Shown here: positions 1-64,000 of the stretch, in pieces
Layout of the letters: the number at the start of each line of letters is the position of its first letter
How positions within the stretch are numbered: the first letter of the stretch is position 1
NCBI RefSeq assembly: GCF_900459225.1
Contig: NZ_UHFH01000003.1
Coordinates: 1,208,501 to 1,272,500, forward strand
Direction of reading: 5' to 3'
Length of the DNA stretch: 64,000 nucleotides
Origin: Streptococcus dysgalactiae subsp. dysgalactiae
GTDB taxonomy: Bacteria; Bacillota; Bacilli; Lactobacillales; Streptococcaceae
The notes under the pieces: generated by a model
The model's database searches: none
Seen by the model: only the letters and a program-made list of their open reading frames with translations
What the model was told of the DNA's origin: nothing
Made by a program: the position numbers and the translations under genes

Positions 1-544
1 CTTGGATTAAGTCACTGTAAGTTGACAAGGTAATCAGTTGCACCCCTGCTTCTTCAAAATTCTGACTAGCTTTTGGTAACTCATAAGTGAAAATTGCAAC
101 CACTCCCAAAACGTCTGCTCCCTCACGTTTAGCGGCTGCGGCTGCATCTAGTACCGACCCACCTGTTGAAATCAAATCTTCAATAATAACCATTTTTTGA
201 CCTTTCAAGACTCGCCCTTCAATCTGGTTCCCAGCACCATGATCTTTAGGTTTGCTGCGAATGTACGCAAAAGGAAGTGACATCTTATCAGCAATAATAG
301 CTCCGTGGGGAATCCCTGCTGTGGCTGTACCAGCGATGACCTCAACTTCTGAGAAATGAGCCTTAATAGTGTCCACAAAACCATTTTCAATAAGGTTGCG
401 CGTCTCAGGATAAGATAGGGTAATACGATTATCAGTGTAAATAGGGGATTTGATTCCAGAGGCCCAAGTAAAAGGATTCTCGGGTTTTAAATAAACAGCT
501 TGAATATCAAGTAAATCGGATGCAACACGGCTTGCTAATGTCAT
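1..544 (-). CDS. pyrE: Orotate phosphoribosyltransferase, C-terminus cut by window edge
   Basis: This enzyme transfers the ribose phosphate of PRPP to orotate, giving OMP, in de novo pyrimidine synthesis in the cytoplasm. The PRPP-binding signature [12 protein letters not shown] is seen in the second half of the visible protein, preceded by the IRSKPKDHG segment usual for PyrE. About 181 residues are visible. The family is about 210 long, so roughly the last 30 residues lie left of the window. The ATG at 544 follows an AAGGAG site at good distance. pyrF lies 60 bases upstream on the same strand, so the two probably share the PyrR-controlled transcript. Confidence 0.95.
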
Positions 545-604
545 CTTTTCATCTCCTTGTTTGTGTTCGTTTTTTTTCATGTTAACTCATCATTATGTTT
601 TTGC

Positions 605-1297
605 TTAACTTGTCCATTCAGCTTTTATGGCTTGGTAAGCAGCCACTGGATCTTCTGCCTGAGTAATAGGACGCCCAACCACAATATAGTCACTTCCAAT
701 AATTCTTGCTTGAGCGGGAGTCATGACGCGTTTTTGATCCCCAACAGCGCTACCTTTTGGTCGAATTCCAGGGGTTAAACACACAAATCCGTTAGGGGTT
801 TCAGCTTTGATGCGTTCTACTTCATGAGCTGAACAAACCACGCCATCAAGTTGAACTTTAGCTGCTCTCTTGGCATAATGTAAAACGGATTCCAAAAGAC
901 TAGACTGAATGTTTTGGTCCTCTCGCATTTGTTGCTCACTGGTAGAGGTTAGCTGAGTTACTGCTAGCAAGATTGGACCTTCTCCTAAACCTTCTCTAGC
1001 TGCTTTTAGCATCTCAACACCCCCTGCTGCTTGAACAGTTGCCATATCAATTTCCAATTGTTTCAAGACTTTCATTGCAGAATACACGGTATTGGGAATA
1101 TCATGTAATTTCAAATCCAAGAACACACTATGTCCTAAACTTTTGACATATCGAATAATCTCTGATCCTTGAGCGTAATATAACTCCATACCAATCTTCA
1201 CATAGAGTTTTTCTTCTTTTGGAAAAAGTGAAAGAAATGCTGTCACCTCCTCAACTGTTGCAAAATCTAGGGCAATAATCGGTCGTTCTTCTCGCAT
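605..1297 (-). CDS. pyrF: Orotidine 5'-phosphate decarboxylase
   Basis: PyrF decarboxylates OMP to UMP, the last step of pyrimidine synthesis. The protein has 230 residues, the normal size for the short bacterial form. The catalytic D-x-K-x-x-D signature is visible as [10 protein letters not shown] (residues 61-70). The phosphate-binding end is seen in [16 protein letters not shown] and in VVGRPIT near the C-terminus. It is followed by pyrE. A leader with a PyrR-type site and an intrinsic terminator lies just upstream, so expression should fall when uridine nucleotides are plentiful. Confidence 0.97.
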
Positions 1298-1339
1298 AAC
1301 TCATCCTTTCTAAGCGCACTTAACAGGGTTAGACTAGCA

Positions 1340-1437
1340 AAAAACCTCGCTTCCAAAGAAGCGAGGCTACACCAAAGTAAGAGGGAAAGTTCATCCTCTT
1401 TTTCTCCTGTATTCCTTGTTCGCCTCTCTGGACGTCA
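1340..1437 (-). promoter_or_regulatory. PyrR-dependent attenuator in the pyrF-pyrE leader
   Basis: Read on the minus strand, the leader carries GTCCAGAGAGGCGAACAAGG (about 1413-1433), which fits the known PyrR RNA-binding loop (UCCAGAGAGGCU...AAGG). It is followed by a perfect 9-bp hairpin (1345-1353 with 1358-1366) and a run of six U. This is the usual order for pyrimidine attenuation: PyrR bound to UMP/UTP stabilises the upstream loop and lets the terminator form. No pyrR gene is in the window. Confidence 0.85.
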
Positions 1438-1464
1438 TTTAAAGGTTTTTATATTATTTTAGTT

Positions 1465-1493
1465 ATTGTATCTTTTTTAGTCACAGAAGTCAA
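1465..1493 (-). promoter_or_regulatory. Sigma-A promoter of pyrF-pyrE
   Basis: On the minus strand, TTGACT (1493-1488) and TACAAT (1470-1465) are separated by exactly 17 bases, directly ahead of the PyrR leader. The pyr genes therefore have their own start and do not depend on the upstream hypothetical gene. Confidence 0.75.
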
Positions 1494-1508
1494 CTGTCCC
1501 TATCAGCT

Positions 1509-2057
1509 TTAATCCATTGCTTGATGATGTTCTGCAACAACCACTTTAGGGCTTTGATAATGTTTGATAAAGACTTCTTCTTCTAAGTTAACCAATTTAA
1601 TGTGGTCATAAAGCACCTCTGGAATAGGTTCTTCTTTGAGGGACATGGCAATAATTTTTAAGGAGGAGAAGACATCAATCAACACACCAAAAACTCGAAT
1701 ACGCTTATCACCAATAATAGCTTGAAAAACTTCCTTTGATTGACACAAATCAATGAGGTGGTCTACCCCCTTGATCCAATTGTCAACAATATCCAGCGTT
1801 TTATTCATTAATTTAAACGCTGATTCCTCATACCAAAAGGTCGATTCAATTAAGCGTTGTTGCTTGTCTAAAGTAGCGATGGCAGCAACAATGTCCCCAA
1901 ATTCAGATTGAACCAAATGAGTTGGAAATTCACCTCCAAGTATGGAAGGTGTTCGCCCAACAAGCTTCAATTCATCACGAAAAAGGGTCAAATAGTGGAT
2001 ACTGACTAATAATTTTTGGATTAAGTTTTGATGACTAGTTTGTTCAGCCATATTCAC
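1509..2057 (-). CDS. Hypothetical protein, 182 residues
   Basis: I do not recognise this protein. It is mostly charged and helical, has no signal peptide, no membrane segment and no catalytic motif I can name. The longest start is GTG at 2057. An ATG six bases further in (2051) sits at a better distance from GGTGGTGAT and may be the true start. It ends just before the pyr promoter. Its coding character looks real: full-length open frame, codon use like the neighbours, plausible ribosome site. Confidence 0.6.
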   Translation of the reverse strand: MNMAEQTSHQNLIQKLLVSIHYLTLFRDELKLVGRTPSILGGEFPTHLVQSEFGDIVAAIATLDKQQRLIESTFWYEESAFKLMNKTLDIVDNWIKGVDHLIDLCQSKEVFQAIIGDKRIRVFGVLIDVFSSLKIIAMSLKEEPIPEVLYDHIKLVNLEEEVFIKHYQSPKVVVAEHHQAMD

Positions 2058-2280
2058 ACGATCACCACCCTTTGATTAGAAAAAAACTGATTTGTTAATA
2101 CTATTAATATAACACAAGAAAAATAAAAGGGCAACGAAATTGCTGAAAGTGATTTTTAAAATCTTGGGACATTAAAGTCCTAATTTGCTGGGAAACTCAC
2201 TAAATAGCCAACACCAGTTAAGGCATACTTTCGAAACATTTGTGCTTGCGTCTTTATTTTTTTTGAGATAGACTGTATCT

Positions 2281-3198
2281 ATGAGAATCCAACAATTACA
2301 TTACATTATCAAAATTGTCGAATGCGGCTCTATGAACGAGGCAGCCAAACAATTATTTATTACACAGCCAAGCCTTTCCAACGCGGTCAAGGACTTGGAA
2401 ACTGAAATGGGGATTACTATTTTTATCCGAAATCCAAAAGGGATTACCTTAACAAAAGACGGGGTGGAATTTTTATCTTATGCGCGTCAAATCATTGAGC
2501 AAACCTCGCTGTTAGAAGACCGCTATAAAAACCAAAACACCAGCCGAGAATTATTCAGTGTCTCTTCTCAACACTATGCCTTTGTGGTTAATGCTTTTGT
2601 GTCACTCCTCAAGCGAACAGACATGACCCAATACGAGCTATTTTTGCGTGAGACGAGGACCTGGGAGATTATTGATGACGTTAAAAACTTTCGTTCTGAA
2701 ATCGGGGTTCTCTTTATCAATGATTATAACAGGGATGTTTTGACGAAACTCTTTGATGATAATCATTTGACGGTAACGTCTCTCTTCAAGGCTCATCCTC
2801 ATATTTTTGTCAGCAAGTCAAACCCTTTAGCTAAGAAAAGTCTTTTAAGTTTGGATGATTTGACTGATTTTCCTTATCTGAGTTATGATCAAGGCATTCA
2901 CAATTCCTTTTACTTTTCAGAGGAGATGATGGCTCAAATGCCTCATCGTAAATCCATCGTGGTCAGCGATCGTGCTACTCTCTTTAATCTCATGATTGGT
3001 TTAGATGGTTACACAGTTGCTAGTGGTATCTTAAATAGTAACCTCAATGGAGATCAGATTGTGGCTATTCCACTAGATGTCCCTGATGCTATTGATATTG
3101 TCTTTATCAAACACGAAAAAGCTAATCTTTCTAAAATGGGAGAACGGTTTATTAAATACCTAATTGAGGAAGTCTCTTTTAGTCAGCCGCCTTTTTAA
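2281..3198 (+). CDS. LysR-family regulator, CpsY/MtaR-like
   Basis: A DNA-binding transcription factor of 305 residues. The N-terminal winged helix-turn-helix reads GSMNEAAKQLFITQPSLSNAVKDLE (first 20 of these near residues 16-35), the classical LysR pattern. The rest is the periplasmic-binding-like effector domain. From memory the start of the protein resembles streptococcal CpsY/MtaR, which controls methionine uptake genes and surface traits. That assignment is inference. It is the only plus-strand gene in the first 8 kb and faces a convergent gene across a shared terminator. The ribosome site is weak (GAGATAG, about 12 bases before ATG). Confidence 0.85.
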   Translation: MRIQQLHYIIKIVECGSMNEAAKQLFITQPSLSNAVKDLETEMGITIFIRNPKGITLTKDGVEFLSYARQIIEQTSLLEDRYKNQNTSRELFSVSSQHYAFVVNAFVSLLKRTDMTQYELFLRETRTWEIIDDVKNFRSEIGVLFINDYNRDVLTKLFDDNHLTVTSLFKAHPHIFVSKSNPLAKKSLLSLDDLTDFPYLSYDQGIHNSFYFSEEMMAQMPHRKSIVVSDRATLFNLMIGLDGYTVASGILNSNLNGDQIVAIPLDVPDAIDIVFIKHEKANLSKMGERFIKYLIEEVSFSQPPF

Positions 3199-3206
3199 TA
3201 GATTAC

Positions 3207-3254
3207 AAAAAACACGATAGCAAAACCTTTTAGGGTTGAGTTACCGTGTTTTTG
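3207..3254. terminator. Bidirectional terminator between convergent genes
   Basis: AAAAACACGATAG on the left pairs, with wobble, to TTACCGTGTTTTT on the right. An inner AACC/GGTT pair extends it. A-rich and T-rich flanks are present on both sides, suiting the LysR gene (plus) and the 3279-4049 gene (minus). Confidence 0.7.
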
Positions 3255-3278
3255 TTAGCCATGAAGTCTAAGCGATCT

Positions 3279-4049
3279 TTAAAGACCCAGTTCCTTTTTA
3301 ATAATGGCATTCATTTGATCAAAGTAAAATGGCTCACTGTGGTAATTCACACCTGAAAAAGTCGCTAAGGCGATAATATTTTCTAGAAAAGCCTGAGAAG
3401 AAAAATGAGTTGTCCGATGTAATTCTTCTTCATCAAAGGGCTTAATCAAGTGTGCTAAGGGATTACGAACCGATTTCTCAAAGGTTCTCAAAGAAAGAAC
3501 AAGATCCTTGATTTCTTGAGGTAAATGGGTCAAAGCCAATAAATCGGCCAAACTTTTGGTCGTGACGTTACGGGATTGTCTTTGAGATAAATAAGTTTTG
3601 AAAACCTCGTGATCAGATTCCAACATGGCCTGAAAATGCCAAGTATCATATTGGTCATTCTTTGTGTCAAAAATATAACGTTTAATATTTGGAATTTCTG
3701 CCTCTATTAATCTGAGAAAAAGCCGATAAAGAATAGGTGATACAGACCTGACAAAGTCAATGATAGCACCATTCTTCACCTTAACTTCCAAATCTAAAAT
3801 ATAGTTAGCAATTTGTTCTTCTTCAAGTGTTTGGTTTAGCCATACTGACAGGCCATAGGTTTTTTCAATAGTCTGATTCTCTGCTTGATGCTCTGACAGG
3901 AAATTGAGGTTTAATTCTCGTCGTTCTTTGAGCATTTCTAATAAATAGAGAGCGGATTTTGGAAAATCCGATAATATTTGTGCAACCTTAAAGGCGTGAT
4001 TATAAGCATAGACATCCAAAAGGATGTCTATTGTTTGAGTGTTAATCAT
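3279..4049 (-). CDS. Uncharacterised protein with HEPN-like RNPLAH motif
   Basis: About 256 residues from the ATG at 4049, which overlaps the deoD stop codon, so translation is probably coupled. A TTG at 4055 is an alternative start. Near the C-terminus it carries RNPLAH (residues 197-202 counted from the TTG), an R-x4-H arrangement of the kind used by HEPN ribonucleases, including the C-terminal domain of Csm6. The N-terminal part is helical with no motif I can name. No signal peptide or membrane segment is seen. The function is unknown. The HEPN link rests on one short motif and its helical surroundings, so it is a hypothesis. Its place at the end of the salvage gene run is the only context. 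Confidence 0.7.
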
Positions 4050-4755
4050 TGGCAATTAAAGTTTCCAAACCAACTTTCATCATATCAGTGAAGTTGGTTT
4101 GACGCTCTTCAGCTGTAGTATCTTCAGTTGGATCATTCAAGTTATCTGAGATCGTCATGATTCCAAGGGCTTTAACCTGGTGCTGAGCCGCTAAATAATA
4201 AAGAGCTGCTGCTTCCATTTCGATGGCTTTAACACCCAATTTACCAAGAGCCATGTTACGTTCAGGCATGTTAGAGTAAAAGACATCAGAAGAGAGCACA
4301 TTCCCAACATGAGTTGTCACACCCATTTCTTTGGCAATATGGTAAGCCTTATCAAGCAAGCCAAAATCAGCAATTTGCGGGAAATCAAATTCTGGAAAAT
4401 CGTTACGAATAATGTTTGAGTTGGTTGCGGCTGCTTGAGCAAGTACCAGTTCACGCACATGAACATCAGGGTCGATGGCACCAGCAGTCCCAACACGAAT
4501 CAATGTTTTCACGCCGTAGTCAACAATTAACTCACGAGCATAGATGGAAATGGAAGGCATTCCCATACCCGTTCCCATAACAGAGACACGGTGGCCTTTG
4601 TAAGTTCCTGTGTAGCCAAACATGTTACGGACCTCATTGAAGCAAACAGCATCTTCAAGGAAGTTTTCCGCGATAAATTTCGCACGTAGAGGGTCTCCAG
4701 GTAGAAGGATTTTATCAGCAATATCGCCTTGTTTGGCAGAAATATGAATAGACAT
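4042..4755 (-). CDS. deoD: Purine nucleoside phosphorylase, DeoD (hexameric) type
   Basis: Phosphorolysis of purine (deoxy)nucleosides to base and (deoxy)ribose-1-phosphate. The protein is 237 residues, the standard size. Motifs are [14 protein letters not shown] near the start (phosphate site), MGTGMGMPS around residues 60-68, and the acidic SDNLND near residue 203. The sugar phosphate product feeds DeoB and then RpiA, encoded upstream on the same strand. The gene stands behind a 550-base region holding a small ORF and a repeated leader element, so it may be transcribed partly on its own. Confidence 0.97.
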
Positions 4756-4756
4756 C

Positions 4757-4872
4757 AGTTATGATACAGAGAGCGACCAGAAAATGACTGAAAAATTGAA
4801 AACTGACAAGAAACACCATCTTCTTAGGCAGTTTCTCCTTTTTTCCGAGTTTTCCGCTTGAGTTCAAATCAG
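4757..4872 (-). repeat. Leader repeat element, copy 1 (upstream of deoD)
   Basis: Read on the plus strand, its deoD-proximal end GATACAGAGAGCGACCAGAAA and its far end TCCGAGTTTTCCGCTTGAGTTCAA (first 20 of each considered) match the ends of an element at 50430-50622 upstream of acoL. The far ends agree in about 20 of 22 bases. The middle differs in length. Both copies end immediately before the start codon of a metabolic gene. Confidence 0.5.
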
Positions 4873-4978
4873 AAAGAACTAACTCTCTTTCCTTTCTTAT
4901 TTTTAAATTAAGTGGATGGGAAAGATGCCCACATTCCCTTATATAGAATATGGAATCCATCGCACATTTATTCATTTA

Positions 4979-5149
4979 TTATTTTTTGTTAATTAATAAT
5001 CCCAGAAAATTGCATGCTAATCCTAGAATAATAAAGGAAACAGCAAATTTTACGAGATTTTTAATGGCAAACACGATACCAACTAAACTAAGAAAAATAC
5101 ATAAAACAAATAATATTTTTCTTAGTTTAATATGATACCTACTTATCAT
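4979..5149 (-). CDS. Small membrane protein, 56 residues
   Basis: An open frame from ATG at 5149 to TAA at 4979. It begins MISRYHIKLRKILF and has two hydrophobic stretches separated by a short KN-containing turn, ending in GLLINKK. This is the pattern of a two-pass membrane peptide with a positive N-terminus. An AGGAAA ribosome site lies about five bases upstream. It sits between punA and deoD. No family is recognised; the evidence is the open frame, the ribosome site and the hydrophobic pattern. Confidence 0.5.
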   Translation of the reverse strand: MISRYHIKLRKILFVLCIFLSLVGIVFAIKNLVKFAVSFIILGLACNFLGLLINKK

Positions 5150-5305
5150 ATTTTCCTATTTTTTTCTTCCGAAAAAGCAAGTGACAAGAAGGTTAATCTC
5201 GCACCTAAAAATATGATAACTAATATTCATTGTCAGATATCAAATTGTAGATTCTAGAGCGAGGCCACTGAAAAGATAGATTCAGTGAGTACTCTCTTTT
5301 TTATC

Positions 5306-6115
5306 CTACAACTCAGCTAAAATAGCTTTAACAAGACCTTTAAAATCTTCTTTGATATGTTCAGTCACTTCAACAACTTCTTCGTGGTTCAATTCTGATT
5401 GGAAACCAGCTGCAAAGTTAGTGATGGCTGAAATACCAAGTACTTTAAGTCCAGAATGAGCAGCCACAATAACTTCTGGCACAGTTGACATGCCGACAGC
5501 ATCTGCTCCTAATACTTTGAAAGCACGGATTTCTGCTGGTGTTTCATAAGTTGGACCAGTTAAGCCCATATAAACACCATCTTCTAACTTGATGTTCATT
5601 TTTTCAGCCACTTCATGTGCCTTATCGCGATAAACCTTAGTATAGGCATCGGACATATCAGGGAAACGTGGACCAAACTCCTCCAAGTTTTCACCAATTA
5701 GTGGGTTATTTCCAGTCATGTTAATATGATCTGTGATTGCCATCAAGGTACCCGGGCCGTAGCCAATACCTCCAGCTGCATTTGTGACAAGAACGCCTTC
5801 ACATCCCAGAGCTTTCATGACACGAACAGGGAAAGTCACCACTTCAAGCGGATTTCCTTCGTAAAAATGGAAACGACCTTGTAGGGCAAGTACTTTACGA
5901 CCAGCTAAATCACCGTAGACTAATTTTCCAGCATGGCCAACAACTGTTGATTTGCCCCAGTTTGGAATATCTGCATAATCAATAACAACAGGATTCTCTA
6001 CTTCTTCAGCAAGTTCACCAAGTCCTGAACCTAGAATTAATCCAAATTCTGGGGCTTCAATTCCCTTAGCAACTAAAAAGTCTTTTGTTTCGTTAATTTT
6101 AGTCATCAATGACAT
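5306..6115 (-). CDS. punA: Purine nucleoside phosphorylase, PunA (trimeric) type
   Basis: Splits inosine and guanosine with phosphate. The protein is 269 residues. Family motifs are LILGSGLGELAEE (phosphate loop), VGHAGKLVYG, QGRFHFYEG and LVTNAAGGIG (base site), with the conserved GMSTVPEVI and ITNFAAG further on. The start at 6115 is supported by AAAGGAG six bases upstream and by a 17-base overlap with the arsC-like gene. It works in the same salvage pathway as deoB and deoD. Confidence 0.97.
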   Translation of the reverse strand: MSLMTKINETKDFLVAKGIEAPEFGLILGSGLGELAEEVENPVVIDYADIPNWGKSTVVGHAGKLVYGDLAGRKVLALQGRFHFYEGNPLEVVTFPVRVMKALGCEGVLVTNAAGGIGYGPGTLMAITDHINMTGNNPLIGENLEEFGPRFPDMSDAYTKVYRDKAHEVAEKMNIKLEDGVYMGLTGPTYETPAEIRAFKVLGADAVGMSTVPEVIVAAHSGLKVLGISAITNFAAGFQSELNHEEVVEVTEHIKEDFKGLVKAILAEL

Positions 6116-6545
6116 CTTTTTCTCCTTTTACCTCAATAGGGTTCACAATCTCGCCATCCTCTTTAATATAAGGACTAGGCAGGGGAACAGGAAGAATATC
6201 CAGTAAAGTCTCAGAAGGACGGCAAAGTTTTACTCCTTTGCGAGTCACAACAATAGGACGATTGATCAAAATTGGATCCGCCAACATGGCATTAATAATG
6301 TCTTTCTCAGCTACTGCTTGATTTGCTAATCCATGAGCCTCAAATTCAGGAACATTGGTTCGTAAGAGTTCTCGCGCAGAGATTCCCATAGATTGTAAGA
6401 GCTCAAGTAAAGTCTCCCGATTAGGGGGCGTCTGCAAATACTCAATAATAGTAGCCTCAATACCTGCATGACGAATCATGGCAAGAACATTACGTGAAGT
6501 GCCACAGTTTGGATTATGATAAATCGTGATTTCTTCCGTTATCAA
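6099..6545 (-). CDS. arsC: ArsC-family (glutaredoxin-type arsenate reductase-like) protein
   Basis: The N-terminus reads IYHNPNCGTSRN, with the catalytic cysteine at position 14 of the ArsC fold. Conserved arginines of the family are visible in LLRTN, LINRPIVVTRKG and LCRP. The length, 148 residues, fits ArsC. The start is a TTG at 6545 right after the deoB stop; no ATG is available. It lies inside a nucleoside salvage operon and not near the arsR cluster at 19.5 kb, so a role in arsenate resistance is not certain. A general thiol reductase role is possible. Confidence 0.85.
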   Translation of the reverse strand: MITEEITIYHNPNCGTSRNVLAMIRHAGIEATIIEYLQTPPNRETLLELLQSMGISARELLRTNVPEFEAHGLANQAVAEKDIINAMLADPILINRPIVVTRKGVKLCRPSETLLDILPVPLPSPYIKEDGEIVNPIEVKGEKDVIDD

Positions 6546-6557
6546 TTACTAACTTTC

Positions 6558-7769
6558 TTATTTTAAGTGACCAAGGAATGATTCACCAATCATGGCTGTA
6601 TCAACTCCAAAATTTTCTGCAACAGTTGCTGAAATATCCGCAAAATGCCCTTGTGGAATAAGACCATTTCCAGTAAAGGATGCAGAGTAGGCAAGCAATG
6701 GGATGTATTCACGAGTGTGATCGGTGCCTGCATAGGTTGGGTCATTACCATGGTCAGCAGTGATGAGAAGCAAATCGTCTTCTTTCATATTTGCGATGAT
6801 TTCAGGTAGGCGATTGTCAAATTCATGCAAGCAGTCACGATAACCTTCTGGATCACGACGGTGACCAAAGTTTGCATCAAAATCAACAAGGTTAGTAAAA
6901 GAGAAGCCTTTAGTAAACTCAGGTAATTGAAGGGTCTTAATAAGCGTGTCAATACCATGACTGTTTGATTTGTTATGTCCCATATCATTTGTAATACCTG
7001 AACCGTTGAAGATATCATTAATCTTACCAACGGCATAAGTTGGGACACCTGCGTCAGCCAGTTTGTTCAAAACGGTATCTTGGAAAGGAGACACTGCATA
7101 GTCATGACGGTTAGCTGTACGAGTAAAGTTTCCTGGCTCCCCTACATAAGGACGTGCAATAATTCGACCTAAAAGAGCAGGGCGCTCAAGAGTAATGGAG
7201 CGAGCGTACTCACAAATCTTGTAAAGCTCCTCCACAGGAATAATGTCTTCATGAGCTGCAATTTGAAGTACTGGGTCTGCTGACGTGTAAACGATCAACT
7301 CACCTGTTTCCATTTGACGTGGACCAAAATCATCAATAACCGCAGTTCCTGAATAAGGTTTGTTGGCCTCGCGAATGATTTTGCGACCAGAAAACTCCTC
7401 AATCTTAGTTAAAATCTCTTCTGGGAAACCATTCCAGAAAGTGTCAAAAGGTTCCGTAATGTTCAAGCCCATAATTTCCCAGTGGCCTGTCATGGTATCT
7501 TTTCCAAGAGATACTTCTTCCAATTTGGTCACGTAACCAGTAGGAATGTTTTCTGCTGGAACGGTTTGTAGTGGCACTGGGCGAGGAATATTACCAAGTC
7601 CAATTTTTGCCATATTCGGAACAGTTAAGCCTGCTGTCTTTGAAATATGGCCGAGGGTGTCAGAATCTGTATCAGCTACACCTGCATTAAAGAATTTGTC
7701 AGAATCTGGTGCTGCACCAATACCAACAGAATCTAAAACAACTAAGTGAATACGATTAAATTTTGACAT
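6558..7769 (-). CDS. deoB: Phosphopentomutase
   Basis: Converts (deoxy)ribose-1-phosphate to the 5-phosphate, linking nucleoside breakdown to the pentose phosphate pathway. The 403-residue protein belongs to the alkaline phosphatase superfamily. Metal ligands are visible in VVLDSVGIG (start) and in [19 protein letters not shown] near residues 340-360. The family MTGHWE motif is present. It heads the run deoB, arsC-like, punA, deoD, with rpiA just upstream. Confidence 0.97.
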
Positions 7770-7847
7770 AAGTCTCCAATCTAAGGGAGGTTACGGTTGG
7801 CTCCCTAAAACCTATAAAATATTTTTAACACAGTTACTATACTAAGA

Positions 7848-8531
7848 CTAACCTGCTTTAGGCGCTTCTAAAACAGTAACGCCCGATTTGCTCGCAACAA
7901 TCACCTTATCGACCATACCGTTAAAAAGACCGTGTTCCACAACACCAACTGTCCCATCTAACAAGCGACCAAAGGCAACGGGATCCTCAATGTAACCTAA
8001 ATCAAGGTCAATAATATAGTTTTGCATATCGGTCACCAAACGACTGTCACCTTTCATCCGGAAAGAAGGTTTGTAACCAGCTTTTTCAAAGACACGGAGT
8101 AATCGGTCAGCACCGTATTGAACCACTTCGACTGGTAATTTAAAGGCACCCAAATGCTCTACCATTTTAGAATCATCCACAACCCAGATATATTCTTTTG
8201 TTGGTGTGGCCACAATCTTCTCCATCAATAAAGCTGCTCCTCCCCCTTTGATACCGTTGAAGTCTTTATCAACTTCATCAGCACCATCTACAGTGAGGTC
8301 GATGCTATCAATCTCATCTACTGATTTTAAAGGGATACCTAGACTTTCTGCTTGTTTACTGGTTACACTTGATGTCGTAACCCCGACCACTTGCAGTCCT
8401 TCTTCCTTTACACGACGGCCAATTTCTTCAACAAAATAGTAGGCGGTTGATCCTGTTCCCAATCCAATGGTCATACCATCTGTGACGTATTGGGCAGCAG
8501 TAACCCCAGCGATTTTTTTGAGTGCTTCCAT
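7848..8531 (-). CDS. rpiA: Ribose-5-phosphate isomerase A
   Basis: Interconverts ribose-5-phosphate and ribulose-5-phosphate. Of 227 residues, GLGTGSTA (23-30), DGADEVD (82-88) and [11 protein letters not shown] (95-105, with catalytic Glu104) are the three active-site loops of RpiA. It is the first gene of the salvage run and takes the ribose-5-phosphate made by DeoB. The promoter lies in the 141-base gap shared with divergent mnmE. Confidence 0.97.
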
Positions 8532-8672
8532 GATTCCCCCTTATATTAGATTTGCGTCCTAGCACTTTATTATACCATGAAAGCGCCCGCTTGTTAATGA
8601 AAATATCTGATTTTCTCCTCTTGTCATAGCAAGACCTTGCTTTCTGACAGGACTTGATTTAAAATAGATGGC

Positions 8673-10049
8673 ATGAGTATAACTAAAGAATTTGATACAA
8701 TTACTGCCATTTCAACCCCTCTTGGTGAAGGGGCTATTGGCATTGTCCGTCTATCAGGAACAGATGCGCTTGCCATTGCACAATCTGTTTTTAAGGGAAA
8801 GAACTTAGAGCAAGTAGCTTCTCACACCATCAACTATGGTCATATCGTTGATCCTAAGACAGGAACTATTGTCGATGAGGTTATGGTGTCAGTCATGCTG
8901 GCTCCCAAAACCTTTACCCGTGAAAATGTAATTGAAATCAATACGCACGGTGGTATTGCGGTAACTAACGAAATATTACAATTACTGATTCGACAAGGGG
9001 CTAGAATGGCAGAGCCAGGTGAATTCACCAAACGTGCCTTCTTAAATGGTCGTGTTGATTTGACTCAGGCTGAGGCTGTCATGGACATTATTCGTGCTAA
9101 AACAGACAAGGCTATGACAATTGCGGTCAAGCAACTGGATGGCTCCCTTTCCCAGCTTATCAATGATACCCGTCAAGAAATTCTCAATACCTTAGCCCAA
9201 GTTGAAGTCAATATTGACTACCCGGAATATGACGATGTGGAAGAAATGACAACTGCTCTGTTACGTGAGAAAACACAAGAATTCCAAAAGCTTTTGAAAA
9301 ACCTCCTCCGCACAGCTAAACGCGGCAAGATTCTTCGCGAGGGACTATCCACAGCTATTATTGGACGACCAAATGTCGGTAAGTCAAGCTTGCTTAATAA
9401 TTTGTTACGAGAGGACAAAGCCATCGTCACTGATATTGCAGGAACTACCCGAGATGTCATTGAGGAATACGTTAATATCAAAGGAGTTCCTCTCAAACTT
9501 GTCGATACGGCTGGTATCCGTGAAACAGATGATTTAGTCGAACAAATCGGAGTTGAGCGGTCTAAAAAAGCTCTTCAAGAAGCTGACCTTGTTCTCCTTG
9601 TGCTGAATGCCTCTGAACCATTAACTGACCAAGACCGATCGCTATTATATCTCAGTCAAGACAGTAACCGTATTATATTGCTGAATAAAACAGATTTGGA
9701 ACAAAAGATTGAATTGGAACAGTTGCCAGCGGATCTTATTCCTATTTCGGTGTTAACCAACCATAATATTGACCTGATCGAAGATCGCATCAACCAGCTT
9801 TTCTTTGACAACGCTGGTTTGGTAGAGCAAGATGCCACTTACCTGTCAAATGCCCGCCACATTTCTTTGATTGAAAAGGCTGTACAAAGTTTGGAAGCTG
9901 TCAATGATGGTTTAGCCCTTGGCATGCCAGTGGATTTACTACAAGTTGATCTAACCAGAACTTGGGAAATCCTCGGAGAAATCACAGGAGACGCTGCTCC
10001 TGATGAACTCATTACCCAACTCTTTAGCCAATTCTGTCTTGGTAAATAG
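8673..10049 (+). CDS. mnmE: tRNA modification GTPase MnmE
   Basis: With MnmG, this GTPase makes the 5-carboxymethylaminomethyl group on wobble U34 of several tRNAs. The 458-residue protein has the N-terminal formyl-THF binding domain, a helical domain, and an inserted G domain with GRPNVGKSS (G1), AGTTRD (G2), DTAGIRE (G3) and NKTD (G4). It ends in FCLGK, the conserved C-terminal cysteine motif. A perfect 11-bp hairpin follows the stop codon. Confidence 0.98.
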
Positions 10050-10074
10050 TCAGAAAGCCCAGTGGGCTTTCTGA
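10050..10074 (+). terminator. Hairpin after mnmE
   Basis: TCAGAAAGCCC, loop AGT, GGGCTTTCTGA form an 11-bp perfect stem directly after the mnmE stop codon. No U-run follows, so it may act as an mRNA 3' stabiliser and not as a strong terminator. Confidence 0.5.
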
Positions 10075-10156
10075 GCTCTGAACTTGGAGATTTTATATTT
10101 TTACAAGAAATGTCGATTCGTACTAGAGATTATCTTATTGTGAAATTTTTAATATC

Positions 10157-10831
10157 TCAACTTAACGTCGCAATCAAAACAACAAGAGAATTATTGATGG
10201 TATGAATAAGCCAAGGTGCCGTCAAATTTTGAAACCAAATTCGAGAAAGCATGAGTGAAATTCCTAAAAACAAGACATAAGCCATTACCGCTGGAATAAT
10301 ATGTAGTACTGTAAAAACAAAAACTACTATTGATGCAGCAAGCCATTTGGAAAAATACAATTGAAGCCATTCAAATAAAAATCGTCTGAAAATAATTTCT
10401 TCAATGAAGGGAATTAATATACCTACTGTTAGTTCTATGACTAGAACAACAGCCCATCCCAAAGCCATAGTTTCACTACTAATCCCACCAGCCTTTGCTT
10501 CATGGGGTATTTTAAAAAGGAACGAAAACAAGCCTGCTCCCGCAATGGAAAAAATAAATGTCAATGGAATCCACCACAATAGATGCCATAAGGAATGCTT
10601 CCCTTTATGAAATCCAAAATCAGATAGAGACCAATTATTTTTTAAAGAATAGCCATACCAGAGGACAATTAAACTACTTATACTTCCACCAATCATTACT
10701 GATAGAGTAATCGAAGCAGAATTTCGGAAAATGAAACCGAATAAAATTCCCCATATAAATGCACCTAAAAATAGTGCAATAAGTGCACCCGCAGCCCAAT
10801 AATAATCTTTTTTATTTCCGATTTTTCTCAA
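10157..10831 (-). CDS. CPBP-family intramembrane metalloprotease
   Basis: A multi-pass membrane protein with the Abi/CaaX-protease (CPBP) motifs EEIIFRRFLF (EExxxR), FTVLHIIP (FxxxH) and HTINNS (HxxxN), in that order in the C-terminal half. I chose TTG at 10831 because an AGGAG precedes it by about ten bases; a TTG at 10852 gives seven more residues. In streptococci such proteins are often bacteriocin self-immunity factors. The decayed hydrophobic frame just upstream (11014-11280) may be the lost partner, which is inference. The flanking DNA is unusually AT-rich. Confidence 0.8.
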   Translation of the reverse strand: MRKIGNKKDYYWAAGALIALFLGAFIWGILFGFIFRNSASITLSVMIGGSISSLIVLWYGYSLKNNWSLSDFGFHKGKHSLWHLLWWIPLTFIFSIAGAGLFSFLFKIPHEAKAGGISSETMALGWAVVLVIELTVGILIPFIEEIIFRRFLFEWLQLYFSKWLAASIVVFVFTVLHIIPAVMAYVLFLGISLMLSRIWFQNLTAPWLIHTINNSLVVLIATLS

Positions 10832-11013
10832 TATGATTTTTCTCCTAATCAATTAGGACTATATTGCTTTACTAATACAATTATTATATCACAAAATGTA
10901 AAAGAATATTAATAATTTACCAAGAGCAAAATACTTAATATGACTTTGTGAGAAAAATTTATCCAGTAGTCGATTTCTTTCTGAAATTAAAATAGAAAAA
11001 GAAGTACTTATTA

Positions 11014-11280
11014 TTATATAACTCCAAACAAAAAAGAGGGTTGTATAGTCCCTCTTCCATATGAAATACTTTTTACTGCTTGTGGAAAAGTAAACCAAAA
11101 CCCTCTAAAGCCGATACTAATCTCATTTAGTATCCAATTCAAGCCTAAAGCAGCCGGCCATCCTCACTAGCTTCATTGAATAAATCAACGTTAGTTGCTT
11201 TCTACAAAGTAGTAATATCATTTTTTACATCCTTTGCAAGTTTTTTATCTATTTTCAAATATTTTTTTATTAGATTATAA
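11014..11280 (-). pseudogene. Decayed bacteriocin-like reading frame (tentative)
   Basis: No single frame is open. One minus-strand frame gives KIDKKLAKDVKNDITTL, a stop, then KATNVDLFNEASE. After a frame change at about 11160 comes GWPAALGLNWILNEISIG and a further 35 Gly/Phe/Ser-rich residues up to TAA at 11014. A charged leader-like part followed by a small hydrophobic Gly-rich part next to a CPBP protease is the layout of a class II bacteriocin and its immunity gene. I do not recognise the sequence, so both the assignment and the frame joint are tentative. Confidence 0.3.
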
Positions 11281-11289
11281 ATAAATGAA

Positions 11290-11550
11290 ATCGATAGATA
11301 GGAAAGTTAAATACTTTTTTATTTAGTCATGTAAATCCCCGGATTTCTTCAAACAAAAAACTCCCTAACTGTTTTAGCAACCATCCAACTCCTTATTAAA
11401 TTAGCAATAAGTCTATTGTCACTTAATTCTTTTCGCCGTAGTTAAGCGGTTATTATAGGCATGGAATGAATTAGATTTCCTCAAACAGTCACTCTCCTGA
11501 CTGTTGAAGTGTTCAACTCACAAATGAAAGGAACAATAATATATATTTGA
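11290..11550. other. AT-rich stretch with no gene seen
   Basis: No open frame with a ribosome site, no RNA fold of note and no repeat could be supported here. It separates the decayed frame from the pepV terminator. Confidence 0.4.
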
Positions 11551-11606
11551 AATTAATTAAATAAGCAAAAAGAAGCCTGACGGCTCCTTTTTGCTTATTT
11601 AATTAA
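11551..11606 (-). terminator. Long terminator hairpin overlapping the pepV stop codon
   Basis: AATTAATTAAATAAGCAAAA on the left pairs with its complement on the right. A nearly unbroken stem of about 26 bp surrounds a four-base loop (TGAC, 11578-11581). The pepV TAA lies inside the right arm, so the hairpin begins within the coding region. Confidence 0.75.
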
Positions 11607-13004
11607 TTCATAGATAGCTTCAGCATAAATAGCAGCAGAGTGATAGATGTTTTCTAAAGGCATATATTCATTGGCTTGATGCATGGTGTTTTCATCGCCT
11701 GGGAACATAGCTCCAAAGGCCACACCACGTTCTAGCAAACGACCAAAGGTTCCTCCGCCGATAACTTGTTCATAGCCTTTAAGACCTGTTTGTTTTTCAT
11801 AAACAGCAAGCAAGGTTGCTACCAATTCATCATCCATTGGCACATAATGAGGTGTATGCTCATGCTCAGAAAGGCTTACCTTAGTTAATCCTGATAGTTT
11901 TTCCAATCCTGCTTTTAGGGTTGCAGCATCAGTCCCTTTTGGATAACGGAAATTCAAGGCGATGGTATTGTCAGCTGATTGACTATCAAAGTTGAAGACA
12001 CCTGCATTCATGGTCAAGGCTCCCATACGGTCGTCGGTATAAGCAAGGCCTAATTTTTCTGCCGCAAAGTCCTCATGAAGCACTTCACCTGCCACATGTA
12101 AATAATCTTTAGCAGCCCCTTCAAAGGTAAATTGATTCAGGAATTTAGCTAGTAGGGTGGCACCATTGATTCCAGCTTCTGGGGTTGACCCGTGAGCAGA
12201 CTTCCCAATAATAGTTACTTCAATTTTACTATCAGAAGCCTCCATAGCGCCTTTAACACTATGTACTGATAAAAATTGCTCCAAAGCTGCTTCTAATACA
12301 TTAAGGTCATGCGGTGCCGTGATGACTGCTGTTGCAGATTCTGGTACCATATTTTCACGTAAACCACCTTGGAAGCGATGAAGCACAAAAGCTCCCTGAT
12401 TTTCTCCTGTAAAATGAAGGTATTCGGTGATGTTTCCTTTTTCGCCATTGATAATTGGAAATTCGGCATCTGGTGAGAAACCAAAGTCTGGATTTTTCAA
12501 ACCGTTATGGGCAAAGTAATAATCCATATCACCCCAGCCAGATTCTTCATCAGTACCAACGATAAACCGTACCTTTTTAGACACAGGTAGACCCAATTCT
12601 TTAATGATTTTAAGGGCATAATAGCACGCTATGGTTGGTCCCTTGTCATCCGAAGACCCACGCGCATAGATGCGATCGTCTTTAATCACTGGCTCATAAG
12701 GATCGGTATCCCAACCGCTACCAGCTGGCACAACATCAAGGTGACCAAAGATTCCTAGCACTTCATCACCTTGACCAAACTCAAAGTCCCCCGCATAGTT
12801 ATCGATATTACGCGTTTTGTAACCATCACGCTCAGCCATTGCAAGGAAATGCTCCAGGGCCTTAACTGGTCCTGGTCCAAAAGGGTGTTTGTCATCAGCT
12901 AATTGGTCATCACGTTCTGAATTGATACGTAACAGGTCAATCAAATCCGCCAACATGGCTTCTTTACGTTTGTCAACTTCTGCTTTAAAATCGATACTTG
13001 TCAT
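11595..13004 (-). CDS. pepV: Dipeptidase PepV (M20 family)
   Basis: A cytoplasmic zinc dipeptidase of 469 residues. M20 motifs are visible: GHLDVVPAG near residue 86 (zinc His and Asp), SSDDKGP near 117, and TDEESGW near 150 (catalytic Glu). The C-terminal MHQANE holds the last zinc-site region. It probably releases amino acids from imported peptides, which these auxotrophic cocci need. It stands alone, with its own strong terminator. Confidence 0.93.
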   Translation of the reverse strand: MTSIDFKAEVDKRKEAMLADLIDLLRINSERDDQLADDKHPFGPGPVKALEHFLAMAERDGYKTRNIDNYAGDFEFGQGDEVLGIFGHLDVVPAGSGWDTDPYEPVIKDDRIYARGSSDDKGPTIACYYALKIIKELGLPVSKKVRFIVGTDEESGWGDMDYYFAHNGLKNPDFGFSPDAEFPIINGEKGNITEYLHFTGENQGAFVLHRFQGGLRENMVPESATAVITAPHDLNVLEAALEQFLSVHSVKGAMEASDSKIEVTIIGKSAHGSTPEAGINGATLLAKFLNQFTFEGAAKDYLHVAGEVLHEDFAAEKLGLAYTDDRMGALTMNAGVFNFDSQSADNTIALNFRYPKGTDAATLKAGLEKLSGLTKVSLSEHEHTPHYVPMDDELVATLLAVYEKQTGLKGYEQVIGGGTFGRLLERGVAFGAMFPGDENTMHQANEYMPLENIYHSAAIYAEAIYELIK

Positions 13005-13181
13005 TTTTTCTCCTTCTTATACTTCTTTCCTTAAAAAGGTCATCACTATTAAAAATCCTAGATTTCCTAGCCTATACAACGAGGAATAAAAGAGCATCTT
13101 GCTTTAGCTGTCAGATAAGGTAAAACCATTAAGAAGTATTTATCAGCTGATGCTAACAGCGTGAGACGATGTAGATAATAA

Positions 13182-13784
13182 TTACCTTCTTTCAATCACT
13201 TCGTCAACGGGTAGACGATAACTAGGTTCTGGTTTTTCATCACTGTAACCAACTGTAATCAGCAATTCTGGACGGAAACGCGGATCAATGTCTAAAATCT
13301 CATTGGTTGTTGACTTATCAAAACCAAGAATAATATTAGATGCTATTTTTTGATCCGTCAAAGCTAACACCAAGTTCATAGCCACAATACCAGCATTAAT
13401 AGCTAAATATTCACCTGTTTGAACCTCGTTAAACGAAGCAAATCGTGGTGGCAATGTTTCCATGTAATAGCCAATTAAGTCGTCTGGCAATGATTTGACA
13501 CCAATACGAGCAATTTTACGAGAACGCAAGGCCAAATTAGTGTCTGAAAATAAGGCAATCACATATTGAGCCTGTTCTACCTGAAGTTTATTTGCTAGCG
13601 GTAAGCCTTTAGCAAGCTCATCTTTTTTCTCTTGAACCACTACAAATTTCCATGGTTGAATATTGTTAGCACTAGGTGCTAGAGTCGCAATTTCAATCGC
13701 CGTTCGCAAGTCATTATAGTCAACTGGCTTGTCATTAAAGGTCTTAATGGCATGACGTTTTTTGTTCAATTCTAGAAATTTCAT
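13182..13784 (-). CDS. Nitroreductase-family flavoprotein
   Basis: A 200-residue NAD(P)H-dependent FMN oxidoreductase. RHAIKTFNDKPV near the start binds FMN phosphate. LAPSANNIQPWKFVVV (about residues 35-50) is the second family signature. The C-terminal IILGFDKS and VGYSDEKP are also typical. The natural substrate cannot be read from sequence. It is a single gene next to a pyruvate oxidase relic. Confidence 0.9.
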   Translation of the reverse strand: MKFLELNKKRHAIKTFNDKPVDYNDLRTAIEIATLAPSANNIQPWKFVVVQEKKDELAKGLPLANKLQVEQAQYVIALFSDTNLALRSRKIARIGVKSLPDDLIGYYMETLPPRFASFNEVQTGEYLAINAGIVAMNLVLALTDQKIASNIILGFDKSTTNEILDIDPRFRPELLITVGYSDEKPEPSYRLPVDEVIERR

Positions 13785-13974
13785 CTCAAAACTTCCTATC
13801 TAATTCTGATTTTTAATACCCTTTCATTTTACCATAAAAAGTGTTTAAAGCCTTCTGAAAATCACAATTTCACGACATTTCTATTTTTTATTACTAATTA
13901 GCTTAAATTTTTTGATTTATTTCTTTTTGAGCAGTAAGATATCTATATCAGAATAATATTAAGACTGACCAACA

Positions 13975-14055
13975 GGAAAGTCTGCTACAATTCACCTCAG
14001 TTAGGGAAATATCTCTACAGGGTATCCAGCTATCTGAATTGTAACACGACTTTCC
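13975..14055 (+). promoter_or_regulatory. Long inverted repeat in the leader of the pyruvate oxidase relic
   Basis: GGAAAGTCTGCTACAATTCA (13975-13994) is nearly the reverse complement of TGAATTGTAACACGACTTTCC (14035-14055), giving a stem of about 19 bp around a 40-base loop that can itself pair in part. It ends about 45 bases before the old start codon. It may be a leftover regulatory leader. No known riboswitch core was recognised. Confidence 0.45.
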
Positions 14056-14097
14056 TTCAAGATCGTGTTTTGTCATTAGCTAAATGAGGACATTCGT

Positions 14098-14470
14098 ATG
14101 AGTAAGATAAAAGCATCTGATGCGATGATAAAAGTTATTGAAGCAGAGTAAGACGATATGCCACAACCCCATTCTGGCATTGACCTCATGGATATTGATT
14201 TTGCTAAAGCTGCTAGTGCCATGGGCGCTAAGGGCTTTACGGTTCATAGTTTAGCAGAATTCAAAACGGCTTTTCAAGAAGCTCAAGGGGGCTACTGGTC
14301 CTGTGGTAATTGACGTTGAAATCGCTAACAATCGTCATCTTCCTGTGGATCAGTTACGTTTGAAGTCAGAAACATACGATACTGACCTCGTGCGTCAGTT
14401 CACAGAAACTTACGAAACCCAAGGATTGTTATCATTTAGTCAGCTATTGAAAGACGTTCAAAGTCACTAA
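14098..14470 (+). pseudogene. Pyruvate oxidase (SpxB/Pox-like) relic
   Basis: A ribosome site (GAGGA) and an ATG are followed by MSKIKASDAMIKVIEAE and a stop, the start of a TPP-dependent pyruvate oxidase. Downstream, in the same frame, SGIDLMDIDFAKAASAMGAK resumes the C-terminal end of such an enzyme. A frameshift near 14290 then moves it to GPVVIDVEIANNRHLP, ending SQLLKDVQSH. About 120 of the usual 590 codons remain, so most of the gene was deleted internally. The intact enzyme would turn pyruvate into acetyl phosphate, CO2 and hydrogen peroxide. Confidence 0.8.
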
Positions 14471-14477
14471 GATAAAA

Positions 14478-14516
14478 AGAAAAACGTCTGAGACAGAAAT
14501 GTTTCAGGCGTTTTTA
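14478..14516. terminator. Bidirectional terminator
   Basis: AAAACGTCTGAGAC pairs with GTTTCAGGCGTTTT around loop AGAAAT. A-run and T-run flanks suit both the relic (plus) and uvrC (minus). Confidence 0.75.
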
Positions 14517-14523
14517 ATTGTGA

Positions 14524-16308
14524 TTAACTTTGCTGACTGTCTGTCAGATGCTGATGGACAGCTGATGCCACCGCTCTAGGAATCCCTAAAGAATGAATCT
14601 CATCTGGACTAGCTGCCGCAATGGCTGTCATGGTTTTAAAATGTTTAAGCAGTATCTGCTTGCGCTTCGGACCTAGTCCTGGAATCTTATCCAATTTCGA
14701 AGAGAATGAATTTTTACTGCGAACCTGTCGGTGGAAAGTAATCGCAAAGCGGTGCACCTCATCTTGGATGCGATGCAAGAGGAAAAATTCTTCTGAATTA
14801 CGGGGTAAGGGGACTACCTCGAGTGGCTTGCCAAAGAGCAATTCATGGGTCTGGTGCTTATCATTTTTTTGCAGGCCCGCAATAGGAATAGTTAATCCTA
14901 GTCGGTCTTCAATCACTTCTCTGGCCGCATTGACTTGCCCTAGCCCACCATCAATGATGATTAAATCAGGAGCTACCAGTCCTTCATGTTTAACACGGCT
15001 ATACCTTCGAAAAATCACTTCCCTCATGCTGGCATAATCATCTTGGCCCACCACTGTTTTAATCTTAAATTTACGATAATCTTTCTTATTAGGTTTCCCG
15101 TCAAGAAAAACAACCATAGCCGCTACAGGGCTTGTCCCTTGAATATTGGAATTATCAAAAGCCTCAATACGGACTGGCTTGTCAATCCCTAACAAGTGGC
15201 CTAGATTGTCAATGGCACCGCTAGTTTTCTTAATATCTTTTTCCAACAAATCAAATTTCTGCTGAAGGCTAACGCGTGCGTTCTTGGTCGCCAAAGCCAC
15301 CAATTGTTTTTTCTCACCTCGTTTTGGTTTGATGATTTTTGTTGGCACAATAGCGGCTACTAGTTCTTCATCAATAGCTTCTGGAATAAAGACTTCTTTG
15401 GGGATGAAATGCTGTTTATCTTGATAAAACTGCCCCATATAGGTTAAAAAATCTTCTTCCGCGTCGTTGTAGTAAGGAAAGAGGTTGACATCCCGCTGGA
15501 TTAATTTCCCTTGACGTACAAAGAAAACTTGGACACACATCCATCCCTTATCAACAAAGTAGCCAAAAATATCCCTGTCTTGCAAGTCCTTACTCATCAC
15601 CCGCTGCTTAGTGCGCATGGTGGCAATACCTGAAATCAAATCTCGATATTCAGCAGCACGTTCAAATGCCATTTCCTCAGAAGCTGCTAACATTTTTGCC
15701 CGCAGCCCATCAATAATCTTATCATCCTTGCCATTCAAAAAGTGTTTGACATCCTCTACCAGACCATCCCAATAAGCCTTATCTGTATGGCAGATGGTAT
15801 GAGCACAACACTGTCCTAAATGGTAATAAAAACAAACCTTATGGACAGGGTTTTTACATTTCTTAAAAGGGAAAATACGATCCAGCAATTTTTTCACTTC
15901 GTTAGCGGTGTACGAATCTGGATAGGGTCCGAAATATAGGCCGTCATTTTTCTTAATCTGTCTCGTAATGAGCAGGCGAGGAAAGGTCTCATTGGTGATT
16001 TTGATAAAAGGATAAGACTTGTCATCTTTGAGCTTGATATTATATTTGGGCATGTTCTCTTGAATCAAGTTGATTTCAAGCAAGAGGGCTTCAGTATTTG
16101 ATTCGGTGACAATAAATTCAAAATCAGCAATCTCAGACACCAATAATTCTGTCTTGGTATCATGGCTACCACGAAAATAAGACCGCACTCGGTTCTTCAA
16201 ATTCTTAGCCTTGCCTACATAGATAATGGTTCCCTCTTTGTCCTTATGCAAGTAGCAACCAGGGCTATCTGGCAAGAGTTCTAGCTTGTGTTTAATCAGT
16301 TCATTCAT
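14524..16308 (-). CDS. uvrC: Excinuclease ABC subunit C
   Basis: UvrC makes both cuts around bulky lesions in nucleotide excision repair. The 594-residue protein starts with a GIY-YIG nuclease domain ([20 protein letters not shown], residues 18-37). It then has a cysteine cluster ([20 protein letters not shown]), a UvrB-interacting UVR motif ([19 protein letters not shown]), the RNase H-like endonuclease with [10 protein letters not shown] and DGGLGQ, and a C-terminal helix-hairpin-helix ([13 protein letters not shown]). No partner gene is nearby. Confidence 0.97.
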
Positions 16309-16344
16309 GCTACTAGTTTATCAAAAATTTGGGTTTTTGACTTC

Positions 16345-16364
16345 AAAAAAGAGCCCTAGGGCTC
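16345..16364 (-). terminator. Terminator after the broken HAD gene
   Basis: GAGCCCTAGGGCTC (16351-16364) is a 14-base palindrome. On the minus strand it is followed by a run of U. Confidence 0.7.
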
Positions 16365-16369
16365 CTTGG

Positions 16370-17169
16370 TTAAAGTAATTCTTTTTCCATCACGCTTAGA
16401 ACACCTGAATCGTTATTTGACATGGTCACAAAGTGTGCCGTTTCCTTTACCTGATCGCTGGCATTCGTCATGGCGTAAGAATGCACGGTTAAACGAAGTA
16501 TCTCAAGGTCATTATTGCCATCTCCAAACGCCATTAATTGATCAGGTTCTAATTGCCATTTATGCAATAAATAAGTCAGGGCTGTCCCTTTAGTAACCCC
16601 TTTTCCAATAACATCAATATTGCCATGACCAGAAGAAACAGCAGCCACTTTATCTCCCAACTGCTGATTGAGCTCTTCAACAATCCTTATGGTCTCCTCC
16701 TCAGGGGTATTAAACGAAAACTTCAAAAAGCATTGTCTGGTAACTTGCTGAAATCATCAACTTCTTCTAAAGCAGTGTAATAGGTCTTGAAAAAAACTTT
16801 GGTTTCAGATGCTGCACTGCTTAAAAGGTAGGCAGCGGTCTCTCCACAAATAATAGCCTCTTGGCTAAACTGATGCTCCTCCAAGTAAGTAAAGACCTTC
16901 TCAACCACCTCTCGATTCAAAGGATAACTAACCAGCACCTTTCCATTTTCAACGATGTAGGCACCACTTTCACTGACTATCGTTATCTAGTCAGCGTAGT
17001 CTTTGAAAAATCCTTTGATTTGGTCGTATTGGTTGCCACTGATGGCAACAAAGCGTTTCCCTTGCCCCTGTAAAGCCTCAAAAACATGGGCAAAGCGCTG
17101 ACGGTCATAATCATTAGCATCTGTCAAAAAAGTGCCATCCATATCTGTTGCAAAAACATTAATGTCCAT
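16370..17169 (-). pseudogene. Cof-type HAD hydrolase, broken by a stop and a frameshift
   Basis: The frame starts MDINVFATDMDGTFLTD, the HAD nucleophile motif DxDGT. After FFKDYAD a TAG (about 16989) interrupts it where CAG is expected, and the same frame goes on as ITIVSESGAYIVENGK. At about 16726 one T is missing: KLPDNAF stops, and the sequence resumes in the next frame as KFSFNTPEEETIRIVEELNQ. The conserved FGDGNNDLEIL is intact near the C-terminus. The three parts together make a normal 265-residue Cof phosphatase, so the loss is recent. Confidence 0.9.
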
Positions 17170-17224
17170 AATATCTCCAAAAGAACCCCTAAAAACAAGC
17201 ACTATGTCCTTAGGGGTTGAAAAA

Positions 17225-18604
17225 TTACTGTTGATTTGGGGTGTAGATAAGGTGTTCGTTTACAAAAGAGGTAAAACCAAGCTCACTCAATTCACGGCCA
17301 TAGCCTGAATTTTTAATCCCACCAAATGGGAGCTCTGGAAGACTAGTGCAGCCTGAGTTGATAAAGGACATACCAGTTTCAATCTTAGCAGCCACTGCTT
17401 CCGCATGCTCTTGATTGCTACTAAAGATAGTACCTCCAAGACCATAGTTAGAATCATTCGCCACTTCAATCGCTTCTTCTTCAGAAGATACTTTGTAGAT
17501 TTCACCAACTGGTCCAAAGATTTCTTGGTAGTAAACAGGGTTGTCTTTTGTGAGGCCAGCAATAATGGTTGGCATGACGAAATTACCTGGATGATCAATC
17601 GCTTCACCACCATAAACCAGTTCCGCACCATGATCCAAGGCCAACTTAATTTGGTCAAGAACATCTTCTTTAGCTTGAGCTGATGATAATGGTGCCAACG
17701 TCGTTTCGGGATCCATTGGGTCACCCCATTTAGCTGTTTTGAAGACTTTTGTTAATAATTCTTTGAAACGGTCATAGTCTTTGTCAAGCACGATAAAACG
17801 TTTCGATGAGGTACATACTTGTCCTGCATTGTAGAGACGAGAGAAGTAAAGAACCTTCTCTAATTGATCCCAATCCGCGTCATCAAGGATAATAAAGGCA
17901 TCATCGCCACCCAATTCAAGAGTTGTTTTTTTCAAGTTTTTACCAGCTTCTTCTGCAATGCTAGCTCCTCCACGTTCGGAACCTGTCAAGCAGACACCAA
18001 CCACACGTTTATCAGCAATCACTTGTGACACTTGGTCATAAGAAATAAACAGATTGGTAAAACTACCTGCTTCAGCACCAGCTTCAAGAACTAATTCTTC
18101 GAAAGATTGGGCAGAGCGTGGGCAAATGGACGCGTGTTTTAAAACCATTGGGTTCCCAACAATAAAGTTTGGCGCAAAAACCCGCATGATTTGATAGTAA
18201 GGAAAATTCCAAGGCTCAACAGCTAGGATAACACCTGTTGATTGTTTCAAATAGTAAGCCTGACCAGAATCTGTTTCTAGTGGCGTAGACATCAAAAATT
18301 CATCTGCCTTATCAGCATAGTAATCAGCAATATCAGCACAAAGATCTACTTCACCTTGGGCTTCTGTGAACAGTTTTCCCATATCTTTGGTCATGATTTC
18401 AGCGTATTTGTCTCGGTCACGACGAAGAATATTAGCCACTTGATGAAGCTGGGCTTTACGTTCTTCTAAACGATCTTCCTGACGCCATTTTTTATAGAGA
18501 AGGTGAGCTCTTTCAAGAACATCTGCCACACCTTGGTCGGTCATGTTGTCGAATGCATGAAGGACTTCATTTGTATAAGGGTAAATTGTTTGATAAGCCA
18601 TCAT
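17225..18604 (-). CDS. gabD: NAD(P)-dependent succinate-semialdehyde dehydrogenase family protein
   Basis: An aldehyde dehydrogenase of 459 residues. Visible are the NAD-site VEPWNFPYYQ, the general base in LELGGDDAF, the catalytic cysteine in NAGQVCTSSKR, and EIFGPVGEI. The true aldehyde substrate is not known from sequence; gabD is the usual streptococcal label. AAAGGAGG lies just before ATG 18604. A near-perfect catabolite-response element sits about 45 bases upstream, so glucose repression by CcpA is likely. Confidence 0.88.
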   Translation of the reverse strand: MMAYQTIYPYTNEVLHAFDNMTDQGVADVLERAHLLYKKWRQEDRLEERKAQLHQVANILRRDRDKYAEIMTKDMGKLFTEAQGEVDLCADIADYYADKADEFLMSTPLETDSGQAYYLKQSTGVILAVEPWNFPYYQIMRVFAPNFIVGNPMVLKHASICPRSAQSFEELVLEAGAEAGSFTNLFISYDQVSQVIADKRVVGVCLTGSERGGASIAEEAGKNLKKTTLELGGDDAFIILDDADWDQLEKVLYFSRLYNAGQVCTSSKRFIVLDKDYDRFKELLTKVFKTAKWGDPMDPETTLAPLSSAQAKEDVLDQIKLALDHGAELVYGGEAIDHPGNFVMPTIIAGLTKDNPVYYQEIFGPVGEIYKVSSEEEAIEVANDSNYGLGGTIFSSNQEHAEAVAAKIETGMSFINSGCTSLPELPFGGIKNSGYGRELSELGFTSFVNEHLIYTPNQQ

Positions 18605-18644
18605 ATATAGCCTCCTTTGCTTAATACCTTTAGTCTATCAGAAA

Positions 18645-18661
18645 TCGAAATCGATTTCAAA
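18645..18661 (-). promoter_or_regulatory. cre site upstream of the aldehyde dehydrogenase
   Basis: On the minus strand TTGAAATCGATTTCGA agrees with the CcpA consensus WTGNAANCGNWNNCWW at all but one position. It contains the palindrome GAAATCGATTTC (18647-18658). Confidence 0.6.
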
Positions 18662-18678
18662 AAATGACTACGCTATTT

Positions 18679-19386
18679 TTAAAGGCTATTGTCAGTTGTT
18701 CCCATAATAGAGGTCAGCAGGGCTTGATAATCTGACACCTCATAAGTCGGATGAACAGGGCTGTTATTCAGGAGATGCTTTGGGTTGTACCATAAGGTAT
18801 CCATGCCAGCATTAATTCCCCCTTGAATATCAGCCGATAAGCTATCGCCAATCATCACAGCCTGGTCAGGTTGGTAATGAGGAACCTGCTGGGTCATCCA
18901 ATCGTAGAAAGCTTTGTTAGGTTTTTGACTACCCGACTGTTCCGAAATAAAAATGGCTTTGAAGTAAGGCACCAAACCAGATGCTTCCAATCGACCTTGT
19001 TGGATTGTTGCGATGCCATTGGTTGCCACATATAGGTTGTAGCCTTTGGCGACTAGTTTTTCTAACAGTTCCTTAGCACCAACATAAACTTGCCCTTGAT
19101 GCTTTAAATGCTTTTGATAAGCTTCTGCTAACTCCCTACCATCAACCGTCACTCCAAAATGAGCAAATAGCAGAGCAAAACGAGAATTAATCAAGTCTAC
19201 TTTACTAATACCTCCATACTCCAATTGTTTCCACAGGTTTTGGTTCATCGGTTTATAGTAGTCCTTATAGGCCTTAATATCAGTAACTTGATATTCTTCT
19301 AGCAACTTGGTCAAGGCAACCTCTTCTGCCGCATCAAAATCCAGTAAGGTGTGGTCAAGATCGAAAAAAAGGTGTGTATATGTCAA
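18679..19386 (-). CDS. YjjG-family HAD pyrimidine nucleotidase
   Basis: The 235-residue protein begins with FFDLDHTLLDFD (HAD motif I, DxDxT). Motif II is YVATNGI, motif III lies around SGSQKPNKAFYDW, and motif IV is VMIGDSLSADIQGG. The long helical cap between motifs I and II and the LDHTLLDF form suit the YjjG house-cleaning nucleotidase group. It is transcribed alone, 75 bases before the aldehyde dehydrogenase stop, and starts next to the divergent arsR gene. Confidence 0.87.
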   Translation of the reverse strand: MTYTHLFFDLDHTLLDFDAAEEVALTKLLEEYQVTDIKAYKDYYKPMNQNLWKQLEYGGISKVDLINSRFALLFAHFGVTVDGRELAEAYQKHLKHQGQVYVGAKELLEKLVAKGYNLYVATNGIATIQQGRLEASGLVPYFKAIFISEQSGSQKPNKAFYDWMTQQVPHYQPDQAVMIGDSLSADIQGGINAGMDTLWYNPKHLLNNSPVHPTYEVSDYQALLTSIMGTTDNSL

Positions 19387-19481
19387 AGTAATCTCCTCAC
19401 TAGTGATAACCCTATTATACCACGCCCTTAAATTGGTTTAAGGCGTGACCTGAATAATCCAAGTTATTCTCATTTTTTCAA

Positions 19482-19510
19482 TTGACAAGTGAACATATTA
19501 GCAGTAAACT
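19482..19510 (+). promoter_or_regulatory. Promoter of the arsR cluster
   Basis: TTGACA (19482-19487) and TAAACT (19505-19510) lie 17 bases apart, about 45 bases before the GTG start of arsR. ArsR would be expected to bind over this region. Confidence 0.65.
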
Positions 19511-19555
19511 GAAAACAAGAAACAAATCAAATAAAATTGATATGAGGAAATCCTA

Positions 19556-19876
19556 GTGAGTAATTATCATAACGGCATTCAGATTTTTAAAGCACTAGCC
19601 GATAATAATCGTCTTACTATTTTAGAGTATTTAAAAAATGGTGAAACCTGTGCCTGTGTGTTAATAGAAGAGCTAGGCATTGCACAATCTGCCCTATCCT
19701 ATCATATGAAAATCTTGTGCCAATCTGGACTTGTAAGGAGTAGACAAAAGGGGAAATGGAAACATTATAGCCTGAGTGCTGCCGCTGGCCAAGAAGCAGT
19801 TGACCTACTAAATGATATTCTATCCCTTCATGATCCTTCCTCTAACAATTGTGAATGTCGACAAAAGTCATCGTGA
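19556..19876 (+). CDS. arsR: ArsR/SmtB-family metalloregulator
   Basis: A 106-residue winged-helix repressor starting at GTG 19556, with GAGGA upstream. The helix-turn-helix is IEELGIAQSALSYHMKIL. Cysteines 32 and 34 (ETCACVL) sit at the head of the recognition helix region, where ArsR-type arsenic/antimony sites occur. A second cluster, NCEC, is at the C-terminus. It presumably represses the permease-thioredoxin genes that follow. The regulator and the thioredoxin remain intact although the permease between them is broken. Confidence 0.88.
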   Translation: MSNYHNGIQIFKALADNNRLTILEYLKNGETCACVLIEELGIAQSALSYHMKILCQSGLVRSRQKGKWKHYSLSAAAGQEAVDLLNDILSLHDPSSNNCECRQKSS

Positions 19877-19937
19877 GGATGGCTTTCATTTTAGAAAACA
19901 AATCAAAAATATTTGATGTCACTTAAAAGGAGGAAGC

Positions 19938-20934
19938 ATGTGGTTATTTGTACAAGAACACATTCTAGGAATGAAATGGTTAAATGAGCTAATTGGAAAA
20001 ATTCTCTCCTCTTTGGGAATAGAGCTATCATCAAGGATAGGAGGAAGCCTACAGTTTTTCTTTTACGATGTGATTAAAATCACTATTCTACTTGGCGTTT
20101 TGATTTTTAGCATTTCATACCTTCAAAGCTACTTCCCACCCGAACGTAGTCGTCGTATACTCACTCGATTTAATGGGCTAACAGCTAACTAGATAGCAGC
20201 GCTGTTAGGGACAGTAACCCCTTTTTGTTCCTGCTCTTCCATTCCACTTTTTATGGGGTTTACCAGTGCAGGACTTCCAGTTGGTGTCACTTTTTCATTT
20301 TTGATTTCATCTCCCATGGTTGACTTAGGCAGTTTAGTTCTTTTAATGAGTATTTTTGGAGCAAAAGTTGCTAGTCTTTAATGTTATCCTTGGCTTGGTA
20401 ATTGCCATTCTTGGTGGTCGACTCATCCAAGCGCTAGGGATGGAAAAATATGTAGAAGAATTTATCAAGAATGCACCGTTGACTAATGGCACATTAAAAA
20501 AATTATCCTGTCAAGATCGGCTAACCTTTGCTAAGGAACAAGTTATTGAGACCTTTCAAAAAGTCTTTCCTTATATTTTAGTTGGGGTTGGTATCGGCGC
20601 CCTTATTCATAATTGGATCCCAGATCATTGGGTAACTAGCATATTAGGCAGCCATAACCCTTTAGGAGTCATCCTTGCCACTGTTATCGGAGTGCCTATG
20701 TACGCTGATATTTTTGGAACAATACCCATCGCCGAAGCCTTGTTAGGTAAGGGCGCGCAGTTAGGAACTGTTTTGGCTTTCATGATGGCAGTTACAACTC
20801 TCAGCCTACCATCTCTCATTATGTTGAAAAGAGCTGTTAAGCCACGTCTACTAGGTACTTTTATCGCTATTTGTACTCTGGGGATTGTTTTAGTAGGTTA
20901 TTTATTTAATATGTTACAATATCTCATCATTTAG
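19938..20934 (+). pseudogene. UPF0718 (ArsP-like) permease, broken by a stop and a frameshift
   Basis: AAAGGAGG and ATG 19938 open a frame beginning MWLFVQEHILGMKWLNEL. It stops at TAG 20190, then goes on in the same frame with the family core LLGTVTPFCSCSSIPLFMGF. At about 20375 the frame shifts, and the rest reads VILGLVIAILGGRLIQALGM to a normal C-terminus with MYADIFGTIPIAEAL. Joined, the parts make an intact-length eight-helix permease. In ArsP this family exports trivalent organoarsenicals. Two separate lesions mean it is no longer functional here. Confidence 0.9.
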
Positions 20935-20943
20935 GAGGAATTC

Positions 20944-21201
20944 ATGATGACTCAAACCATTTTTAAAGTGTTAGGATCTGGTTGCAAAAAATGCAATCTT
21001 CTAGAAGAACATGTGAGACAAGCTTCTCAAGAAGAAGGTGTCCCAGTAACCATTGAACACGAAAAAGACTTTACCGAGATTGCTAAATATGGTGTTATGG
21101 CGACCCCGGCTTTAGTATTGAACGAGGAGGTTGTTTCTTCTGGCAAAGTATTGACAGTTGAAGATATTAAAACCATTCTTCGCAACAGTTACCAGTCATA
21201 A
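20944..21201 (+). CDS. Small thioredoxin-fold protein
   Basis: An 85-residue thioredoxin-like protein with the redox motif GCKKC (cysteines 14 and 17) and the cis-proline segment ATPALVLNEEVV. This short form usually sits next to UPF0718 permeases and ArsR regulators. It probably reduces a permease substrate or a metalloid. The start has AGGAGG right before it and lies ten bases after the broken permease. The gene itself is intact. Confidence 0.85.
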   Translation: MMTQTIFKVLGSGCKKCNLLEEHVRQASQEEGVPVTIEHEKDFTEIAKYGVMATPALVLNEEVVSSGKVLTVEDIKTILRNSYQS

Positions 21202-21488
21202 GCTTGACCAACTCTTTGATAGACATCAGATTTGATCAGTTCAACAATTGCAAAAAGGCCATGGACGTTGATTGAGGCTCCAAAAGTTAGATAAATATCT
21301 AACAATTAAGAGTCCGTTCACTTGTAGTCCAGGCCTTTTGACGTCTATTATGGTTATTTATCGTTTCAATGCTTTGCAAGCTCTGATTCTGAGATGGCTT
21401 ATTGTTCTTGTTCGTTCTAGAAATATGATTACGACAAAAATAGCGTCCAACTAGTTCTCGACGTCAGTACTGATTTAGCTCCAATTGG
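21202..21488. other. Intergenic stretch with no gene seen
   Basis: Short open frames occur on both strands but none has a ribosome site or a recognisable product. It lies between two damaged loci and may itself be degraded DNA. Confidence 0.4.
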
Positions 21489-22057
21489 CTACTCCTGTTC
21501 GATTTCTCTCACAACTTGGCAAGGGACACCAGCTGCGAGGGAATTAGCCGGGATAGCATGAGTGACGACTGAACCTGAAGCAATCACACAGCCACTGCCG
21601 ATGGTGACACCAGGCATGACATTGACATTCGCACCAAACCAGACATTATCACCTATTGTAGTTGGTAACGCCTTTTCCAGACCCTCATTGCGGTGTTTAT
21701 AGTCTAAAGGATGATTGGCGCCGTGTAAAAGCCTGTCGAAGGACCAACAAAGACATTGTCTCCCAGATTAATCTTTGCACCATCCATAAAGTAACAATTA
21801 CTATTCACAAAACAATTCTTCCCAAAAATGATATTTGTGCCATAATCACACATAAAAGGATTAAGCAGGACCAAACCATCAAAGGCCTGCCCCATGAGTT
21901 ATTTTAGAATAGTATAATGCTCCTCTTCTCGACTAGGTTTTAATTGGTTTAAATCAAAACATAGATCTTGTGCTTCCATGCGTTTTTGAATGAGTTCAGC
22001 ATCAAAATTAGTATCATACCATTCGCCACGATTCATTTTCTCAAATGCTGTTGTCAT
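21489..22057 (-). pseudogene. Maltose/galactoside O-acetyltransferase (LbH), broken
   Basis: The start MTTAFEKMNRGEWYDTNFDA is the Mac (maltose acetyltransferase) N-terminal domain. A TAA at 21899-21901 interrupts it after HYTILK. The same frame goes on as LMGQAFDGLVLLNPFMCDYG, the left-handed beta-helix. After GPSTGFYTA a one-base change at about 21715 breaks the frame again. The other frame continues [20 protein letters not shown] and ends in a typical [13 protein letters not shown]. Two lesions show it is dead. Confidence 0.88.
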
Positions 22058-22217
22058 TAGGTACTCCTTTTTAGTATATAGTTACTATACTACTTGCTCC
22101 TTCTTTTATCATTGAAAAGTCACCCGTCTATGCCAGTCACTCTGATAAGAAGCAAGGTGTCCATTTAGCAGATACTTCCCGATGAAAACTAGAGACAAAC
22201 CGCCCCTCTCATGAGAT

Positions 22218-22724
22218 TTAACAACTGTCTAAACGCTTCCTTAAGCGTTCCACAAACTCGTAAGCTGCTGGACAAATCAAGGTATTCTTGAGTGTGAGAT
22301 GATTAATCTGGTAGATTTTTTTGCGGTCTGTGTGAGGGAATTCTCGGCAGGCTTTGGGTCTCACATCATAAATGCTACAAAGATTGTCCCCGCCTAAAAA
22401 CGGGCAAGGCATGGACTGGAAAACCTTATCACCATCCTCATCGACGTGCAAATAAGTTTTTTCAAAGGTTGCCAACTTCATCCGAAAGAGCTTGGCAATT
22501 TTGACAATATCAGCCTCTGTCAAGTCAGGCCCTAAATCTTTACAACAGTTAGCACAGGCCATGCAATCAATCTCTTGAAAAACTTCTTGATGAATGTCTT
22601 GGACAATCTTATCGAGATGTTTAGGTGGTTTTTTCTTTAAGGCTGCTAAAAACTTTCGGTGTTCAGCCTGCCGTTGCAAAGCTAGTTGATGGTATTTTTC
22701 AATATCAATGGTTTTTGATGACAT
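22218..22724 (-). CDS. YkgJ-family cysteine cluster protein
   Basis: A 168-residue protein with the CxxCxxCC-type cluster CMACANCC, then CPFLGGDNLCSIYDVRPKAC and a late cysteine in LICPAAYEF. The pattern is that of the zinc- or iron-binding YkgJ domain (PF03692). Its function is unknown. It lies at the end of the minus-strand run that begins with the PTS, but a 95-base gap with a hairpin separates it. Confidence 0.8.
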   Translation of the reverse strand: MSSKTIDIEKYHQLALQRQAEHRKFLAALKKKPPKHLDKIVQDIHQEVFQEIDCMACANCCKDLGPDLTEADIVKIAKLFRMKLATFEKTYLHVDEDGDKVFQSMPCPFLGGDNLCSIYDVRPKACREFPHTDRKKIYQINHLTLKNTLICPAAYEFVERLRKRLDSC

Positions 22725-22819
22725 AATTCTGACTTTCTTAACAGAACTTCCTTTTTATTATACCATAGAAAAAAGGCTTTAAAGCCTCTTTTCCAAGACT
22801 GAAACAGTTCTCCGTCCAG

Positions 22820-23869
22820 TCATTCTTTAATATTCTCCAAATCTTTCACCATTTGGTTGTAGGTATTTAATATCTTTTTCTTATGCTTGGTCACATAGGC
22901 ATAATCTTCTTTTAGGGTAGTAATCTCCTCAAGTGGTTTCATGTCATGACTTGTCTGAGCGTCTTGCCGAACGGGTCTGTTACTGGTTGACTGACCAAAC
23001 GCATGTTGCACATCTCGAGAAAGCATAAAATTAATGAACAACTTGGCTTCTTCCATCGCTGGAGCATTTCTGACAATGGCCACAGATGAAGGGACAAACA
23101 CTGTCCCTTCTCTAGGGTAGACAATCGAAACGTTGGCGCCGCTCTTTTGGAGATTAATGCAAGGGTCTTCATAGGTTAGACCAACAATCATCTTTCCTGC
23201 AGCGACAGATTGGTAGACATCCGACGAACTAGCAGCCCTCATTGAATTGGTATTGATGAGCAACTGCTTCACATAATCCCAAGCTTCTGAATGAGTATAG
23301 CCACCCTTAGCAAGTAATATATTTGTTAACTGCGAAAAAGCACTGGAAGACTTATTCGGGTCAGCAAAAGCTATCTTTCCTTTTAAAGCTGGTTGAAGGA
23401 GATCTTCATAGCTTGTGATGCTAAGTCCTTGTACCAATTCATTATTCACAATCAAGACACTGCCATTTATGGTGTATGGAGTGGCTCTATCACTAGGCAA
23501 TTGGTAATCTGGAAGAACTGTCGCTACCTCAGGAGACAGGTAAGATTCAAATAAGTGTTTATGACTTTCAAATTGCGTGTAATTGCCTCCAAAGAAAATG
23601 TCAGCTTTCAATGAACTTCTCTTCTGGCGCAAGCGATCAATGAGCTGGCCAGTCCCTCCTTGGATAATCTTAACCTTAATCCCATATTTTTCCTCAAAAG
23701 CAGGGATGGTTCCGGTCAAAATCGTTTGGCTATTCGGACTCAAAATCACGAGTTCTTTTGATGGTAATGTTCTAGACGGTGACAAATTGGCAAGGGTGCA
23801 AATGCCAAGAAGAAAGAAAAGAATCGCAAGAACCAGGCTAATCCTCCAATTCCAGTTAGGTTTTCTCAT
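22820..23869 (-). CDS. Extracellular solute-binding lipoprotein-like protein of the PTS/two-component cluster
   Basis: A 349-residue type 2 periplasmic-binding fold protein. One hydrophobic segment (about residues 10-30) anchors it or acts as signal peptide; no lipobox cysteine is clear apart from GICTLA. VKIIQGGTGQLIDRLRQ, FFGGNYTQFESH and VGLTYEDPC fit the iron/phosphoglycerate-binding subgroup. No ABC permease or ATPase is encoded nearby. The ATG at 23869 has GGAG upstream and overlaps the response-regulator stop, so all three signalling genes are co-translated. It is likely a ligand sensor for the kinase. Confidence 0.85.
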   Translation of the reverse strand: MRKPNWNWRISLVLAILFFLLGICTLANLSPSRTLPSKELVILSPNSQTILTGTIPAFEEKYGIKVKIIQGGTGQLIDRLRQKRSSLKADIFFGGNYTQFESHKHLFESYLSPEVATVLPDYQLPSDRATPYTINGSVLIVNNELVQGLSITSYEDLLQPALKGKIAFADPNKSSSAFSQLTNILLAKGGYTHSEAWDYVKQLLINTNSMRAASSSDVYQSVAAGKMIVGLTYEDPCINLQKSGANVSIVYPREGTVFVPSSVAIVRNAPAMEEAKLFINFMLSRDVQHAFGQSTSNRPVRQDAQTSHDMKPLEEITTLKEDYAYVTKHKKKILNTYNQMVKDLENIKE

Positions 23870-24650
23870 GACATACTCCTTCGTGTGTTTTCAGAAAATG
23901 ATGTTCTTTAAAAGCTTTGACTGTCTGGCCAAGGTATTTTTTAAATACCCTGTCAAAATAACGATAATCATAAATTCCAACTGCTTCTGCTATTTGGTAT
24001 ACCATTAAGTCCGGCTCTTTTTCCATTAGTTGAATGGCCTGGTTAATGCGGTATTGGTTGATGTACTCATTCAAAGTCATTTGAAGGTGTTTTTTTACGA
24101 TTTGATAAAGGTAACTTTCACTATATCCCAACTCATGAGCCAATTGACCTGTGGTAATTTTATCTTGAAAATGCTCATGTACCCAATCCAGAATAGCTTT
24201 GACAATGTCAGGAAACTGATCATTCACCTGGGGTAAAGGTAGGTAGAGAGAGGAACTTTCCTGTCTGCCTGCTTTCTTTTGACTTTCTATCTGATCAACG
24301 ATGCTTTGAAGACAATCCCAAAGAGCAGCTTTTTCGATCGGTTTGGTTAAAAATTCCAGAACACCATAATGAATGGCTGATTGTGCATTAGGAAAATCGG
24401 CATAGCCAGATAAGATAATTTTGGCATAGTTCTGTTCCCTGGTCTCTTCAAACATGTCAAATGCGGTCATGATGGGCATGTTGATGTCTGTCAGGACAAT
24501 ATGTGGCTGACACTCTCGGATTAAGGTAGCACCTGCTTTACCATCTTTGGCCTCGCCTACAACGACAATTCCTAAAGACTCATAGTCAACGGCGTAGCGC
24601 AGCCATTTTCGGATAATATGTTCATCTTCAATAATCACTAATTTATACAT
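23856..24650 (-). CDS. YesN-type response regulator (AraC output)
   Basis: 264 residues. The receiver domain has acidic residues in IIEDE, the phospho-acceptor Asp55 (IVLTDINMP) and the lysine in LTKPIEKA. A linker follows, then an AraC-type DNA-binding domain with LAHELGYSESYLYQIVKKHL and VGIYDYRYFDRVFKKYLG. It is encoded four bases after the kinase and overlaps the solute-binding protein. The PTS genes upstream are its likely target. Confidence 0.92.
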   Translation of the reverse strand: MYKLVIIEDEHIIRKWLRYAVDYESLGIVVVGEAKDGKAGATLIRECQPHIVLTDINMPIMTAFDMFEETREQNYAKIILSGYADFPNAQSAIHYGVLEFLTKPIEKAALWDCLQSIVDQIESQKKAGRQESSSLYLPLPQVNDQFPDIVKAILDWVHEHFQDKITTGQLAHELGYSESYLYQIVKKHLQMTLNEYINQYRINQAIQLMEKEPDLMVYQIAEAVGIYDYRYFDRVFKKYLGQTVKAFKEHHFLKTHEGVCHEKT

Positions 24651-24653
24651 TGA

Positions 24654-26303
24654 CTACTCCTTCACATAATAGCTGACAGTGAACTGGTCGTCTTCTTGGA
24701 CAAACACCAATGACACTTCTGAAAAATGATGTTTGAGACGACGGTAAGAATTAACCAATCCATGATGAGATTCTGCCGCTTCCAGTTGTTCTCGAATGGT
24801 TAATTGCTTTTGAGGTGATATCCCTGTGCCGTTGTCACTCACAGCAAAGACAATGTGATTGTCTTTGCGATAACAAGCTATCTCGATCCGGACATCGTGA
24901 CGTTCTTTTAATCCATATTTTATAGCATTTTCAATCAAAGGGAGTAAAAACAACTTTGGCACAGAGAGGTTTTCAAGGTCTGGCGAGAGGTGAAAACAGT
25001 ATTGTAATTCTTCAAAACGCACCTGATTGATGACCAAGTAAGAATCAATCACACTTAAATCATCTTTGAGTAGGACAGGTTTGGTGGAATCTGTCAGACT
25101 ATACCGCAGTAATTTGGTGAGCTGAATAACAATTTTTTCAGTTAAAACTGGATCGTAATGGCTAGTGATTAAAATGGTTTCTAAAGTATTGTAGAGAAAA
25201 TGAGGATTAAACTGAGCTTCCAACATCCGTTTTTCAAACACTAATTTTTGCGTTTCCAAGGCCAAGGTCTTGTCATGTAGTTCCTGTAATTGTTCCACCA
25301 TGTGATTAATCTGGCCAGATAAATATTGAAACTCGTCTTGGCTATCTAAGTCAATCCGACTTTTTTCCTGGCGAGAAATAGCTCCCATCTCTTGAACCAT
25401 TTGATTGATGGCTATCGAATTTTTAGCTGCAATACGATTGGCCAAGCCACTCGATTTGCGCTGTAAAATCACAAAGATAATAAGGGAAGAAATGAGCGAG
25501 AACAAGACAACTGACGTAATTGGAATCAGCGGACGGTACATGTATAACCAGAGATTTCCTTGCAGCGCTACTTTTCTCACGACAAAGGCACGATGATTTT
25601 GGAAAACAAAGTAATCTTGCAACAAGGAGCTATTAACCTTATCCAAACTGGAAGTGATAAAATCACGGTTGGTAAAGGTAAAAGTATTATCTAGTCGATC
25701 TGCAATGACCAAATCAGAGGTCAAGGTCTTGCTTGGATGGAGAAAATCTTTACCATTCATGACTAAAAAGACATGCCCTTTAACTTTTTCTTGGCTGATT
25801 ATTGGCTTAATCACTATCAGATAATGACCTTCTTCATTATCCATGGTTATTCTAAAGAAAGGCTTTTTGGTCTTTGCTCCTGCCAAAACTTCCTGGATAT
25901 AAACCGACTTGCTCAAAAAAGAACCCAAATGGGGATTGCTAGCAAACAAAAGGGTTTGGTTTTGAGAAAAGATAAAAAAATCAGTTGACAGTTGACTTGT
26001 TTGCCGAAGATGAAAATAGTGTTTGCTCAACTCTTCAGCGCTAATGCTACCATTTAGAAAAGGCTCAACACTCGTTATTCCTAAGTCTTCTAACAAGGCC
26101 TCTTGCTTAGTCACGAAACGGTGGTAACGGTCCGAAATCGTATTGACATCGCGGTACAAGCCAATTTGCTGTGGGGCTAAAGAGAAAATGACAAAAAGAC
26201 CAATCAAAAGCACTGATAACATGAGTGATTGGTAAGAAAAATGCCGTGAAATGTCCTTTTGCAATCGTTGTTTAAACTTTTCTTCCACCTGGTTACCTCG
26301 CAT
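24654..26303 (-). CDS. YesM/LytS-type sensor histidine kinase
   Basis: 549 residues. Two transmembrane segments (about 25-45 and 265-285) enclose an extracellular Cache-like sensing domain. A HAMP-like stretch and coiled coil follow, then the His_kinase domain with FNPHFLYNTLETI (phospho-histidine) and the ATP-site LLPLIENAIKYGLK and VSDNGTGI. GGAG lies before ATG 26303. A terminator-like hairpin separates it from the PTS genes, so it may be expressed at a lower level than they are. Partners are the downstream response regulator and solute-binding protein. Confidence 0.92.
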   Translation of the reverse strand: MRGNQVEEKFKQRLQKDISRHFSYQSLMLSVLLIGLFVIFSLAPQQIGLYRDVNTISDRYHRFVTKQEALLEDLGITSVEPFLNGSISAEELSKHYFHLRQTSQLSTDFFIFSQNQTLLFASNPHLGSFLSKSVYIQEVLAGAKTKKPFFRITMDNEEGHYLIVIKPIISQEKVKGHVFLVMNGKDFLHPSKTLTSDLVIADRLDNTFTFTNRDFITSSLDKVNSSLLQDYFVFQNHRAFVVRKVALQGNLWLYMYRPLIPITSVVLFSLISSLIIFVILQRKSSGLANRIAAKNSIAINQMVQEMGAISRQEKSRIDLDSQDEFQYLSGQINHMVEQLQELHDKTLALETQKLVFEKRMLEAQFNPHFLYNTLETILITSHYDPVLTEKIVIQLTKLLRYSLTDSTKPVLLKDDLSVIDSYLVINQVRFEELQYCFHLSPDLENLSVPKLFLLPLIENAIKYGLKERHDVRIEIACYRKDNHIVFAVSDNGTGISPQKQLTIREQLEAAESHHGLVNSYRRLKHHFSEVSLVFVQEDDQFTVSYYVKE

Positions 26304-26391
26304 TTGTATCTCCTTACATTATAGCAGATTCTTAACCGCTAACAGGTTTTTTCCAGAAATACTGCATCGCATCACGTCTTACCATTAATGA

Positions 26392-26429
26392 AAAAAGATA
26401 AGTAAGACAAGAAAACTTATCTTACTTAC
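26392..26429 (-). terminator. Terminator between the PTS and the sensor kinase
   Basis: On the minus strand AAGATAAG pairs with CTTATCTT around a short loop and is followed by six U. It would end most PTS transcripts and let some read through into the kinase. Confidence 0.65.
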
Positions 26430-26448
26430 CTTTGTTGCTAGGAGATTA

Positions 26449-27276
26449 TTAGCAAATGCCTAAAAGGCCAAGAATAATGCCAAGGAACATGATACCAAAC
26501 ATAATCCAGTTGATATTGACCTTTTTACGTAAGAGCCAAAAGGCTGCCAAAGTTACCAAAAGCGGTACAATGCCAATAAATAACTGATCAAGGTAATCTT
26601 GAATGGAAGCTGCTTCTTTGGCACCTTTCGCAGCAACCGTAAGAATGGTTTTGAATTTCACATTTGAAGCGGTCATTGATCCAACCATCATCAACCCAAG
26701 CATGCTTGAGGTTTTGGTCACAATTTTGATGCCACCAGATTCGTAAAGTTTTTTGATAAAGCCTGCACCAACAGAATAACCACCATATAGACTGTAATAA
26801 TGAATGATAAAAGCAGGGATATTATACAAGAGCAAGAAGACAACAGCACCCATGGCTGACCCTGTACTTGCCAAGGAAATCCCAATTCCTGCAGCAATAA
26901 CTCGAAGAATTCCCCAGAAGAAGGAATCTCCAACGCCGGAAATAGGTCCCATTAGGGATGCTTTTACCGCCGTAATGGCACTGGCATCAAATTCAGGATC
27001 TTCACTATTTTTCTTTTCCATCGATGCCACAAGACCCATGATAAAGTTATTGATGTGCATGGTGGCATTGAACCATGTCGTATGTCTAACCAGCGCGTCT
27101 GCCTTATCTTTATCTGTTTTGTAAAAATGATTAATAACAGGCAAAAGGGTGTAAATCACACCAACGGCATGATACTGGGTTGCACCTGTACGGCTGGCAT
27201 TCATCGTCCATGAGCGCCAGAAGACTGAGCGCAACATTTTGCGTTCTTCTCTGGTCAAATTATCTTGTGATGTCAT
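26449..27276 (-). CDS. PTS mannose/fructose/sorbose family IID component
   Basis: 275 residues. The N-terminus has the LTREERKMLRSVFWRSW cytoplasmic segment of IID proteins, then GVIYTLLPVINHFY and GPISGVGDSFFWG, both typical, and C-terminal membrane segments. With IIC it forms the sugar channel. Its ATG overlaps the IIC stop by four bases. Confidence 0.93.
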   Translation of the reverse strand: MTSQDNLTREERKMLRSVFWRSWTMNASRTGATQYHAVGVIYTLLPVINHFYKTDKDKADALVRHTTWFNATMHINNFIMGLVASMEKKNSEDPEFDASAITAVKASLMGPISGVGDSFFWGILRVIAAGIGISLASTGSAMGAVVFLLLYNIPAFIIHYYSLYGGYSVGAGFIKKLYESGGIKIVTKTSSMLGLMMVGSMTASNVKFKTILTVAAKGAKEAASIQDYLDQLFIGIVPLLVTLAAFWLLRKKVNINWIMFGIMFLGIILGLLGIC

Positions 27277-28082
27277 GCGAAGAAATCCTCCTCTTCTGAT
27301 TCTTTTGAGTCAAAGCTTGTCTGATTGCTAAAGGCTCCCTTAGTGATAGCATCCAATTCCAAATCACGTTGGGAACTAATCACACAAATAACTGCTCCAA
27401 GCGCCGCTACGGCCACAGCTGGTAATTTCAAATAAGCTGTTAAGACAAAGCCCAATAGGTAAAAAACAGCTAATTTGTTGGTCCACAATAATTTCATCAG
27501 CATGGCAAAACCGACGGCTGGCAAGAGGCCACCTGCGGCACTTAGTCCATTCATGAGGTTTTGGGGAATGTGTTCCACGAAGGCATTCACCGGACCGCTT
27601 CCCACCAAAATACCAATAAAGGAAATAGAGGCAATGATTAAATAATAGATGATCCAAGTACCGTAGTGAAGCATCACTAACTGACCTTGATGATTAGCTT
27701 CAGCTGCTTTATCAACCATTGGAGCAAAGATATTCATGAAGACATTTTTTAAGAACATGACGACAAAAGCTGCCAACATTCCGATTGGAACAGCTAGAGT
27801 CATAGCTGCTTTTTGGTCAATATGTGAAATAATGGTAAAGGTTGTCGCCATAGCAGTTGCCGTTACAGGTTCTGCAGCAATCACACCACCAATATTAACA
27901 TTTCCCAGGAAGAGGGCTTCTAAAGAAGCTCCCATTAAAATGCCGACCTTCATGTCTCCTAAAAGAAGACCTGTGACCAAACCAACCACCAAAGGTCTTT
28001 CCATCATGCTTTGACCGGTTAAATAATTTCCCCCAAAACAAATCAACACAGCTAATGCTGCCATTGTTGCTGGTACTAACAT
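27273..28082 (-). CDS. PTS mannose/fructose/sorbose family IIC component
   Basis: 269 residues and multi-pass membrane. The N-terminal GGNYLTGQSMMERPLVVG, the GLLLGDMKVGILMGASLEALFLG signature region and the NVNIGGVIAAEP loop are hallmarks of IIC in this family. It forms the translocation pathway with IID. The sugar cannot be read from sequence. Confidence 0.94.
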   Translation of the reverse strand: MLVPATMAALAVLICFGGNYLTGQSMMERPLVVGLVTGLLLGDMKVGILMGASLEALFLGNVNIGGVIAAEPVTATAMATTFTIISHIDQKAAMTLAVPIGMLAAFVVMFLKNVFMNIFAPMVDKAAEANHQGQLVMLHYGTWIIYYLIIASISFIGILVGSGPVNAFVEHIPQNLMNGLSAAGGLLPAVGFAMLMKLLWTNKLAVFYLLGFVLTAYLKLPAVAVAALGAVICVISSQRDLELDAITKGAFSNQTSFDSKESEEEDFFA

Positions 28083-28097
28083 ACTTTTTACCTCTCT

Positions 28098-28589
28098 TTA
28101 GTTGACTAATTGACTCAAATGAACCTTGGTATTGGATGGCAATACTTGGTTAAAGACATCAAGATTTGGCAAACTTGCTAATTCTTTTGCGGCAGTCATT
28201 TCTTCTGGGTTTAACAAAAGACTTGGCGTCACCTTAACCTTGCTTGCTGAATCTGACTTATCAAAGCGTCCCACATTAGCCACATTAACAGCTTCTAAGT
28301 CTGGAACTTCTTTAGCGATGGCGCAGGCATCTTTGACAGAATTCACAATAACAAAGATACGCTTGTCTTTGGCGCGTGGGTCATTAAAGAGCTTAATAGA
28401 TTCTTCAACAGAACGGATAAGCAATTTCATGCCATTTGGTACGGCCATTTTTAGCGTCATTTGAGTGATCTCATTTTTAGCCGCTTCATCGTTGGCCACA
28501 ACTAAGAGTGGAGCATTCAACTCTTTAGTCCAGACAACTGCAACTTGACCATGAATCAAGCGATCATCAACACGAATTTGGGTAATCAT
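28098..28589 (-). CDS. PTS mannose/fructose/sorbose family IIB component
   Basis: 163 residues. It begins MITQIRVDDRLIHGQVAVVW, with the phosphorylated histidine at position 13, the standard IIB active site. It receives phosphate from IIA and passes it to the sugar. It lies between IIA and IIC with short gaps and good ribosome sites. Confidence 0.95.
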   Translation of the reverse strand: MITQIRVDDRLIHGQVAVVWTKELNAPLLVVANDEAAKNEITQMTLKMAVPNGMKLLIRSVEESIKLFNDPRAKDKRIFVIVNSVKDACAIAKEVPDLEAVNVANVGRFDKSDSASKVKVTPSLLLNPEEMTAAKELASLPNLDVFNQVLPSNTKVHLSQLVN

Positions 28590-28607
28590 TTGTCTTCCTC
28601 CTAGATA

Positions 28608-29033
28608 TTAATCAAAAAAGTCATCTTCTGAATCCGTAGCAGGGCTCAAGTCAACAAACTGAACCTGAGACTCATTGATAACGGTTACAATTTCGTCTTT
28701 AGTAAGCGCCTCATCAGGGTTCAAAAACATCACTGATAACAAGGTCGCTAGATTACTATTTGTGATTAAAAAAATATTATTTTTACCACTGGCCATCACA
28801 GCCGTTACCATTTTCTGATTCACACTACCACCTAATAAATCAGTAAAAATGAGGCCCTGTTCATCTGCTGCTACCCCAGCGATAAAGTCATCAATCTGGC
28901 TAGTATAATCACTATCATCAACATAAGCATCAATGATTTCAAGTGACTGACCCATCCCTGCTAAAATGTCAATGGAACTTTGCAAACCACTGGCTAGTCT
29001 GCCGTGACTACCAATGAGAAATTTTCGTTTCAT
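28608..29033 (-). CDS. PTS mannose/fructose/sorbose family IIA component
   Basis: 141 residues. The phosphorylation histidine is His10 in KFLIGSHGRLASG. LIFTDLLGGSVNQ is the second family landmark. It is the first gene of the PTS operon and takes phosphate from HPr. The upstream region has a cre-like site and a TGTAGA/TCTACA inverted repeat. Confidence 0.95.
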   Translation of the reverse strand: MKRKFLIGSHGRLASGLQSSIDILAGMGQSLEIIDAYVDDSDYTSQIDDFIAGVAADEQGLIFTDLLGGSVNQKMVTAVMASGKNNIFLITNSNLATLLSVMFLNPDEALTKDEIVTVINESQVQFVDLSPATDSEDDFFD

Positions 29034-29136
29034 TCCTATCCTCCTCTGTTAACAAAAAACGCTGAGTAAACGATAATTGCTTATCTCAACCAGTTATCTT
29101 TACTGAACTGGTTTAGCGATAGGTTTATTTTATCAA

Positions 29137-29152
29137 ATGAAAACGTTTTAAA
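29137..29152. promoter_or_regulatory. cre-like site upstream of the PTS operon
   Basis: ATGAAAACGTTTTAAA fits the CcpA consensus WTGNAANCGNWNNCWW at every fixed position but one. It lies about 105 bases before the IIA start. A sequence identical over 15 bases stands upstream of ndk at 35932. Confidence 0.55.
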
Positions 29153-29173
29153 AATGCATTATTCTCTTTAAAA

Positions 29174-29189
29174 TGTAGACAATTCTACA
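29174..29189. promoter_or_regulatory. Inverted repeat TGTAGA-N4-TCTACA ahead of the PTS operon
   Basis: A perfect 6+6 inverted repeat with a four-base gap, about 140 bases before the IIA gene. It is a possible operator for the YesN-type regulator encoded downstream; this is inference from position only. Confidence 0.35.
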
Positions 29190-29201
29190 CAAATAAGGTA
29201 C

Positions 29202-29230
29202 AAAAAAAGAAACCAGTCAAACTGATTTCT
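29202..29230 (-). terminator. Terminator after the YeiH-type gene
   Basis: On the minus strand GAAATCAGT pairs with ACTGGTTTC (one wobble), followed by seven U. Confidence 0.8.
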
Positions 29231-29239
29231 CGTGTCTGA

Positions 29240-30259
29240 TTACCAAATGCCCCAAGAGAATTGCATGCCTAGACTGACAAGAGTAATGGCCACCCAGCAA
29301 ATAGCCCCTAAAAGAATAGCTTGACCGCCCGTCTTGATTAATTTAACCAGGTTTGTATTTAAACCAATCGCTGCCATAGCCATAACAATAAAGAATTTGG
29401 ATAATTCTTTGAAGGAATGGAAAACATCGGCAGAAACACCAAAGCTGGTCATCAGCGTTGTAATGAGGGAAGCTAATAAAAAGAAGAGGATGAAACGAGG
29501 GAATGACTTACTAAGGATGAAGCCTTCTTCTGTAACGATTTCGTGCTCTTTTTTAGCGCGGTAAAGAGATAAGCCTAAAGTAATTGGAATAATAGCCAAG
29601 GTGCGAGTCAATTTGACAATGGTTGCGCCATCTAGTGTATTGGAATGGTGAACGGCATCCCAGGACGTGGCCGTTGCAGTCACGGAAGAGGTGTCGTTAA
29701 CAGCTGTCCCAGCAAAAATAGCAAAACCTTCATTAGATAAGCCTAATAATTGTCCTAAACTTGGAAATAGCAAAGCTGCTAGAATATTAAAGAGAAAAAT
29801 GACTGAAATAGCTTTGGCAATCTCATCATCCTTTGCCTTAATGACAGGCGCTGTCGCTGCAATCGCTGATCCCCCACAAATGGAAGAACCTACACCCACT
29901 AAAGTAGCCGTATTCACATCCAAGCCTAACCACTTTTGCAGGCCATAGGCAACTAACAGCGCGGTGGCAATGGTCGAAACGATAATCGGTAAAGACTGCA
30001 TGCCCACTGCCATAACTTGGGTTAAGTTTAATCCAAATCCAAGCAAAACAACTGCTGTTTGCAAAATATACTTGGATGTAAAACTAATTCCCTCTTTAGT
30101 CTTGTCACGATGGTGATAAAACAAGGCTAACAACATTCCTAAAAGAATAGCAAAAACAGGTGCTCCAATAATGGGGAATAAGCGCCCTAAATACCAGGCT
30201 GGAAGAGCTAAAAGTAGACAAAGTAACAAGCCTGGAAGTTTTCTTAAATAAGTTGACAT
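29240..30259 (-). CDS. UPF0324 (YeiH) family membrane protein, putative sulfate exporter
   Basis: About 339 residues and roughly ten membrane segments. Typical stretches are [45 protein letters not shown] and [15 protein letters not shown] chose ATG 30259 because AAGGAG lies six bases before it; the longer start at 30277 would place that site inside the gene. The family label as sulfate exporter is weakly founded. It is a single gene with its own terminator. Confidence 0.88.
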
Positions 30260-30368
30260 ACTAAACTCCTTTTTCATTCCCTATTATAGACCTTTTACAA
30301 AGGCTTGTAAAATTGACCCTCATTCCTCAACACTCCTGTCATTTAGCTTTGGTGAGTCAACCATTATG

Positions 30369-31538
30369 TTATTTGATTCCCTTTGTGAGTGTTAACAACT
30401 GTTGAAGGTGATTATGGATATTTTCAGAAATATCTCGACGACGATAGCTACCATAGGTTACCATCAATTGGTGAAGGGATTTTACCATCACCTTCTTTTT
30501 CTCATGATCAATAGACTGTAATGAACTGATTACACGCATCAAGGTTAAAAACGCCTTATCGTCAAGACTAAAGGCATTTAGACTAGTGATCCCACTAGCA
30601 GCCAAACAATCAAAAAAAGTATCACACAATAGTTTCAGATCTTGTTTTGATAACTGATTGGTCCAGTCTTTAAACGTTTCTTCTAAATCATAACTAAGTG
30701 CGCTTCGCTTAGGTGCCCTTTTAAATTGAGCATTCGGCGTGATTTGCCAATTGACCATTTGATGTTGTAACAACCCATAAGACTGGCTCTGAACAATTTT
30801 TTCAGATACATCACAATAAAGCATAACACCTATAATAGCATCTTGTGGCTTTATCACAACCAGTCGACGGCGAATGGCTTGGTAACCTGGATGAGTAAGA
30901 AATTCTTTGATGAGACCAGGCGAGTCAAAAAGATAAATGTCCTTGAGAGAGGCTTGCACATTCTTTGGCACAAAACTAGCGGCATACAAGGCTAGGTTTC
31001 CTCCTTTGGAATGCCCACTCAAGACTAATTTTTGATTAGGGTAATAGGTGTGATAGGTTTTAAGGTAGTCTATGGCGGAGCGATGAGCTGGAATTTCCCG
31101 CATATAAGTAAGCTTGAAATCCTCTTTCCATCCAATCAAACTGTCATCGGTCCCTCGAAAAACCAGTTGAGTATAATCAATCGAAGGAAGACGAAACACC
31201 ATAGCTGCAAATTGCTTTTCAAACTCAGTATTGATGTCATTGATATAGTGCGATAAGGTCAGTTCTGAAAACCGCTTTGACTGACACATCATTTGAAAGA
31301 GATCCAACCGTTCTTTGGTGTTAAAAAAATCATAGGGAGCCCCCTTGATTTCTCTAGTCTGCAGTAAAGGCAACTGAATTAGTTTAATTGTCGCCTCTAG
31401 GTGATTATCATCAGCCACTAACTCATCAAAAGCCAGGTAACCAATTTCATTAATCACCGCAACATCTAATTCATTTAAGGCTAAACTATGATAGTCACGG
31501 TGTCCATTAGTCTTTATATAATCTAAGAGGGTTGCCAT
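30369..31538 (-). CDS. DUF2974 (Mbeg1-like) lipase/esterase-fold protein
   Basis: A 389-residue alpha/beta-hydrolase without signal peptide. The nucleophile elbow is LVLSGHSKGGNLALYAASF (GxSxG-like GHSKG near residue 176). VFRGTDDSLIGWKED further upstream matches the oxyanion region of this family, and YLFDSPGLIKEF the acid loop. The substrate is unknown. It is transcribed alone between the YeiH gene and an orphan immunity gene. Confidence 0.82.
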   Translation of the reverse strand: MATLLDYIKTNGHRDYHSLALNELDVAVINEIGYLAFDELVADDNHLEATIKLIQLPLLQTREIKGAPYDFFNTKERLDLFQMMCQSKRFSELTLSHYINDINTEFEKQFAAMVFRLPSIDYTQLVFRGTDDSLIGWKEDFKLTYMREIPAHRSAIDYLKTYHTYYPNQKLVLSGHSKGGNLALYAASFVPKNVQASLKDIYLFDSPGLIKEFLTHPGYQAIRRRLVVIKPQDAIIGVMLYCDVSEKIVQSQSYGLLQHQMVNWQITPNAQFKRAPKRSALSYDLEETFKDWTNQLSKQDLKLLCDTFFDCLAASGITSLNAFSLDDKAFLTLMRVISSLQSIDHEKKKVMVKSLHQLMVTYGSYRRRDISENIHNHLQQLLTLTKGIK

Positions 31539-31643
31539 TTTCTCACCAGCTTTCTTAGCTTTAGTTTACCTATCTTTTCATCAAGCGTCAAGTATCTTCA
31601 AACTCCCCATGACCAGCATCTGCGATCTACTTTGAAGACAGTC

Positions 31644-31673
31644 AAAAAACCTAAAACCATAACCTGTTTTAGG
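31644..31673 (-). terminator. Terminator after the immunity gene
   Basis: CCTAAAAC/GTTTTAGG, 8-bp stem with an 8-base loop. On the minus strand it is followed by six U. Confidence 0.75.
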
Positions 31674-31727
31674 CTTTCGATAAACCAATTGATTTTATCA
31701 AAGAATCATCTGTCGCTAAATGGTCCA

Positions 31728-32024
31728 TTAATAACCATATCGAATTTGCAGTAAGGCATACAAGTCTTCCAGTTGAGCAGATTCTTTCGCTGATAAGGTG
31801 ATCCGATGTTCCTTTAAAACTGTTGAAACTGCTACTGTCATACGACTTAAAATAAAAGGAATAAAGGACTCTCCTCTCTTTAACTCCTCATTAAAAGAGA
31901 GCAATACTTTTTGTAGCGGTTCTTTTCCACCACTTTGCTTCAAATCTGCCACTAAATCTTTGATGAGTAGCGAAGCTTGCTGTCGGCGCTCATTTCCTCC
32001 TGAAAACCAGTTTAGTCCAGACAT
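31728..32024 (-). CDS. Bacteriocin immunity protein (EntA_Immun-like)
   Basis: About 98 residues from ATG 32024, which has GGAG at the right distance; the open frame extends 15 codons further up. NERRQQASLLIKDLVADLKQ, FIPFILSRMTVAVSTVLKEH and ESAQLEDLYALLQIRYGY are the marks of the four-helix pediocin-type immunity family. It acts inside the cell at the membrane and protects against class IIa bacteriocins. No bacteriocin gene is beside it, so it is an orphan defence gene. Confidence 0.85.
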   Translation of the reverse strand: MSGLNWFSGGNERRQQASLLIKDLVADLKQSGGKEPLQKVLLSFNEELKRGESFIPFILSRMTVAVSTVLKEHRITLSAKESAQLEDLYALLQIRYGY

Positions 32025-32260
32025 TTTCCGTTCTCCTTTATCTTGTCTTCTTAGGTGTTCACCTACCATCTAATGACTTCGTTACGACATCACCATCATA
32101 ATCCTATACTACCTTTTTTTCAGCCTATTTTGATGTCCAAATCATCAATGGTCTTTTTATGGTCATGAACTGTTTTAATTATTCAAACTAATTCTATGAC
32201 ACACCTTAGAATAACTCGACATAACCCATACGTGTCTTTTAAAATACACCAGTTGATTTC

Positions 32261-32911
32261 TTAACGCAAGCCATCCCATTCAGCATAAAATTCATCTAAA
32301 TAAGACACCAAAACCTGATGCCGATGCTCCGCAAGCTGACGACCGTAAGCGGTATTCATGCGATTTTTCAACGTCAGTAATTTCTCATAAAAGTGCATGA
32401 TAGCTGTCCCATCCTTACGATATTCCTCAACAGTCATGGTCTCTCGCGGTAGTCTATCAGGATCATGAATCAATCGACCGGTGTGACCTGAGTAAGCCAT
32501 ACAGCGGGCAATACCAATAGCACCAATGGCATCTAGTCGATCAGCATCTTGAACAATCTTAGCTTCCAAACTTGTCAATGGTTTCCCGTGACCGCCTTTA
32601 AAAGAGATTGTATCAATAATCGTCATGATCTGATCAGACTGCTTCTGCGATACGTCATGATCAGCTAACCAAGTCAGAATATCTTGGTGGGCTTTCTTTG
32701 GATCATCATTGAGTTTGTCATCAGCCATATCATGCAAGAGAGCTGCCAACTGACAGATGAAAACATCTCCCTCTTCCTCTTGGGCGATAATCTTAGCCAA
32801 GAGACAAACACGAATCACATGCCAAAAATCATGACCACTAGCATCCGCTGCCAGTTTTTCCTTGATCCAGGCCTCTGCTTGGGCTAATAGCTGCGCTTCT
32901 TTTTCAGTCAT
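32261..32911 (-). CDS. HD-domain phosphohydrolase
   Basis: 216 residues. HDFWHVIRV and ALLHDMADDK (HD at residues 60-61) supply the metal ligands, and IVQDADRLDAIGAIGIAR is the third landmark. It resembles the YpgQ-type (d)NTP pyrophosphohydrolases, which is inference. It follows msrB by 12 bases on the same strand, so the two are probably co-transcribed. Confidence 0.88.
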   Translation of the reverse strand: MTEKEAQLLAQAEAWIKEKLAADASGHDFWHVIRVCLLAKIIAQEEEGDVFICQLAALLHDMADDKLNDDPKKAHQDILTWLADHDVSQKQSDQIMTIIDTISFKGGHGKPLTSLEAKIVQDADRLDAIGAIGIARCMAYSGHTGRLIHDPDRLPRETMTVEEYRKDGTAIMHFYEKLLTLKNRMNTAYGRQLAEHRHQVLVSYLDEFYAEWDGLR

Positions 32912-32923
32912 TTTGAAACCCTA

Positions 32924-33361
32924 TTATTTCTCATCAAACAATGTGAGCCATTGGGCATAGCCTTCTTTTTCCATATGATCATAAGGAATAAATTTAAGAG
33001 CTGCTGAATTGATACAGTAACGTAAGCCTCCAGCTTCTTGAGGTCCATCACTAAAGACATGCCCCAAATGCGATCCCGCTTCCCGACTTTTGACTTCAAC
33101 CCGTCTCATTCCATAAGAAGAGTCATCGTGGTTCGTGACCATGCGATTTTCAATAGGTTTTGAGAAGGCAGGCCAACCACAGCCAGAATTAAATTTATCC
33201 AGTGATGAAAACAAGACCTCTCCACTAACAATATCGACATAAATCCCCTTCTCAAAAAAATCATTATATTCCCCTGTAAAAGGACGTTCTGTCGCCGCAT
33301 GTTGGGTAACCTCGTAAGAAAGATCACCAATCCGTTTTTTCAAGTCATCTTTTGTCTCCAT
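32924..33361 (-). CDS. msrB: Peptide-methionine (R)-S-oxide reductase
   Basis: 145 residues. The catalytic cysteine is Cys116 in [13 protein letters not shown], and Cys61 in SGCGWPAF is the likely resolving residue. The two CxxC zinc pairs of other MsrB proteins are absent. It repairs oxidised methionine in proteins, useful to a catalase-negative coccus. ATG 33361 has GAAAGGAG just upstream. Confidence 0.95.
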
Positions 33362-33494
33362 GAGAAACTCCTTTCAGGTGTGTTAATGCTTTCATTTTAC
33401 CAAAAAACGACAATCTTTTGAACCATTTGTTTAGAATATGTCATACAATGTCCCTGACAGACAACCTATCTTACCTAGCACAGCCACAACTGAC

Positions 33495-33525
33495 CAAAAA
33501 AGCCAGATAAGCAATCTGACTTTTT
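33495..33525 (-). terminator. Terminator after lepA
   Basis: On the minus strand AGTCAGA pairs with TCTGGCT (one wobble) around loop TTGCTTA, then six U. Confidence 0.75.
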
Positions 33526-33534
33526 CAAAAATCA

Positions 33535-35367
33535 TTATTTTTTAGCATCGTCATCCATTGAGAGAACACTCAAGAAAGCTTCTTGAGGGACTTCTACCGA
33601 ACCAATCGATTTCATGCGTTTTTTACCGGCTTTTTGCTTTTCGAGTAATTTACGTTTACGAGACACGTCACCACCATAACACTTAGCCAAAACGTTTTTA
33701 CGAAGGGCCTTGATGTCTGAACGAGCAACAATTTTTTGACCGATAGCCGCTTGAATAGGCACTTCAAATTGTTGACGTGGAATGATCTTTTTCAACTTAT
33801 CAACAATAATTTTCCCACGTTCATAAGCAAATTCTTTATGGACAATAAAGCTGAGCGCATCAACCTTATCCCCATTCAGCAGAATATCCATTTTCACCAG
33901 TTGTGACTTGCGGTATTCTGAAATTTCATAATCAAAGCTAGCATAGCCACGCGTTGATGATTTCAATTTATCAAAGAAATCAAACACAATTTCAGCCAGC
34001 GGAATTTGGTAAATCACATTGACACGATTATCATCAATATAATCCATGGTTACAAAGTCTCCACGCTTGCGCTGCGACAATTCCATAACAGCCCCAACGA
34101 ACTCTTGTGGCACCATGATTTGCGCTTTAACATAAGGCTCTTCAATAGAAGCCACCCGCGTTGGATCAGGAAATTCTGAGGGATTAGACACTTCAATCAT
34201 ACCCCCATCAGTTGTGTGAACGTGATACACCACGGACGGTGCTGTCATGATCAAATCAATGTTAAACTCACGCTCTAAACGTTCTTGAATCACGTCCATA
34301 TGAAGCAAACCTAAAAATCCACAACGGAAACCAAAGCCAAGAGCTTGTGACGTTTCTGGTTCAAACTGTAAACTGGCATCATTCAGTTGTAATTTTTCAA
34401 GCGCTTCACGCAAGTCATTGTATTTATTTGATTCAATCGGATAAATCCCTGCAAAGACCATGGGATTCATTTGTTTGTAGCCATGCAAGGCTTCCTTAGC
34501 TGGGTTATTAGCTAAAGTTACCGTATCCCCCACCCGAGTATCCGCTACTGTTTTAATAGAAGCCGCAACATAACCAACATCTCCCGTCGAAAGGAAATCT
34601 CGTCCAACTGCCTTAGGAGTGAAAATCCCAACTTCTGTGACATCAAAGGTTTTTCCATTCGACATCATTTGAATTTTATCGCCAGGTTTGACAATACCAT
34701 TCACAATCCGAACTTGCAGGATAACGCCTCGATAAGCATCGTAAACAGAGTCAAAAATCAAGGCTTGTAAAGGCGAATCCACATCACCCGTAGGAGCAGG
34801 AACCTTCTCAACAATTTGCTCAAGAATTTCTTCAATCCCGATACCAGCCTTAGCTGACGCCAGAACAGCCTCAGAAGCATCAAGTCCAATGACATCTTCC
34901 ACTTCATGGCGAACCCGTTCTGGATCAGCAGCCGGCAAATCAATTTTATTGATAACAGGTAAAATTTCCAAATCATTGTCGAGGGCTAGGTAAACGTTAG
35001 CCAATGTCTGCGCTTCAATTCCCTGCGCTGCATCAACCACTAGAATAGCTCCCTCGCAGGCTGCCAACGAACGAGATACTTCATAAGTAAAGTCCACATG
35101 CCCTGGGGTATCAATAAGGTGGAAAATGTACGTTTCCCCATCCTTAGCCGTATAATTAAGCTCAATAGCGTTTAACTTGATGGTAATCCCACGCTCACGC
35201 TCCAAATCCATGGAGTCCAGTAACTGGGCCTGCATTTCACGAGAGGAAACGGTCTCGGTCTTTTCCAAAATGCGATCAGCGAGAGTAGATTTGCCATGGT
35301 CAATATGTGCAATAATGGAGAAATTACGAATCTTCTCCTGACGTTTCTTTAAATCTTGACTGTTCAT
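33535..35367 (-). CDS. lepA: Elongation factor 4
   Basis: A 610-residue ribosome-bound GTPase. G1 is AHIDHGKST (20-28), G2 RERGIT, G3 DTPGHVDF and G4 NKIDLPAA. Domains II, III and V follow, and the LepA-specific C-terminal domain has [24 protein letters not shown] (first 20 considered). It back-translocates or remodels stalled ribosomes. It is transcribed apart from ndk, with a terminator between them. Confidence 0.98.
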
Positions 35368-35406
35368 TCTATTTTCCTATACATTTAGTCTTTCCCTCTA
35401 TTATAA

Positions 35407-35435
35407 CAAAAAAGACAGGCTTTTGCCTATCTTTT
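35407..35435 (-). terminator. Terminator after ndk
   Basis: On the minus strand AAGATAGGC pairs with GCCTGTCTT around loop AAAA, then six U. Confidence 0.75.
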
Positions 35436-35436
35436 C

Positions 35437-35895
35437 TTACTGATTATCTTTCGGAACAATAGCAGAGCTATCAAGTTCAGCTTGATTAAACCAAAGGGCA
35501 ATCTCACGCCTAGCCGAGTCTCTTGAATCGGACCCATGCACCACGTTAAAAATACCTCCATCATCACCAGGAGCTTGGGCAAAATCACCACGAATGGTTC
35601 CGGGAAGAGCATCCTTAGGATTAGTTACCCCCATCATGGTTCGCCAAGAGGAAATCACCCGATTTCCCGACAGCACCCCAATTAAAACAGGACCACTTGT
35701 CATGTAAGCTTCAAGCTCAGGATAAAATGGTTTAGTTAGCAAGGCTTCGTAGTGCTTAGCCAAGAGTTCCGGACTAGCTTGCCGCAACTCCAAGCGTTCA
35801 AATGTAAATCCTCGACGCTCAATCCGCCGCAAAACCTCTCCAACTAACCCTCGCTTAACCCCATCCGGCTTAATCATAAAAAATGTTTGTTCCAT
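35437..35895 (-). CDS. ndk: Nucleoside-diphosphate kinase
   Basis: 152 residues. The catalytic histidine is His120 in [16 protein letters not shown], and [14 protein letters not shown] is the family start. It balances nucleoside triphosphates. A strong GGAGG precedes ATG 35895 and a cre-like site lies 37 bases further up. The C-terminal tail after WFNQAELD is a little longer than in the shortest forms. Confidence 0.96.
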
Positions 35896-35931
35896 CGCTC
35901 CACCCTCCTTCTCCTTTTGACTATTATAACA

Positions 35932-35947
35932 TGAAAACGTTTTAATA
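35932..35947. promoter_or_regulatory. cre-like site upstream of ndk
   Basis: ATGAAAACGTTTTAAT, one fixed position away from the CcpA consensus. It is the same core as upstream of the PTS operon. Confidence 0.45.
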
Positions 35948-36013
35948 GAAAGAATAGAAAGGCATAAGGATATGGTCTTTATCCCTCTCTCTCAAGTTAC
36001 CATTGACGATGTT

Positions 36014-36107
36014 GAATTAAAACCATTCAAAACAACATAGCTCTAAAACTTATCATCATAATAATTAGATATATTAGTAGTTTTGGGACCATTCAAAACA
36101 ACATAGC
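36014..36107 (-). CRISPR. Remnant type II-A CRISPR array: degenerate terminal repeat, one spacer, one fused repeat
   Basis: Read on the plus strand, 36023-36049 is the reverse complement of the Cas9-type repeat (CCATTCAAAACAACATAGC then TCTAAAAC). Its other end (36014-36022) is degenerate, as in a trailer-end repeat. A 30-nt spacer follows (36050-36079), the standard length for this type. The next repeat begins intact with GTTTTGGGACCATTC (36080) but after CATAGC (36107) it changes into the tracrRNA tail. No leader and no cas9, cas1, cas2 or csn2 is present; the next genes are ordinary housekeeping genes. The unit is presumably inactive. Confidence 0.9.
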
Positions 36108-36168
36108 AAGTTAAAATAAGGCTAGTCCGTTATCAACTTGAAAAAGTGGCACCGAGTCGGTGCTTTTT
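36085..36168 (+). ncRNA. tracrRNA remnant fused to a CRISPR repeat
   Basis: From about 36090 the plus strand carries the anti-repeat CATTCAAAACAACATAGCAAG, the nexus AAGGCTAGTCCGTTATCA (36118-36135), the AACTTGAAAAAGT hairpin, and the terminal hairpin GGCACCGAGTCGGTGC (36148-36163) with a T-run. This matches the known S. pyogenes Cas9 tracrRNA scaffold. The sequence left of the anti-repeat is array DNA and not the normal tracrRNA 5' region, so the native promoters have been lost and transcription is doubtful. Confidence 0.9.
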
Positions 36169-36198
36169 GTATCTTTATTTTACCTTGTCGATAAACTA

Positions 36199-36227
36199 AA
36201 AACAAGCGTTTTCAAAGCGCTTGTTTT
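36199..36227. terminator. Terminator after the HAD/thioesterase operon
   Basis: AAAACAAGCG and CGCTTGTTTT form a perfect 10-bp stem with a 9-base loop and U-runs. Confidence 0.75.
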
Positions 36228-36264
36228 CTTGTTTTTGAAAAATGAATTCCTTAATTTTGAGTTG

Positions 36265-36897
36265 CTACTTTATCTTTGGGCTCTGCCATTTTGCCAATCC
36301 CACTAACCCCCATAGAAGAGCTTCGTAAATGGTGATAAAAAAGAGAAAACAGTGCAAGAAAAAGACTTCTGGAAGAATCCAGATCACAGGATCTTTCAAG
36401 GGGTCAAAGAGCCAATTGTTATCTCCTACAAAAAGCACCTTATGAAAAAGAATAAAAAAGTTTTCAAATCCAATAACACTAGCCATTAACCCAATCATAA
36501 GAGGAAACAAAGCTGCTATTATTAAAGGCCTTTGAATGGACCAGAAACTTTTAGTTTTGAATCTTTGCTTAAAAGACTTGACCGTTGGGTAAAGGAAACC
36601 TAGAAAGACGACTTGTGTGAGATGAAAAAACCACTTGACGTCTGCAAAATGCTTAAGCCCATCTGTCGACGATCTAAAACTAGCAAACGTCAAACTTGTC
36701 TCAAAGGGATTAGTGAGGTAATTGAGTAATCCGTTATAGTTATGCAAGATAGCATCCTTGCTCATAAAAACAACTTGTTCTAATTTCAGGTACTCCACCT
36801 CAAGAGGATACCATAGCCAAGCTGAATAGATTGTCATGAGAATGGCTAACACTAATATCCATATCCAGCTGCAAAGTAATTTAATGTTTTCTACCAT
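36265..36897 (-). CDS. TIGR01906-family membrane protein
   Basis: About 210 residues with some five membrane segments (first at about residues 5-27). The family is common in lactobacilli and streptococci, always without known function. The ATG at 36897 overlaps the TGA of the HAD gene (TGATG), so translation is coupled. A GTG at 36909 is the longer alternative. It is the gene that flanks the CRISPR scar on the right. Confidence 0.78.
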   Translation of the reverse strand: MVENIKLLCSWIWILVLAILMTIYSAWLWYPLEVEYLKLEQVVFMSKDAILHNYNGLLNYLTNPFETSLTFASFRSSTDGLKHFADVKWFFHLTQVVFLGFLYPTVKSFKQRFKTKSFWSIQRPLIIAALFPLMIGLMASVIGFENFFILFHKVLFVGDNNWLFDPLKDPVIWILPEVFFLHCFLFFITIYEALLWGLVGLAKWQSPKIK

Positions 36898-37661
36898 CAC
36901 AATTCCCACTCATCAAGACTAGATAGGACATGATCTGGCTGCACTGGTAATGTTGGTAATTCTTCAGGTCTCGTAAAACCTGTTGTCACCAGAATGGTTG
37001 CAATATCATTTTGAATGCCTGCCATAATATCAGTCAAGTAATTATCCCCAACCATCACTGCTTCGGAACGTTTGACTCCTAGGACTTCTAGTGATTTATT
37101 CATAATGATAGCATTGGGTTTTCCGATAAAAACAGGCTTCACACGTGTGGCAGCTTCTAATAAGGCATTCAATGCACCTGCTCCTGGCATCAGGCCACGT
37201 TCAGTCGGAATGTTTAAATCAGGATTTGTCCCAATAAAGAGGGCACCCTTTTGAATAGCCAAGGTGGCTATGGCTAACATCTCATAGGTCACCTGACTGT
37301 CTAAACCAACCACCACGTAAGCGGGATTCTCAAGTTCTTCTACATAGCCTGCGGCTGCAATAGCCGATTTAAGTCCAGTCTCACCAATAACATACGCTGT
37401 TTTGCCACGGTTCATGTCATTCATGTAATCAACGGTCGCCATAGTAGCTGTGTAGATAGTCTCAATGCCTGTCTCAACATTAAACTGTTTAGACAACATG
37501 TCTTGAACCATTTCAGGTGTGCGTGTTGTATTATTAGTCACCAATAAATAGGGAAGGTCTTTTTCTTGTAGGCGTTTGATAAACCGTTCCCCTGCTGGAA
37601 TACGGTTTTTCCCTTGGTAAATTGTTCCGTCTAAATCAATTAAATAACCCTTATAAGGCAC
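36897..37661 (-). CDS. TIGR01457/NagD-like HAD phosphatase
   Basis: 254 residues. Motif I is [14 protein letters not shown], motif [11 protein letters not shown], motif [18 protein letters not shown] and motif [16 protein letters not shown]. The C2-type cap fits the p-nitrophenylphosphatase/NagD group. The physiological substrate is unknown. GTG start, one base overlapping the thioesterase stop (TAGTG). Confidence 0.88.
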
Positions 37662-38413
37662 TAGTCTGTCTCGCTTTCTATTTGTTTAATCGCTCGCCAT
37701 TCAATCGTGGCTTGGGCGTTCAGCTGCCCAGCTGTTATGATTTGATGATAAGAAGTCAATTGATCTAACTGATAACTGGAGGTAATTTGACCACCTGGTG
37801 AGACTTCTTTGACGTATTTTAAAGTCATGCGTAAAGGCTCATGAGCCTTTAGAAACTCATACCCCAACACATCATAAATCCAATCTAAATATTTACTGTT
37901 GTTAACGTGACCATTCATGTCAATGTCAAAATAGCGTACACGGTAATCTTGGTCAATGGGCTTTTCTAAGAGATGCATTTTAGGAGCTCGACGTAACTTT
38001 TTAACAAAATTAGTTTCAAACGGCGCTACTAAATCTTCCGGAATAGAGGCTACCTTGCGAGTTTCTGGATTGAGCAAAGCAAAATAAGCTAGAATATCTA
38101 CCAAAAGTTGTCCCTCTTGGTCATAAATATAGAATTGTCGGTAACAAAAGAATTTATTATAAGATATGGCTTGTGTCTCAATGGTAATGGTTTCTTTGAA
38201 GCGAGGCAAGCGATGAATAGTTGCTTCATAATCCGTCACAATCCAAATTAAGCCGTATTGCTCTAAAAGGTAGTCATTACTTCGTCCTAATTGGGCAGAT
38301 TGTCTCCCAGAGACCGTTAAACAATAGTCCAAGAGAAGCGGAAACTTAATATCTGATTTAACATCACACAGCTCAAAAGGAAGTTTGATGTCCTCGCGAT
38401 AACTTAATCCCAT
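37661..38413 (-). CDS. Acyl-ACP thioesterase
   Basis: A 250-residue double hot-dog protein. The first half has [20 protein letters not shown] and the second [20 protein letters not shown], with the catalytic Asn/His region DMNGHVNN. It releases free fatty acids from acyl-ACP. It lies between hemW and the HAD gene in a tightly packed operon. Confidence 0.9.
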
Positions 38414-38423
38414 AATAACTCTC

Positions 38424-39554
38424 CTAATCTAATATAAACCGCTCAGCAACAGAATCACCTAAGAAAAGACCCTTTTTAGTCATTCTGACAAAGGCATCAT
38501 CTTTGACAAGCAGTCCTTGATCTTGAAGATCCCTAACAATAGTTCCATAGCGCTCCTCAAAAGAAATACCAAATTTTTCTTGAAATCGCTGGATGAAGAC
38601 TCCTGTCTTTTTACGTAATCCTAAAAAGAGTTCCTCTTCCATCATTTCCTCTTTGCGCAGCACTTCCTCATTTAGTCTAGCATTCCCTGCTTCAACTGCC
38701 TTAAGGTAGTGCTGAATCGGTACCCTATTTTGATAGCGAATGCCATTAAGGTAACCCGAAGCCCCTGCACCACATCCAAAATATTCAACATTATCCCAAT
38801 ACATCAAGTTATGACGACTTTCAAAACCAGGTTTGGTAAAATTGGAAATTTCATAATGCTCAAAACCATTAGCTTCCATTTCTGAAATAATATACTCAAA
38901 CATTTCCGCTTCCAAGTCTTCCGTTGGTAAGTTAAGTTTACCACGTCGCATTTTGTTCATAAAAACGGTGTGATGTTCCAAAATAAGGCTATAAAGACTA
39001 AGGTGGGGAATATCAAGTGCCAGAGCTTTAGCAACATTTTCCTTGACTTGAGCTAAGGTTTGACCTGGCAAAGCATAAATTAAATCAATGGAAATATTGT
39101 GAAAGCCTGCAGCTTTTAAATTAGCGATGGTGCTATAAATTTGTTCTTCATTATGGCTACGGCCAATCTGCTTTAATTGTTTATTATTAAAGGTTTGCAC
39201 ACCAAGCGAAATCCGGTTGACAGATGATTGTTTGAGCACTTCAATTTTATCTGGGGTTAAATCACCAGGATTGGCCTCAATAGTGAACTCTTCAAGATAA
39301 TCTAAATTGAGGTTTCGTTCAAGGTGACTTAATAAATACTTCAGCTGAGCTGCAGTAATCGCCGTTGGCGTTCCCCCTCCAATATAAAGAGTCTTTAAGT
39401 CATTAATGTCATAGGATTCGAATTCTTGAATCAGCGCTTCCAAGTAGGCATCAACAGGTTGATTTTGGATAAAGACTTTAGAAAAGTCACAATAGTAACA
39501 AATTTGTGTGCAAAAAGGAATATGCACATAAGCTGAGGTAGGTTTTTTTGACAT
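38424..39554 (-). CDS. hemW: Radical SAM protein HemW (oxygen-independent coproporphyrinogen oxidase-like)
   Basis: 376 residues. The iron-sulfur cluster cysteines are Cys15, Cys19 and Cys22 (FCTQICYYCDF). The GGGTPTAI and VNRISLGVQTF segments are typical. These streptococci make no haem, and the cysteine spacing of HemW without the HemN-specific extension suggests a haem chaperone. It is the first gene of the run to 36265. Confidence 0.9.
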   Translation of the reverse strand: MSKKPTSAYVHIPFCTQICYYCDFSKVFIQNQPVDAYLEALIQEFESYDINDLKTLYIGGGTPTAITAAQLKYLLSHLERNLNLDYLEEFTIEANPGDLTPDKIEVLKQSSVNRISLGVQTFNNKQLKQIGRSHNEEQIYSTIANLKAAGFHNISIDLIYALPGQTLAQVKENVAKALALDIPHLSLYSLILEHHTVFMNKMRRGKLNLPTEDLEAEMFEYIISEMEANGFEHYEISNFTKPGFESRHNLMYWDNVEYFGCGAGASGYLNGIRYQNRVPIQHYLKAVEAGNARLNEEVLRKEEMMEEELFLGLRKKTGVFIQRFQEKFGISFEERYGTIVRDLQDQGLLVKDDAFVRMTKKGLFLGDSVAERFILD

Positions 39555-39615
39555 GTTCTTATTATACCACTTTAGAGACCAAACGCCTCACTAAGAATAC
39601 CTTTCTACACTTTAC

Positions 39616-40257
39616 TCATGCTTTAAAGAGGTCTTTAACCAGTTGGCAAATCAACTTACCGTCAGTTGATTTAAAAGCCAAATCATCAACTTTCTGGTAA
39701 AAGCCATGGGCTTGGTAAAAGATTCTTGCTGCTCCTTGCTCAACTGTAACGGTTAGCTGTAAAGCGTTTCCCTTAGTAGCTGCCAAAAGATGCTCCTCAA
39801 TAGTAGTTAACATAGCTGGTGATATGACCTTTTGCTCTGCCTTGGTCAGTATTACTAAATCCATATGAACGGTTTCATTTGATTTTTCTAACACAAGCAA
39901 AGCCAGTCTAGAGCCATTACGAAGTAACTGTAAAACTTCTTTTTCATCCTCAACTGCAGCTTCAAAGGTCTGAATAGCCCCTACGCTGGATAAAGAGTGA
40001 CAAGCTATTTCTTCATCCCTTAACAGCTGTCTGCCTACTTGTGTGGAAAGGGGCATAACATAAAACGAAGGCGTGTCTAGCAAGCGCGCAAAACTTTTAG
40101 TTAACTGCTTAATGCGACGGTTTTGAATATCTTCTTTTGGGGTTTGATAAACATATGAAGCATAACCATCTTGAAATTCAGGAATCATGTCTAAGTAAAG
40201 TTTGGCTGCAAAAGGAGGCAGTAAGTCCGCTAGTTTTTCGATTTGCTGTTTTGTCAT
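39616..40257 (-). CDS. Hypothetical protein, GNAT-like C-terminal half
   Basis: 213 residues. The late segment TVEQGAARIFYQAHGFYQKVDDLAF is like the acetyl-CoA-binding end of GNAT acetyltransferases (A-x-x-F-Y-x-x-x-G-F). The N-terminal half is unrecognised. It may be an acetyltransferase, but the signature is short. It lies 123 bases after glmM, beyond a terminator. Confidence 0.6.
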   Translation of the reverse strand: MTKQQIEKLADLLPPFAAKLYLDMIPEFQDGYASYVYQTPKEDIQNRRIKQLTKSFARLLDTPSFYVMPLSTQVGRQLLRDEEIACHSLSSVGAIQTFEAAVEDEKEVLQLLRNGSRLALLVLEKSNETVHMDLVILTKAEQKVISPAMLTTIEEHLLAATKGNALQLTVTVEQGAARIFYQAHGFYQKVDDLAFKSTDGKLICQLVKDLFKA

Positions 40258-40291
40258 CCGATATCCTTTCTCTTCTACTTTAGCAATTTAT

Positions 40292-40328
40292 AAAAAGAGA
40301 CTTGAGCTAAACGCCCCAAGCCTCTTTC
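40292..40328 (-). terminator. Terminator after glmM
   Basis: AAAGAGACTTGAG pairs with the CCCAAGCCTCTTT arm, with two wobble pairs, and U-rich ends. Confidence 0.65.
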
Positions 40329-40380
40329 CAATTGTTGACAGAAGCCTTAGAATTAAGGTTTCTTGTTTGTACTCAACTCG

Positions 40381-41736
40381 TTAGTTATCGCATCCGATTT
40401 CTGTACGGACTACATCAGCAATAGTATCGACATAATAATCAACTTCGGCATCTGTTGGCGCCTCTGCCATGACACGAAGAAGAGGTTCTGTACCACTCGG
40501 TCTCACGAGAATACGACCATTACCAGCCATTTCATCCTCCATTTTTGCAATGATGTTAGCAATAGCTGGAACTTCCATAGCACGTTCTTTCATGCTGTTT
40601 TTCACACGAATATTAACCAGCTTTTGAGGGTAAATGGTTACTTCAGCAGCTAATTCCGAAAGTGATTTTCCAGTTTCCTTCATCACCTTAGTTAATTGGA
40701 TAGCTGTCAACTGACCATCTCCAGTGGTATTGTAGTCCATGATAATGACATGGCCTGATTGCTCACCACCGAGATTGTATCCTGAGCGACGCATTTCTTC
40801 AACCACATAGCGGTCTCCAACTGCTGTAATTGCTTTATTTATACCTTGTTTATCTAAAGCTTTATGAAAACCGAGGTTAGACATCACCGTTGTGACAATG
40901 GTATTGTGAGCAAGAAGTCTTTTTTCTGACAAGTATTTACCAATGATAAACATAATACGATCGCCGTCAACAATCTCGCCAGTTTCGTCCACGGCAATCA
41001 GACGGTCGCTATCGCCGTCAAAGGCTAAACCAAGATCTGCTCCTGTTTCCTTAACTAACTCTTGAAGCTGTTCTGGATGCGTTGAACCAACACCGTCATT
41101 AATATTAAGACCATTTGGTTTTTCACCAATGACAGCAATTTCTGCATTTAAATCTAAAAAGACATCACGTGCTGACACTGAAGCAGCTCCATTAGCAGTG
41201 TCTAAGGCAACTGTCATACCACTTAAGTCAGTACCTGTTGTTACCAAGAACTTTTCATATTTACGAAGTCCTTCTGGATAATCTACCAAGGTTCCAAGTC
41301 CTTCTGCACTTGGGCGAGGAAGCGTGTCCTCCGGAGCATCTAAGAGAGCTTCAATTTCCAATTCTTGGTCATCAGCTAACTTAAACCCATCATTCCCAAA
41401 GAATTTAATACCATTGTCAAGCGCAGGGTTATGACTCGCAGAAATCATCACACCAGCACTTGCTTTTTCAGTTCTAACTAAATAAGAGACACCAGGTGTC
41501 GCTAAAACACCAAGTTTATAAACTTCAATACCAACAGATAGTAGACCAGCAATCAAGGCTGACTCCAACATTTCTCCTGAAATACGGGTGTCACGCGCCA
41601 CAAAAACTTTAGGTCTCTCGGTCTCATGTTGACTCAAAACATAACCACCGAAGCGGCCCAGTTTAAAAGCCAACTCAGGTGTCAGTTCAACATTTGCTTC
41701 GCCACGAACACCATCTGTTCCAAAATATTTTCCCAT
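40381..41736 (-). CDS. glmM: Phosphoglucosamine mutase
   Basis: Turns glucosamine-6-phosphate into the 1-phosphate for UDP-GlcNAc and peptidoglycan. 451 residues; the phosphoserine is Ser101 (VMISASHNP), the metal loop DGDSDRL, the sugar loop GGEQSGH and the phosphate site RPSGTEP. It is encoded after cdaA-cdaR. In Gram-positive bacteria these three form a conserved operon in which CdaR and GlmM both modulate CdaA. Confidence 0.98.
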
Positions 41737-41789
41737 AATTTATATAAGCCTAATGGCTTCCTCCATTCAATTTTCTTAGCTATTATCCA

Positions 41790-42746
41790 TTATTTTTTAG
41801 TAGTTGTCAACTGAACGGTCACTACTGAGGGCTCAATAGAAACCTGATTAGATGACAAACTCACAGTCTTACTCGTATTTTTAGTGACATCAGAGATGTT
41901 GACTTCTGCTACAATTTCGTTAATGGCTTCTAGGGCCTCTCGACTTCCTGAAATAAGAGCAGTCTGTTTTGACAATTTATATTGAATATCTGATAACCGG
42001 TCATCCATTACACCAACCGCTTCAACCCTAATCGGTACAGACTTAGTGATCCGCTTAACCCCGACAAACAAGTTAGCTTTTGCCGGATCTATAGCACTAG
42101 CCAAAATCGTTCCATCAGCAGAAACAGCTTGAAGCGTTACCCGACTACTGTAATTAGCATCCAATACCTGATCATCTGGTAATTTTGCCACAACATGATC
42201 AATCAAAGCAATGGTTGAGTCATCACTGGTCACTTCAACCCTATCAATCCCTGTTTCAATTTTATTGATTTCATAACCATTGGCAATCTGTTTGGCATCA
42301 ACTGCTCCTCGAACTGGAAACATTTTGGATTCTTTTTTACCAATAATCACTGAAATCTTATCCGGTGATACCGTAGCGGTTACCCCAGAAGGTAAATTTT
42401 CCACTTTCAGGTCGACTGTGGCAGTGCCTGGATGACTCTTTGTTAAATCCGCAACGATTTTAAAACTGCGAGTATCACTATTTACTTCAGAATCCAATTT
42501 AACACGATTAGTCGATGTTAGATAAACTTCAGTGCCATAAGAGTAGCCACTGATAAAGTATTTTTCACTGTCATATTTCATGTCAATAGGAACATCTTTG
42601 AGACTATGCGTATAGGTTTCAATCGGACTATAGGTTTGCGAACCAGAATTATTATGGTTACTAGACGCAGCTGTCAAAAATAACAGAATGGCAAAAAAGA
42701 CCGAAACTAGCCCTAACCAAGGGCGGCTATTTAAAAATCGTTTCAT
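41790..42746 (-). CDS. cdaR: CdaA regulatory protein CdaR (YbbR domains)
   Basis: About 318 residues from ATG 42746, whose bases overlap the cdaA stop (ATGA) and which has GGAGG nine bases ahead. One N-terminal membrane segment (LGLVSVFFAILLFLTAAS) is followed by several extracellular YbbR repeats, for example PIETYTHSLKDVPID and SVPIRVEAVG. It binds and tunes the diadenylate cyclase. Confidence 0.93.
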   Translation of the reverse strand: MKRFLNSRPWLGLVSVFFAILLFLTAASSNHNNSGSQTYSPIETYTHSLKDVPIDMKYDSEKYFISGYSYGTEVYLTSTNRVKLDSEVNSDTRSFKIVADLTKSHPGTATVDLKVENLPSGVTATVSPDKISVIIGKKESKMFPVRGAVDAKQIANGYEINKIETGIDRVEVTSDDSTIALIDHVVAKLPDDQVLDANYSSRVTLQAVSADGTILASAIDPAKANLFVGVKRITKSVPIRVEAVGVMDDRLSDIQYKLSKQTALISGSREALEAINEIVAEVNISDVTKNTSKTVSLSSNQVSIEPSVVTVQLTTTKK

Positions 42747-43594
42747 TTGCCTTGTCCTCCTAGAATTTTCTTGTACCATGGTAAAGTCATCGTTGGTTCA
42801 CTGATTAAATAAGTTCGCAAAACAGTCTCAAATTCTTCTGCAGTCAGATCATGTAAAAATTGTCCTTTACGGGCAACCGAGGTGGCTCCTGTTTCTTCTG
42901 AAACAATAATAGTTAAGGCATCTGAGTTTTCAGATAGGCCAATTGCTGCTCGGTGCCTTGTCCCAAATTCCTTAGAAATTGTCATGGATTCTGACAAAGG
43001 TAGGTAAGCACTAGCTGCTACTATTTTATTATGGCCAACAATGACTGCACCATCATGCAGTGGAGTGTTAGGAATAAAAATATTGATTAAGAGTTGGCTG
43101 GAAATATCTGCATTTAAAGGGATTCCTGTGGCAATGTATTCTTGTAAGGTTTGAGTCTGCTCAATAGCAATCAAAGCACCGATTTTTCGAGGACCCATAT
43201 AAGCAACAGACTTGATTAATGCGTCTACTAAGGCTTCTTCACTGCTAACCGTTTGCTTTTGTAAAAAGACCTGTGTAGAGCGACCAAATTTTTCAAGTCC
43301 TGCACGGATTTCTGGCGCAAAAATCACAACCCCAGCGATAACCCCATACGTAATAACCTGGTTCATCAAATAGGTAATAGTGGTGAAACCAATCCATTCC
43401 GCCATAAACCGAATAATCAAAAAGAAAATAACCCCCTGCACCAAGGACATGATTTTGGTACCTGTCAAGGCCTTAATAAAACGATAAATCAAGTAAGCCA
43501 CAATCAAAATATCCAAGAGATGCACCGCTAGCATCCAGGGATCAGAAAATAAACTCAATAAAAACTTGGTGTCAATACTAGATAAATTACTCAT
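42743..43594 (-). CDS. cdaA: Diadenylate cyclase CdaA
   Basis: Makes c-di-AMP, which controls potassium and osmolyte balance. 283 residues: three membrane helices (about 22-40, 50-68 and 76-93), then the DAC domain with DGA (181-183, PLHDGAVIV) and RHRAA (213-217). It is the first gene of cdaA-cdaR-glmM and is divergent from murT-gatD. Confidence 0.97.
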   Translation of the reverse strand: MSNLSSIDTKFLLSLFSDPWMLAVHLLDILIVAYLIYRFIKALTGTKIMSLVQGVIFFLIIRFMAEWIGFTTITYLMNQVITYGVIAGVVIFAPEIRAGLEKFGRSTQVFLQKQTVSSEEALVDALIKSVAYMGPRKIGALIAIEQTQTLQEYIATGIPLNADISSQLLINIFIPNTPLHDGAVIVGHNKIVAASAYLPLSESMTISKEFGTRHRAAIGLSENSDALTIIVSEETGATSVARKGQFLHDLTAEEFETVLRTYLISEPTMTLPWYKKILGGQGK

Positions 43595-43688
43595 ACAACT
43601 CTCATTTCTATGTAAAAATAGATATCATTAACATTATATCATGATTCGTGACGTTTTTCTCTATCTAAAATTAAGAAACTTATGCTAA

Positions 43689-45832
<2,144 letters not shown>

Positions 45833-45856
45833 GTTCTTTTTTCATATCGTCAAACA

Positions 45857-45894
45857 AAAACTCCTAAGCGGGACATGTCCCGCTTAGGAGTTTT
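45857..45894. terminator. Bidirectional terminator between gatD and lplA
   Basis: AAAACTCCTAAGCGGGACA (45857-45875) and its exact complement (45876-45894) make a 19-bp perfect palindrome with A and T flanks. Confidence 0.9.
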
Positions 45895-45936
45895 ATTATT
45901 TTTCCTTCTTACAGAATTTCTCAGTGCTTAAAATCA

Positions 45937-46926
45937 TTAAGCAACAATAGCTTTAGCAACTTCTTCAACGGTCATACGTGAGAAGTATTGAGTCGTATCA
46001 ATCGTTTGCAAACGTTCAAGAACATCCCGGTACTCATATTTACAACCAATTAATAGGTTCTCAATATCTTGAACATCTTTGATTCCAAAGAAATCACCAT
46101 AGATTTTAAGGTTTTTAATAATAGAATTTTCAACATTTGCGAAGGTTGAAATTTTACCTGCAGGGTAACGAACATTGCGTTCAATAGTGTACTCTGGAGC
46201 TTTCCCATAAGTCCAGTCCCAGCTACCAAATTGCTCTTTGGCAGATTGTTCAATCTTAGCTAACTCATCTTCTGACAAGACATATTCTGTCATATCTGGG
46301 TAAGTTTCTTTCATTTTGGCCAAGATTTTATCTGAAAATTCCTCAACGGTAATTTTTTCTGGTAATTCATTTAAAATATTGGTCACGCGAGCACGAACAG
46401 ACTTCACTCCTTTAGACTCAATCTTGTCCTTACTTACTTTAAGAGCATCGCCAAGAACGGTCATATCCACATCAAACAAAAGGCAACCATGGTGCATCAT
46501 GCGACCCTTGTAATAGGCTTGAGCATTACCACAGATTTTTTTGCCATCAATCTCAATATCATTACGACCTGTAAAATTAGCTGTCACACCTAAATCAGCT
46601 AAAGTCGCAATCACAGGTTGTGAGAAAGTTTTGAAATCAAAAGCCCCTTCAGCTGTTTTGTTAGAAATAATGGTGTAGTTCAAATTATTCAAATCATGGT
46701 AAACCGCACCACCACCAGACAAACGTCGCACAACATGAATACCATGTTCATCAATGTATTCTTTATTGATTTCTTGAATTGTGTTTTGATGTTTGCCAAT
46801 AATAATAGCCGGCTCATTGATCCAAAGGATAAACAATTCGTCTTCTTCCACTAGTTCTCTAAAAGCATAAGCTTCCAGAGCAATGTTAAAGGCAGGATTT
46901 TGACTTTTGTTAACGATGTATTTCAT
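45937..46926 (-). CDS. lplA: Lipoate-protein ligase
   Basis: 329 residues. The lipoyl-AMP loop RRLSGGGAVYHDLNN is clear, with FTGRNDIEIDGKKICGNAQA and KSVRARVTN further on. The C-terminal accessory domain is present. It attaches scavenged lipoate to E2 and other lipoyl domains. The acoC and acoL genes upstream both encode such domains, so the context fits. Confidence 0.94.
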   Translation of the reverse strand: MKYIVNKSQNPAFNIALEAYAFRELVEEDELFILWINEPAIIIGKHQNTIQEINKEYIDEHGIHVVRRLSGGGAVYHDLNNLNYTIISNKTAEGAFDFKTFSQPVIATLADLGVTANFTGRNDIEIDGKKICGNAQAYYKGRMMHHGCLLFDVDMTVLGDALKVSKDKIESKGVKSVRARVTNILNELPEKITVEEFSDKILAKMKETYPDMTEYVLSEDELAKIEQSAKEQFGSWDWTYGKAPEYTIERNVRYPAGKISTFANVENSIIKNLKIYGDFFGIKDVQDIENLLIGCKYEYRDVLERLQTIDTTQYFSRMTVEEVAKAIVA

Positions 46927-47009
46927 AGGAAAAAAGTCCTTTCAAAAATATGTAATCTACTTCTCTAGTATAATGAAAACAAGCCTAAATGACAAGCTTT
47001 CTAGACCAA

Positions 47010-48123
47010 CTAACTAAGGGTAATATTACCAAAAGCGTTGGTGATGAGTAATTGACGAGGATGGGTCCCTTCACGATAGTAATGGCAACTTGTAGATTGT
47101 TGACCAAAAATATGACAACTTCCAAAATCTGTTGTCACATCAATAGTCACTTCTGTCTGATCTTGAGGTAAAAGTCTGACATCAGCATTACCACTAGCCA
47201 TCTCTAAAAGCATGCGTTCAAAATTACTATTTTCAAGTGCCACATCACCATTAGCCAGCCTCATTTCAACTTGGCATAATTGACTCTGATTGATATGCGT
47301 ATCCCCATTCTGATTATCAATGATGAGTCGATCTGAGCAAGTCCCGTTAGTCATTCCGATGTCGCCATTGTAACAGATAAGGTGAGTGTTAGCACTCTGG
47401 CTTTCTTGCCAGCTCATATCACCATTATTTAATTCCAGCTTTAGGTCTTGGAAATGACAATTCGAGAAACTGATATCTCCATTGACTAAAAAGCCTGATA
47501 ATTGCTCAGCGGAAATAGCTCTTGCCTTAACATTACCATTGGTTAGGGTAAGCTGACATGTTTTGACAGCAAGACTTTCTATGTCGCCATCGGACGATAC
47601 CAGATGGATAGCAAGATTTGTAAGAGTCAGTCCTTTGGGAACTAATAAGGTCAGCTTAGGTAACAAAAAATCAGGAACTTTGTCAGTTACTAGATTCAAA
47701 AAACGGAAGTTTTGCTTGGGTCTTGGTTTTACTTGTTTAATACTAAATTGCTCATCTCCTTGTTCTATCTGCAGAAAGGTCGAGAGGTTAGAAGGATAAT
47801 CTAAAGTTAGCTGAGTAACGTCAGCTTCTCTAATCATGAGGTCAATATCCTCTAAGAAAACGGAAACTTTTTTGGTCACTACAACCTTGCTATCTTCAAG
47901 CGCCATGAATTCTCTCATCTCCATGGGAATGCCTTGTACCTTCATCTCTGATAACAAGTCTTGAGCAACTTGGTGGGGGGTCACCAAGTTCAGCAAGAGC
48001 ATCGCTGGACTCTCCTACTTCTGCCAAATACTCTGTGAAAAAGACTAGTGCCTCTTCTCTAGCCTGAACAGGTAAACTGCTTAGGTCATGCTCTAATACT
48101 TGTAAAAAATCTTGCCTCATCAT
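47010..48123 (-). pseudogene. DUF1700/DUF4097 envelope-stress-type protein, frameshifted in a six-base homopolymer
   Basis: The gene starts MMRQDFLQVLEHDLSSLPVQ (HAAS/DUF1700 domain, ATG 48123 overlapping the PadR stop, GGAG seven bases before). After ALAELGDP a run of six C (six G on the plus strand, 47974-47979) shifts the frame; with five C the sequence would run straight on as GDPHQVAQDLLSEMKVQG. The rest is a repetitive beta-helix DUF4097 domain with repeated NGD/GDI motifs (LTNGNVKA, LVNGDISF, LNNGDMSW, CYNGDIGM). As read, the product is truncated after about 60 residues of DUF1700. Confidence 0.85.
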
Positions 48124-48434
48124 TTTGTTTCTCCTTTTGCCAATGCTAAGATAGCTGCCGAATAACGCAGCCATTCCTTCTCCAAAAATAGCAACTGTTC
48201 ATACCCTTTCTCAGTTGGTTGGTAATACTTCCGTTGTCTCCCCTGATGAGCTTCCGTGTATGTCGATAGCCACCCATTTAACTCCATTTTCTTTAAAATA
48301 GGATAAAGGGTAGATTCCTTGATAGGGGTTAATTGCCGCAACTGCTGACAGATATCATAGCCATAAGAAGCTTTTTGCCCTACCATTCCCAATACTAAAA
48401 ACTCAATCACAGGGGATGGTACTGGATAATACAT
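48120..48434 (-). CDS. PadR-family transcriptional regulator
   Basis: About 104 residues from ATG 48434, which has GGAGG five bases upstream (the frame extends four codons further). KASYGYDICQQLRQL, PIKESTLYPILKKMELNGWL and GRQRKYYQPTEKG are the winged-helix landmarks of PadR. It is co-transcribed with the DUF1700/DUF4097 gene, a common pairing. The AT-rich inverted region at about 48455-48490 may be its own operator. Confidence 0.9.
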   Translation of the reverse strand: MYYPVPSPVIEFLVLGMVGQKASYGYDICQQLRQLTPIKESTLYPILKKMELNGWLSTYTEAHQGRQRKYYQPTEKGYEQLLFLEKEWLRYSAAILALAKGETK

Positions 48435-48600
48435 GGTCACCTCCATAGATTTATTTTATTTATATACTTAATTTAAATATATATAAAATATAACTCTATC
48501 ATGAGATTTTGTCAAGCTAAAACGGGCCCTCTAGCTTGATTGAGTTCTTAATACTGGAAAGTTTTTAGAGAGTATTAGATGAAATCGTCTTCTCCATAAG

Positions 48601-48634
48601 AAATAGCTGTAGAACCATGGTTCTACAGCTATTT
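48601..48634. terminator. Terminator after acoL
   Basis: AAATAGCTGTAGAACCA and its exact complement, a 17-bp perfect palindrome. Confidence 0.85.
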
Positions 48635-48664
48635 TATTTATTCTGAGGTAAGATTTGACGACAA

Positions 48665-50428
48665 TTATTTGCGTTTTGGTGGGTTGTGGATAGCTTCACC
48701 AAGAACATCTGCAAAGGCTTCATACATCACTTCAGAGAAGGTTGGGTGTCCATGAATTGATAATAACAATTCATCAACTGTTAATTCTGATTCCATAATT
48801 GTTGCTGCTTCGTTAATCATTTCTGCTGCAGTTGGACCAATAATATGAACACCTAAGATTTCATGGTATTTGGCATCAGCAATAACTTTAACAAAACCAT
48901 GTGCTTCATTTGAAGCAATCGCGCGTCCGTTACCGGTAAAGCTATTTTTTCCGATAAGCACATCACCATATTGCTCACGAGCTTGTTCTTCAGTTAAACC
49001 AACCATTGCCACTTCAGGGTGTGTGTAAACAGCCGCTGGTGTGTATTTAAGGTTAGCTTTACGAGTTGTGTTACCATGCATAGCATTTTCTGCAGCCACT
49101 TCACCCATACGGTAAGCAGCATGAGCAAGCATTTTAGTTCCGTTAACGTCACCTGGTGCATAGATACCTGGAATTGATGTCTCTTGGTAGTCATTAACTT
49201 TGATACGGTTACGATCCATTTCAAGGTTAAGGTTTTCAAGACCGTTCATTTGTGGTACACGTCCGATAGAAAGCAAGGCTTTTTCAGCGACAACTTCTTC
49301 ACCATTGTTAAGTTTCAAGGTCAATTGGTTATTTGCTTCAACAATTTCAGAGACACCAACAGATGTTTTGATCTTCATACCTTTCTTAGAAAGGATTTTT
49401 TGAAGTTCAAAAGATACTTCTTTATCCATAGCTGGGATAATGCGGTCAGCCATTTCAATAACGGTAACATCAACACCGTAAGATGCCCAAACAAGTCCAA
49501 GCTCGATACCAACAACACCACCACCCATAACTGCTAGTGATTTTGGCATTTCACGGAGGTCAAGGATATCGTCAGACGTTAAGACAAGTTTAGAGTCAAT
49601 ACCTGGGATATTGATACGTGATACTTTAGAACCTGTAGCAAGGATAACGTTGCGACCCTTAATGGTTTGTGATCCAATAGTAACTGTCTTATCAGGGTTT
49701 ACTTGAGCAAGCCCGTTAAAGATAGTGACTTTATTAGCCTTTAGAAGACCTTGAACGCCGCCTGTTAATGTTTTAACAACAGTGTTCTTGAAGTCAACTG
49801 TTTTATCCATGTCAATGGTATAGTTAGTTGAGGCAAGATTAATCCCACGTCCTGCTGCGATCTTGATACCATCAAGAATTTCAGCATTTTTAAGGTAAGT
49901 TTTGGTTGGAATACATCCTACGTTCAAGCAAGTTCCACCAAATTCAGATTTCTCAACGATTGCAATTTTACCACCAAGTTGGGCACCACGAATAGCTGCA
50001 TAATAACCTGCAGGTCCACCACCGACAACGATGATGTCATACTCATCATCAGCAAGTACAGCTTTTGGTGCAGCTGAAGCAGCTTGAACTGGTGCCTTTG
50101 GTACTTCAAGTCCGGCAGCTTCTAAATCTTCTGTTGTACGAGCAACATTCACATCTGAAGCAGCGGGGCTAGAAACCTCAACAGATTCACCTTCTGCACC
50201 GATGTAACCAATAACTTCTGTTACAGGTACTGTTTCACCGGCTTGACGTGTAATTTTAAGAAGAACACCTGAGTCTTCTGCTTCAAGTTCCATATTGGTT
50301 TTATCTGACATGATTTCAAGAAGAATATCGCCTTCATTGACAGTATCACCTTCTTGTTTTTTCCACTCGATGATTTCACCTTCTGCCATGTCAACACCGA
50401 GTTTCGGCATAATAATTTCAACAGCCAT
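48665..50428 (-). CDS. acoL: Dihydrolipoyl dehydrogenase (E3) with N-terminal lipoyl domain
   Basis: 587 residues. Residues 1-78 are a lipoyl domain with the modified lysine at 43 (SDKTNME). A linker follows, then the flavoenzyme with FAD motif GGGPAGYYAAIRGAQLGG, redox disulfide GGTCLNVGCIPTK, NAD motif GGGVVGIELGL and the C-terminal HGHPTFSE. It reoxidises the dihydrolipoyl groups of AcoC. The extra lipoyl domain is known in Gram-positive aco/pdh E3 proteins. It is separated from acoC by a 326-base structured region. Confidence 0.95.
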   Translation of the reverse strand: MAVEIIMPKLGVDMAEGEIIEWKKQEGDTVNEGDILLEIMSDKTNMELEAEDSGVLLKITRQAGETVPVTEVIGYIGAEGESVEVSSPAASDVNVARTTEDLEAAGLEVPKAPVQAASAAPKAVLADDEYDIIVVGGGPAGYYAAIRGAQLGGKIAIVEKSEFGGTCLNVGCIPTKTYLKNAEILDGIKIAAGRGINLASTNYTIDMDKTVDFKNTVVKTLTGGVQGLLKANKVTIFNGLAQVNPDKTVTIGSQTIKGRNVILATGSKVSRINIPGIDSKLVLTSDDILDLREMPKSLAVMGGGVVGIELGLVWASYGVDVTVIEMADRIIPAMDKEVSFELQKILSKKGMKIKTSVGVSEIVEANNQLTLKLNNGEEVVAEKALLSIGRVPQMNGLENLNLEMDRNRIKVNDYQETSIPGIYAPGDVNGTKMLAHAAYRMGEVAAENAMHGNTTRKANLKYTPAAVYTHPEVAMVGLTEEQAREQYGDVLIGKNSFTGNGRAIASNEAHGFVKVIADAKYHEILGVHIIGPTAAEMINEAATIMESELTVDELLLSIHGHPTFSEVMYEAFADVLGEAIHNPPKRK

Positions 50429-50429
50429 A

Positions 50430-50622
50430 ATTTAAGATACCAAGAGCGAGGAGAAAGCGATTGAATTTTTGCGGTAAGTCAGAAATCTTTGATTTTGTTG
50501 ACGCACCCACGTCAGGACGACTAGGACTTTCCGAAACAAAAATTGAGGAAAGTTCAGACGTCTACGACGCTAAGATTAGCCAACTCTTACCACTTTTATC
50601 CGAGCTTTCCGCTCGAGTTCAA
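50430..50622 (-). repeat. Leader repeat element, copy 2 (between acoC and acoL)
   Basis: The ends GATACCAAGAGCGAGGAGAA and TCCGAGCTTTCCGCTCGAGT match the ends of the element before deoD. The middle contains long imperfect inverted repeats, for example GTCAGGACGACTAGGACTTTCC against GTCGTAGACGTCTGAACTTTCC on the other strand, around a short loop. The transcript upstream of acoL should fold strongly. The short plus-strand frame across it (50461-50700) looks accidental. Confidence 0.5.
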
Positions 50623-50754
50623 TCGCTTATCACTCATTTCCATGAAATCTCCTCGTTCTACATCCTTTCTATATTTTTGAGAAAAGGGCACCAAGCCTAA
50701 ACTTAGCAAAATCCCTTTTATTAATCAATGCTTTTCTTTTTTAAAACTGATTGA

Positions 50755-52164
50755 TCAGATTAACAATTCAAATGGATTTTCCATCAATTTCTTGAGGTCA
50801 ACCATGAATTTTGCACCGTTCATACCGTCTACCAAGCGATGGTCGATGGTTAAGCACATCGCCATAATTGGACGAGCAACAATCTCACCATCCACAACCG
50901 TTGGAGTTGGGATAGTTGCTCCAACACCAAGAATTGCTGAGTTTGGCTGGTTAATAATTGGGTTAAATGTCTTCGTACCAAACATTCCCAAGTTTGTGAT
51001 AGAGAAGGTTGATCCAGACATTTCAGCTGCTTTCAACTTACCAGTTTGCGCTTTTTTAATCACATCTTTTGAAGCAAGCACGAAATCTGACAAGCTCATC
51101 TTATCTGCACCATGGATAACTGGAACAATAAGACCATCATCAAGACCTACAGCAATACCAAGGTTCACAAAGCGGTGCAATTCAATATCATTAGCGTTAT
51201 TGATGAGGGAAGCATTCATGTACTCATGCTCAGGTTTCATCAAAGTTTTAACCACTGCCATACCAATCAAGTCTGTGAAGCTGACTTTAAGGCCTGTTTT
51301 AGCCATGATTGGGTCAATTAACTTCTTACGAAGGGCGATCATTTCTGTCATGTCAATATCGTAATTAAGCGTAAAGGTAGGCGCAGTAAGGTAAGAGTTT
51401 GTCATACCTTTAGAGATTGCCTTACGCATAGCTGACATTGGCTTGTGTTCCACACCCTCTGGAAGCTCAACAACTTTTGCTTCTTTAGCTGCTGGTGCTT
51501 TTGCTTCAGCTGGTTTAGCAGCTTCAAGAATAGCCATGATGTCTTCTTTCATGACCTTACCGTTAAAGCCAGTACCTGAAACAGTCGCCAAGTCGATACC
51601 TTTATCAGCAGCGATTTTACGAGCAAGTGGTGAAGCTTTCGGTTGAGCACCTTTAAAGTTCTCAACATCTTCTTTATGGACACGCCCTTTTGGTCCTGTT
51701 CCTGGAACTTGGCCAAGGTCAATACCCATTTCTGCTGCAACCTTACGTGCAGCTGGAGTAGCACGAACTTTTCCACCATTTCCTTGCGGAATAGCTGTCG
51801 CTGCTACATGAGGAGCTGGACTGGCCACATCTTCTTTTGGAGCTACTGTTGGTCCTGCATCTGCTGAAGCAGGAACTGGAATTTCTGTTGTTTTTTCACT
51901 TGAAGCAATAGTATCTACTGATTCACCTTCTGCACCAATGTAACCGATAACTTCAGTTACAGGTACAGTATCACCAGCTGGACGAACAATTTTCAATAGA
52001 ACACCTGAGTCTTCTGCCTCAAGTTCCATATTGGTTTTATCTGACATGATTTCAAGAAGGACATCACCTTCATTGACGGTATCACCTTCTTGTTTTTTCC
52101 ACTCGATGATCTCGCCCTCTTGCATGTCAACGCCGAGCTTTGGCATAATAATTTCAAATGCCAT
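50755..52164 (-). CDS. acoC: Dihydrolipoamide acetyltransferase (E2)
   Basis: 469 residues. Lipoyl domain 1-78 (Lys43), linker rich in Ala/Pro, then two peripheral-subunit-binding domains in tandem (about 133-170, [20 protein letters not shown], and 177-213, [20 protein letters not shown]). The catalytic domain ends in DHRLVDG (His442). It is the core of the complex and transfers the acetyl group to CoA. Two binding domains on one E2 are more than the usual single one. Confidence 0.95.
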
Positions 52165-52343
52165 TTCTACATCCTTTCACGATTTTATAAGCGCCATCAA
52201 CAGCTCCGTCTTGTTACCTAAAGTAAGATTGACGAAACTGTTGTGACAAGGGATAAGACGATGTAGCCTTTCTTACAATAGGTTTTATCTATCTAAGAAA
52301 TGACTAAGGGATAAGGTCTGTCCTAGACCATATGTCTTATCGC

Positions 52344-53342
52344 CTAGTTGCCTTTGTTTGCCATTTTCACAATAGCAGCTTTGATTTTCTCAACATCTGG
52401 TAAGATCGCTTGTTCAAGTACACGTGCATAAGGTACTGGAACATCTTCACTTGCCAGACGAACGATTGGGTGATCAAGGTAATCAAAGGCTTCACTTTCA
52501 GTAATCATGGTTGCAATTTCCCCAATGAATCCACCTGTTTTGTAAGCATCATTGACAAGCATTAATTTACCTGTTTTCTTAACAGATTCAATGATCAATT
52601 CTTTATCAAGTGGGATGAGGGTACGTGGGTCAACAACTTCAACATTGATACCATCTGCTGCAACTTCTTCAGCCGCTTGAAGAACACGCTCCAACATACG
52701 ACCGTAAGAAACGATTGTCAAGTCAGTACCTTCGCGTTTGATATCACCTTTACCAAGTGGGATATAGAAGTCAGGATCTTGATTAACTTCTTCTTTTTTA
52801 CCATAAAGAGCCTTAGGTTCCATGAAAAGAACAATATTATTATCACGGATAGCTGATTTCAATAATCCTTTTGCTTCGTTCGCATTACCTGGAGCGACAA
52901 CTTTAATTCCTGGAATATGAGTTAACCATGCTTCAAGAGATTGTGAGTGTTGCGCAGCGGAACCAATACCAGAACCTGATGCTACACGGAATGTTACAGG
53001 GGTAATAAGGCCTCCACCAAACATGTAGTTATTTTTAGCACCGTTATTCACGATAGCGTCCATCATGATGGTAAGGAAATCCATAAAGGTAACGTCAACA
53101 ATTGGACGAAGTCCTGTAATCGCTGCACCAATAGCTGCACCAGAGATAGCTGCTTCTGAAATTGGTGTGTCTTTAACACGTTTAGGACCAAATTCTTCAA
53201 TCATTCCAACAGAAGTACCAAAGTCTCCTCCGTATACCCCTACGTCTTCACCCATAAGGAAAATGTTTTCATCCTTGCGCATTTCCTCAGTCATAGCAAG
53301 GTTGACTGCTTCACGCAAAGCCATTAATTTTGTTTCTGACAT
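52344..53342 (-). CDS. acoB: TPP-dependent dehydrogenase E1 beta subunit
   Basis: 332 residues. MGEDVGVYGGDFGTSVGM, the FMDFLTIMMD region and VVDPRTLIPLDKELI are typical of E1 beta. It pairs with acoA to decarboxylate pyruvate (or acetoin). The 58-base gap to acoA and the shared strand show one operon. Confidence 0.95.
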   Translation of the reverse strand: MSETKLMALREAVNLAMTEEMRKDENIFLMGEDVGVYGGDFGTSVGMIEEFGPKRVKDTPISEAAISGAAIGAAITGLRPIVDVTFMDFLTIMMDAIVNNGAKNNYMFGGGLITPVTFRVASGSGIGSAAQHSQSLEAWLTHIPGIKVVAPGNANEAKGLLKSAIRDNNIVLFMEPKALYGKKEEVNQDPDFYIPLGKGDIKREGTDLTIVSYGRMLERVLQAAEEVAADGINVEVVDPRTLIPLDKELIIESVKKTGKLMLVNDAYKTGGFIGEIATMITESEAFDYLDHPIVRLASEDVPVPYARVLEQAILPDVEKIKAAIVKMANKGN

Positions 53343-53400
53343 AATTTTTATTTCTCCATTTATTATTCAAATACGATTGCTTCTTACTGACAAGGTGATA

Positions 53401-54369
53401 TTAGTCAACCCAAACGTCTTCGAAGGCTACTGAAAGTTCTGGATCTGGACTATTTTGTGCAAATTCGTAAGCATCGTCAACCTCTTTTTTGACTTGTGCT
53501 TGAATAGCATCCAATTCGTCATCAGTGGCAATGCCTTCGCTTGTCAGATAAGTACGATATTTGATCATTGGATCTTTTTCTTTCCACTCATCAACTTCTT
53601 CTTTAGTACGGTATTTACCAGCATCTGCAGTTGAGTGACCAAACCAACGGTATGATTCTACCTCAACAATAGCTGGGCCATTTCCGCCACGAACATGCTC
53701 AACAGCTTTGCCCATTGTTTCATAGACAGCCATCAAGTCATTTCCATCTTCACAGTAGAATCCTGGAATACCGTAAGCTTCTGCACGTGTGTATAAATGC
53801 GGTGTGTTTGTCGCATTGTTAATGCTCATGGAGATTCCATAACGGTTATTAATGATAAAGAAAATAACAGGAAGTTTCCATGTTGCAGCCATATTGACAG
53901 ACTCGTGGAATGATCCTTCATTAGTAGCACCATCGCCTGAGAAAGCAACAGCAATGTTGTTAGTTCCTTTATATTGTTGGGTAAGCGCTGCACCTACTGC
54001 AAGAGCGTAACCACCACCAACGATACCATTGGTACCATAGTTTCCTTTTTCAAAGTCAGCCAAGTGCATTGAGCCACCGCGTCCTTTAGAGACACCAGTT
54101 GCTTTACCTGCAAGTTCAGCCATCATTTTGTTAAGGTCCATATCTTTTGCGATTGATTGACCATGTCCACGGTGATTTGAGAAAATAATATCATCGTAAG
54201 TCAAGTGAGCCACTGCACCAACATTAGCTGCTTCTTCACCAACAGAGAAGTGAGTCATCCCTTGTACAAATCCACGACGGACGAGTTTATTAATACGTGA
54301 ATCAAATTCACGAATACGTTCCATTTTAAGGAACATATCCAAATGTTGTTCTTTAGAAACTGTTACCAT
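53401..54369 (-). CDS. acoA: TPP-dependent dehydrogenase E1 alpha subunit
   Basis: About 322 residues from ATG 54369, five bases after GGAGG (the frame extends four codons to 54381). The TPP motif is FSGDGATNEGSFHESVNMAATWKLPVIFFIINN (first 20 considered), and FWFGH-like YRWFGHSTAD binds the cofactor side. It is the first gene of acoABCL. A cre-like site lies about 65 bases upstream. Whether the substrate is pyruvate or acetoin is not clear from sequence. I see no second pyruvate dehydrogenase in the window. Confidence 0.95.
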   Translation of the reverse strand: MVTVSKEQHLDMFLKMERIREFDSRINKLVRRGFVQGMTHFSVGEEAANVGAVAHLTYDDIIFSNHRGHGQSIAKDMDLNKMMAELAGKATGVSKGRGGSMHLADFEKGNYGTNGIVGGGYALAVGAALTQQYKGTNNIAVAFSGDGATNEGSFHESVNMAATWKLPVIFFIINNRYGISMSINNATNTPHLYTRAEAYGIPGFYCEDGNDLMAVYETMGKAVEHVRGGNGPAIVEVESYRWFGHSTADAGKYRTKEEVDEWKEKDPMIKYRTYLTSEGIATDDELDAIQAQVKKEVDDAYEFAQNSPDPELSVAFEDVWVD

Positions 54370-54432
54370 TTTGGCCTCCATATTATCATATTACTTTCCT
54401 ATGATAAAACTTTTTTTCACAATTTGCAAATA

Positions 54433-54448
54433 ATTAAATCGCTTTCTT
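54433..54448 (-). promoter_or_regulatory. cre-like site upstream of acoABCL
   Basis: ATTAAATCGCTTTCTT (plus strand) matches the CcpA consensus except at the third base. It fits carbon catabolite control of the complex. Confidence 0.45.
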
Positions 54449-54617
54449 CCTTATCTTGTCTGATTTTATGGAATTGTAATAGTTTGTGAAGTCACAAACA
54501 AATCTGTACTAATAAATTTCAAAATAATATATAACAGTTCAGTATTTCACTAATCTTTCCTCAAAAAATGCGTCATTTTAAAATCTCTTTTACCGCTTCA
54601 AACAAGTTTCAAAGCCA

Positions 54618-54656
54618 TAAAAATAAGCCTAGCAAAAATGCTAAAGCTTGTTTTTA
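54618..54656 (-). terminator. Terminator overlapping the ABC-F stop codon
   Basis: AAAAATAAGCCTAGC pairs with GCTAAAGCTTGTTTTT with one or two mismatches around loop AAAAAT. The gene's TAA lies in the stem. Confidence 0.7.
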
Positions 54657-56567
54657 TGATTCTATTTGTTCAGCGATGCTTTCCCATTCTTCCATGAGAA
54701 GCTGTTGTTCTTGATCCAATTGGTCCCACTCTTCTTGCCATGTCATTAACTGAATTGTATCATTGCAAGCATGCATGTCTTCTTGAATAGCACCAATACG
54801 CTCTTCAATGATTTCCAATCTTGCTTCAATCTCCTCATATCGTCGAGCCAAGCGACGACGCTCTTTTTGATTAGCTTTTTGTAGCTGATAATCAGTGGCA
54901 GAGGCTTCTACTGTTACTGTTTCCTCAACATCCTCTCCTGCTGCTAGGCGGGCTAATTCTTCTAGTTCTGCCTTTTTCTCAAGGTAATAATCATAGTCAC
55001 CTAAGTAAAGTGTTGAACCTTTTTCAGTAATTTCTAACACTTTGGTCGCTAAACGATTAATAAAATAGCGGTCATGACTGACAAAAAGTAAAGTGCCATC
55101 AAAATCTATCAGAGCATTTTCGAGCACTTCCTTGCTATCAATATCCAAATGGTTAGTCGGCTCGTCCAAAACAAGAAAATTATTGTTTTCCATAGATAAC
55201 TTTGCAAGAAGAAGACGGGCTTTTTCGCCACCTGACAGCATGGACACCGATTTTTTGACATCATCTCCAGAGAAGAGAAAGGCTCCTAATCGGTTTCTGA
55301 TATCGACTTCTGGAGTGGTTGAAAAGTCCTGCCATAATTCTTCCAAAACCATATTGCTTGGCGTCAAATGCGATTGAGTTTGGTCATAATAACCTGTTTC
55401 GACATTGGCACCATACTTGAGTTGTCCTTTGAGCAAAGGCAATTGTCCAATAATCGACTTGATTAAGGTCGATTTACCAATACCATTTGGCCCTACAACG
55501 GCAATAGCATCCAACTTATTGATATCTACATTAATAGGTTCGGACAAGACTTGGTCTCCATAACCGATCGCTGCTTCCTCAACTCTTAGCACAACATTTC
55601 CTGATGGTTTTTCTGCATGAAATGTCATATGAGCAGATTTACGCCCACTTGTGGGTTTGTCCAAACGCTCTATTTTTTCCAATTGCTTGCGCCTAGCCTG
55701 AGCCCTTTTTGTGGTAGAGGCCCTGACAATGTTTTTTTGAACAAAATCTTCTAGCTTGGCAATTTCTTTTTGTTGTTTATCGAACTGTTTTTCTTCGGCT
55801 ACTAGTTTTTCAGCTTTTAAGGCCATAAAACGAGAATAGTTACCACTATACCGATCTAAACCGTTAGGCGTCAAATCTAAGGTCACGGTCGCCACTTTGT
55901 CTAGAAAATAACGGTCGTGACTCACAATGATTAGAGCTCCTTGATAATTGGCCAAGTAGTTCTCTAACCAGGCAATGGTTTCAATATCTAAGTGGTTTGT
56001 TGGCTCATCAAGGACCAATAGTTCTGGCTTTTCTAACAACATCTTGGCCAAGGCTAAACGGGTATTTTGTCCGCCAGACAACTCAGCGATAGTCATCTGC
56101 CACATGCTTTCATCAAATTTAAAACCATTTAAAATGGCTTTAATCTCAGCTTCATATGTAAAGCCGCCTTGCTGACGAAAACGTTCTGCTAAAAGATCAT
56201 AATCCATCATCAGCCGTGTTAAGTCCTGACCTGAAACGGTTACCATATCCATTTCCATCTGACGGAGACGCTTTTCATCTTGGCGTAATGCTTCGAAAAC
56301 CTTGAGCATTTCCTCATATATCGTTTTATCTGATTCAAAATGACTATTTTGAGCCAGATAAGACAAGGTTAGGTCTTTTTTAGTATTAATTTCTCCGCTC
56401 GTTGGCGTTTCTTCACCAACCAATAATTTTAGTAAAGTGGACTTGCCAGCTCCATTAGGACCAACCAAGGCAATGCGGTCACGTTCATCAACTTGCAGTG
56501 ATATGTTTTGAAAAAGAACATCTCCTGAGAAAGAGCGTTCTAACTTGTTTCCTTGTAAAATAATCAT
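54654..56567 (-). CDS. ABC-F family ATPase
   Basis: A soluble 637-residue protein with two ABC domains: Walker A GPNGAGKST and signature LSGGQNTRLAL with LDEPTNHLD in the first, and GPNGIGKST, LSGGEKARLLL and LDEPTNHLD in the second. The linker between them is the charged P-site tRNA interaction motif region. The C-terminal extension (about 560-637) is a coiled coil. It is close to YdiF-type translation factors and not to a known resistance member. Confidence 0.92.
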   Translation of the reverse strand: MIILQGNKLERSFSGDVLFQNISLQVDERDRIALVGPNGAGKSTLLKLLVGEETPTSGEINTKKDLTLSYLAQNSHFESDKTIYEEMLKVFEALRQDEKRLRQMEMDMVTVSGQDLTRLMMDYDLLAERFRQQGGFTYEAEIKAILNGFKFDESMWQMTIAELSGGQNTRLALAKMLLEKPELLVLDEPTNHLDIETIAWLENYLANYQGALIIVSHDRYFLDKVATVTLDLTPNGLDRYSGNYSRFMALKAEKLVAEEKQFDKQQKEIAKLEDFVQKNIVRASTTKRAQARRKQLEKIERLDKPTSGRKSAHMTFHAEKPSGNVVLRVEEAAIGYGDQVLSEPINVDINKLDAIAVVGPNGIGKSTLIKSIIGQLPLLKGQLKYGANVETGYYDQTQSHLTPSNMVLEELWQDFSTTPEVDIRNRLGAFLFSGDDVKKSVSMLSGGEKARLLLAKLSMENNNFLVLDEPTNHLDIDSKEVLENALIDFDGTLLFVSHDRYFINRLATKVLEITEKGSTLYLGDYDYYLEKKAELEELARLAAGEDVEETVTVEASATDYQLQKANQKERRRLARRYEEIEARLEIIEERIGAIQEDMHACNDTIQLMTWQEEWDQLDQEQQLLMEEWESIAEQIES

Positions 56568-56644
56568 ACTTTCATTCTAACAAAAAAATGCCCTTTTGAG
56601 GACATTTTCAATCTAGTTTCCAAAAGAAATCTAACTCTTTTAAG

Positions 56645-56938
56645 TCATCGATGATCTTCTTGAGCACTAGCAAGGAAAGTCGAATGCCTTTTATCACTTT
56701 GATGATGCATCTTTGCAGATGGCTTTTGTGTTAAGGTATCAAAAATTTGCACCACTTGCTCAGTAACTGTCGAGATTTTATTGGCCAAAACGGAATCACT
56801 GTGATTAGAATAATAAATCAGCCCTATAATAATAATCGTTACTAATAAGACAGTTTGTAAAAACCCTTTGATAAGATGCCAAAATATTTTCACTATTAGC
56901 TTAGGAAGCCACAAAATGATCGCCAGTAATTGTTTCAT
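56645..56938 (-). CDS. Small single-pass or hairpin membrane protein
   Basis: 97 residues. Two hydrophobic stretches at about 3-20 and 27-43, then a hydrophilic tail with HHQSDKRHSTF. No family is recognised. It lies between an esterase gene (29 bases upstream) and the ABC-F gene on the same strand, and may be co-transcribed with the esterase. Confidence 0.6.
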   Translation of the reverse strand: MKQLLAIILWLPKLIVKIFWHLIKGFLQTVLLVTIIIIGLIYYSNHSDSVLANKISTVTEQVVQIFDTLTQKPSAKMHHQSDKRHSTFLASAQEDHR

Positions 56939-56967
56939 TCGTCACCTCATGTTGTACTAGGAAATGG

Positions 56968-57753
56968 TTAAGACAACCTTTCTTCTTTTTGGTAGTTTAT
57001 CGGTAACCACTCTAACAGAGCTTCTAATTGCTGGTTCCAATAGTACCACTCATGTTTACCATGACCTTTATGATAGTCAATGTCAAGACCTTGAGCTCGA
57101 AAATCAGCAATAGCTTTTTCATTAGCGGCAAAAAGGAAATCCTCATAACCACACCAAGCATAGAACTTAGACTTGCGATCACTCTCGCTTACCATCGTTT
57201 TAAGGTAATGCCTTTTAAGATTAGAGTCGTCAAAGGCTCCAAAAACACCTTGCCAATAGGCTGGTTCTCCTAGTTGTCCCTCAAGTAAGATCTCCGGAGA
57301 AAAATCCAAAGCTCCTGAAAACGAGGCCGCATAAGAAAAGCGATTGCTTTTGAGTGCCCACTTAAAGGCTCCATAACCTCCCATTGACAGACCAGCAACG
57401 AACGTTTTTTCACGTTTCTGGGTCATATTAGGAAAGAAAGATGCTAAGACCTGTGGTAACTCTTGTGACAACGCCTGATAATAGTTAAGCCCATAAGCCG
57501 TGTCTGTATACCAACCTAGGTCTGTCGAAGGCATAACGACTATCAAATTGGTATGCCGCAACAAGCGTTCAATATCCGTTCGCTTTTGCCAAGAGTTTTC
57601 ATTGCCTCCCATCCCATGTAGTAGGTATAAAACTGGAATATCTTTGTCCCCTTGTTCTTCTTTAGAGATTTCCGATTGATCAGGATAAATAACCTGAACC
57701 CTACGCTCCATCTCTAAAACCGTTGAATGGTATTCAATCGAAATACTTGCCAT
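56968..57753 (-). CDS. estA: Esterase (FrmB/tributyrin-esterase type alpha/beta-hydrolase)
   Basis: 261 residues, no signal peptide. YLLHGMGGNENSW forms the oxyanion hole, the nucleophile is Ser123 in VAGLSMGGYGAFKWAL, and the late GHGKHEWYYW holds the catalytic His. The same layout is found in streptococcal and lactococcal tributyrin esterases. Confidence 0.88.
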   Translation of the reverse strand: MASISIEYHSTVLEMERRVQVIYPDQSEISKEEQGDKDIPVLYLLHGMGGNENSWQKRTDIERLLRHTNLIVVMPSTDLGWYTDTAYGLNYYQALSQELPQVLASFFPNMTQKREKTFVAGLSMGGYGAFKWALKSNRFSYAASFSGALDFSPEILLEGQLGEPAYWQGVFGAFDDSNLKRHYLKTMVSESDRKSKFYAWCGYEDFLFAANEKAIADFRAQGLDIDYHKGHGKHEWYYWNQQLEALLEWLPINYQKEERLS

Positions 57754-57802
57754 AACAGATGCTCCTTTACTTGATTTTCATGTTTTATAAACAAGCTTAA
57801 AC

Positions 57803-57838
57803 CAAAGAAGGTTGGCAATCAAGGCCTAACCTTCTTTT
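57803..57838 (-). terminator. Terminator after rnjB
   Basis: AAAGAAGGTTGGC pairs with GCCTAACCTTCTTT, 12-13 bp with one wobble, U-rich end on the minus strand. Confidence 0.75.
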
Positions 57839-57841
57839 ACA

Positions 57842-59503
57842 TTAGCGAACTTCCATGACCACAGGTAGAATAGCTGGGCGTCGTTTGGTTTGTTCAAATA
57901 AGAATTTAGACAAATCATCTCTGACATTCCCTTTTAATTCTCCCCAATCAAAGGTATCTTTTTGGAGATAGGCTTCAACCGTTTTATTGACCAATTCAGC
58001 ACTTTCTCTTAAAATATCACGGCTTTTCTTAACATAGACAAATCCGCGAGTGTTCACCTTGGCTTTTGAAATAATGCGTTTTTCTTTTTTGGAAACTGTA
58101 ATAGCAACAATAAAGATACCATCTTCTGACAAGACTTTACGGTCTCTTAATACAATATTACCAACGTCACCGATAGCATTCCCATCAATCATGACATCGC
58201 TGGCAGGCACACTTCCTTCATGGAGGAAGCCTTCCTCATTAAGAACCATGATATCGCCGCGTTTCATAATATGAATATTTTCAGGGAAAATGCCGACCTC
58301 TTCAGCTAACTTAGCATGAGCAGCTAGGTCACGGTACTCTCCCTGAACGGGGAAGAGATACTGAGGCTTCGTTAAATTAATCAACAGTTGCAAATCACGT
58401 CCATTCGCATGGCCTGAGACACGTAAGTTTTGGGTAATTAATTTGACAGAACCACCAGCCTTGTAAATCAAGTTTTCAACACGCGCCACCATAGCTTCTT
58501 TTGCAGTACTTGGGGTTGTCACGATGTAAACAAGATCGCCTTCTTTAATCTGAACATAACGATGACGTCCCGCTGCCATTTTTTGCAAACTGTTGATAGG
58601 CTCACCCATGCGACCAGCCTCAAGAATAATAAGTTCGTGGTCTTCGAACTTAAACATGTCTTTTGGCTTGATCAGCAAACGCTCGTCTGTAATCATCAAT
58701 TTTTTCAATCGTAGAGCTGTTCGTACAATATTTTCAACGTCTGTTCCCGTTAAGACCACACGACGTCCATAGGCAACAGCTGAATCAAAGACCTGCTGGA
58801 TACGGACAAGGTTAGACGCCACTGCCGCCACAATAACACGGCCATCAGCATCTGCAATAACACTATCCATTTCTTCCCCAACTTCAGATTCACTAGCAAT
58901 CTGATCGTTGCTAGTGGCATTTGCAGAATCAGACAAAAGCGCTAAGACGCCTTCTTTCCCAATCTCAGCTAGACGTAGTAAATCCGTCTGGTAACCTTCA
59001 CGGGCCGCCTGGTCAAACTTGAAGTCACCGGTATAAACAATGTTTCCTTTATCTGTGCCAATCACTACCCCCATGCTTTCCGGAATAGAGTGTGTTGTTT
59101 TAAAGAAGGACACCAAGCCATCTTTAAATTCGATTTCTGTTTCACTATCCACCACATGGAAATTGTTAAATTTCTTAGTGTTATTATTGCCTTTGACAAA
59201 TAATTTTGCCAACTCAATGGTCAATTCAGATCCAAAGACAGGAGCCGATACTTCTGACAATAAATAAGGTAAGGCACCAATGGCATCTGCATGCCCATGG
59301 CTCAAGAAAATCCCTTGGACCTTGTCTTTGTTTTCAATCACATAGTCTAAATTGGGGATAACTAAATCAACCCCAAGTTGTTCATTTTCTGGGTATTTAA
59401 GCCCAGCATCCAAAATAAACATGGAATCGTTAATTTCTACCAAATAGAAGTTCTTTCCGTATTCACGGACCCCTCCTAAGGCAATCAATTTGATATCAGT
59501 CAT
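57842..59503 (-). CDS. rnjB: Ribonuclease J2-like protein
   Basis: 553 residues: beta-lactamase fold, beta-CASP domain and C-terminal domain. The metal motif HxHxDH of RNase J1 reads SHGHADAIG here (His69, His71, Asp73, Ala74), so the last histidine is missing. That substitution marks RNase J2, which works mainly as a partner of J1 in RNA decay and processing. The usual J1 neighbour, rpoY, is not upstream. The name J2 is inferred from this residue and the position near acoABCL. Confidence 0.85.
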   Translation of the reverse strand: MTDIKLIALGGVREYGKNFYLVEINDSMFILDAGLKYPENEQLGVDLVIPNLDYVIENKDKVQGIFLSHGHADAIGALPYLLSEVSAPVFGSELTIELAKLFVKGNNNTKKFNNFHVVDSETEIEFKDGLVSFFKTTHSIPESMGVVIGTDKGNIVYTGDFKFDQAAREGYQTDLLRLAEIGKEGVLALLSDSANATSNDQIASESEVGEEMDSVIADADGRVIVAAVASNLVRIQQVFDSAVAYGRRVVLTGTDVENIVRTALRLKKLMITDERLLIKPKDMFKFEDHELIILEAGRMGEPINSLQKMAAGRHRYVQIKEGDLVYIVTTPSTAKEAMVARVENLIYKAGGSVKLITQNLRVSGHANGRDLQLLINLTKPQYLFPVQGEYRDLAAHAKLAEEVGIFPENIHIMKRGDIMVLNEEGFLHEGSVPASDVMIDGNAIGDVGNIVLRDRKVLSEDGIFIVAITVSKKEKRIISKAKVNTRGFVYVKKSRDILRESAELVNKTVEAYLQKDTFDWGELKGNVRDDLSKFLFEQTKRRPAILPVVMEVR

Positions 59504-59714
59504 GATACTCCTCTAATATTTAATATTTTTTATTACAAACGGTCCTTACGAAGTAAGTCGAATTACTGTTATGTAGCTAAGCTACTATCCTTTATAGTAT
59601 ATCATATTTTAGGCAGTTTTTCGCTAAATAGTCTTGGTACTTTCAGATTATTTTCATGACAAGCATCCAAAAAACCATTGGATGAAGGTTCTCCAATGGT
59701 CACGTTTGAACAGA

Positions 59715-60473
59715 TTAATCAAAAAGCTGGTAATAATCGGCAATGGTTAGTTGGGCCTTATCAGCTTGATTGAGATCTTTGATGATTTTCCCATTTTTCA
59801 TCACAATGAGGCGGTTGCCATAAGTTAAGGCATCTTCCAGATGATGGGTAATCATCAGAGCTGTTAAATGATCCCTTGTCACAAATTCATCGGTTAAGCG
59901 CATCAAGGACTGACTTGTTTTAGGATCTAGAGCAGCGGTATGCTCATCTAGCAACAATAATTCTGGTTTTTTCAGGGTTGCCATTAATAAACTTAAAGCC
60001 TGCCTTTGACCTCCTGATAGGAGACCGGTTGGTGTTTCCAAATGCTTTTCTAAGCCGTTCCCTGTTCGTTTAACCAAGTCTTCAAAACTAGCTAAGTGCT
60101 CTGTTATTTTCCGAGAAACTAAAGAGCGTTTTTCACCTCTTTGTTGAGCAATTAAGAGATTTTCAGACACAGTCATTCGAGGAGCTGTTCCCATTTTAGG
60201 GTCTTGGAAAACACGTGATAAATAAAGAGCTCTTTTTTCAGCGGGCCAGGTCGTCACATCTTGCCCTAGAATCTTGATTTGCCCCCTCGTTAACATGAGA
60301 GTCCCCGCGATGACATTAAAGAGAGTGGACTTGCCAGCCCCATTCCCACCTAAGATCGTTAAAAAATCGTGTTCATAAATCGTCAATGAGACATCGTCTA
60401 AAATAGTTTTAATATCATCAAAACCGTTATTCACTTCCACTGTCGCATGGATTAATTCAATAATTGCTGTCAT
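59715..60473 (-). CDS. trpZ: ABC transporter ATP-binding protein, TrpXYZ-type
   Basis: 252 residues. Walker A GGNGAGKST, Q-loop VFQDPKMG, signature LSGGQRQAL and Walker B LLLLDEHTAALDP. It overlaps the permease gene by four bases. It energises uptake of an aromatic amino acid, by context tryptophan. Confidence 0.9.
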   Translation of the reverse strand: MTAIIELIHATVEVNNGFDDIKTILDDVSLTIYEHDFLTILGGNGAGKSTLFNVIAGTLMLTRGQIKILGQDVTTWPAEKRALYLSRVFQDPKMGTAPRMTVSENLLIAQQRGEKRSLVSRKITEHLASFEDLVKRTGNGLEKHLETPTGLLSGGQRQALSLLMATLKKPELLLLDEHTAALDPKTSQSLMRLTDEFVTRDHLTALMITHHLEDALTYGNRLIVMKNGKIIKDLNQADKAQLTIADYYQLFD

Positions 60474-61339
60474 CGTGATAACCTCATCCCTTTAAAAAAG
60501 CGCTGCTTCAACACTGGAACCATCAGACATAGCGCTAAGACGAGAGCACTAAACAGTTTTAGATAATTAGTGTTAAAACCTAAAGCAATAACCGTTGAAA
60601 TCAAAAATTGATAAAGAATTGATCCTACGACAATAGCAATCAAGCGTTCCAATAGTGTTAAACTTGTGGAATAAAGGACTTCTCCAACAATAATACTTGC
60701 TAAACCAATAACAATAACCCCAATCCCTTTTGACACGTCCGCATAGCCATCTTGTTGACTAACCAAGGCACCTGATAAAGCAATCAAAGCATTAGACACC
60801 ACTAATCCCATCACTTCCATACGGTCGGTCTTAATTCCAAAACTCTTAGCCATGTCCCTATTGTCACCCGTGGCAATATAGGCTTGTCCAAGATTAGTAT
60901 ATAGAAAATAAATCAAGAGGCTAATCACCATAACAACTGCAATTAGGCCTGTGAGTAGGCTATTAACGTCTGCTGAAAAAGGCAAGTAGTCTTGGATACG
61001 TCTGCTCTCATGTAAGCCCAAATTAGCCTTCCCCATCACCATTAGCATAATAGAATTACAAGAGGTCATGACTAAGATTCCAGCTAAAATCGTTGGGATT
61101 TTTCCTTTAGTGTATAAGAGACCTGTCAATAAACCTGCCAGAGCTCCCGCAATCATCCCAAGGACAGTTGCTACCAAAGGATTCCAACCTAAACTTATTG
61201 CGGTAATGGTAACAGCACCTCCTAAGGGAAAGGAACCTTCAGTGGTCATGTCTGGAAAATTTAAAATTCTAAACGTTAGGTAAATACCTAATCCCAAAAT
61301 CCCCCAAAAGAGACCTTGTGAAACTGATGAAATAATCAT
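60470..61339 (-). CDS. trpY: ABC transporter permease, TrpXYZ-type
   Basis: 289 residues, about eight membrane segments, similar in pattern to the branched-chain amino acid permease fold (for example FPDMTTEGSFPLGGAVTITA near the start). It lies between the solute-binding and ATPase genes in one operon. AAAGGAA precedes the ATG. Confidence 0.9.
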   Translation of the reverse strand: MIISSVSQGLFWGILGLGIYLTFRILNFPDMTTEGSFPLGGAVTITAISLGWNPLVATVLGMIAGALAGLLTGLLYTKGKIPTILAGILVMTSCNSIMLMVMGKANLGLHESRRIQDYLPFSADVNSLLTGLIAVVMVISLLIYFLYTNLGQAYIATGDNRDMAKSFGIKTDRMEVMGLVVSNALIALSGALVSQQDGYADVSKGIGVIVIGLASIIVGEVLYSTSLTLLERLIAIVVGSILYQFLISTVIALGFNTNYLKLFSALVLALCLMVPVLKQRFFKGMRLSR

Positions 61340-61356
61340 AGGATTCCTTTCTTCAT

Positions 61357-62352
61357 TTATTCTATAACGGTGACTGTCTTCAACAGTCTTGGTGGTATAA
61401 TTATGCCTAGTTCTTCTGCTACTTTCCGATTAATCAATGGTTTTCCATCATCAACGACTTTAACAGGGATATCAGACACTGCTTTTCCTTTCAGGAGCTG
61501 AAGTACTTGATTAGCTGTCTCAACCCCTAATTGATATTGACTTTGAGAAATAGAGGCTAAGCTTCCTTCTTCTACCATCGTGTCCACACTAGAGTAGACT
61601 GGAACCTTTGCGGCTTTACTGGCAGAAACGACAGATGAAAAGGCACTGGCAATCGTATTATCTTGCGGAATAAATATAGCATCTACCTTACGCAACATGA
61701 CAGACATGGTCGCCGGTACCTCATTGGTGGAAGGCACCGCGTAAGGAACGATTTGGTAACCTTTTTTCTGAGCTAGCTGGCGGAAGGCTTTCACTTGAGA
61801 CAAAGAATTGTCCTCATTGCTAGCATACAAAACTCCAATTCGCTTCACTTCGGGTGATAGCTCATTAATCAGATCAACAGTTTGCTTGACGGGAACCTTA
61901 TTGGAAAGACCCGTAACATTGCTTTCAGGTTTTTCCAAATCTTTGACCAACTTGGCACCGACAGGATCTGAGATAGCTGACATGACAACTGGAATATCCT
62001 TAGTTACAGCGGATAATCCTTGAGCAGCTGGCGTGGCAATCCCAATCACCAAATCATTTCCTGATTGCGTTAATTGGCGACTCATGGTTTGAATTTTACT
62101 TTGATCCCCTTCGGCATTCATGAGTGTAATGATCACTTTTTTCCCTTTTGGGATATGCTTGCTCAGTTGATCCTCAATGCCTTGCTCAATATCGTCTAGG
62201 GCTTCGTGGGTAACCAGTTGTAAGATACCAATTTTAATATTTTGTTGGTTAGCTAAATCACGGTTTGCCTGTGATACTCCTTTTGATAATAGAGAGCCTA
62301 TCACCATGACTGTCAGCAAGATTAGCGTCGCTATTAAACTCTTGTTTTTCAT
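61357..62352 (-). CDS. trpX: ABC transporter substrate-binding protein, TrpX-type
   Basis: 331 residues from ATG 62352, preceded by GAGGA at five bases; a GTG at 62364 gives four more. The N-terminus is a signal/anchor segment without a clear lipobox cysteine. IKIGILQLVTHEALDDIEQG, MSAISDPVGAKLV and PVYSSVDTMVEEG are marks of the ABC_sub_bind family (PF04392), which includes TrpX. Tryptophan specificity is inferred from the family and from the Trp codons in its mRNA leader. Confidence 0.88.
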   Translation of the reverse strand: MKNKSLIATLILLTVMVIGSLLSKGVSQANRDLANQQNIKIGILQLVTHEALDDIEQGIEDQLSKHIPKGKKVIITLMNAEGDQSKIQTMSRQLTQSGNDLVIGIATPAAQGLSAVTKDIPVVMSAISDPVGAKLVKDLEKPESNVTGLSNKVPVKQTVDLINELSPEVKRIGVLYASNEDNSLSQVKAFRQLAQKKGYQIVPYAVPSTNEVPATMSVMLRKVDAIFIPQDNTIASAFSSVVSASKAAKVPVYSSVDTMVEEGSLASISQSQYQLGVETANQVLQLLKGKAVSDIPVKVVDDGKPLINRKVAEELGIIIPPRLLKTVTVIE

Positions 62353-62416
62353 CTTGTTCCTCACATTTCATCTTCATATCGTTAACAGATTGATGAGAAT
62401 ACTTTTTAAAAGAAAA

Positions 62417-62450
62417 AGCACTTAGTAATGACTACTAGGCGCTCTTGTGA
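62417..62450 (-). terminator. Leader terminator (attenuator) before trpX
   Basis: On the minus strand AGCGCCTAGTA pairs with TACTAAGTGCT (one wobble, one mismatch) and is followed by UUUUUCUUUU, about 65 bases ahead of the trpX start. A terminator between promoter and gene implies conditional read-through. Confidence 0.75.
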
Positions 62451-62495
62451 AATCCAATCTTAGCCTTAGCGCACAGATATCTTTTTAGAAGTACT

Positions 62496-62522
62496 CTAAA
62501 AGTCGTATCTATGCCAATCCAT
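62496..62522 (-). CDS. Second short leader ORF with a Trp codon (MDWHRYDF)
   Basis: ATG GAT TGG CAT AGA TAC GAC TTT TAG. It repeats the TGGCATAGATA segment of the first leader peptide. The ribosome site is weak, so it may be a duplicated pairing element and not a translated peptide. Confidence 0.35.
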   Translation of the reverse strand: MDWHRYDF

Positions 62523-62531
62523 AAACACAAC

Positions 62532-62579
62532 TTATCTATGCCAGCTTTGCCAATTAGTTAGATGTTGTGTTTGGGCCAT
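62532..62579 (-). CDS. Tryptophan leader peptide (MAQTQHLTNWQSWHR)
   Basis: A 15-codon frame with two TGG codons, at positions 10 and 13, close to the stop. AAAGGAAG stands about eight bases before its ATG and a promoter 25-50 bases upstream. Ribosome stalling at the Trp codons would decide between the alternative folds of the leader and so the terminator at 62417-62450. Confidence 0.65.
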   Translation of the reverse strand: MAQTQHLTNWQSWHR

Positions 62580-62608
62580 TGCAGGACTTCCTTTCTTGTT
62601 TTTTTAAC

Positions 62609-62636
62609 ATTATAACCTAAATTGAGGAAATTGCAA
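62609..62636 (-). promoter_or_regulatory. Promoter of the trpXYZ leader
   Basis: On the minus strand TTGCAA and TATAAT (62614-62609) are 16 bases apart, about 30 bases before the leader peptide start. Confidence 0.7.
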
Positions 62637-62726
62637 GCACTTTCGTCCATATTGTATGTGTCTCAATTTTTGTGAAAATTAAATTTATCCCTTATCACTC
62701 AAGAAAACAAGCCTACTTTTTATGAA

Positions 62727-62767
62727 AAAAGACTGAAACAAGCCATTTTCCCCTTGCTTCAGTCTTG
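62727..62767 (+). terminator. Hairpin upstream of the candidate small RNA
   Basis: AAGACTGAAACAAG pairs with CTTGCTTCAGTCTT (one wobble) around a 13-base loop. No gene ends here on the plus strand, so it may be left over from a lost gene or belong to the minus-strand side. Confidence 0.45.
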
Positions 62768-62870
62768 ACGTTATCGTGTATGTTATAGTACAATAAGGTT
62801 CGACTGATTAAGTCAAGGGACAACTTGCTTAATCGGTGGTGTAGGAGTTCGTCGCTCCTACACCTTTTTT
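62765..62870 (+). ncRNA. Candidate small RNA with two hairpins, with its promoter
   Basis: TTGACG (62765-62770) and TACAAT (62789-62794), 18 bases apart, are followed by about 70 bases that fold into two stems. The first is GATTAAGTCAAG with CTTGCTTAATC (one bulged base), loop GGACAA. The second is GGTGTAGGAG with CTCCTACACC and then six T. No reading frame is present. I do not recognise a known RNA family. Confidence 0.45.
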
Positions 62871-62929
62871 GTTTTTGACATTGTTATTATAGCATTCTTA
62901 TAGACTAAATGCAAGTGAATACACGACAA

Positions 62930-62968
62930 AAAAGCCCTAAAAATCAACTTTTTAGCGGTTTTTCCTGG
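62930..62968 (-). terminator. Terminator after the transposase
   Basis: On the minus strand AAAAACCGCTAAAAA pairs with TTTTTAGGGCTTTTT (one mismatch at the base of the inner stem), then a run of U. Confidence 0.7.
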
Positions 62969-62985
62969 TTCGCATCTTCTCGTAT

Positions 62986-64000
62986 CTAATGCTTAATAAT
63001 GACTGCCCCATGGGGATAATGATCAACTAAATGGCCTACTCCTAAACGTGTTCCTTTATATTCTTCGTACCGTTTGCGCCAATCACCAAAGAATAAATTT
63101 TCTAATTGATCGATTCTCTCCAAGAGGATTAACTTAGCCATCGCATAAGCCCCCTTAAGACTCCAATACATTCCTCGATGTTTCATACGATACGTGACTT
63201 TCCGATGTTGCGACTCCATAACACCAATTCCTCTTGACGCTAAACCTCTTAACTTAGCCGGCTTAGTATCCTTAAAGTTCCTAAAGAGTTTTTGTTTAAA
63301 GGCAATCAAACGCTCATACTCTTCTTCACTCGTAACCAGTGATTCTGTTGTATCAAAAACAGTTCGTAATAATGATTTTCGATGTGTTTCGATAGCCTTA
63401 AACGCTAAATCTCTTAATAGTTTAGGATAGGGTTTAAAAAACTGTTTTAGACTATCATTTAGGTGATAACTATCCCAAAAATGTTCATGATGTTTAATTC
63501 CCAGTGCTTTCTTAATTTCCTGAAAGGCACGTCTCGTGTAACCTTTACCGTTATCTGAATTTGTCACAAGCAACGTTTGATCTGTTAGTTCAAAATGATT
63601 ATAGAGATAATCAAGCAGCTCTGACATTGCTTTATCGTAATTGGTATGAATAATCTCGTGCTTGTTTTGCAGGATGTAGCGGTTTTTGCCAACCTTTTTA
63701 GAGCCTGTATGGATAAGGAAATGGGCCAGGTCCGTATTATGTCGTTCATCTTTTCCTGAAGTTGTTTTTACCATCACACCATCCCCTTCAATACAGAATT
63801 GTTGTACCTTTAATTTATGTGGTGATTCTTTTTCAACAAAGAAGCGATAACGCTCTCGTTCAAAAAAGAGATTCTCGGCCATTTTAACAGCTTTTAAAAC
63901 CGTATCTTTAGTAATACTCAAGCGGTAAGTATCACGAACCGAACGACAAACTTCTCTGTAAGACATCTTAGAGGCTAGCTTAGCTAATTGAAATAGCAAC
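62986..64000 (-). mobile_element. ISLre2 (UPF0236)-family transposase, N-terminus beyond the window
   Basis: The C-terminal 337 codons are open to the right edge. Visible landmarks are FCIEGDGVMVK, LLVTNSDNGKGYT (acidic residue of the catalytic set) and ESQHRKVTYRMKHRGMYWS near the end. The whole protein in this family is about 450-490 residues. The left end of the element is probably within 62880-62985. A sequence TCGTGTAT (62773) and its inverse ATACACGA (about 62920) are near it, but I cannot name the terminal repeat. The start of the element is not in the window. Confidence 0.85.

Follow-up and report, generated by a model that had tools for sequence, protein, structure and literature searches.

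How does a CRISPR repeat come to be fused to a tracrRNA in a chromosomal region without a cas operon? CRISPR-Cas systems are commonly lost, and their loss has been linked to prophages and to gene uptake; the route by which they go is rarely known. The question is posed by the window, the whole 64,000-nucleotide stretch of Streptococcus dysgalactiae subsp. dysgalactiae DNA analysed here, in which the following elements lie side by side.

35437..35895, − strand: ndk (presumed from its translation), the left flank gene; several Cas9-linked relatives have a homologous segment to the left of their arrays.
36014..36049, + strand: terminal (leader-distal) CRISPR repeat of 36 nt, its first part degenerate, in tracrRNA orientation; read from the sequence, in register 66 nt before the hybrid.
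36050..36079, + strand: last remaining (oldest) spacer, 30 nt; prophage matches and an AGG PAM.
36080..36107, + strand: hybrid element of 28 nt, its 5' end CRISPR repeat (GTTTTGGGACC), its 3' end running into tracrRNA; sequence and Rfam.
36108..36168, + strand: tracrRNA tail with nexus and terminator hairpins, promoter lost; RF02348, 98 bits.
36265..36909, − strand: membrane protein of TIGR01906 type (so named in the original prediction), the right flank gene; right flank alignments.

The original prediction had described a degenerate repeat, a 30-nt spacer and a second repeat that changes into tracrRNA. Its coordinates proved exact and Rfam agrees: a full-length match to the tracrRNA family RF02348 covers 36081-36170 (98 bits against a cut-off of 70; E = 5.4e-15), and CRISPR-DR22 is called at the same spot, 36080-36115. 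The sequence GTTTTGGGACCATTCAAAACAACATAGC at 36080-36107 corresponds to the opening 28 nt of a repeat read in this direction, and the crossover was placed inside 36088-36107, the shared stretch of the hybrid; this single hybrid repeat copy has its 5' part from one partner and its 3' part from the other. The 20-nt core is present in two exact copies in the window, the chance expectation being 0.01 at up to three mismatches. The predicted fold of 36080-36168 (z = −2.0) adds little. The scar in the window holds only one repeat-spacer unit. Elsewhere in the window, on the − strand, Rfam marks a PyrR binding site and a trpB ncRNA motif at 1335-1449 and 62406-62515.

The spacer was judged genuine because it matches Streptococcus prophages Javan149, Javan447, Javan476 and Javan492, from S. 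dysgalactiae and S. pyogenes hosts, at 30 of 30 positions next to an NGG PAM, AGG being found at the right side of the target in all four. The targeted gene is annotated as a putative replication protein in each of them, and one IMG/VR contig shows the same match and PAM. No second copy of the spacer was found in its own genome at up to three mismatches, nor did 1.5 kb of the matching prophage replication region match the genome beyond the spacer. Self-targeting was considered as a cause of loss and rejected, the target being absent from the genome except for the spacer itself.

Besides ndk, two further − strand genes can be named from their translations: 33535-35367, which we take to be lepA, and 38424-39554, presumably hemN. 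The pair that surrounds the scar is also reported to enclose CRISPR1 of S. pyogenes (Nozawa 2011, PMC3089615). Several Cas9-linked relatives have left and right neighbours that are both homologous to those in the window, and the right flank aligned with Cas9-linked loci L099 (83.9%) and L103 (86.1%). In a comparison with the Cas9-linked tracrRNA of the genome carrying L103 (G174), 61 of 62 columns of the tail are identical, and a 700-bp flank is 82% identical. Since the tail is still intact, we infer from these sequences that it was probably under selection until recently and that the loss would be recent. Locus L103 itself has Cas9 and tracrRNA, with no repeat in the 10.5 kb upstream or genome-wide by the repeat-end pattern; it is a case of array loss with the operon kept. 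Among compared genomes of S. dysgalactiae subsp. equisimilis, 15% are reported to be without a CRISPR system (PMC8319831).

A search for cas9 elsewhere in the genome, proposed in the original prediction, found none with either of two models (PF13395 and TIGR01865); one Cas1 is encoded at C3:1555836, outside the window. A consensus scan of 35850-36300 found no promoter-like site on the + strand, an interval in which about 1.4 chance sites are expected on both strands, so that the absence weighs little alone. Lacking an evident promoter, a leader and a Cas9, the scar is expected to be silent, and to judge from its sequence it is probably non-functional now. The same evidence bears on the idea that the locus is a miniature functional unit, in which the spacer and a tracrRNA with a longer anti-repeat would act in trans with a transient Cas9. 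The PAM next to the spacer target and the intact tracrRNA tail would suit such a unit, and an orphan array of E. faecalis is reported to have been activated by supplied cas9 and tracrRNA (PMC5491264); with the tracrRNA promoter and the array leader both missing, no promoter-like site on the + strand and no Cas9 in the genome, we consider it very improbable. Nor does a collapsed or chimeric join made by the assembler deserve more than nominal weight: assemblers can err at short repeats and this assembly (G000) consists of three contigs, yet the junction lies inside a contig of 2.14 Mb, no Cas9 is encoded anywhere in the genome, whose completeness is rated at 100%, and junctions of this kind were met in numerous separate assemblies (see below).

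Intact and cas-less relatives were collected from 284 Streptococcus species genomes, which were used as the survey after an exact search of GTDB contigs for the scar pattern had returned only 5 loci. RF02348, whose filters miss some weak matches, gave 120 tracrRNA matches in 118 of the 284 genomes; by TIGR01865, Cas9 is present in 116, in 111 of them over the cut-off. Matches at most 5 kb from a Cas9 were called Cas9-linked (71) and the others orphan (49), the window's own being orphan L045. The original prediction held that in S. pyogenes the anti-repeat is a direct repeat of the CRISPR repeat at the far side of the operon. This anatomy was borne out in 64 of the 70 Cas9-linked loci examined (L142 left out), where two or more array repeats precede the tracrRNA on its upstream side and point the same way as its anti-repeat; the distance from the leader-proximal repeat to the tracrRNA has a median of 6.4 kb (6.1-9.1 kb). 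Since these repeats lie upstream in the orientation of the anti-repeat, anti-repeat and repeat form direct repeats around the leader and the cas genes. Exact identity between consensus repeat and anti-repeat extends over only 8-11 nt in 13 of the 64 intact loci, a point against the recombination reading. Eight intact loci (L089, L094, L100, L102, L124, L127, L148 and L151) also have a single inverted repeat copy at about 80-190 bp on the 5' side of the tracrRNA.

The 5' edge of the tracrRNA gene differs between the two sets. A promoter-like site lies 5' of the tracrRNA in 67 of the 71 Cas9-linked genes vs 10 of the 49 orphans. The anti-repeat begins with TGTTGG in 55 of the 71 Cas9-linked genes and with TTTTGG in one, L142. 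An intact locus whose tracrRNA already has the flank GTTTTGG had been named at the outset as evidence against a junction of this kind; L142 is the one such case in 71, and is itself a probable scar. In this locus (G081; tracrRNA at locus offset 10500) a scar-like repeat/tracrRNA hybrid at the ndk site adjoins the locus of a small Cas9 (1144 aa), which gives the impression that a second, unrelated system settled beside a scar.

The 49 orphans and L142 were aligned to the Cas9-linked loci by BLAST (n = 50). With 12 queries (L040, L041, L044, L045, L047, L049, L052, L056, L057, L063, L065 and L084) the left alignment runs out after 28 nt of an array repeat, the right one begins at the anti-repeat, and the two overlap by 17-29 nt; with 6 others both flanks aligned with a gap, and the remaining 32 gave no double match to Cas9-linked loci. 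A close pair is L049 (G024) with L102 (G025), whose flanks are 95.5% and 97.4% identical. For L041 and for the window the left match consists of an array piece only (about 85 bases in the window), a weaker fit than that of the other ten. In a simulation that drew deletions at random, with one end in the array and the other near the tracrRNA, such a hybrid arose in 0.085% of 1.28 million draws. The break had been predicted to fall inside the stretch shared by repeat and anti-repeat, with both flanks fitting an intact locus. It does so in the 12 Streptococcus queries and in two pairs from another genus (see below); in the window the left flank could not be aligned beyond the array piece, the alignable parts being the conserved site, the right flank (82-86%) and that piece.

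Scars of this type were then sorted by what precedes the hybrid. In eight orphans (L041, L043, L045, L047, L052, L058, L072 and L085), vs none of the 71 Cas9-linked genes, a repeat stands one unit (66 nt) in register 5' of the tracrRNA, as in the window. In 11 more the terminal repeat itself is fused to the tracrRNA. Nine of these (L040, L046, L049, L063, L065, L077, L079, L084 and L088) agree, over the 45 nt that precede the hybrid, with the array end of a relative at 31-45 of 45 positions, a level of 30 being reached by none of 70 Cas9-linked loci; L056 and L057 were classed on their break-point alignment. One of the nine, L088 (G089), has a hybrid that keeps the repeat's own 3' letters (CTCTAAAA) before returning to the tracrRNA tail, as if a second crossover or a conversion had taken place. 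In six others (L044, classed on break-point overlap, and L048, L050, L053, L054 and L070, classed by eye) the repeat fused to the tracrRNA is the one downstream of a 413-bp insert; a stretch of about this length separates the terminal from the next repeat in all six and also in the intact array L093 (G143). Two repeat ends 449 bp apart occur in G007, which has no tracrRNA match.

In all, 25 of the 49 orphans were classed as repeat/tracrRNA scars, 20 because they satisfy one or more fixed rules and 5 by eye, vs none of 70 Cas9-linked loci (one-sided Fisher test, 1.9e-12, a value that rests on our own classification and ignores kinship). Near the 25 scars no hit was obtained to the ORFs taken as Cas9, Cas1, Cas2 or Csn2. 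The 24 orphans outside the class include three probable scars (L042, L055 and L069, to which L142 is to be added from the Cas9-linked set) and four near contig ends, where cas genes may be on another contig (L051, L060, L066 and L076); the rest are decayed or lie within unrelated sequence. Viewed by genome, 173 of the 284 have no Cas9 over the cut-off. Of these, 115 have neither a tracrRNA match nor a repeat end (counted by one repeat-end pattern with at most one mismatch), 20 have a repeat end only and 38 still have a tracrRNA match; among these 38 are 21 with a scar and 3 more with a probable one. The other four scar genomes have a Cas9 elsewhere. A search of plasmids returned 5 records, with repeat-like pieces in Streptococcus and Listeria and tracrRNA-tail copies in one Klebsiella and two E. 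coli; the latter (H23-H25) are exact copies of 63-66 nt of the tail and are probably guide-RNA scaffolds of engineered vectors.

Similar junctions are found in other genera. A tracrRNA match was obtained in 76 of 395 genomes sampled from across the order, and 56 of these 76 belong to genera other than Streptococcus; nine of the 56 have no Cas9 match, and four of these nine, from three genera, carry scars (L166, L167, L169 and L171, the last two read by eye from the in-register unit), the other five being no scars. Two could be laid against close intact relatives: L166 against L175 (left 2.6 kb at 94.5%, right 1.6 kb at 96.3%, overlap 25 nt) and L167 against L174 (left 3.0 kb at 97.0%, right 1.6 kb at 95.0%, overlap 28 nt). 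L167 retains a spacer in which, by eye, 28 of 30 positions are shared with the terminal spacer of L174. Because their crossovers lie at different places in the shared stretch, L166 and L167 look independent.

The number of events within Streptococcus depends on how the flanks are used. The 25 scars fall into 17 groups by both flanks (19 at 85% identity) and into 9 groups under the strictest rule, by which scars are linked through either flank. At one conserved site, which is not that of the window, the scar and intact states of 23 Streptococcus loci require at least seven changes, in either direction, on a right-flank tree that was quickly made, has six open forks, includes the probable scar L042 and concerns flanks that may themselves recombine. 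On the strength of these comparisons, the proposition that repeat/tracrRNA scars form generally among type II-A relatives, and do so recurrently, appears to hold up. The changes on that tree could include allele exchange, and with it the possibility that the window's scar was imported together with its flanks from another strain by homologous recombination, the deletion having happened elsewhere. We regard this as unlikely, although it is the least unlikely of the alternatives: no donor was identified, and the tree that lends it support is the provisional one just described, for a site other than the window's. The initial event would in any case be identical.

With the hybrid junction, the lack of Cas9, the direct-repeat anatomy of the Cas9-linked relatives, the break points in other lineages and the recurrence all observed, the window is very probably the remnant of a type II-A locus of the SpyCas9 type at the lepA-ndk/hemN site, deleted through an event between repeat and anti-repeat. 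Such a locus would formerly have occupied this conserved site. Because the tracrRNA gene and the cas operon are transcribed divergently, the anti-repeat would have been a direct repeat of every array repeat, at a distance of some 6-7 kb. Crossing over, or strand annealing, of the anti-repeat with a repeat from the oldest part of the array would then have removed the tracrRNA promoter together with cas9, cas1, cas2 and csn2, as well as the leader and almost every spacer, leaving behind one hybrid repeat/tracrRNA element. Repeat-anti-repeat recombination or strand annealing is the simplest path, with RecA, replication slippage or break repair as possible agents. On this reading, the window's own lineage would have taken this path rather than importing a ready scar, and one step would have been enough. 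The original prediction, that the system deletes itself by one recombination, is supported as to mechanism; the single step is not proven, for the one spacer may reflect later shrinkage of the array.

The paucity of spacers deserves separate consideration. By a repeat scan and by eye, scars retain 0-2 spacers vs a median of 18.5 repeats per intact array in the 10.5 kb retrieved. This could mean that the event favours the oldest part of the array, or that arrays shrank afterwards as their repeats recombined with one another. A probability of 3.5e-13 calculated for so few remaining spacers was set aside, as it assumes uniform choice among 18 repeats in 16 events and ignores later shrinkage. The bias might also betray an enzymatic event in place of plain repeat recombination, either Cas1-Cas2 acting on the anti-repeat or repair after Cas9 had cut the locus. 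Given that later shrinkage likewise ends at few spacers, and that the crossover points vary between scars (for instance between L166 and L167), as expected of recombination, an enzymatic origin seems to us quite unlikely.

If recombination between repeat and anti-repeat is indeed the route, DNA of the scar type reveals how immunity was lost: the match between anti-repeat and repeat, needed for immunity, doubles as a deletion substrate. Fragility is predicted for CRISPR layouts whose tracrRNA is directly oriented and lies beyond the cas operon, the repeat/tracrRNA scar becomes a marker of past loss in "CRISPR-negative" strains, and its sequence can be used for measuring deletion rates. More speculatively, and with little expectation on our part that it will prove correct, a type II-A locus might be seen as a cassette with built-in, functionally conserved end repeats. 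Its deletion handles could not be lost by mutation, since immunity depends on the agreement of anti-repeat and CRISPR repeat, and its excised circle, carrying operon, leader, array and the reciprocal hybrid, could recombine back into the scar and restore the exact locus. The loss could in that case be undone, with the scar as a landing site.

Stout 2018 is said to deal with deletion-based escape in Lactobacillus gasseri; like other subscription papers it lies outside the literature searched, in whose available texts no description of a repeat-tracrRNA deletion route was found. It is on record that spacers are lost when repeats recombine and that entire loci can disappear (PMC8047081, PMC8265633, PMC6546361, PMC8841824, PMC11893278). 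A near relation of the window's locus is the type II-A CRISPR1 of S. pyogenes (cas9-cas1-cas2-csn2), with which it shares the type of repeat and tracrRNA, the NGG PAM and the lepA-hemN site, and from which it differs in having no cas operon, leader or tracrRNA promoter and all but one of the spacers missing. An isolated terminal repeat at the CRISPR1 site, similar to that in the scar, is reported for S. pyogenes MGAS10750 (Nozawa 2011, PMC3089615); MGAS10750 and MGAS315 are reported to have cas genes and are thus array losses, and no tracrRNA junction is described in the available text of that paper. Six isolates of Mycoplasma gallisepticum are reported to have lost a type II cas operon in nature (PMC11893278); unlike the scar, they kept the array and lost the tracrRNA, with a different junction. 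Comparable in kind is the spacer loss by CRISPR repeat recombination described, for example, in S. mutans P42S (PMC8265633; reviewed in PMC8047081). There, as in the scar, direct repeat copies recombine; in the scar one partner is the tracrRNA anti-repeat, so that the cas operon is lost and not spacers alone.
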